From positions 1 through 30,860 of the IMG/VR virus record IMGVR_UViG_3300020166_000076: DNA of 30,860 nucleotides; one strand, given 5' to 3'. This document shows, piece after piece, positions 1-30,860 of the stretch. The translations under genes were made by a program, and so were the position numbers. Every line of letters starts with the position of its first letter. Positions within the stretch are counted from its first letter, which is position 1. Source of the DNA: a virus. The notes below the pieces were generated by a model that saw nothing but the letters and a program-made list of their open reading frames with translations, ran no database searches and was not told the DNA's origin.

Positions 1-366
1 TTCTTCCAGGTTAGATGTTGCCAAGATATCGAATCCATCATCTGTCACATAAATTTTTAAATCTGGTGATGAATGATAATCTATATGGCGAATATTATTA
101 CTAGCGTTATTTTTTACAATATACTTAGCTGAATCTCTTCTAACAATTACGTAATGCATCTCATCTTTTTTAAAAACCACATTGTACCCATTGATAACAT
201 AGGTACCATCAAGAAATCTCAACAAATCAGCAGCAGAAAAGTATGCGAAATTATTTTTATTATTTTTATCAACTCTATTTTCAAAGGAAAGAATTGTACC
301 ATCTGAATCAAAGTATACGACTTTAAATGGGTTGTCAGAACTTAGAGTTTTTATACTACGGATCAT
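1..366 (-). CDS. hypothetical protein, C-terminus beyond window edge
   Basis: An open frame of 122 codons runs from an ATG at 366 down to base 1 with no stop, so the gene continues off the left edge. The protein begins MIRSIKTLSSDNPFKVVYFD and holds alternating hydrophobic and charged stretches that suggest a beta-rich fold; no signal peptide or membrane segment is visible. Its first 11 bases overlap the end of the upstream glycosyltransferase-like gene, which points to translational coupling and membership of the same operon. I do not recognise the family. The position next to two glycosyltransferase-like genes may mean a linked role in glycan or virion decoration, but that is guilt by association only. 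Confidence 0.7.
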   Translation of the reverse strand, partial: MIRSIKTLSSDNPFKVVYFDSDGTILSFENRVDKNNKNNFAYFSAADLLRFLDGTYVINGYNVVFKKDEMHYVIVRRDSAKYIVKNNASNNIRHIDYHSSPDLKIYVTDDGFDILATSNLEE

Positions 367-1213
367 ATACATTCTCATATTGTTTAATCATATCATTTGT
401 CAACCAATCTTTTTCAACATAATGAAACGGCAATGTTTGAATGAAGTTATGTATATTAATTTCCAAATCATCAGATACATTGCTTGTTAATGTATCTTGC
501 CAATCAGAGAAAATATTTTTTTCAGGAATGTTTTGAATATAACTTTTCATATGCACAAATGCAGGAAAAGGCAAACTAGATATAAATTTTTCTTTACCTA
601 GTATTTTAGCAGCAAGTGCATATGCTACATCCGCACTTACCCAATCTTGGCCTTTGCCTTTTAAGAACTCATTATAGTATAATTCCCAGTTGTTTATAAT
701 CCTTTCAACTAATCGAAAGAATTCATAAGAAACTTCAGACTTATTAAAGTATGTAAAATTGCTATATACATCAGGTAACTCACAGTCTGTAAATTTCTTT
801 CTATAAAAATCAGAGATTATTGGTTCATCTCTGAATGTTCTAGGGTTTGTACATAATAACACATCATACTTGCTATCACCTAGCATATCCCACCAATGGT
901 CAATCGATTTTGTAAATAATTGATCTGTATCTAATATTATTGTTTCATCAAATGGAGACATGTTAATATACTTCCATTTGTTCTCTATTTTCCATGTGCT
1001 ATTAAGTGCATCGTCATTCCATGGAATATCTACAATGTAATCAAATACATCACAACACTTTTGTTCCAATCTGTCACTTGTTTTTTTATCAACACACAAG
1101 CAAATTGCATTTTCACGTTGCGTGGTCTTAATGCTCAGTGCAAGTGCGTATGCCATTCTTAGATAATCATGCTCATCTGTATTTTGGGCTATTACAATAT
1201 ATCCTCTACTCAT
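356..1213 (-). CDS. GT8-like glycosyltransferase family protein (copy 1)
   Basis: The 285-residue protein opens with a Rossmann-like strand (GYIVIAQNTDEHDYLRMA) and carries SPFDETIILDTDQLF at about residues 86-100, with an Asp-x-Asp motif at D95/D97. That motif normally holds the divalent metal and nucleotide sugar in GT-A fold glycosyltransferases; the layout is closest to the GT8/glycogenin type. No membrane segment is seen, so it should be cytoplasmic. The start overlaps the stop of the next gene upstream in an ATGA arrangement, giving tight coupling, and the gene is a clear paralogue of that neighbour. The sugar donor and acceptor cannot be told from sequence; host surface glycan, virion protein or modified DNA bases are all possible. 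The family assignment rests on motif reading, so enzyme activity is inferred. Confidence 0.7.
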   Translation of the reverse strand: MSRGYIVIAQNTDEHDYLRMAYALALSIKTTQRENAICLCVDKKTSDRLEQKCCDVFDYIVDIPWNDDALNSTWKIENKWKYINMSPFDETIILDTDQLFTKSIDHWWDMLGDSKYDVLLCTNPRTFRDEPIISDFYRKKFTDCELPDVYSNFTYFNKSEVSYEFFRLVERIINNWELYYNEFLKGKGQDWVSADVAYALAAKILGKEKFISSLPFPAFVHMKSYIQNIPEKNIFSDWQDTLTSNVSDDLEINIHNFIQTLPFHYVEKDWLTNDMIKQYENVYDP

Positions 1214-2073
1214 AATGTAATTCCATTTTCAAAAAACGAATCCAAATGTTTTGTAATGCTTCGTTTATTCATAATGTGAAGATCGGATCGTTGCAATCTT
1301 ACTATATTTCTGACTGTGCGATTTTTAGCAGTTATCATAACAATGTTATCAGGTCCATCGACTCTTAAAATTTGATCGGTATCAAAACTATTAACAAGTT
1401 TATTGAAGGGAAGATTTGGTACTATAGCATTTACTTCACCATTCAGAATATGCAATGCAATACTGAATGTATGATCATTTCTATATAATGCCACATCACA
1501 TTTATAAAGATTATAATAATACCTATAGTTATTCTTAATATGATTTACCAATTTGAATAGATTCGAAGAGAATTCACATTTTCTAAAGTATATTACAGTA
1601 GCCCAATACATATCTATGCTAATATCATTAAGTCTGGCAGTATTTGAAGTTTTTGTTTGTGATATATCGGTAAAATCTTTGGTAATCATAAAATCATTGC
1701 GACTACCCCATACGCCATCTAACTGGTTTGTCATAATAAAATAATCACAATCTATTACCAGTGTTTCATCATATGGAGATAGAGAGTAAACATCACCTCG
1801 ACTTTTATTAATAAACGGTGCACCTTCTACGTTCTTAATAGTATCGCGGTATTTTCGCATGGTACTATCTGTACTTTTTGGTATAACAATAGTTCTATCA
1901 AAATAACAGTCAACCAATTTACGATTTTCATTTAATGATGATTCGTCTGTTATAAGACATATTTCATCAAAGCCAGAAAGATACTTTCTGGCATATCCAG
2001 CACTTGCACACGATATTTTTACATAATCAACATAATCGTTGTTCTGTGCAAAAATTATTATACCTTTTGTCAT
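1210..2073 (-). CDS. GT8-like glycosyltransferase family protein (copy 2)
   Basis: This 287-residue protein shares its plan with the gene just downstream: an N-terminal strand GIIIFAQNNDYVDYVKIS, then SPYDETLVIDCDYFI at about residues 99-113, where the Asp-x-Asp motif is D108/D110. The shared SPxDETxxIDxD block and equal lengths show tandem duplication followed by wide divergence. The gene begins immediately after the stop of the upstream 115-residue protein, without a strong ribosome binding site, which suggests re-initiation. The glycosyltransferase call follows from the GT-A-like motif; substrate is unknown. The two copies may act on successive sugars or one may have lost activity, and sequence alone does not decide. 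Confidence 0.68.
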   Translation of the reverse strand: MTKGIIIFAQNNDYVDYVKISCASAGYARKYLSGFDEICLITDESSLNENRKLVDCYFDRTIVIPKSTDSTMRKYRDTIKNVEGAPFINKSRGDVYSLSPYDETLVIDCDYFIMTNQLDGVWGSRNDFMITKDFTDISQTKTSNTARLNDISIDMYWATVIYFRKCEFSSNLFKLVNHIKNNYRYYYNLYKCDVALYRNDHTFSIALHILNGEVNAIVPNLPFNKLVNSFDTDQILRVDGPDNIVMITAKNRTVRNIVRLQRSDLHIMNKRSITKHLDSFFENGITL

Positions 2074-2421
2074 TTATAAATCTAATGCAATTTCAATTTT
2101 TGTGGAACTTCTAAGTTGTTCATATTCTTGATAGTAAAAGTTAAGGGAAGAAAAATATCGTTCTGATACTAGTTCTAAGAATTCATTTACATCAGCAATA
2201 TTAATAGGTAAATTATTTTTGTCCAATATATTTACATTCATTTTATCAGACTGAACTAAATAATTTAAAAATCCTATTAATTCTTGGGTCACAACAAATG
2301 TGCCACCATTTTGATAAACATGTAATTCGTTCATTACTTTATCTTGCATAACTTTTCTATTTAAATTAAAATTACGCATTGTATTTTTGTACGACAAAAT
2401 ATTTTCTAAATTTTCTTCCAC
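2074..2421 (-). CDS. small hypothetical protein, first gene of glycosyltransferase operon
   Basis: The 115-residue protein starts at a GTG codon (2419-2421). The choice is supported by a GGAG ribosome binding site six bases upstream and by a sigma70-type promoter whose predicted start point lies about 30 bases upstream. The sequence is acidic and probably mostly helical, with a mid-segment GGTFVVTQELIGFLNYLV. There is no signal peptide, no cysteine pair and no motif that I recognise. It is directly abutted by the second glycosyltransferase-like gene with no gap, so the genes are surely co-transcribed. Function unknown; a role in the same pathway as the glycosyltransferases is plausible but not shown. 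Confidence 0.75.
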   Translation of the reverse strand: MEENLENILSYKNTMRNFNLNRKVMQDKVMNELHVYQNGGTFVVTQELIGFLNYLVQSDKMNVNILDKNNLPINIADVNEFLELVSERYFSSLNFYYQEYEQLRSSTKIEIALDL

Positions 2422-2446
2422 TAGTTACTCCACGACTAAGACTTAC

Positions 2447-2463
2447 AGTAATATACTATTACT
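2447..2463. repeat. inverted repeat over the start point of the glycosyltransferase-operon promoter
   Basis: A perfect 7-base inverted repeat, AGTAATA-TAC-TATTACT, ends within the -10 hexamer of the minus-strand promoter and covers its expected transcription start. It could act as an operator or form a small hairpin at the 5' end of the message. The arms are pure AT except for one G/C pair, so chance occurrence in AT-rich DNA is quite possible. Confidence 0.35.
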
Positions 2464-2489
2464 ATACTATAAATTTTTTAAAATGTCAA
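2461..2489 (-). promoter_or_regulatory. sigma70-type promoter for the glycosyltransferase operon
   Basis: On the minus strand TTGACA (2484-2489) is followed by a 17-base spacer and TATAGT (2461-2466), one mismatch from the TATAAT consensus. The predicted start lies near 2454, giving a leader of about 30 bases to the GTG at 2421. The 93-base gap 2422-2514 holds this promoter and no late octamer, so the operon is probably read early by host polymerase. Confidence 0.72.
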
Positions 2490-2514
2490 GAAGTTTTTAT
2501 TTTAGTATTACTAA

Positions 2515-3585
2515 TTATGACATAATTATTCCAACAAAGTCAGTTATTATACTATACACTGGCATCTCCGACACCACACCTAAATTTGATGTATCTGCAT
2601 CATCCGCACGTTGTTGAGAAATATAAACCGATAAATTGCCTTCAACCCAATCACCATACGTTACTTGGTCGGGATAATAACCACCATAACCACCATAGCC
2701 ACTATATCCTAGATAACCATCTGGATCTCTGTCTGGATCATTTCTCAATAATACATAAAATTCCATACTACCTATTTCTACTGTAGAGAATCTTGCCCAA
2801 ACTTCAATTTGATGTTCAGTGACATCATCTAGAGGACTTGGATCGTTTAGCATTACAGTAACTTTTTTATGAAACACTTTTTTGTATGTCGTAGTCATTT
2901 CATTAAATCCTACGCCGGGTACACCTACATTATTTGAAGATTTTGTTGCAATGTGACTAAAGATAATATTACCCACATCGTCCAGTAAAGATGCCCATGA
3001 TGAACTTGGTATATAGCCAGTTGGGTAATCACTTAGTTCTGTTTGTATTCTTATTTCACCACCTGCATTGAAATATTGACGCCTTGCGTCTTCACTTTTA
3101 AATTTTGCACGGAATTCAAATTTCTGTTCATCTAATCTAACTTTCCATGTTTCGTCTGGAGTTGCTTCGAGATTTTGATTTGGATTCAAATAGGTATGCA
3201 TTGCACTAAGAACGTTTTGTTGTGTTGACATTTTTAACAATGTATAATTTAATTTATTCTGTCTAATATTAATAATATCGTCTTTGATAGTATCAATAGT
3301 ATGAATTACAGTGTCTAATTTAGTAAAATCACCATTATATATATTTGCACTAGTTGTTAATTCGGTGCCCTGATGTGCCGCTGCAAATCGTATTGAATAA
3401 AATAATTCCATCCAATTTCTCTTACTTAACTGTTGGCCACGATTAACATGATTAACGAATAACTGAGTTTGCCCATAACCAGAATCGCCTGCCCCTGTAC
3501 CAACTATTTCATTGATATCATTTGCCAATAAGTTAAAATCATCTGACGTAAACTGACTTGTTAGAGGGTAACTTTGTGGTGACAT
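2515..3585 (-). CDS. probable virion structural protein with Gly/Tyr-rich segment
   Basis: The 356-residue protein contains near its N-terminus DINEIVGTGAGDSGYGQTQ (about residues 24-42) followed by WMELFYSIRFAAAHQG. A pattern of this kind (GxGDxGYGQ, then a Trp and a HQG) recurs in structural proteins of marine tailed phages as I recall them. Near residues 288-306 there is a Gly/Tyr-rich run, YLGYSGYGGYGGYYPDQ. The start has a clear AAGGAG ribosome binding site. The gene is last in a late block after the 224-residue protein, 13 bases away, so a baseplate, fibre or tail accessory role is the likely one. It is not recognisably T4 gp8, gp9, gp10 or gp11 by eye. Confidence 0.6.
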   Translation of the reverse strand: MSPQSYPLTSQFTSDDFNLLANDINEIVGTGAGDSGYGQTQLFVNHVNRGQQLSKRNWMELFYSIRFAAAHQGTELTTSANIYNGDFTKLDTVIHTIDTIKDDIINIRQNKLNYTLLKMSTQQNVLSAMHTYLNPNQNLEATPDETWKVRLDEQKFEFRAKFKSEDARRQYFNAGGEIRIQTELSDYPTGYIPSSSWASLLDDVGNIIFSHIATKSSNNVGVPGVGFNEMTTTYKKVFHKKVTVMLNDPSPLDDVTEHQIEVWARFSTVEIGSMEFYVLLRNDPDRDPDGYLGYSGYGGYGGYYPDQVTYGDWVEGNLSVYISQQRADDADTSNLGVVSEMPVYSIITDFVGIIMS

Positions 3586-3598
3586 TCGTTACTCCTTC

Positions 3599-4273
3599 TT
3601 AATTTACTTGTATTGTTATTGTGTAATCGATTATAATTGTTCTATTTGCTGATAGTAATACAGGATGAAAAGTAACATGTGTTAACATCATCGTCTTCGA
3701 TTCATCCATTGCGCCATCACTAGTCACTCCTGCCATTAGTCCAATTTCATCAATTGTAAATGCATTTACACTATTCGTATCTGGTGAACTGTCTGTTTCT
3801 GGTAAACGTAGACCAGGATCAATTATTTTAACTGATTCTTCATATGCATTGTGGTCCACTTCAACTGAACATACAATTTTTGCAGTATTTTCTGGAACAG
3901 ACTCGTTTGTATCCATCATTTCACCAGCATAGTAAACTGTATTAGTAGTTAACTGTTCATATGTCTTTGCATATAAAGTTGAGTTACTTGAAGGTATTGG
4001 TAACTGGTCATAATTTCCAAAAACCCTGGGTGCTCTATATTCTAATGTAGTAGTAGATTTAGAACCGCCATTTCCGAAAGCCATCCAATTAACTATTGGT
4101 GATCCACCGTTTGAGTTTATACTTGTTGGTTTGCCTGCTAATGCACTCGCAAGAGCATATGCCATATTACCAGGATGTATTGCATTCTTTTTTTCTAAAA
4201 GTACTTTGCCTGTGTCTTTGTCATATATTTTTACTGTGCCAATAATTTGTGACATGATATTATCATTGAACAT
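3599..4273 (-). CDS. probable virion structural protein (MAFGNGG-type)
   Basis: The 224-residue product has an N-terminal IIGTVKIYDKDTGKVLLEKK segment and the motif NWMAFGNGG at about residues 62-70, followed by beta-rich sequence. Similar layouts (a repeated 'DKDTGxVL' strand, then M-A-[FL]-G-N-G-G) are seen in tail or baseplate proteins of several phages as far as I recall, but no T4 gene name can be given. The first ATG is chosen because AGAGAG lies six bases upstream of it; a second in-frame ATG at codon 7 has no such site. A late-promoter octamer lies about 33 bases upstream, so this gene and the next one leftward form a late transcription unit. Confidence 0.6.
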   Translation of the reverse strand: MFNDNIMSQIIGTVKIYDKDTGKVLLEKKNAIHPGNMAYALASALAGKPTSINSNGGSPIVNWMAFGNGGSKSTTTLEYRAPRVFGNYDQLPIPSSNSTLYAKTYEQLTTNTVYYAGEMMDTNESVPENTAKIVCSVEVDHNAYEESVKIIDPGLRLPETDSSPDTNSVNAFTIDEIGLMAGVTSDGAMDESKTMMLTHVTFHPVLLSANRTIIIDYTITIQVN

Positions 4274-4305
4274 TTATTTCTCTCTTTTTATACCAGAACT
4301 TATTC

Positions 4306-4313
4306 TATTTATC
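4306..4313 (-). promoter_or_regulatory. T4-type late promoter octamer
   Basis: The minus strand reads GATAAATA here, 33 bases before the ATG of the 224-residue structural gene. T4 late promoters use TATAAATA as their only essential element, and related phages tolerate other first bases. The same octamer occurs at 18467-18474 and 28781-28788, each time just upstream of structural genes on the minus strand. Confidence 0.68.
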
Positions 4314-4329
4314 ATTTTTTTAAAACCTA

Positions 4330-7300
4330 CTATATTAGTTGTCTTTCTAGTTGTTCTGCAAGAAATGCAATTTTTTCTATAGCAGACATGATGTAAATAG
4401 TATCTCCAGGTTCTATATTAACTGCTAGCCCAGTGAATAATGATCGCTCATTAATATGTATTGTGGCATCATTTTTTTCACTATAGTGCATAAATTCTAA
4501 CTTACCAGATGAATTTTCAACTGCAATTAAAATTACACTGTTTGCAACCGCAGTCTTAAATTTACTTGCATCGGTTACTGTTATTTGTCTATACCCATTT
4601 TCCAACGATACAGATGCAACCGTATCAGAGTCTATAGTATGCATTAAATGTCCACTACCAAATGTATCATACACTACAAACGTCTTCTTGTCAAGTGTTG
4701 AATTGCCTATACCATCTGTAATATCTGATGAATATTCATCAATTCGTAAAACAGTTGATTCTAATATTTGTGAATCTACCAGTCCAGTGTCAATGCCACC
4801 TTTATCTGCGGTAACGGAGTATGGATTTCTTAATATTTTGCCAGTATCATATTTGCCATCTTTTATATCCAGGAACTCATCGTCTGGTGCTATACCACCA
4901 TCATACGTAGTATAATCATATCTGCTATAATCACCGCCCAGGTCTATTGTTAATTTCATATGATGTAGTGTATCTACATTGGCAAGAATATCTTCACTTA
5001 ATGGATAGATTCTACGAGCATGACGTAACTTAGTATGATACGGCTTTGCTTCCATAATATATTCAATAGTATCAGTATATGTATCATTTTGATAAATTGC
5101 ATATTGTCGTAATGGTTTATTTAATAGTGTCAAATCAATATAACTCGTTTTAAACAGCCATTCCGGATGTTCATTTTCAGTATACAAATAATTTAACATA
5201 TCAAAGAATACATCTTTAATAAACGATGTTTTCCCATAATAATATATCATGTCAATAAACTCATGTAACTGGGTACTGATAACATTGGTATAATACTTGG
5301 ATTCGCCACCATTGCCTGTCTGCCCTGGTATAAGTATATCGTCAAAATTCAAATTCATTGATCCATCTTTTTTATTGACCAATGTAATTTGATCTAGATT
5401 GCCATAAGGAAAATAAAATTCTTCATAGTCTGGATTTTTTATTTTAAACGATCTTATACCACTATTAGCCATACTACGCATATCAATATTTCTCGTATTT
5501 CCTAGATATTGATAACTTGTAATCGTTTCATAGTCTGAGTCTATATACCAATTGGTACTGTTGAAGATATAGTGATCTAACTTGATATAATCTTCATAAA
5601 ATGGAAATTCCGAACTTAGTAGTTTATTATTAAAGAATGTATTAATTATTACTTTAAAATTTTCACGTGCATATTCTACATTCTCAAACAAATTATCTGA
5701 GATGTTTTCTAATTCATATACACGAACAACATCATTCTTGATTACATCCCTATTGTTATTAATGATTAATTCATCACCGTCAATAGTAAAATCAGTAATT
5801 TCTAAAAATTCATTATTGACAGATACGGATATATCTTCTATATCTAAATCTAATAGAAACTCATCCTTTACTATAGCGCCATTAACATTGATATTGTTTT
5901 CATTGACTCTTACCTGAAATTTATTTGATATTTTGGAGTTTGCAATACTATTTTTAAGTCTCTCTAGATAATCTGCCATAATCGGCTTATCTGATTCGCG
6001 GGAAATCATTTCCCAATCAGTATGTTTATCTTGTCTATCTACGGTATCTTGATATTCAGTCGTAACTGTAATTGTTTTGTTTGAACGTGCCACTTTATTA
6101 TTTAAAACAATAGTATTACTATTAATTGGTATAAATTTATTTTTAATAGAACCAGTTTCAATAATCATTCTTATTTCATCAGTGCTATACTCTTTGTTAT
6201 AACGTGGCAAAGTTCCTATACTTGTCCAATAGAAATAAGTTGTGACTTCTTTGTTTTTAGCATCATTCCACTCTTTTTTGGTATTAAACCATGTAATACC
6301 AGCAGGCAATATTTCATTTTTTACCCACTGTTTAATTTCAACTACTGAGCCATCAACAATTTTACCCCAAAATCTTTTTGTGTAATCTGGAATAATATTG
6401 CCATTCGCATCACCGTAGTCATTATAACGATAATATCTAGTGCTATTTGTATCCCACCAAATTTCTCCTAGATGTTCATCAAGCCATAATCCACTACTCA
6501 GAAATTCATCATATTTTGATGGATCGTTCCAACTAATATAGTCTATATCTTTCATTATAGAACCCGGCAATTTTAAATTTAAAGGATCATATAAATTATG
6601 AATTTTAAATTCAGTATCATCTTCTTTTATTATAACTCTATCAATTAAATCTACATCAACTTCTTTTGCTTTTCTATTTAAGACTTGAAGACTGCCAACT
6701 GTATTTCTTAGAATTACTGCCCAGCCATCATCTCCTGTGTAGTTATCTACCCACAATCTACTAGTGTCATTAAGACCCAAATCTCTATAAAATTCATCAA
6801 ATGATTCTCCGTTATATCCTGGAGTATATCTAACAGATTTCCATCTCATCACTTTAAAGTTTATATTACTAACATTACTATACTCAGTATATAGTCCAAT
6901 CTTATCTAATAATAATTGACTTGTTCCTTCAAATGACAAACTAATTTGATCGATAACATTAATAACAATTCTACCATCCGATGTAATAAGAGCCGATACT
7001 GAATCTGATTGTTCGTTTATCTGAGATATGAATTGTATAGCAGATTGACTTAATACAATGTTAGATATATATTCACCAGAAACAATGCCAACAGCAGTGA
7101 GTGGTGTTCCAAGTACATTTGAAATGTTAATCTTATATTCATTGCCAGATATTAATAATCTATCATCTACGTTACTCGCAGAAAATGTAACCGTTGTCAA
7201 TGAAGAATTTATATCTGAAATAATATTTTCTAAAGAGTTTACAGTAATAGATGTAGAATTAAATCCAAGTCTAGCCATTGCACCATCGGTAACTTCTGAT

Positions 7301-10300
7301 AATTGCAATGATATTCCACTACTTGTTAATTTTAATTTACCATCAGAAATGCTGGCGGTCACATTGGCAATGTTAAGATCGTTAATCTGTGTCTTAATAC
7401 TCTCAGTAGTTGGAGATAAATTTCTATCAAAATCAGAACTATCGAAATTAAATGCAGCAAATTGTTCGCCACTCAATGACATTGTATTTCCAGTACGGGA
7501 TATTTCAAGTTTGTTATTCTGTAATGCAGCAGATATGTTGGCCTGTGTGTTTATTTGTACTGCTAAATTGCCCAACTTTGTTTCAGTATATGGTGAAGAC
7601 CCGATTAGTCCTAAAATATCAACCGCGGTAGAACCCTGTATCGTAACTGAAGGTTCAGTAGAGGTTAATACAAGTTTATTATCAATCGAAGTTGCATTGA
7701 CCGCATTTGTTGATGCATTAATAGTATCAATAATATCACTTAATTCAAATGGAATAACAGTGTCATCGGATTGGTCACTTGCAGTGCCGGCGTCATCTAT
7801 TACAGGAGTGAATATTATAGTATCATCATTAATAATTATAGACGTAGGACTTGTGATTTGTGGGTTACTCACTGTTCCAGAAATTACAATATCTTCTGCT
7901 GTATATGCTACAGAGGTGTCACCAGTAACAATTAATTCAGATCCAGATGGTAGCGAATCAGACGTATCAATTCCCGATGTTGCTACAATAGGTCCCGTAT
8001 CAATGTTGCTAACTATAAAATTAACATCATCAATTGTAATAGTATCATTTTCTTGTGCAGTAACATTGTTTGTTGCCTGTGCTACTGTTCCAGTAAATGT
8101 GACGATACTATTGCCAGCATTTAATTGATTATCAAATTGATCAAATACACTAATATCAATTTTATCTCCAGGTGTAACAACAGGATTAACTATTGCAGCA
8201 TTATCACCTCCTATACGTAACGCTGAAGTTGAACCAGCAGTATCATTGGAATCAAATACAAAACTAGTATTATTAATTACAAGTGTTTCACCGTCAATTA
8301 TATTGGGATTAGAATTTAGACTTATTGCTTCTACGCCAGTTGAATCATTGGATGGAACAAAAACACTATTGTCTGTTGTAGTATCAATTTCAACAGCAAT
8401 CGGTTCAAAATCAGTATCAAAGACAAGATATTTAAAAACAGTAGTGCCATCTGATGCTTCTATTGTACCATCTTCAATAAGATAATAATATCCATTTAAT
8501 TCTGGATCAATTTCCTCATTGTTAATTCTTAAATAAACTGTATCGGTTACATCTATTTCATTGATTAACACAATGTAAAGTTGTGAATCTTCAGTTTCAC
8601 CAACAAATACAATTTGTGCAACTTCGCTTAATCTTCTAACATCCCAATCTCTTAGTGTATCAAATTGTATCCATGCCAAATCACCTTCATAATAATTTTC
8701 ACCAACAGTTGTTTCTAATATTGTAGAGTTTCTTACAACATAATTAACATCTCTGCTATTGACATATCCGGTTGTTTTAATAGGTGTTGTTCTCGGTGTT
8801 GTACGGTACAAAAATGGATTACTGTCATATGTAACAGTGTAAGGATCAGTGAATATAGTTCCAGTCTCAATATCCTTACTAATCGATATATTTCTGTTTA
8901 AGTTTCCATAACTATCAAGTTTTAATGCCCATACTTCATCAGAACCAATATCAGAAAAATTAGAATTATTATTAATAATTTTATTGATACTACCGGGAGT
9001 ACCTTTATCTGATATGAATCCTTTATAAAATTCCAATTGTGACTCACGTTCTATCATATGATTTGATAGATAACTTCTAGGAGTAAACCCAATATGACTT
9101 GCTTTTATCAAATTTATATTTGACAAACTTTGATCCACCATTGTATCTCTATAGAATTTAGTATCAGAAATCATTGTCTCAAAATTGGGGTTCAATGTAT
9201 TGTTCTGAACAATGTAGCCGTCGATTCCTAATGTACCATTCCAGTCATCAGTTCTATTACAATCAATCATCATTCTTAAATTTCTATTATGATTAATAGG
9301 ATCATAAATCACATCACCAAAGTTATCGATACGATCAACAACAAATGCATGTTCTATATCAACAATATCTATTTTCATGCCATAAACTGGTACTACCGAT
9401 TCCCATGTTATAGAATCGCCTTCTGAGAAGAATTTGATTGCTGTACTAGGTATTTGTCTACCACTGCTATCAAGAACTTTGTAGAAATTTTTGTTATTTT
9501 CTCTTTGAACACTAGCAATGCCATATGGAGCAGAAAAACTGCCAGTAAGTAATATCGGCGTCAAAGTTATAAACTCACCAATTTCATGTTGTTCTGCCGT
9601 CCATTCCAGAAATTTAATCAATAGACTTTCAAAATTTACACTTTCACCGGAATCATTGATATCAGTGAAACTCCACCCAACTGTCGTTAAATAATTTTGA
9701 TATCCAATAAGAAGTTGTGCAACATCATCTACTGAATATAATATATCGCCATAGTTATGGGTTTTCAATTGGTCGATAAATGTATCTTTATATCCTTTAG
9801 CGACAATTCTATTTACCCTGGGCCAACTCTCTAAAATCTTCCAGTATGTATCTTGATCATCATTGAATGATGCACTACTATTATGGTCATATAGTGAGAT
9901 ATATGGGACACCCTGATATACTACATATGTATCTTGTTTATAGAATGCATTTGCTTGCCAATCATTAATAATTGCTTCATCGCCTTGCGTTTTCCATAAT
10001 TTTTCACCTGATGTTATATCCCAATTCAAAGTAAAGAATTGTGGATTAAAATCATCATATCCATTGATTCTATATCCAAACTTTTTAATCTTAGGTTGTG
10101 CAATAAGTGTCCATGCTGTATAATCAAAATTTATTTCTTTTGTAATTTCTTTAAACGTTGCAGATTCAACTTTTCGAACATAATATCTGTTATCTGATGG
10201 ATTATATACTATATCTTCTTGTTGATATGTTGCAGTATCATCTATATTATAAGTAGGATAAGAAACGTCCAATGAAACTTTTTCTAGTACTATAGCACTA

Positions 10301-13300
10301 AAACTTTCAGAACGATTTGGCTCACCAGAGTGAATAAACAAATCATAATTATCTCTTGGAATCTCTGCATATCTTGAATTTGATAATCCACTTTTTTCAC
10401 TGTTTAGTTTAAAGTTATTAACAAATCCACCTAACTTAGATCCTAGTTTAAATTCATATCCTTCCTGTTCTTTAAGTATACGATCCGTATCTATACTTTC
10501 AATTTGATGAAATATATTTACTACGGTATTTAATTCATCAGAATATAAATCTATTATCTCAAAAGGCTTTGCAATCATTGCCATCAAAAATTCAATAAAC
10601 GAGTATTCACTACTACGTCTCCATGCTTGTTCAATAGGAGAACCGTCACCAAATTCCCAATCTTGGTTCATTAATTCAATCTCTTTTAAGGTAGTTTGCG
10701 AATTGAAAAATAAATCATCAATTGTGCGAATATCGCCATTTTCATCTATAGGAATAGGCCAATTTGTAGAATATGTTGATTTTAATTCTTCCCAAAATTC
10801 ATACTGAGTGTATCTACCAGAATTCATTTCAAAGCCTTCTGGTGGTATACTATACCCAACTGTTACCCAAGGTTCTATTGTTGGATGGTCTGTGCCATAA
10901 GCATATTGAAAAATACCACGCCAATATCCAGGTGAAGCATCATTACGTGCACGATAATTCCATGTTTTATAATCATCAGCATTATAATCTGTATTATATA
11001 GATTGTCAATATTATTACGTAACATCCACTTTTTAAAGAATGGATACATAATATATTTTTTTTCATTTAAAGAATACTCAATCGTACTATTTCTGTACAT
11101 ACCATATTTTGTTTTCTTTATACTTGTACTACTCTCGGTTTGTTCAATTCTATTATATACCAAACTTTCAAACATTAATGTGATGTCATCAGTTCTGTCA
11201 CCCCATATTAGGGTTTTTGAACCATCGTGTCCAACCAAGAATGTTTTTTCTTCATCATATTCAGTGTCTGTTATATATCTAGGCTTATACACCGCATTTA
11301 ATCCTAGTTTAGTTGCACTGGGAGGAATAAATGTTTCTTTTAATATTGTATAATATCTAACCTCAATTACATCATCTGCATCGATAGTTCTATCAAACTC
11401 AACTTCAACCTCATTTAACATTTTATAATCAGTTGCTATTTTACCATTTATCAAGATACTAATATTATCATTATAGACAATTTCTGTAGCAACTGAACTT
11501 GGTATAAACTGAGTTTTTGCTCCCGCAACAATCGGATTAACTTTTGCTGTTATATAATGTGTTGGAGTATCGCCAGCATTTATCATCATACTGCCATCAA
11601 ATACACTGATGTTTTGTCTTTTCGCTAGAGCGATTGCACTTACTGCCTGTTCAAGAATATCAGAATCGCTCATTGTTTCACTATCAGCAGTATTCAATAT
11701 TTCTTGTACATTGTTGATAAAATTATTCTTATAACTATTATATGCAGTTGCAATATATTCAAGTGCAGTATATGGATTATAGTCATCTCTGGTTATTGCA
11801 AAGTATGCTTTTTTAATGTCAATAGAATTACGAACCATAATACTACCAAATTTATTGTGGCGAAGTTTATCAGTATTATCACCTATATTACGATAGTTGT
11901 TAACAGCAATTTGATTTCCTGTAAGTCCAATGGAAGTCTCAATTTGTCTTTTAAAATGCTCAAAAACGGTAGAGTATGTAAAGTTTCTATCATTATGTGT
12001 TTCATTGTCTGGATTATATTCAAGTGCTGGATCAATACGTTGCCATGCGGTATCGCCATCAATAACCACGTTATCTTTTGTTGTAAAATCTACATATACA
12101 TATCCTGTTACCGGACTATTAAATATAATGAACTTGCCGTCAAAAACTGTATAATTATCAATTTGCTTGATACCTTCTACATAAACGTCAATAGTCTCAT
12201 CTGTTTTTGCCTCTTGTAACAACTGCAATATGCTATGTTCTGCTTTTCCGTATTCATGACGCAAATTTCTATAATCAAATTCTGTTATAATATATAAGTT
12301 ATGATGGGTATCATTTATTTTATATGTCACGTTATCTGCTAAGTCAATATTAAATGTAAATTCACTCTGATAATCACCAGGAGTCAATAAAGCCTGTATA
12401 GACAAAAATTTGTCAACGATACTATCTTCGTCTTCAACGTAATGAAAAATTTTACTATCTTCACTTGTATTTAATTCTGAATCATATACTTTAAAAGTAG
12501 GTACTTCCCATTCAACGGCTGCCTGACTACTATCGCTTAATTCAATATTACGATCAAATTCAATTATAGGTCTTTTTGCTTGTATTATATATGATTTATT
12601 TTCATCATTTATATATTGGCGAATGTCATCATAATGATACCAGGAATTTCTATCACTCCACCAATTTATTGAACTAGTAGTGTCATCATTCTTATCAATA
12701 GTTATATAATGTGTATCATTACTATTGCCTAAACTAAAGACATTTGCAAGTTCAGTATATATTTCCCAATCTGGAGTGCTTGTTTCTGGATTCTCACGAT
12801 ATTCTATTAAGTTAATTATACCCTGTGTCTTATTTGGAAATCGCAATGCATATGGATTAACTTCTATATTCCAACGATCTTGTATTGTATCACGTAGAAT
12901 ATAATTATTTTCTCCCAAGAGAAGTGTAATTCGTAATTCTGATGTATTTACATATGTATCACCTGCGCTTGGTGTTACAGGTCTTATATCTGACTGCGTA
13001 AATGTCGGAGATGACGTATCACTTGTGCCCAACCTTGCCCAGCCGTCAACTGTCTTTATCCAGTAAACAACTTGATTTTTTGAAATTACAACAGCATAAT
13101 CTCCTATTTCAGCGAAATCATCTTTGGGAGCAACTTTAGCATTAATTAATGGTGCAAGATTATCTGTTCCTGGTTCTCCGTTAAGTATGTATGGTTTTTG
13201 TTTAATCCATTCGCTATAGCCAGAATCATAAACTTTATATTCGTATAGAGCATATTCACTTGTAAAGCCCATATTTACCCAGTAATATAATTCCCAATTA

Positions 13301-13674
13301 CAGAATTTATCAATATCAATTGGCAAATTAATCGTATATGTATCAGATTTAAATAATCTTCTATGATCATTAGTTAATGATCCTTTATTATACATTGAAT
13401 TTAGTAAATCATCATAGTATATGTTGTCTCCAATATTAGTATTAGAGAATACAGGTTCTAACCCGTAATTGTCACGCTGAAATAGATGATCAGGAAATGA
13501 CACATATGCATCATTGTCGTTATATACTCCTTTTTCTTTTCTTCCTATAAAAGCCTTTGTTTTCGTAACACTGCCAGCAGAAAATGCTCTCTCAAGGGTA
13601 CTATCGAAAATAGTCTCTAACTCTTTATTTTGAAGATGTACTGGTAAAAGATTGTATATTTTATTATTTGCCAT
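4330..13674 (-). CDS. giant structural protein in the T4 gp7 position (probable baseplate wedge component)
   Basis: This 3114-residue protein follows gp6 by three bases, the place held by wedge gene 7 in T4, but it is three times as long as T4 gp7 (about 1030 residues) and I see no direct match to it. The N-terminus, with IYNLLPVHLQ, a Gly-Arg-Lys segment and IDIDKFCNWELYYWVNMGF, resembles very large tail proteins of marine T4-like phages. Residues of roughly 1750-1975 are Thr/Ser/Asp-rich beta modules, and roughly 1977-2265 form five repeats like the flagellin hook IN motif. Flanking regions are rich in aromatic residues. No transmembrane segments or enzymatic motifs are evident. The most likely role is a large baseplate wedge or peripheral tail protein carrying surface-exposed domains; the gp7 equivalence is inference from gene order. 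Confidence 0.7.
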   Translation of the reverse strand: MANNKIYNLLPVHLQNKELETIFDSTLERAFSAGSVTKTKAFIGRKEKGVYNDNDAYVSFPDHLFQRDNYGLEPVFSNTNIGDNIYYDDLLNSMYNKGSLTNDHRRLFKSDTYTINLPIDIDKFCNWELYYWVNMGFTSEYALYEYKVYDSGYSEWIKQKPYILNGEPGTDNLAPLINAKVAPKDDFAEIGDYAVVISKNQVVYWIKTVDGWARLGTSDTSSPTFTQSDIRPVTPSAGDTYVNTSELRITLLLGENNYILRDTIQDRWNIEVNPYALRFPNKTQGIINLIEYRENPETSTPDWEIYTELANVFSLGNSNDTHYITIDKNDDTTSSINWWSDRNSWYHYDDIRQYINDENKSYIIQAKRPIIEFDRNIELSDSSQAAVEWEVPTFKVYDSELNTSEDSKIFHYVEDEDSIVDKFLSIQALLTPGDYQSEFTFNIDLADNVTYKINDTHHNLYIITEFDYRNLRHEYGKAEHSILQLLQEAKTDETIDVYVEGIKQIDNYTVFDGKFIIFNSPVTGYVYVDFTTKDNVVIDGDTAWQRIDPALEYNPDNETHNDRNFTYSTVFEHFKRQIETSIGLTGNQIAVNNYRNIGDNTDKLRHNKFGSIMVRNSIDIKKAYFAITRDDYNPYTALEYIATAYNSYKNNFINNVQEILNTADSETMSDSDILEQAVSAIALAKRQNISVFDGSMMINAGDTPTHYITAKVNPIVAGAKTQFIPSSVATEIVYNDNISILINGKIATDYKMLNEVEVEFDRTIDADDVIEVRYYTILKETFIPPSATKLGLNAVYKPRYITDTEYDEEKTFLVGHDGSKTLIWGDRTDDITLMFESLVYNRIEQTESSTSIKKTKYGMYRNSTIEYSLNEKKYIMYPFFKKWMLRNNIDNLYNTDYNADDYKTWNYRARNDASPGYWRGIFQYAYGTDHPTIEPWVTVGYSIPPEGFEMNSGRYTQYEFWEELKSTYSTNWPIPIDENGDIRTIDDLFFNSQTTLKEIELMNQDWEFGDGSPIEQAWRRSSEYSFIEFLMAMIAKPFEIIDLYSDELNTVVNIFHQIESIDTDRILKEQEGYEFKLGSKLGGFVNNFKLNSEKSGLSNSRYAEIPRDNYDLFIHSGEPNRSESFSAIVLEKVSLDVSYPTYNIDDTATYQQEDIVYNPSDNRYYVRKVESATFKEITKEINFDYTAWTLIAQPKIKKFGYRINGYDDFNPQFFTLNWDITSGEKLWKTQGDEAIINDWQANAFYKQDTYVVYQGVPYISLYDHNSSASFNDDQDTYWKILESWPRVNRIVAKGYKDTFIDQLKTHNYGDILYSVDDVAQLLIGYQNYLTTVGWSFTDINDSGESVNFESLLIKFLEWTAEQHEIGEFITLTPILLTGSFSAPYGIASVQRENNKNFYKVLDSSGRQIPSTAIKFFSEGDSITWESVVPVYGMKIDIVDIEHAFVVDRIDNFGDVIYDPINHNRNLRMMIDCNRTDDWNGTLGIDGYIVQNNTLNPNFETMISDTKFYRDTMVDQSLSNINLIKASHIGFTPRSYLSNHMIERESQLEFYKGFISDKGTPGSINKIINNNSNFSDIGSDEVWALKLDSYGNLNRNISISKDIETGTIFTDPYTVTYDSNPFLYRTTPRTTPIKTTGYVNSRDVNYVVRNSTILETTVGENYYEGDLAWIQFDTLRDWDVRRLSEVAQIVFVGETEDSQLYIVLINEIDVTDTVYLRINNEEIDPELNGYYYLIEDGTIEASDGTTVFKYLVFDTDFEPIAVEIDTTTDNSVFVPSNDSTGVEAISLNSNPNIIDGETLVINNTSFVFDSNDTAGSTSALRIGGDNAAIVNPVVTPGDKIDISVFDQFDNQLNAGNSIVTFTGTVAQATNNVTAQENDTITIDDVNFIVSNIDTGPIVATSGIDTSDSLPSGSELIVTGDTSVAYTAEDIVISGTVSNPQITSPTSIIINDDTIIFTPVIDDAGTASDQSDDTVIPFELSDIIDTINASTNAVNATSIDNKLVLTSTEPSVTIQGSTAVDILGLIGSSPYTETKLGNLAVQINTQANISAALQNNKLEISRTGNTMSLSGEQFAAFNFDSSDFDRNLSPTTESIKTQINDLNIANVTASISDGKLKLTSSGISLQLSEVTDGAMARLGFNSTSITVNSLENIISDINSSLTTVTFSASNVDDRLLISGNEYKINISNVLGTPLTAVGIVSGEYISNIVLSQSAIQFISQINEQSDSVSALITSDGRIVINVIDQISLSFEGTSQLLLDKIGLYTEYSNVSNINFKVMRWKSVRYTPGYNGESFDEFYRDLGLNDTSRLWVDNYTGDDGWAVILRNTVGSLQVLNRKAKEVDVDLIDRVIIKEDDTEFKIHNLYDPLNLKLPGSIMKDIDYISWNDPSKYDEFLSSGLWLDEHLGEIWWDTNSTRYYRYNDYGDANGNIIPDYTKRFWGKIVDGSVVEIKQWVKNEILPAGITWFNTKKEWNDAKNKEVTTYFYWTSIGTLPRYNKEYSTDEIRMIIETGSIKNKFIPINSNTIVLNNKVARSNKTITVTTEYQDTVDRQDKHTDWEMISRESDKPIMADYLERLKNSIANSKISNKFQVRVNENNINVNGAIVKDEFLLDLDIEDISVSVNNEFLEITDFTIDGDELIINNNRDVIKNDVVRVYELENISDNLFENVEYARENFKVIINTFFNNKLLSSEFPFYEDYIKLDHYIFNSTNWYIDSDYETITSYQYLGNTRNIDMRSMANSGIRSFKIKNPDYEEFYFPYGNLDQITLVNKKDGSMNLNFDDILIPGQTGNGGESKYYTNVISTQLHEFIDMIYYYGKTSFIKDVFFDMLNYLYTENEHPEWLFKTSYIDLTLLNKPLRQYAIYQNDTYTDTIEYIMEAKPYHTKLRHARRIYPLSEDILANVDTLHHMKLTIDLGGDYSRYDYTTYDGGIAPDDEFLDIKDGKYDTGKILRNPYSVTADKGGIDTGLVDSQILESTVLRIDEYSSDITDGIGNSTLDKKTFVVYDTFGSGHLMHTIDSDTVASVSLENGYRQITVTDASKFKTAVANSVILIAVENSSGKLEFMHYSEKNDATIHINERSLFTGLAVNIEPGDTIYIMSAIEKIAFLAEQLERQLI
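6881..7746 (-). repeat. five tandem flagellin-hook-IN-like protein repeats
   Basis: Within the giant protein, about residues 1977-2265, five diverged units of roughly 50-60 residues follow one another. Each has a xxIxxxIN start (DIIDTINAS, LAVQINTQ, SIKTQINDL, NIISDINSS, QFISQINEQ), a central strand in which (D/N)(N/G/D)(K/R)(L/I) precedes a hydrophobic run, and an end near (L/I/F)G(L/F/I) or similar. This spacing is that of the flagellin hook IN motif found in FlgK, FliD and some adhesins. The DNA copies are diverged, so the repeat is visible only at protein level. Confidence 0.6.
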
Positions 13675-13677
13675 TTT

Positions 13678-16600
13678 TTATTCGCCCAATAATTCCGCTG
13701 CTACTATACTAGAAATAATTTTAACATCTGCGGATGATGTTAAACTCAAGAAAATTTCAGTAGGTTCACTACTAATACTTAGCAAGTTTGAAAACTCTCC
13801 GGTTTGATATTTTGGTGTTATTATAATACTTGAAACATAATTAGGCAAAGTTCTGTGTACATATGCTGCTAATTCTGAAAAGTAAAATGTTTCTCCAAAA
13901 TCCCAGTTGTCAATATCAAAGAATGTATTAACTGCATTTGCAACTGCCGTTTTTATTTCACTATCACTGTATGAAGTTCCTGATTTCTTAACAACTTTAA
14001 ATACCGCTTGGTTCTCTGCTGCAGCAAATGAACCAAATAGATATTTAAACTTAACAGGTATATAACTGATATGATCTGATATACTTGCTTTAGGTTCAAT
14101 ACCTTGCATAATTTTTTTCAATTCATAGTTCGTTGGTTCCGATGGTATGATATCACTAAAGCCACCATTTATCCATGTATTAACTCTGCGAACATAGTCC
14201 GAACTAAGAATATATAAATCAATGATATTACTTGTACCAGGATCAATTCTCTTATCAATATCAGCATAATGATCCCATCTAAATGTCATAAATTTGTCTT
14301 CAACATAACTTCTTCCCTTCAGGATTCTATAAGTCACACCATTATATATAATTTTGTCTTTATTATCTGGATCTACTAATTGATATCTATCAGTTGGCAA
14401 AATTTCCCATCCGTTCGCAGTCTTTTCTTGCCATATGCCATCATTTAATGTAACATCGACTCCACTTATGAAAAATCTCAATGAAGCGGTCGGTGGTATT
14501 CTATCATTTTGTGATTCATTATATGCTATAACTGTATCACTGATACGTTCATATAATATATTATTATTTTGGTCTGTGTATGTTTCCAATACAATATGTG
14601 AGAAATTTACTACTGATATATCGCCAAGATCATCCGCGGCTTCACTATACACATCTTGATTGGAAAGAACTTCTAGCATACCATGTGGATTTCTAGTTAT
14701 ATCAGTACTACTTAATTTTACCTTACTATAATCAACATATCCTGCAGGTGTTATATATTTGTCAACTATGTAAGTTTCTGCGTCAGCGTATGATGAAACT
14801 CTATCTGTTTTTATACATCTTACCATTCTAGTGAGTTGAACTTTAAATTCTGATAATGTGGAAGTTCCACCAATATTATTAACGGTAATAGTATTATCTG
14901 TTCCACCATTTGTAGGATCAACTGTCCAAAATAATATTTTATAAGTATCAATATCAGTTGTTATAATTTCACAGTGTTTTAAATCTATATCAATTCCATC
15001 TGAATCTTGCAATGTAAAGTTATCAGGCGCAACATTCGGTGCAGTAAAATTTATTTCAGCGAATGCATATTGTTTCCAATATATATCCAGATCCGGACTA
15101 TCTGGATCTAAGCCATCATTATTTTCATTCTGTATAGAAAAACCAGTTGAACTCATATCATCAAAAATAAATTGATATGTGTTAGAACCATCAAACTGTG
15201 TAAAGAATTCAGTTTGTACACCAAAATCACTATTAGTCGCATTGTATCTAGTTTTACCAGTAGGCAATTCGGATTCATCTACCCATGCAAAATTACCATT
15301 ATTTGCTGCAATATTAAAATAAGTATCAGATACCTCACCTTTAAATCCATCCAAAACTAATTGAGAATCTGTATATGTTGAACTATATACAGTGGATGCG
15401 GTATTTGAAGCAGCACTATTTGAAATTGATGCCACCCCAAACGAAACAACTGATGCGCCGGCAGATACAACAGGAGAATTTGGATCTATCGAATTTATAC
15501 TGATGTCATCATTGAATGATTCTGTAGATAATTTACTAGATAAATTATCTACTGTATATGCAACTGTGTATGTTGGAGAAATTCCTATAGTTGTAGATTC
15601 ATCTGGAGTAATATCATATGATGATCCTCCAGGTGATATCAGTGTATGTAAATTTTCAACCACTTCCAAACAATCATTTGTATCCACAAATGTATTTGTA
15701 ATTACTGCGCCAGGAGTATCTTTCCATTTTATATCGAATGTTGCAGTATCGTCGGTCTCAACAATATTAATAATATCACCTGTTCCTACATGAATAGTTT
15801 GAGTTTCTTCATACGTGTCTTCTAAATTTTTAGTAGTTGAGTAATATTTCAGAAATAATCGATCACGCTCAGCTAAGTTTGTTTCATTGTTAACAACAAA
15901 TTTATTGTTATTATAATGAAACTTTATTTGTTTTGTACTGTCAAACACGATTTTTTTACCAGTGAAACGTGCTGTATATGCTGCTTCATTTTCTCTTATA
16001 CCAGGAACATATGTAAATGTGATAAACACATCTGTACCTTCAACAAGTGGAGGATCAACTAATTCATCATGTAATCTCCATCCCCATACATTTGTAGTTG
16101 TACCTGATTCATACATCAATGTAAATGTCTGAACTGACAAATCTTCTATTTTATTAATTTTTATATTATTAATTTCACTGTCTTCGAGTCTAGTTCTATA
16201 TCCTCTAACTATTCTATCAATTTCTCCGCTATTCTCGGGAATTAAATATTCGATGAAATATGAATCCATTGCTGATCCAGCAACACTAGATTCAATGTTA
16301 CTGACAGTTGTCCATGTTTTAGTGTTTTCATTTCCACTGTTTACTAATATATGATCACCAGGATATATATATGTAGTATTATAATTCACAGATGATGATA
16401 CATCAATGATGCTTTTATTTGTACTTCGGGTATTGAAATTAAGATTAGGATCTGTAATAACTGAGTTAGGATTGTACATATTTTCACAATAATATAAATT
16501 AATTAAACTTGGATGCTTTATAACTTCTGTTATTTTATTTCTAATAAAATTGTCAATCTGATTATTTTCTCTATTAAAACTCAGACTCATTGTTATATTA

Positions 16601-18072
16601 TCATCTTCCAAGAAGATACTACCGTCTGTTCCTATCGCACTTACATTTGAGTGATGGCCGGTTACGTCATCCATTTCAAAGAACCTGGAATTTCCTGCAA
16701 ATGTGGTATTAACTGCTTTTGATTTTGCAATAATATTTGAGCCAAGTGTTAGTGGATATATATTATAATCTTGTGCATTTATCATTCTATCTTGTGAATA
16801 ATATGCGCGTGGTGCAATTTGTCTCACACTCTCAAATGTCTCAGCCGAAAAGTTTTCGCTAAAGTCTCTGGTAGTTGACATTGTTAAAGTTAAATTATAT
16901 GGTCGGTCATCAGCACCAATATAAGGCACGATGATTGTGACGTTATCTATATCATTTGCATTAACCGAGAAATTTTGATTTTCTACTTGTCTAAACCATA
17001 CTCTATAATTACCATATGCTGCATTACCAAACACACCATCGGGAAAATTAACTTTTATGCTGTTGTCAACATTCGTAGTAATACTAGCAATTTCACCTGA
17101 TCCATTTTTAATAGTATTATATATCGCAGATTCTTTACTTTGATTGTCAATCAACGAAACAGTTGAAAAATATCTTCCATTGCTATCTACTTTCTGTAAC
17201 CAAACATCACTATTTGATATATTAATATTATTAATATTTTTTATTACATTTGACAATTTAACATTGTATGTGAAATCTTGGAATTTTAATTCTCCTGCCT
17301 TACTATATACAAAAAATCCAGTTCTGTCACTTGCTGGTCCTAAATTATCGTTGCGATTGACAATTGTAAAATTACTCGATGCCATAGGTTCTGATTCTAC
17401 AATTGAATCATCAATTATTTCTACCTTAGTAGTTTCAAATAAACGGGTTGCACCCGAAACATTTGATGTGAAAGGATATGAGACTGATTTGCCATTAGGA
17501 TTTTCATTGACTTCGTATATATTATTTTCTATACCGAGTATATCAATTTTTGCAATAGGATCTAAAATCTTAGAATTTTTAGATAGTGCAGAATCCAAAA
17601 CTGTAATGAATTTTTCATACCAGTCTGTGTCATTTGCATCATTCCAATTAATAGTGGTATTAGAAAGTGAATCTCCAGCATTATCAAATACATCTTGATT
17701 CGTAGTGACGCTTGTAATTTTCATAAAACCACGTGCATTGATCGGTCGTGTTTTTAAGTAGCCAAGATTCTTGGCCATTCTCAGTACAGATTCTTTACGC
17801 TCTGCCGTATCCAAGAAATTTTCTCTTGTATTCATATCAAGTCTGAAAGCCAATGAGTGTCCTAAATATGCAACCAAATCTAAGATTGCAATAAATTCTG
17901 AACTTGCTATAAAATCATTAAATTTTGAAGGATATGTTGTTTTAACGTAAGAAAGTAATGCTTCTCTAATAGTGTCAAAATCATATGCTTTCAAACTAAT
18001 ATTACTGTATGCAGTGTAAACCGCACTCCAACTTTCACTAGCGAATAAGTTATCAACTCTTTCTTGGCCCAT
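13678..18072 (-). CDS. 6: baseplate wedge subunit gp6, enlarged
   Basis: The N-terminus carries a gp6/gpJ-type wedge signature: FIASSEFIAILDLVAYLGHS and an adjacent NTRENFLDTAERKESVLRMA at about residues 54-97, followed by LGYLKTRPINARG. The C-terminus has WDFGETFYFSELAAYVHRTL, again typical of gp6. gp6 links neighbouring wedges of the baseplate into the inner ring. At 1464 residues it is more than twice T4 gp6 (660); extra sequence lies mostly in the middle, including a Ser/Thr/Asp-rich beta region around residues 814-1010. The start lies one base after the gp25 stop with AAAGAGA upstream. The order 25-6-(giant) mirrors T4 wedge gene logic. The identity is secure; the meaning of the insert is not known. 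Confidence 0.9.
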   Translation of the reverse strand: MGQERVDNLFASESWSAVYTAYSNISLKAYDFDTIREALLSYVKTTYPSKFNDFIASSEFIAILDLVAYLGHSLAFRLDMNTRENFLDTAERKESVLRMAKNLGYLKTRPINARGFMKITSVTTNQDVFDNAGDSLSNTTINWNDANDTDWYEKFITVLDSALSKNSKILDPIAKIDILGIENNIYEVNENPNGKSVSYPFTSNVSGATRLFETTKVEIIDDSIVESEPMASSNFTIVNRNDNLGPASDRTGFFVYSKAGELKFQDFTYNVKLSNVIKNINNINISNSDVWLQKVDSNGRYFSTVSLIDNQSKESAIYNTIKNGSGEIASITTNVDNSIKVNFPDGVFGNAAYGNYRVWFRQVENQNFSVNANDIDNVTIIVPYIGADDRPYNLTLTMSTTRDFSENFSAETFESVRQIAPRAYYSQDRMINAQDYNIYPLTLGSNIIAKSKAVNTTFAGNSRFFEMDDVTGHHSNVSAIGTDGSIFLEDDNITMSLSFNRENNQIDNFIRNKITEVIKHPSLINLYYCENMYNPNSVITDPNLNFNTRSTNKSIIDVSSSVNYNTTYIYPGDHILVNSGNENTKTWTTVSNIESSVAGSAMDSYFIEYLIPENSGEIDRIVRGYRTRLEDSEINNIKINKIEDLSVQTFTLMYESGTTTNVWGWRLHDELVDPPLVEGTDVFITFTYVPGIRENEAAYTARFTGKKIVFDSTKQIKFHYNNNKFVVNNETNLAERDRLFLKYYSTTKNLEDTYEETQTIHVGTGDIINIVETDDTATFDIKWKDTPGAVITNTFVDTNDCLEVVENLHTLISPGGSSYDITPDESTTIGISPTYTVAYTVDNLSSKLSTESFNDDISINSIDPNSPVVSAGASVVSFGVASISNSAASNTASTVYSSTYTDSQLVLDGFKGEVSDTYFNIAANNGNFAWVDESELPTGKTRYNATNSDFGVQTEFFTQFDGSNTYQFIFDDMSSTGFSIQNENNDGLDPDSPDLDIYWKQYAFAEINFTAPNVAPDNFTLQDSDGIDIDLKHCEIITTDIDTYKILFWTVDPTNGGTDNTITVNNIGGTSTLSEFKVQLTRMVRCIKTDRVSSYADAETYIVDKYITPAGYVDYSKVKLSSTDITRNPHGMLEVLSNQDVYSEAADDLGDISVVNFSHIVLETYTDQNNNILYERISDTVIAYNESQNDRIPPTASLRFFISGVDVTLNDGIWQEKTANGWEILPTDRYQLVDPDNKDKIIYNGVTYRILKGRSYVEDKFMTFRWDHYADIDKRIDPGTSNIIDLYILSSDYVRRVNTWINGGFSDIIPSEPTNYELKKIMQGIEPKASISDHISYIPVKFKYLFGSFAAAENQAVFKVVKKSGTSYSDSEIKTAVANAVNTFFDIDNWDFGETFYFSELAAYVHRTLPNYVSSIIITPKYQTGEFSNLLSISSEPTEIFLSLTSSADVKIISSIVAAELLGE

Positions 18073-18073
18073 G

Positions 18074-18445
18074 TTATTCTCTTTCTAAATTCAATGTTAG
18101 TTCAACTTTTTCGTTTGTAGGTATTATTGAAACCGATAGTTGAATATCAATAGTATGATTGGTATCTGTTATATTTAAAACTTCAAGACGCACACGTGGA
18201 TCACCATCTATTATATAATTTATATCTTTTCTGATTAAATCTTTCAACTCAGGTGTAAGTGGTTCAAATATTAAATCATGTATTATGCTACCGTAAGTAG
18301 GCATCATTATACGTTCACCTTTGCGTGTCATAAGATTATTCATCAAATCTTCAATAATCAAATCCTTACCGTAAAGATTATGATTTATTGCGTTTTTGTT
18401 CTTGGTACTAAATCCTGAAAATCTAATCTGCATCATGTCTCTCAT
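18074..18445 (-). CDS. 25: baseplate wedge subunit gp25
   Basis: The 123-residue protein fits the GPW/gp25 family in length and motifs: NNLMTRKGERIMMPTYGS at about residues 36-53, then LIFEPLTPELKDLIRKDI and a DPRVRLEVLNI segment. gp25 is a small core wedge protein that anchors the first sheath ring to the baseplate in contractile tails. The start is uncertain among three in-frame ATGs (codons 1, 4 and 5); none has a strong ribosome binding site, and the listed one is the longest. A late-promoter octamer lies 22 bases upstream, making this the first gene of the gp25-gp6-giant block. Confidence 0.92.
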   Translation of the reverse strand: MRDMMQIRFSGFSTKNKNAINHNLYGKDLIIEDLMNNLMTRKGERIMMPTYGSIIHDLIFEPLTPELKDLIRKDINYIIDGDPRVRLEVLNITDTNHTIDIQLSVSIIPTNEKVELTLNLERE

Positions 18446-18466
18446 TCTTAAACTTTTTATTAAGAG

Positions 18467-18474
18467 TATTTATC
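18467..18474 (-). promoter_or_regulatory. T4-type late promoter octamer
   Basis: GATAAATA on the minus strand, 22 bases before the first possible ATG of gp25. With the late octamer usually sitting about ten bases before the start of transcription, the message would begin near 18457, just ahead of that codon. The 113-base divergent region 18446-18558 holds this late promoter leftward and a sigma70-type promoter rightward. Confidence 0.7.
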
Positions 18475-18507
18475 ATCGTATTAACTTCGTACATTTGAAA
18501 ATACCAC

Positions 18508-18536
18508 TTGACAATCGTATATTTTTGATGTATTAT
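18508..18536 (+). promoter_or_regulatory. sigma70-type promoter for the coiled-coil/clpP cassette
   Basis: TTGACA (18508-18513), a 17-base spacer and TATTAT (18531-18536) match the consensus except for one base. The start is predicted near 18543. This places the upstream ATG at 18541 at or before the message start and so favours the ATG at 18559 for the first gene. Confidence 0.8.
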
Positions 18537-18558
18537 AGATATGTTGGGAGTAAAAACT

Positions 18559-18762
18559 ATGGATGATGATCCAAAGATAATAAAACTAGAACCTTTTCAG
18601 AAAAGTAATGGAGTATTGTCAATGCAAATGATAACTACAGTAGAAATGTTTCAGTTAGAAATAAATGAACTTCAGAAAAATTTGTATGCTGCATATGACC
18701 GAATTACCGAACTGAAAGAAGAAATACGAAAACTTGAATCTTCAAAAACAAATAAGGAATAA
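18559..18762 (+). CDS. small coiled-coil protein encoded upstream of ClpP
   Basis: The product is 67 residues long, acidic at its N-terminus (MDDDPKIIKLEPF), with a C-terminal helix of heptad-like pattern (about residues 28-60: FQLEINELQKNLYAAYD, then ITELKEEIRKLES). The start at 18559 is chosen over an in-frame ATG at 18541 because GGGAG lies eight bases upstream of it and because the promoter puts the message start near 18543. The gene ends three bases before clpP, whose ribosome binding site overlaps this stop, so the two are translated together. I recognise no family. Being co-expressed with a protease lacking its own unfoldase in view, it could be an adaptor or modulator, but it could equally be unrelated. 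Confidence 0.7.
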   Translation: MDDDPKIIKLEPFQKSNGVLSMQMITTVEMFQLEINELQKNLYAAYDRITELKEEIRKLESSKTNKE

Positions 18763-18765
18763 TTA

Positions 18766-19365
18766 ATGCCAACTCTAGTACCAATGGTTGTAGACCAATC
18801 TGCTAATGGTGAACGAAGTTATGATATCTTCTCTCGGCTTCTTAAAGAACGTGTTATATTTTTAACTGGTGAAGTCAATGACTACCAAGCAGATTTACTA
18901 TGTGCACAATTTCTATTTTTAGAAAGTGAAAATCCAGAAAAAGATATCCATTTTTATATTAACTCTCCGGGTGGCGCAGTAACCGCTGGTATGGCAATAT
19001 ATGATACTATGCAATTTATTAAGCCAGATGTCAGTACGACTGTAATGGGACAAGCATGTTCTATGGGATCACTATTGGCAACTGCTGGTGCAGCAGGAAA
19101 ACGATATATTTTACCAAATGCCAGGCATATGATTCATCAGCCAAGCGGTGGTGCTGGCGGTCAAGCAACTGATATGGAAATTCAAGTTAAAGAAATCTTA
19201 AAGATGAAAAGGTCACTAACAGAAATTTATGTTAAACATAATAGTGCTAACAAAACACTAGATGATATGCTTGCAGCAATGGAACGTGACAACTTTATGA
19301 ATCCAACTGAAGCTCTTAACTTTGGCTTAGTAGATGAAGTTATTACGCATCGTCCTGAACTTTAA
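18766..19365 (+). CDS. clpP: ATP-dependent Clp protease proteolytic subunit
   Basis: The 199-residue protein is a full ClpP serine peptidase, very close to the bacterial enzyme. Catalytic Ser99 lies in GQACSMGS, His124 in MIHQPSGG, and Asp175 in ERDNFM; the oxyanion and strand region YINSPGG sits at 64-70. ClpP forms a double-heptamer chamber fed by ClpX or ClpA. The protein begins [11 protein letters not shown], which aligns with the mature N-terminus of E. coli ClpP, so there is no propeptide to remove. The ribosome binding site AAGGAA overlaps the stop of the preceding gene. No Clp ATPase gene is in the window, so it presumably works with the host unfoldase or mixes with host ClpP. It is convergent with the GH24-like gene, the stop codons overlapping by four bases. 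Confidence 0.95.
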
Positions 19366-20003
19366 CTAAATCCAGGCACATAACTCCACATTTTGGCAGT
19401 TTCAATTCTTAAAGCGGCAAGTCGGTCATCGACTCTGCCGTTTTCTCTTTTTATACTTGTTTGTATTTCATCAGTAATATCATACCATTGTCTGTTGTTA
19501 ATGAGTTTAATGATAGGACTATTTTCTATCTCACTTACACCTTCATAATAAAAATAATGAATGAGTGCATCATATTGTGGCTGACCTAATGGTTCATGAA
19601 CAAATTTTTCTAAAACATTACCAATTGCTCTTAATTGTTTCTCAAGTATTAGTTGTGCTGATGCAATTGTTATCTTTGCAGTTTCAATTGAAATACGTTG
19701 AGAAGCAACAGTTATATAACCATATTTAATCTCAACATCTGGAATTTCATAGTTATAGCCTATAATATTTCTGCCATTTATTGTCAGTGACGGAATAGTA
19801 TCCTTTATAATACTATTTTTACTCAAATTAGAAAAAACCAATTGATTTACTGGAAAGGATATTACATTAGTGTAGGATAGGGTATATGTTGGCATTGAAT
19901 TAACGTCATATCCTGTTCCTAAATATGTACCGTATGGAGTAATAACATGCAATGGCAACTGTATATAATTTAAAAGTGATCCTTTTTTCTTATCATAAAT
20001 CAT
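19362..20003 (-). CDS. GH24 lysozyme-like tail protein, probably catalytically degenerate
   Basis: The 213-residue protein starts at ATG 20003, not at the longer frame reaching 20048: AGGAGA sits seven bases upstream of this ATG and the preceding gene stops one base before it. Residues of about 1-90 are beta-rich and unassigned. The C-terminal half resembles GH24 endolysins: [20 protein letters not shown], then [17 protein letters not shown], and finally [15 protein letters not shown], equivalent to the family's QxxFDALxSxxxNxG and GLxxRRxxE elements. The family's catalytic Glu-8-Asp/Cys-5-Thr segment should precede GYNYEI, but I see no fitting Glu or Asp there. It may be a structural pseudo-lysozyme of the hub or spike tip. 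It is last in the gp48-gp53-hub-gp5 cluster, which supports a virion role. Confidence 0.6.
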
Positions 20004-20004
20004 T

Positions 20005-22317
20005 TTATGCTCTCCTAGTAGGAGGCGAATATTTCCAACCGCCTTCATCTCTTGCCTGTTTCAGCCAACCAGGCGCACTTCTCCAACTATGTGTCTTGCC
20101 CCACATACCCTGATCATTTCTATATGTTGCGATATCAACATGTACGCCAACACCACCCATATATCCCTCTCCTGCACCTACCGCATTTGCTCCAGCAAGA
20201 AAACATTCTCTTGCAAATTTTTTCATAATTCCAGTATCTCTTCGCACTGATAATTTTCCACTTTCTTTGTCAGCCGATGATTTATATAACCAAACATCTG
20301 CAGCAAATCCATTATCGTGACCTGTGCCGCCAGTTCTTCTAGTACCTCTACCCTCCTGATCTTGACCACCAGAAAATATAACTAATTCAACCCCTGTTGC
20401 TTTTGCTGCTGTTTCTAGTATAGAAAATAGTTTTGGTTGAATTGGTTTATTTCGTATCTGCCCAGAGAAGTTAGCCGAGTAAGTTACTGTTCCTGTACCA
20501 CCAGCCACTTGTTCCTCTATACTTTGATCATTAATTTGTTGTTGTTCGGCTGTAGAATCTGCAGAATTTGCGCCTGCACTATTTAAATTAGGCTTCGTAG
20601 CAGGTATTTGTCCGCCATTTGCACTTCCAGTTGCACCTGAACCCGAACTTGTATTAGCAGGAGCAGGTTTTCTACGCATCATTGGTTCATGCGATACCAT
20701 AGTTGACATGATACTTTCATCTATTTTAGAACTTTCTAGGTTTTGTATATCATTGTGTGACACTGTACTAAGTCCAGGTGATTTTGCTGCTTGTGGTCCA
20801 TTCAAATGTAGAATACCTCCCGTCGAAACATACATATTACTTCCTACTTTTATATGATTACTGCCAGCACTATCATAAAACTGCGAACCTTCACTTTTTA
20901 TATGTGTTTGATTTCCACTGTTAACAGCAAAATTATTACCAGATTTTATGTTTATTTTTTCGCCTGATTCTATATTAATATTTTGGTCTGCGCGTAAGTT
21001 GAAATCCTTTTCCGTGCGCATACTTAATGATCCTTGTGCATATATCATTACTTCGCCAGACGGTCCAATTTCTATAAATCCTGACCCCGTACTATTAACC
21101 ATATAGATTAAATCATTTGTTCCATCTAATATAATACTTGCACCTGAACCTGTTTGTAATCTTATTTGATTAGGATGAATAAATCCATCATCATCAACAC
21201 TGCCATCATCCATAGTAAGTGCGGTTGAACCGGGAGTTTTAATACCATATACAGTATTAGGTTTTGGGTTATCATAATTTGCATTTCTCAAAGGCGAAGC
21301 AGTTGTTTGTCCTCTAACACTATCGGAATAAATTCCTTGAGCCGCAAGATTTATATTTCTAGGATGATTTTCTGGTATTTGATCAAAAGTTCGGGTATCA
21401 GAATTTACATCATTATTTGCAGAATTTGCCTGATTTCTACCTGTTTTCACTTCGTCTTCCGGTTTTTCACCTCCTGGAATAACGGGTATTTGTCCTGAAC
21501 CCTTACTATCACTAGTCGAACTAATACTTGATCTTTTATTTACCTCTGCCGCCACCTGTTCTGCACCTTTACTATTACTAGTCGAACTGGTACTAGATGG
21601 CGATTTTGTTTCTATTCCTGCTATTGGTCCTTGTGCATAGGCAAGATCATTATAGTATGCTTCTGATTTAACAACTTCTTCAGTAACTGGAACAACAGAA
21701 ACTTGATTTGCGCCTTTACTATCACTTGTTGAACTATTGGAAGATAATCCACTGTCATTTTTATCGGTAGCAACATCCCATGTACGTTGATCCATACTAA
21801 CATTTTCAGGTGCGTTATCATCATATGATATAACATCACGTTGTGCGGCAGTGAGTTCCGTGGGATTAATTTTTCCACTAGGCTTGTCTTTAAAAACGCC
21901 CTCGCCTTGTCCAGTTCCATCTACTTTTGCTTGTCCCGATGTACCACCTGCTGCAATATCAGGTACTTCTTGTGCCACCGCAAACCAGTATCCTTCACTT
22001 AATTCTCCATTATCAGCAAAGAATACTAGAATCGTAACTCCTATACTTGGAGGTACTGCATGGAATCCATAACTACCAGATGAATTAGAACCGCCAAATG
22101 GAGATGCATATTGAAAAAACACAGGTCTTTCTTTATTTCCACCCAATTTAGGAACATAAGCAGCAATTCTACCTCTGCCTTCCGGATCTGGCTTTCCTGC
22201 AACGGTTATTGCATGGTATATACCGCTTTGAATATTATTCATCACGGGACTTAAATTAGAAAGATTGTCCTTCTTTAAAGCACCTGATAAATCGTTTTTG
22301 TTGTCATCGCTATACAT
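20005..22317 (-). CDS. 5: gp5-like baseplate spike with C-terminal M15-type peptidase domain
   Basis: The 770-residue protein has three parts. Residues of about 30-120 form the OB-fold of gp5/VgrG spikes (GIYHAITVAGKPDPEGRGRI and following). Residues of about 355-510 form a beta-helix stalk with short repeating strands (NLRADQNINIESGEKINIKS), as in the gp5 needle. The C-terminal part, from about 610, carries the zinc-peptidase signature HDNGFAAD (H667, D674) and GVHVDIA (H726, D728), matching HxxGxAxD plus HxD of M15 D-Ala-D-Ala peptidases. T4 gp5 instead has a lysozyme between OB fold and helix. Between them a Ser/Gly-rich linker contains three SSTSxSKG repeats. The spike pierces the outer membrane and the peptidase would open the cell wall. 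The catalytic role is inferred from the motifs. Confidence 0.8.
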   Translation of the reverse strand: MYSDDNKNDLSGALKKDNLSNLSPVMNNIQSGIYHAITVAGKPDPEGRGRIAAYVPKLGGNKERPVFFQYASPFGGSNSSGSYGFHAVPPSIGVTILVFFADNGELSEGYWFAVAQEVPDIAAGGTSGQAKVDGTGQGEGVFKDKPSGKINPTELTAAQRDVISYDDNAPENVSMDQRTWDVATDKNDSGLSSNSSTSDSKGANQVSVVPVTEEVVKSEAYYNDLAYAQGPIAGIETKSPSSTSSTSNSKGAEQVAAEVNKRSSISSTSDSKGSGQIPVIPGGEKPEDEVKTGRNQANSANNDVNSDTRTFDQIPENHPRNINLAAQGIYSDSVRGQTTASPLRNANYDNPKPNTVYGIKTPGSTALTMDDGSVDDDGFIHPNQIRLQTGSGASIILDGTNDLIYMVNSTGSGFIEIGPSGEVMIYAQGSLSMRTEKDFNLRADQNINIESGEKINIKSGNNFAVNSGNQTHIKSEGSQFYDSAGSNHIKVGSNMYVSTGGILHLNGPQAAKSPGLSTVSHNDIQNLESSKIDESIMSTMVSHEPMMRRKPAPANTSSGSGATGSANGGQIPATKPNLNSAGANSADSTAEQQQINDQSIEEQVAGGTGTVTYSANFSGQIRNKPIQPKLFSILETAAKATGVELVIFSGGQDQEGRGTRRTGGTGHDNGFAADVWLYKSSADKESGKLSVRRDTGIMKKFARECFLAGANAVGAGEGYMGGVGVHVDIATYRNDQGMWGKTHSWRSAPGWLKQARDEGGWKYSPPTRRA
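21487..21741 (-). repeat. three SSTSxSKG linker repeats in the gp5-like spike
   Basis: Three copies of a roughly 14-residue unit occur in the linker of the spike protein: SNSSTSDSKGANQV at about residues 193-206, SSTSSTSNSKGAEQV at 241-255 and SSISSTSDSKGSGQI at 263-277. The DNA copies (21700-21741, 21553-21597, 21487-21531) are similar but not identical. They sit between the OB fold and the beta-helix, where T4 gp5 carries its lysozyme. Confidence 0.75.
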
Positions 22318-22319
22318 TT

Positions 22320-22397
22320 TTACTCTTCGCCTTCAATAATTATAAACGGGTTAATACGAATTCTCATTTTCGTCTTTGTGTTTTTATTTTCTAACAT
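22320..22397 (-). CDS. possible 25-codon micro-ORF upstream of the spike gene
   Basis: In the 137-base gap 22318-22454 an ATG at 22397 opens a frame of 25 codons (MLENKNTKTKMRIRINPFII, then IEGEE) ending two bases before the spike ATG. Basic in its first half and hydrophobic in its second. Only a weak GAAAG lies upstream. It may be a leader peptide, or nothing. The gap also holds a direct repeat TTCTAACATTT at 22389-22399 and 22408-22418; I found no late octamer in it. Confidence 0.2.
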   Translation of the reverse strand: MLENKNTKTKMRIRINPFIIIEGEE

Positions 22398-22454
22398 TTA
22401 TTTTACTTTCTAACATTTGATGTCATACCTTATATAATAAAGAAATATTACTTA

Positions 22455-25400
22455 TTATTCCGCTTTTATCCAGCGGAATCCATTCCAATCTGATCCGAAT
22501 GTTTTATTATAATAATCAATCATAGTTTTTGATGCCGTATTGGTTACGAGATCGCTTTCAATTAAACTTTTTTCAAGCGCAGAGCCTGCATATATTTTCT
22601 GGTTTCCTACCATACTAAAAAATCTAGAATCTTTATAGACACGGGTGGGAGACTCTGCAAGTGGCTGTGTTGGATCAGTGATTATAAATTCTTTCCATGT
22701 CTCGTAATCAGTCGCACTCTGAGTCCTAGTCCCAATTAAGGGATAACTATCAGCAATTTTTTGTTTTGTGCTTTCTAGAAACTGTCTTGTAAGAATAGTT
22801 GTTGACGATGTATCTACAACATCTCCTTCTAATACATTTGGCGAAAAGGGTATATTATATACAGATGCAAGATCAGTATTAGTAAATCCGGTAACCACAG
22901 TAACTGAATCACCATTCGGCGTAACTGCTTTTGTAATTGTCATACCATCACTAGTAAACAGATTCTTCATTACTGCATTTGCAGATTCATACTGTGCAAG
23001 ATGTTCCTCTGTAAAATCTTCCACTGGTATGTCAGTAATTGCATTAATAGGTAAAACATAACCAGCCGATGGACTGGTAGGCATAGACTCTGAGTCTAGA
23101 TCAACCACAATTGATCCATCTGGATTAACTCTTATTCTTTCAGCAGTAAACTCATTTGGTGAATATGAAAGAGAAGCAACATCATTTTGCGCCCCATACC
23201 TTGTATCTACTAGAACCTGCGCCTCTGTATCATTCCAACTCCATTCACTGTCACCGCCTGATAATCTGTCATTGTATACTCTAATTGATTTGTCCAATTC
23301 ATTATTAATTTTAAGTAGTTTCGCCTCATTCCGAATGGGATCCAATTGTGCAACTTCATCAATTTCATCATATGCATCACTCAAATTATTATAATGTCTT
23401 TTTTCATCCACTGACAAATCATTGTAACTGCCACCTACTTCTGCAATCATCTGGGTTTGTGCGTCTTGTATTCTCGCTTGCATTATTGCTTCTCTAGGTG
23501 TTTTCATTGGAGTATTGATAATTTTTTCTGCGGTCACGGGCGGATCGGCAGGAAGTGTTGACACAGTGTACGGATTATCTATTTCGTTTAATAGTTTTAC
23601 TTGATCAGGAGGAAGCGTATCTAAATATTTTCTTACCTTTATTCCATTACGAGTGTCTGCTACCTCTTTATATCCATCAACTACATCATCTGGTAAATCC
23701 AGAGATTCTAATTGTTCTATATTATAATCAACTACGGGAGGTCTAGGATCAGTATATACTTCAGTAGATTCTATTGGTAATAAGCCTCCTAACATTAAAT
23801 TAGAAGTTTCTATACGAAGTGAAGATGGTATATCGGCATTGGGAGACATATCAACCGTTGGAGTCATTAAAGTTTTAGTTGGTGTTTCGATTAATTCATC
23901 GACACTTAAAGAATTCATACCTTCAATTGTCTGTATTTCAGTCATAATATTTGAAACGTCAACGTCACTAATATTATTAGGTGGTATTACTTCAGTTGTA
24001 TTATCTGCATATACTTTTGTGTTTAAAAATGCCACTAATTCAGGTGAAACTATTTCTCCATTATCTACTTGTTGTTGTAAAAAATCACTTGCATCTTCTG
24101 TGTTTCCATATTTATTTCTTATATCATTCTTAATTTTTTCAACTGCCGTGGCCGCTTCTGGTGATCCAAATGCTGCAGCCATTTCTGCTTCATTCATCAG
24201 TGCAGCAAGTCTATTCACATCTGATGCATGTGGTGTGGCATATGAGAATATAAAATTATGTGCATCCTTTGCTAAACTTCCATGTATATGTCTGAAAGAA
24301 TTTTTGGCAACTGTTCTAGGATCAATAGCACCATCGCGCCCAAGTGCATCAGTTATATCCGAAGGTATTCCTGCAACATCAGCCAAATCCTGAAATTCAT
24401 TGGGTATTGATGCGACTAGATTATTAGCAACACCTGCAAATTCGCCAAGTGTTTCGTCACCAAAGTTTATATTTCTGAAGGCATTTATGGCACTACCACC
24501 AAATTCACCAAGTGGATCAGAACCGAAGAGTGAATCCCCAAAGGAATTTATACCACTGCCATCAGCACCTGCAAATTCACCAAGTGGATCAGAACCGAAG
24601 GATGAATCTCCAAAGGGATTTATGCCATTACTGCCGCCGGGTCCATTGCCGGATCCACCAATAACATTATTTCCTCCACCTGTTTCAACACGTTTAAAAT
24701 TATCTGGTATAGGCAGGCGTACACAGTTTAATTGTTGAGTGAATTGTCCTTGTGCAAATGTATTAATAACACTCTTTACAGAATACAAAAATATATCCAA
24801 ATTATCAATTTTTATATTATCAAAATCATCTACTCCATCTGCTTTATTAACTACCAACAATAAATAATTTGTTCCGTTGACATTTGTAACGATAGATTTA
24901 TGTGCGTCCGATGTGTTATCCTTGCCAACTATTTGTTTTTTTACATCTTCAGTTATATAAAATTCCATCCAAAAAGGATCACCTTTAATAGTCATAGATA
25001 GATTTGCCATACTTAAATCACCATTCAATGATTCAAATAATTTACTTCTTGCAAGTTCTATATTTTCCAAGTCAGTAGATTTAAACGTTGATACTGATTT
25101 TTTCCCTCTCATCATTGGTATTATATTATTCATAAAATTAATACTGTTTAATTGCATTGCATCCATTAAGTCGGAAAATTCTGCATCTGTTAATTTTTTA
25201 AAAATATCACCATCTTCTTTTAATTCTTCTGCCAATACAAGTCCTGTAGGATCACCCAATAATTTTGCACGTGTACTTGCATTGTTAGAATTAAATCCCG
25301 CAAAACGCCCTGCGAGACTTGCTCCAACTTGTTCTGCAATCGTTCTATCGTCCGAACCTATTTTAAGTGTTAAATCACTTATTGATGATGCTGTTTCACT

Positions 25401-27866
25401 TAATTCGTCAGAAATATTATTAATATCGTCTTCTAATTTAGATATTTTTTGTAATAGTGGTTCACCTGTTTCTAAATTTTTGACAAATTCTGTAATGTTA
25501 ATGCCGTGTCGATTTGCAGCAACTTGAATGTCAGCCAGACTCTCTGCCTTGCCCAATTCGTCAAAGAATTTGTCTTTTGATTCTGGATTTGTAGATTGTA
25601 TATCGCCTTCGTTATCTGGATCGTTTAAGTCAGCCATTAATCCAGAAAATTCAGACTTCGCTTGTTCCTGTTTTAATTTTTGTAATTCTTCTTGCTTCTG
25701 TTGTTGTGTAGTACTAAGTTCCGTTTTCTTTTTATTAAAATCATCTAAGGAAGAAACTGTTTTATTAAAGTTTTCTAACTGCTTACTTTCTAATATATTA
25801 TCTAATTGCATTCCAGCCGGTAAAAATTTATTCCAAGAAAATTCATTTCCTGGTGGAGAATAACTTTTAGTAAGTTGCTTATCTAGTGATATAGTTAAAT
25901 CTAATATCTGATCATTTAGTCCAGTATAATAATAATTATATAATTTTCTACATCTACCTGTCTGAAAAATTTCATCTAGTATTTTATTTGTAGATGATAT
26001 TTTTGCAGTTTGGTCAGTGACATTTTGAACTACTATCTCTTTATGCATGGATATATTATAAACAGTATGATGTGACATTATATTTGTGATTGGATTATGC
26101 TTCTTCTGTATTATTTCTGGAGAAATTCTAACAACCTTAGAAAAACCATCAATTGATGCAGTTAACTCTTGTCTTATCTGTACATTCTGAATCAGAATAT
26201 CATATATCAGATCAATGATACTTACTCCTATAGGAACTTGTCCTATTTGTTCAGAAACATTAAACTTGGTTTTGCTTTTTTTACTAACATTATTACTCGC
26301 CGCACTTTTATTAGCAATAGGTCCATTCATTGGAGTACTTGAATACTCATCTTTAAAATCAGATTCGAGTTTTATTTCATAAGTATTAACGAAATCTGAT
26401 TGTTCTGAACTAAAACTAGTAGCAGCCCGGGCAGATGTATTCAATTCATCGTTAAAATTATTAAGTGTTTCCTGTAATGTATCTCCTATTACAAAATTAA
26501 AGTCTATTTTAGTAGTATTTACTCCATGACTCACAGATGCATAATTCGAAACTGTTCCACTAATAGTGGTTGTAGTACCGGTTTCATCTGTTGTCGTATT
26601 CAAATCAATAAATTTATCAATTCGAAATGGTATAACTTTAACAGTTGGTAATTTTAGTATATTGGTTGGATTATCATAACTGTATCCATTATATGTAACT
26701 TTAATAAAGAAGGTAGCCGTATTAATATTTACATATTCCATCAAATTTGCAGCAGAATTCAATGTATCATTTAAATCACTATCACCAATTTGTGTTATAT
26801 CAAATTGTAATCCCTTATCTATTCCTACCATTTTTGCAGCACTACCATAACCAGTTCCTAAATTTTCGACAACTAAGTTATCAATATTAAATTCTGTTGT
26901 TACTGCTGATTGTGCAATTATTAATTTAGGAATTGTTTGTTCTGGCCATTCTCCTCTTATAGTCTTTTCAAACTCTATGTCTTTAAACTGTAAGAAATTT
27001 TGAGCGTCATCTTTTGGAATAATAAAAAATTCTATATTATAAGTATAATTTTCATAGTTGTCTAGTTCATTTTCATAATACATTCCCGCTTGTTCTGTTT
27101 GCTGTAGAACTTCTTTCATATTTCCTAAACTCGAACTTGAGAAATTTGAATTACTATTTGAACCGTTAAATGTGACATCTGATACATCATCACCAACTAT
27201 CGATCCGTCAGTTTCATCATTCGCCACTGTGAATGGAGAATTTGCTTTAGCGGCATCAAATCGTTCTTGTGCATCAGCCCTATCTCTAGAAGATGCATTA
27301 GGATCTGCATTTGCTTCATCTAAATTTTTTCTTGCTCTTTTAAACTCAGTTAATGCTTTTTGTTCTTCAGAGGTTAAAGTTCGTCTTGATTCAGAATCTG
27401 CAGCGCCGACATCTTTTGGAGGAAACGTTGTTTGGCCCTCACCTTTTGCTAGACTAATTCCTTTTTTAAGTGATGGTCTAAAGTGGTCTAGAGATTCATT
27501 ACCACCTTCATGTTGTATAATTGCACCTACTAATTTTTCAGTAATTGCTGGATTTGCTGATAGATCAATATCTTGATCAGGACTAACTCCCAACTTTTTG
27601 GCAACTGCATTTACATATGCAGTTGTATTATTTTCATTAGGGGGCGCCCACTTATTAATAATTTCACGAACTGATCTTCTATTATAACCATTGTCAGATC
27701 CCGGTCTATTATATTTGTATAGTAATTTTGTCATCGCTCGGACACCCATTTCTGGAGATCCAAAAGTTACAAATGACTGGTCAGTACCCTTAACCGAACC
27801 ATTCCAGTTAGAGCCTCCATGTCTAATATTACCAGGATTATTATTTCTTACATTACGCGGTGCCAT
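22455..27866 (-). CDS. large baseplate hub/tail protein with N-terminal P5-type muralytic domain
   Basis: The 1803-residue protein begins with VRNNNPGNIRHGG and continues with FVTFGSPEMGVRAM, then IINKWAPPNENNTTAYV and a LGVSP segment (residues of about 4-105). This is the signature of 'structural protein P5'-type virion muralytic domains, presumed transglycosylase-like. A charged linker follows. Residues of about 265-500 form beta-rich hub-like sequence (YTYNIEFFIIPKDDAQNF; VTTEFNIDNLVVENL). Coiled-coil segments lie near 705-745 and 803-840, then three glycine-rich repeats at 1082-1149, then a long region of unknown fold. The gene lies between gp53 and the spike, two bases after gp53. Position and size suggest a hub protein doing the job of T4 gp27 with extra modules. 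That equivalence is not proven; only the N-terminal domain is recognised with confidence. Confidence 0.7.
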   Translation of the reverse strand: MAPRNVRNNNPGNIRHGGSNWNGSVKGTDQSFVTFGSPEMGVRAMTKLLYKYNRPGSDNGYNRRSVREIINKWAPPNENNTTAYVNAVAKKLGVSPDQDIDLSANPAITEKLVGAIIQHEGGNESLDHFRPSLKKGISLAKGEGQTTFPPKDVGAADSESRRTLTSEEQKALTEFKRARKNLDEANADPNASSRDRADAQERFDAAKANSPFTVANDETDGSIVGDDVSDVTFNGSNSNSNFSSSSLGNMKEVLQQTEQAGMYYENELDNYENYTYNIEFFIIPKDDAQNFLQFKDIEFEKTIRGEWPEQTIPKLIIAQSAVTTEFNIDNLVVENLGTGYGSAAKMVGIDKGLQFDITQIGDSDLNDTLNSAANLMEYVNINTATFFIKVTYNGYSYDNPTNILKLPTVKVIPFRIDKFIDLNTTTDETGTTTTISGTVSNYASVSHGVNTTKIDFNFVIGDTLQETLNNFNDELNTSARAATSFSSEQSDFVNTYEIKLESDFKDEYSSTPMNGPIANKSAASNNVSKKSKTKFNVSEQIGQVPIGVSIIDLIYDILIQNVQIRQELTASIDGFSKVVRISPEIIQKKHNPITNIMSHHTVYNISMHKEIVVQNVTDQTAKISSTNKILDEIFQTGRCRKLYNYYYTGLNDQILDLTISLDKQLTKSYSPPGNEFSWNKFLPAGMQLDNILESKQLENFNKTVSSLDDFNKKKTELSTTQQQKQEELQKLKQEQAKSEFSGLMADLNDPDNEGDIQSTNPESKDKFFDELGKAESLADIQVAANRHGINITEFVKNLETGEPLLQKISKLEDDINNISDELSETASSISDLTLKIGSDDRTIAEQVGASLAGRFAGFNSNNASTRAKLLGDPTGLVLAEELKEDGDIFKKLTDAEFSDLMDAMQLNSINFMNNIIPMMRGKKSVSTFKSTDLENIELARSKLFESLNGDLSMANLSMTIKGDPFWMEFYITEDVKKQIVGKDNTSDAHKSIVTNVNGTNYLLLVVNKADGVDDFDNIKIDNLDIFLYSVKSVINTFAQGQFTQQLNCVRLPIPDNFKRVETGGGNNVIGGSGNGPGGSNGINPFGDSSFGSDPLGEFAGADGSGINSFGDSLFGSDPLGEFGGSAINAFRNINFGDETLGEFAGVANNLVASIPNEFQDLADVAGIPSDITDALGRDGAIDPRTVAKNSFRHIHGSLAKDAHNFIFSYATPHASDVNRLAALMNEAEMAAAFGSPEAATAVEKIKNDIRNKYGNTEDASDFLQQQVDNGEIVSPELVAFLNTKVYADNTTEVIPPNNISDVDVSNIMTEIQTIEGMNSLSVDELIETPTKTLMTPTVDMSPNADIPSSLRIETSNLMLGGLLPIESTEVYTDPRPPVVDYNIEQLESLDLPDDVVDGYKEVADTRNGIKVRKYLDTLPPDQVKLLNEIDNPYTVSTLPADPPVTAEKIINTPMKTPREAIMQARIQDAQTQMIAEVGGSYNDLSVDEKRHYNNLSDAYDEIDEVAQLDPIRNEAKLLKINNELDKSIRVYNDRLSGGDSEWSWNDTEAQVLVDTRYGAQNDVASLSYSPNEFTAERIRVNPDGSIVVDLDSESMPTSPSAGYVLPINAITDIPVEDFTEEHLAQYESANAVMKNLFTSDGMTITKAVTPNGDSVTVVTGFTNTDLASVYNIPFSPNVLEGDVVDTSSTTILTRQFLESTKQKIADSYPLIGTRTQSATDYETWKEFIITDPTQPLAESPTRVYKDSRFFSMVGNQKIYAGSALEKSLIESDLVTNTASKTMIDYYNKTFGSDWNGFRWIKAE
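24420..24623 (-). repeat. three glycine-rich repeats in the hub protein
   Basis: Three consecutive units of 24, 21 and 23 residues (about 1082-1149 of the hub protein) begin INPFGDSSFGSDPLGEF, INSFGDSLFGSDPLGEF and INAFRNINFGDETLGEF. The first two are close at DNA level, sharing long stretches including TCACCAAGTGGATCAGAACC on the plus strand, so they arose by recent tandem duplication; the third is older. Confidence 0.85.
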
Positions 27867-27868
27867 TT

Positions 27869-28159
27869 TTAGCCCATTCTATCTATATTTTTTTTACTGG
27901 GTATTTTAATTTTTGTACCAGCAGTAAAATCATTAATAGGGTCCTGTATAATATCTGGATTACGTTGTGAAAATATCCACCAATATTTTGCAGTACCATA
28001 ATTCTCATAACTGACTAGGTCGGGTCGTAAATTAAATTTTTGTGGTATAATATATTCCATGTCCAACGGATCTTTGTATATAAATCTAGGTTGCTGAATA
28101 TCTAATATTTTATCAAACATCACACGTGTATTTCTCCATGGCGAATTATTACTATACAT
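27869..28159 (-). CDS. 53: baseplate wedge subunit gp53
   Basis: The 96-residue protein matches the gp53 family in its core: RPDLVSYENYGTAKYWWIFS and NPDIIQDPINDFTAGTKIKI (about residues 45-90). This LysM-like fold, with its Tyr-Trp-Trp centre and an ending of the IxIP type, is the hallmark of gp53, which clamps the wedges to the hub. It is about half the length of T4 gp53 (196 residues), so only the conserved core is present. The start has an excellent AGGAGAAGGA ribosome binding site within the end of the gp48-like gene, whose stop it overlaps. Gene order 48-53-hub-5 supports the call. Confidence 0.85.
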   Translation of the reverse strand: MYSNNSPWRNTRVMFDKILDIQQPRFIYKDPLDMEYIIPQKFNLRPDLVSYENYGTAKYWWIFSQRNPDIIQDPINDFTAGTKIKIPSKKNIDRMG

Positions 28160-28754
28160 ATCCTTCTCCTCTTAAACCACCTGATAAGTATTTTTCTAAT
28201 GTAAAATTATCTCTTACGTTTTTAGGTGAATATGTAACTAAAAAATCAATCACAAAAGTTCCACTAACTGGCATTTGTATTACAGTTTCAGGATTTTGTT
28301 CAGTTCTAGTCTCTATATCAATATACGAAACATCCGCATCTAAGTTATATACAAAATTATTTACTAACACAGGAATATTTTGAAAAACTCCATGTGCATT
28401 AAATCTCAGTACAGGAGGTGGCAAGCCACGCTGTTCATCATTTTTTCCAAATCTCATTTTCATAGCACCTCTAAAAAAATCTAACGCACTAAGTATAGTT
28501 TGTCCTTGTTCAACATTTTCTATTATTATAGGCGCAGTAACATTAATTGTGGCATTTGATCCACTTTGAAAAAACTGTTGCTGAAAATTAGAATGTGTAG
28601 GTGATACTTGTGTGTAATTTGCATTTGACATATTTGTAATAGTAGGGGTATATGGAAAATTGAAACTACTCATACCATCACCTTCGACACTCAATCTGCC
28701 ACTAGGATCCGAAATGTTTACCGGCTGTGAGGTACTATATGGATTATATGCCAT
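28152..28754 (-). CDS. 48: baseplate tail-tube cap protein, gp48-like
   Basis: The 200-residue protein carries in its second half LSALDFFRGAMKMRFGKNDE, then RGLPPPVLRFNAHGVFQNIP and DADVSYIDI, ending YSPKNVRDNFTLEKYLSGGL. This pattern (a short helix, PPPVLxxxxxG, and a YSxxxxRxxFxLxxxxxG ending) is that of tube-cap proteins such as gp48, which seat the first tail-tube ring on the baseplate; gp54 is the alternative. The start at 28754 has AGGAGAT seven bases upstream. The frame stays open to an ATG at 28829, but that lies upstream of the late promoter at 28781, so it is unlikely to be used. First gene of the late cluster. Confidence 0.75.
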   Translation of the reverse strand: MAYNPYSTSQPVNISDPSGRLSVEGDGMSSFNFPYTPTITNMSNANYTQVSPTHSNFQQQFFQSGSNATINVTAPIIIENVEQGQTILSALDFFRGAMKMRFGKNDEQRGLPPPVLRFNAHGVFQNIPVLVNNFVYNLDADVSYIDIETRTEQNPETVIQMPVSGTFVIDFLVTYSPKNVRDNFTLEKYLSGGLRGEGYV

Positions 28755-28780
28755 GCTATTGATCTCCTGATTATTAACAG

Positions 28781-28788
28781 TATTTATC
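28781..28788 (-). promoter_or_regulatory. T4-type late promoter octamer
   Basis: GATAAATA on the minus strand lies 26 bases before the gp48-like ATG at 28754. It heads the longest late cluster of the window (tube cap through GH24-like protein). It shares the octamer with 18467-18474 and 4306-4313, extending to GATAAATACT with the gp25 copy. Confidence 0.72.
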
Positions 28789-28845
28789 ACTGTATTAACT
28801 ACGAATATTTTAAACTTTATACTTGACACGTATTATTTTTTAAGG

Positions 28846-28874
28846 TTGACTTTTATCTTACTTTGTAGTATTAT
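28846..28874 (+). promoter_or_regulatory. sigma70-type promoter for the gp55-gp47 operon
   Basis: TTGACT (28846-28851), a 17-base spacer and TATTAT (28869-28874). The predicted start near 28881 gives a leader of about 22 bases with AGGAG nine bases before the gp55 ATG. A second TTGACA at 28823-28828 lacks a -10 hexamer at a fitting distance. The 148-base divergent gap 28755-28902 holds this promoter and the leftward late promoter. Confidence 0.75.
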
Positions 28875-28902
28875 AATACTAACATTTTAGGAGATTAAAA
28901 TT

Positions 28903-29793
28903 ATGGCTAGACGACAAAATTATTTAAACAACAGGGATATGCTAAAGCAAATTCATATTTCAAAATCAAACTTTTCATGGTTTGAAGATCGAGAAAGATA
29001 CAATCAATTTGATATTATCATTGATAATATCGCTGGAGAACTTGATATTAAAAGTGAAATAATATCACGTTTGCCAGAGGCAAGACAATCAAGAGCAGAT
29101 CGTATACAAAAAAATAGTTGGACGCTGAATACCGATAAGAAAAAGAAACAAATAGATTTTGTTGTTGATGTTGATAGCTTCAATGAAGAAGAACTTGTAT
29201 TCCGTGTTATGACATTTGAACATATTCCAGATGAACCTGGCAGAAAATTAAATCCTAAAACTGTCGCTGATCATAAGGTAAAATTAAATTTTCCACCATA
29301 TAAACATTATGTTGTACGAAATGGCGAAATTGCCGAAGTCGGTATATCACATTATAATAAAGATAAAGAATTTGACTTGACATCTGGAAAGATTACTGCT
29401 ACATTAGCAAATATGTATATTAAACTAGTAGAACGTTACTCACAACGTGGCAACTGGCGTGGATACACATATATTGATGAAATGAGAGGACAAGCCTTAT
29501 TACAATTAACGCAAATTGGACTACAGTTTAATGAAGCAAAATCTGATAATCCGTTTGCTTATTATACTGCAGCAGTTAATAATTCATTTACACGTGTTCT
29601 CAATATTGAGAAGAAAAATCAAGGCATTCGAGATGATCTATTAGAAAAATCAGGACAAGCACCGAGTTGGACACGTCAACTTGAACATGAAATGAAATCA
29701 CAAGAACGATGGAAAAAAGTAATTAAAACTAATATCACAGACGAACAAATTCCAACTGAAACAATTAAAGAGATTTACGCAGATAATGAGTGA
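28903..29793 (+). CDS. 55: late-transcription sigma factor gp55, N-terminally extended
   Basis: The 296-residue protein carries its sigma region-2-like core at about residues 168-250: YSQRGNWRGYTYIDEMRGQA, QFNEAKSDNPFAYYTAAVNN and FTRVLNIEKKNQGIRDDLLE. These match T4 gp55 segments such as FSGYTQSWKQEM and FDETKYKNPHAYITQ. gp55 binds host RNA polymerase and recognises the late octamer. T4 gp55 is 185 residues; here about 165 extra residues precede the core, including LVFRVMTFEHIPDE and VKLNFPPYKHYVV. I do not see the T4-like C-terminal clamp-binding tail (SLDFLYE type); the end is IKEIYADNE. The gene follows a sigma70-type promoter, as needed for synthesis before late genes, and overlaps the gp47 start. 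Confidence 0.85.
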   Translation: MARRQNYLNNRDMLKQIHISKSNFSWFEDRERYNQFDIIIDNIAGELDIKSEIISRLPEARQSRADRIQKNSWTLNTDKKKKQIDFVVDVDSFNEEELVFRVMTFEHIPDEPGRKLNPKTVADHKVKLNFPPYKHYVVRNGEIAEVGISHYNKDKEFDLTSGKITATLANMYIKLVERYSQRGNWRGYTYIDEMRGQALLQLTQIGLQFNEAKSDNPFAYYTAAVNNSFTRVLNIEKKNQGIRDDLLEKSGQAPSWTRQLEHEMKSQERWKKVIKTNITDEQIPTETIKEIYADNE

Positions 29794-30799
29794 TAATCTA
29801 TTCAAAAAATTGGCATTCTTTACCGATATTCACTTCGGCATGAGAAATAATGCACAACAACATAACAAAGATTGTAGTGACTTTGTTGATTGGTTTATCA
29901 AACAAGCACAAGAGAAAGGATGTGAAACATGCATCTTTGGTGGTGATTGGCATCATAATCGTGCTAGTTTAAATATATCAACAATGAAGTACTCAATTGA
30001 AAGTTTGCGAAAACTAAATGACGCATTTGATAATGTATACTTCATAAAAGGTAACCATGATTTGTTTTATCGTGAGAGCCGAGAAGTCAGTAGCGTAGAG
30101 TTTGCTAAAGAATTTGAAAATATAACAGTTGTAGATGATACCACAGTAATAGGCGATGTTGCTCTTGTAAGTTGGCTAGTGGGTGACGAGTGGAAGAAAG
30201 TTCCCAGTATTCGTTCAAAATATATGTTTGGTCATTTTGAACTACCTACATTTAAATTAAATGCAATGGTAGAAATGCCAGATCATGGCGGACTAAAACA
30301 AGAAATGTTCTCCCATCAAGATTACGTATTCACTGGTCACTTTCATCAACGACAGGTAAAGAATAATATTATTTACACTGGGAATGCATTTCCACATAAC
30401 TTTTCTGATGCATGGGATGATGAACGAGGATGGATGTTCTTAGAATGGAATAGTGAGCCTGAATTTTTTACATGGCAAGATGCACCAAAGTATAAAACTA
30501 TTAAACTATCACAGTTACTAGATGATCCCGTTAAGTATCTATTACCAAAGTCAACAATTAAGATTTCTTTAGATATAGATATTTCATACGAAGAAGCAAA
30601 CTTTATTAAAGATACATTCATTGAAACATACTCATTACGTGATGTAACACTTGTTCCTGTCAAAACAAATGAACACGAAGAAGACATGGGTGCAGAGATA
30701 CACTTTGAAACTATTGACCAAATTGTATTGTCACAATTAGCATCGCTTGACGGCAGTTTTAATAAGAATGTTCTGATAGAGATTTACAATGACCTCTAA
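29786..30799 (+). CDS. 47: recombination endonuclease subunit gp47 (SbcD/Mre11-like)
   Basis: The 337-residue protein has the full set of metallophosphoesterase motifs: FTDIHFG (D14, H16), GGDWHH (D54), KGNHD (N90, H91), FGH (H150) and TGHFHQ (H185, H187), in the order and spacing of the Mre11/SbcD/gp47 nucleases. Its length equals T4 gp47 (339). With gp46, a Rad50-type ATPase, it resects DNA ends in recombination-dependent replication and in host DNA breakdown. No gp46 gene is in the window; it may lie further right. The start overlaps the gp55 end by eight bases, so the two are co-translated. All metal ligands are present and the protein should be active. Confidence 0.92.
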   Translation: MSDNLFKKLAFFTDIHFGMRNNAQQHNKDCSDFVDWFIKQAQEKGCETCIFGGDWHHNRASLNISTMKYSIESLRKLNDAFDNVYFIKGNHDLFYRESREVSSVEFAKEFENITVVDDTTVIGDVALVSWLVGDEWKKVPSIRSKYMFGHFELPTFKLNAMVEMPDHGGLKQEMFSHQDYVFTGHFHQRQVKNNIIYTGNAFPHNFSDAWDDERGWMFLEWNSEPEFFTWQDAPKYKTIKLSQLLDDPVKYLLPKSTIKISLDIDISYEEANFIKDTFIETYSLRDVTLVPVKTNEHEEDMGAEIHFETIDQIVLSQLASLDGSFNKNVLIEIYNDL

Positions 30800-30860
30800 A
30801 AAAGTATTAATAACAGGTAATAAAGATTATGGACTTTGTAAAGAAATATGTCATATTTTT
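30789..30860 (+). CDS. start of an unidentified gene, cut by right edge
   Basis: An ATG at 30789 within the end of gp47 opens a frame of 24 codons that stays open to the window edge. The visible sequence, MTSKKVLITG followed by NKDYGLCKEICHIF, has a beta-strand and glycine turn (KVLITGNxxYGL) such as begins NAD(P)-binding Rossmann proteins of the short-chain dehydrogenase/epimerase type. The 11-base overlap with gp47 suggests it continues the operon. With so few residues the family is only a suggestion. Confidence 0.5.
   Translation, partial: MTSKKVLITGNKDYGLCKEICHIF

Follow-up and report, generated by a model that had tools for sequence, protein, structure and literature searches.

The window analysed here, a stretch of 30,860 nucleotides from IMG/VR virus record IMGVR_UViG_3300020166_000076, carries a gene block that, by sequence comparison, encodes the tail tip of a contractile-tailed phage, a marine giant-phage relative of the 121Q/RaK2/PA5oct kind. 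The tip probably has two sites directed at the cell wall, the hub bearing an Enc34-type glycosidase and the spike a LAS/M15 peptidase, together with a widely kept third gene (gene 3) whose catalytic residues are seemingly gone. The original prediction placed three muralytic modules in adjacent genes of one hub/spike cluster. The locations are borne out, all three genes being intact minus-strand open reading frames (ORFs) where they had been placed; the count of three muralytic modules is not, as the third looks catalytically dead when compared with related sequences.

Features of the gene block

18074..18445, minus strand: gp25-like baseplate wedge gene, downstream (PF04965, E 7e-11)
19362..20003, minus strand: gene 3, 213 aa, with a conserved N-terminal segment and a GH24 fold without recognisable catalytic triad
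19377..19844, minus strand: residues 54-209 of gene 3, with the GH24 fold (structural match to 6h9d, the muramidase domain of SpmX; Z 14.5, rmsd 2.2, 136 residues)
20005..22317, minus strand: central spike, T4 gp5-like (OB fold, beta-helix region), 770 aa (Phage_base_V, E 2e-4; DUF2345, E 2e-4; phrog_13211, baseplate hub subunit and tail lysozyme, E 1.5e-9)
20008..20517, minus strand: predicted divergent LAS/M15-type zinc-peptidase domain, spike residues 601-770 (H667, D674, H726, D728)
20803..21060, minus strand: spike beta-helix region, about residues 420-505 (PF10106; phrog_9992; PHIKZ164, 6orj, E 0.0011)
21982..22203, minus strand: spike OB domain, residues 39-112 (PF04717, just under the curated cut-off)
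22455..27866, minus strand: hub-like baseplate protein, 1803 aa (ORF; phrog_11190, virion structural protein, E 4e-37; synteny)
27489..27866, minus strand: Enc34/PHA02564-type ("P5-type") glycosidase domain, predicted, hub residues 1-126 (profile and solved-chain matches, conserved residues)
27507-27509, 27615-27617 and 27648-27650, minus strand: hub active-site counterparts E120, Y84 and W73, respectively
27869..28159, minus strand: baseplate wedge gene adjoining the hub, gp53-like by our reading (phrog_7145, baseplate wedge subunit, E 2e-21)

The label hub denotes the position next to the spike, which is also that of the structural genes 588 (121Q) and 0134 (PA5oct); a profile search with the hub core returned no solved (PDB) relative. 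The spike is called T4 gp5-like for its OB fold and beta-helix beside the hub, its single Pfam scores being weak. It gave no Phage_lysozyme match in Pfam, so no lysozyme domain was found between OB fold and helix. The start of gene 3, one base after the spike stop, was set at 20003 and not at 20048, because conservation among relatives begins at M16 of the longer reading; an AGGAG lies upstream.

Hub N-terminal domain

In the PHROG search, hub residues 1-126 matched phrog_873 (E 5e-42) and phrog_7182, 'tail injection transglycosylase' (E 1e-24). Among solved chains the N-terminus matched Gp29 (9vvp, E 3e-26) and 7q47, 'Endolysin' (E 7e-21), which we take to be the Enc34 endolysin. At the sequence level the match is strong and well beyond chance. 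The 7q47 alignment pairs hub residues 2-124 with chain residues 6-136, i.e. the whole catalytic domain, and makes W73, Y84 and E120 the counterparts of Enc34 Trp79, Tyr95 and Glu131 (by our count, chain numbering is one higher than Enc34 numbering). In the account of Enc34 (PMC8943055), Glu131 is at the position of catalytic glutamates in structural homologues, and Trp79 and Tyr95 are at positions of residues important in them. Within the distinct non-degenerate hub domains among the matches listed, Tyr and Glu are kept in 24/24 and Trp in 21/24, the other three having Tyr. These matches and residues identify the N-terminal end of the hub as a glycosidase domain of the Enc34/PHA02564 type, predicted to cut glycan strands. 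The identity of the P5-type muralytic domain that had been proposed for this end of the hub is thus confirmed, and its activity is a prediction.

Spike C-terminal domain

An M15-type zinc peptidase had been proposed for the end of the spike, where the motifs HxxGxAxD and HxD are present, with H667, D674 and H726 as putative zinc ligands. Two His and one Asp are the zinc ligands modelled for YcbK (PMC3927764). HxxGxxxD...HxD occurs in 27/27 distinct spike copies among the matches listed, and the ligand pattern is invariant in the spike-domain family of 39 members. The domain itself matched no Pfam, PHROG or NCBIfam family; one of the 39 members matched Pfam VanY weakly (E 0.013), and none matched an M15-type NCBIfam model at E 0.1. 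The family profile matched the M15C peptidase 23ri (E 3e-4). Structure prediction, named with the proposal as a check, yielded a LAS fold: the AlphaFold model (pLDDT 87.6) sits among MepA, Ply500 and hedgehog folds, the first 15 Foldseek rows are all LAS-fold proteins (best MepA, E 8e-4), and VIA rows 1-40 are LAS-fold with Z of at most 7.2, a middling score on its own. At the second histidine HxH, ExxH or DxxH was not found, HxD standing there instead; YcbK likewise is described as having neither HxH nor ExxH (PMC3927764). No acid lies three residues before the second zinc histidine, whereas M15_4-type spike copies have Asp or Glu there in 19/19 (among the matches listed).

Because of the family profile match to 23ri and the AlphaFold model, the spike C-terminus is assigned as a divergent LAS/M15-type zinc-peptidase domain outside the Pfam and NCBIfam families, classed at the LAS level only, which may work in the manner of an M15 peptidase. 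The proposed motifs and the fold therefore stand; a match to a named M15 family does not.

Gene 3

The GH24-like domain predicted for the third gene holds as a fold, without a recognisable catalytic triad, so that its direction at peptidoglycan is putative. The Pfam GH24 match spans only profile positions 28-114 of 125; by structure the GH24 fold is full, with the SpmX muramidase domain (6h9d) as the closest match and residues 1-53 barely covered by the fold search. Across 73 distinct sequences among the matches listed, neither a catalytic Glu nor a catalytic Thr could be recognised as conserved, and three active cutters were rejected on this ground. Column 68, near the helix-A end, holds D in 51, T in 13, N in 6 and S, H and K in one each of the 73 and no conserved Glu; Glu is found in 37/73 at column 74 and 25/73 at column 50. 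The column of the triad Thr is K, N, R or D or, in the other register, mostly I, K, L or V, the beta-lobe alignment being uncertain; column 89 is Asp in 40/64. The phage ME3 lysozyme, itself without the Glu motif, was left out of the GH24 comparison profile.

Median dN/dS is 0.07-0.10 in three groups of relatives (Nei-Gojobori, pairs with 0.05 < dS < 2; four groups of 21 loci, chosen by us), which corresponds to strong purifying selection, and a decaying pseudogene was rejected for this reason. Gene 3 thus looks catalytically dead in these alignments, yet is kept under purifying selection. It accompanies 54 of 57 distinct hubs of the window's kind, the other three stretches ending before the gene or showing no whole spike. 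Among the matches listed it is missing in five of 257 loci (L133, L134, L163, L164 and L171), where a locus is a whole spike with at least 900 bases beyond it and the loci are overlapping stretches of fewer contigs. A scan of genome contigs with gene 3 returned a single contig, in a Flavobacteriaceae MAG, which is too little for naming a host.

The most likely reading, held with low confidence, is that gene 3 encodes a separate, widely kept protein with a structural role at the tip or a non-cutting hold on glycan. A rather less likely reading is that its product is a soluble or lysis-linked protein outside the tip that merely shares the operon: CBB_239, at the same place in phage CBB, is listed as not confirmed structural (PMC5259590), and the PHROG families matched by gene 3 are mostly labelled endolysin. 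Against this, only one base separates the gene from the spike stop in the window, it adjoins the spike even in relatives whose spike and hub carry no enzyme domain, and catalytic residues would be expected in a lysis enzyme. It is unlikely that gene 3 is still an active muramidase with a relocated acid, so that the tip would have three cutters. The fold is complete and strongly selected, E91, in the beta-lobe region of the model, is Glu in 73/73 distinct sequences, and T98 is invariant (64/64); however, E91 aligns near the strand bearing the triad Thr, whereas the GH24 catalytic Glu stands at the end of the first helix, the Thr column is substituted as given above, and the hub-borne GH24 domains within this phage group retain E-G, D and S.

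Apparent module exchange among relatives

Counts for relatives cover the matches listed. Module classes were assigned with our own profiles on 59 distinct hubs, the window hub being merged with the identical L081 hub; Pfam was run on three of the five GH24 hubs and on spikes L030 and L032 (M15_4 type) and L289 (VanY). The hub end bears an Enc34-type domain, GH24, a degenerate Enc34-type copy or nothing, and the spike end bears the window's peptidase type (A3), an M15_4-type domain, VanY or nothing. Among the hubs listed, an Enc34-type domain is combined with the M15_4 type in 13, with A3 in 12 and with VanY in one, and GH24 with the M15_4 type in two and with A3 in two. The VanY domain of L289 matched PF02557 (E 9e-25), and the three GH24 hubs tested matched essentially all of PF00959; a scan for further GH24 hubs returned only the query's own contig.

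A spike peptidase without hub glycosidase was seen on three hubs (L262, L263 and L265), a degenerate hub domain on three (L259-L261) and neither module on 17 (18 with L065), all among the matches listed; since such hubs exist, neither module is essential to the machine. In 54 rows both modules are found in 30, neither in 18, a peptidase without active glycosidase in six and the converse in none. A both-or-neither rule was rejected as unproven (0 of 2 independent pairs in support, one split on the tree). Filled rows imply at least two changes of hub type and at least three of spike type, rough counts from a quick tree with long end branches (L289 above all); L163 and L171 were left out, not being hubs of this kind. 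The two enzyme sites look exchangeable in evolution, and the observation that the hub site takes glycosidases and the spike site peptidases supports, as a prediction, the idea of glycan-plus-peptide cutting.

Proposed mechanism

The hub domain would cut glycan strands, and the peptidase at the far end of the spike, beyond the beta-helix needle, would act on stem peptides or cross-links. When the tail contracts, the peptidase of the spike would meet the wall first and the hub glycosidase after it, and the local opening of both bond classes would give passage to the tube. For a tip that would cut glycan as well as peptide, two of the three modules, those of hub and spike, give support at the level of prediction, and the third drops out; the pattern in relatives, whose filled hub ends hold glycosidase types and whose filled spike ends hold LAS/M15 peptidases of three kinds, adds to this support. 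That the domains of hub and spike are confined to binding peptidoglycan, or that one is an assembly factor, with the wall cut elsewhere in the particle, is improbable: gene order is unchanged in relatives that have neither module, L259-L261 have degenerate copies and Pfam found no enzyme family on the PA5oct spike and hub, but the window's copies retain their active-site residues, as do the other non-degenerate ones almost throughout, and each site is filled by different families of the same bond class.

Beyond two-site cutting, we tentatively suggest a cutting tool with a fixed holder, in which any glycosidase and any LAS peptidase could be swapped independently among marine phages and gene 3 would be a non-cutting glycan holder, or a gauge positioning the spike on the wall, kept even without cutters. 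The prediction assigns two bond classes to two distinct, named positions in a single contractile tip, with different natural fillings and absences at each, and what a tip must cut to pass the wall becomes testable by comparing relatives. In addition, an apparently non-catalytic lysozyme is a widely kept phage gene, and the spike domain represents a peptidase-like family without Pfam model.

Comparison with known systems

In Escherichia phage 121Q the order is that of the window: gp6-like gene, baseplate 585 (gp25 position), lysozyme-fold gene, spike, hub, 589 and 590, then sigma and SbcD on the other strand. Unlike the window, 121Q bears GH24 on its spike, the place of gene 3 is taken by a free GH24 that has the family's motif, and no enzyme family was found on the 121Q hub; in the window the spike bears the predicted zinc-peptidase domain, the hub bears the Enc34-type glycosidase, and the free GH24 fold has no recognisable triad. 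A direct sequence relation between gene 3 and 121Q 586 was rejected, as no profile match was obtained; what the two have in common is their position and a match to the GH24 family. The gene order of PA5oct is largely that of the window, and its spike and hub records are annotated ESI-MS/MS.

As in the window, RaK2-like jumbo phages (121Q 586-588, CBB_238-241, RaK2 gp078) are described with a spike C-terminal enzyme after the helix and with wall modules stacked in adjacent genes (PMC5259590, PMC3622015). CBB_240 (spike) and the next gene product, CBB_241, are reported from CBB virions, and lysozyme domains in adjacent baseplate genes with a possible M23 peptidase in the spike are reported for RaK2-like phages (PMC5259590). 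Such stacking is therefore already published, and the window is a variant combination. The single gp5 lysozyme of T4, used as yardstick in the original prediction, is correct for T4 and overstated the rarity of the arrangement.

T4 gp5 shares with the window an OB fold and beta-helix spike beside the hub; it differs in its one lysozyme domain between OB and helix (PMC3622015), whereas the window has a peptidase-like domain after the helix and a glycosidase on the hub. The Enc34 endolysin aligns along the length of the hub domain with Trp, Tyr and Glu kept, and is a free endolysin with a membrane tail, whereas the domain in the window is fused to a baseplate protein. SpmX, whose muramidase domain gave the best structural match to gene 3, is a polarity protein of bacteria; this GH24 domain derives from phages and is reported to be no longer lytic. 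Gene 3, in contrast, is a phage gene beside a spike. The tail knob gp13 of phi29 likewise is described as combining, at a tail tip, a lysozyme-like part with an endopeptidase part (PMC9863714), the two being joined in a single protein of a short-tailed phage with a Gram-positive host, whereas in the window the two parts belong to two proteins of a contractile-tail operon.

Gene organization and relationships

In the virus record of 30,860 bases, the genes under study form a minus-strand block, upstream of which a late sigma factor gene and an SbcD-like gene are encoded on the plus strand.

Genes of the block, in block order
28152-28829, minus strand, structural gene
27869-28159, minus strand, baseplate wedge gene
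22455-27866, minus strand, hub
20005-22317, minus strand, spike
19362-20003, minus strand, gene 3
18074-18445, minus strand, gp25-like gene
13678-18072, minus strand, large gene at the gp6 position, identified by position (no match in Pfam)

Escherichia phage 121Q has the same order (gp6-like 583, baseplate 585, lysozyme 586, spike 587, then 588, 589 and 590), with sigma factor 591 and SbcD 592 following 590 on the other strand, as in the window. PA5oct shares the gene order too, but has no counterpart of gene 3. The window spike matches the spikes of PA5oct (E = 4e-18) and 121Q (587; E = 1e-4), and the hub of relative L219 (L numbers designate the loci of individual relatives) matches 121Q 588 (E = 4e-6). 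Gene order and these matches together place the phage among the relatives of the jumbo phages 121Q/RaK2 and PA5oct. Gene 3 was also found on a contig of 342,607 bases.

The gap between hub and spike (22318-22454) measures 137 bases in the window and about 2-4 bases in several relatives with the same spike type. The window hub has 1803 residues, versus 1442-1717 in relatives of that spike type whose hub is complete and bears an Enc34-type domain. A full ClpP gene (18766-19365, plus strand; PF00574, E = 1e-77) lies between gene 3 and the gp25-like gene; of the 43 listed relatives that have a gap at this place, 38 encode in it, on the opposite strand, a protein with a near-identical N-terminus. 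In PA5oct and Phosso, other plus-strand genes fill the interval between gp25 and spike.

Hub N-terminal domain

Hub residues 1-126 match phrog_873 (E = 5e-42) and the solved chains 9vvp (Gp29; E = 3e-26) and 7q47 (listed as 'Endolysin'; E = 7e-21), the last of which we take, from its residue numbering, to be the Enc34 endolysin. Muralytic activity is reported for the Enc34 domain, which is argued to be a beta-N-acetylglucosaminidase; Glu131 occupies the catalytic position of structural homologues, and Trp79 and Tyr95 are also conserved (PMC8943055, in part). In the alignment to 7q47 (chain numbering one higher) these residues correspond to hub E120, W73 and Y84. Among the matches listed, distinct non-degenerate hub domains retain Glu and Tyr in 24/24 and Trp in 21/24. 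The muralytic hub N-terminus of the original prediction is retained as an Enc34-type domain with predicted glycosidase activity, 'P5-type' being a label of that prediction only. The hubs of L259, L260 and L261 begin with degenerate Enc34-type copies in which Trp, Tyr and Glu are all missing, and their spikes keep the peptidase domain.

Spike C-terminal domain

In the spike, the OB fold and beta-helix region are followed by a C-terminal domain of 170 residues, for which no match was found in Pfam, PHROG or NCBIfam. In a family of 39 members built from relatives, H67, D74, H126 and D128 (spike H667, D674, H726 and D728) are invariant, and the family profile matches M15C peptidase 23ri (from phage RB49, according to its title; E = 3e-4), LysECD7 (8q2g; E = 3e-3) and Ply500 (E = 0.13). 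With the AlphaFold model (pLDDT 87.6), Foldseek returned MepA first (E = 8e-4), then hedgehog, LysECD7, ChiX and Ply500, with LAS-fold proteins in all of the best 15 rows; VIA gave LAS-fold proteins in the best 40 rows, with middling Z-scores of at most 7.2. The second histidine lies in an HxD motif, neither HxH nor ExxH; both motifs are likewise lacking in YcbK, according to the available part of PMC3927764. The M15-type zinc peptidase first proposed here is supported at the level of the LAS fold in the model and the invariant H/D/H residues; the domain is classed as LAS/M15-like (type A3) and is not assigned to a named M15 subfamily.

Gene 3

Since conservation begins at M16 of the listed reading frame, the start of gene 3 is placed at 20003, one base past the spike stop and preceded by AGGAG. 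Pfam Phage_lysozyme is matched at E = 5e-9, over profile positions 28-114 of 125 only. The AlphaFold model (pLDDT 74, against 53-60 for the other four models) shows a GH24 fold at residues 54-209, closest to the SpmX muramidase (6h9d; Z = 14.5; T4 lysozyme entries, Z about 9.5-10). The alignment of the beta-lobe to true GH24 enzymes is uncertain, with two registers possible; across 73 distinct sequences, including the window, neither register shows conservation of a catalytic Glu or Thr. Column 68 holds D in 51, T in 13, N in 6 and S, H and K in one each; Glu occurs in 37/73 at column 74 and 25/73 at column 50; the Thr column holds K, N, R or D; and column 89 is Asp in 40/64. Within the beta-lobe only one acid is invariant, E91 (19731-19733; Glu in 73/73). 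A GH24-like domain had been predicted after the spike: the fold is borne out by the model, whereas a conserved catalytic Glu or Thr is not recognisable.

The best viral structure match, BFVD A0A6J5KQM7 (E = 6e-9, TM 0.75, 234 columns), lies within a 763-residue protein, labelled endolysin, of an uncultured phage, and on this modelled similarity the entire architecture of gene 3 may exist embedded in a larger protein. The catalytic Glu motif of GH24 is likewise missing from an endolysin-annotated gene of Acinetobacter phage ME3 (L248:304-762).

Gene 3 is under strong selection, as judged from low median dN/dS (three groups of relatives, 0.069, 0.099 and 0.089; one more pair, 0.107; for comparison, Enc34-type domain 0.211 and 0.102, two peptidase types 0.183 and 0.091). 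It is kept also in relatives that have neither the hub module nor the spike module. Among the matches listed it stands beside 54 of 57 distinct hubs of the window's kind, the stretches of the other three ending too early or showing no whole spike. It is missing from 5 of 257 listed loci with a whole spike and sufficient room (L133, L134, L163, L164, L171). L133 and L134 carry an A3 domain on the spike and no gene 3 within the stretch; the peptidase domain can thus occur independently of gene 3.

Apparent exchange of domains at two sites

Domain types at hub and spike (59 distinct hubs whose 5' end is present, among the matches listed; classes from in-house profiles; the L163 and L171 proteins, within the 59, are not counted as hubs of the window's kind)
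Enc34-type hub, M15_4-type spike: 13
Enc34-type hub, A3 spike: 12
Degenerate Enc34-type hub, A3 spike: 3
No hub domain, A3 spike: 3
GH24 hub, M15_4-type spike: 2
GH24 hub, A3 spike: 2
Enc34-type hub, VanY spike: 1 (L289; PF02557, E = 9e-25)
Neither domain: 17, and additionally L065 (75-residue extension)
GH24 hub, spike unseen: 1
No hub domain, spike unseen or cut: 2

The census indicates that, where filled, each site holds one predicted bond class, glycosidases at the hub and LAS peptidases at the spike. Pfam confirmed the M15_4 type on two spikes (L030, L032), and HxxGxxxD with D/ExxH is present in 19/19 distinct domains of this type among the matches listed. The three GH24 hubs, out of five, that were compared with Pfam match PF00959 (positions 1/2-125, E = 1e-18 to 1e-21), and the motif E-G, D and S is seen in all five. 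A quick IQ-TREE tree built from 57 hub cores requires at least five changes at the hub end and four at the spike end; among filled rows only, at least two and three changes of type, respectively. L264, with its GH24 hub, groups closely as sister to L262, L263 and L265, which have no hub domain, and a domain seems to have been lost or gained here recently. At the spike, the A3, M15_4 and VanY types may either have replaced one another or have diverged from one LAS ancestor. Joint presence of the hub and spike modules reflects a single split on the tree (0 of 2 independent pairs) and is therefore not independent evidence.

Comparison with known tail tips

In T4 gp5 the lysozyme is located between OB fold and helix (PMC3622015, in part), whereas the enzyme domain of the window spike follows the helix, at the needle's far end, as in RaK2-like spikes. 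Upon tail contraction the spike peptidase would be pressed onto the wall first, and the hub glycosidase would follow. For gene 3, the most likely function is structural or the holding of glycan, a reading of low confidence because the CBB product at the same place is not confirmed as structural in the available part of PMC5259590.

Search listings from one open library showed no account of a lysozyme-fold gene without a recognisable triad, or of domain exchange at two sites. In 121Q 587 (L328:4371-7034), the interval between helix and GH24 resembles an M23 domain minus its zinc ligands; Pfam M23 did not match this protein. For the RaK2-like phages, CBB_238, CBB_239 and CBB_240 are described as lysozyme-domain proteins that may belong to the baseplate, CBB_238 and CBB_240 being confirmed structural proteins, and a possible M23 peptidase is described in the spike (E = 6e-4 in CBB) (PMC5259590, in part). 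Phi29 gp13 combines a lysozyme-like part with an endopeptidase part (PMC9863714, in part). Given these precedents, the arrangement in the window is a variation on tips already published for RaK2-like phages and phi29.
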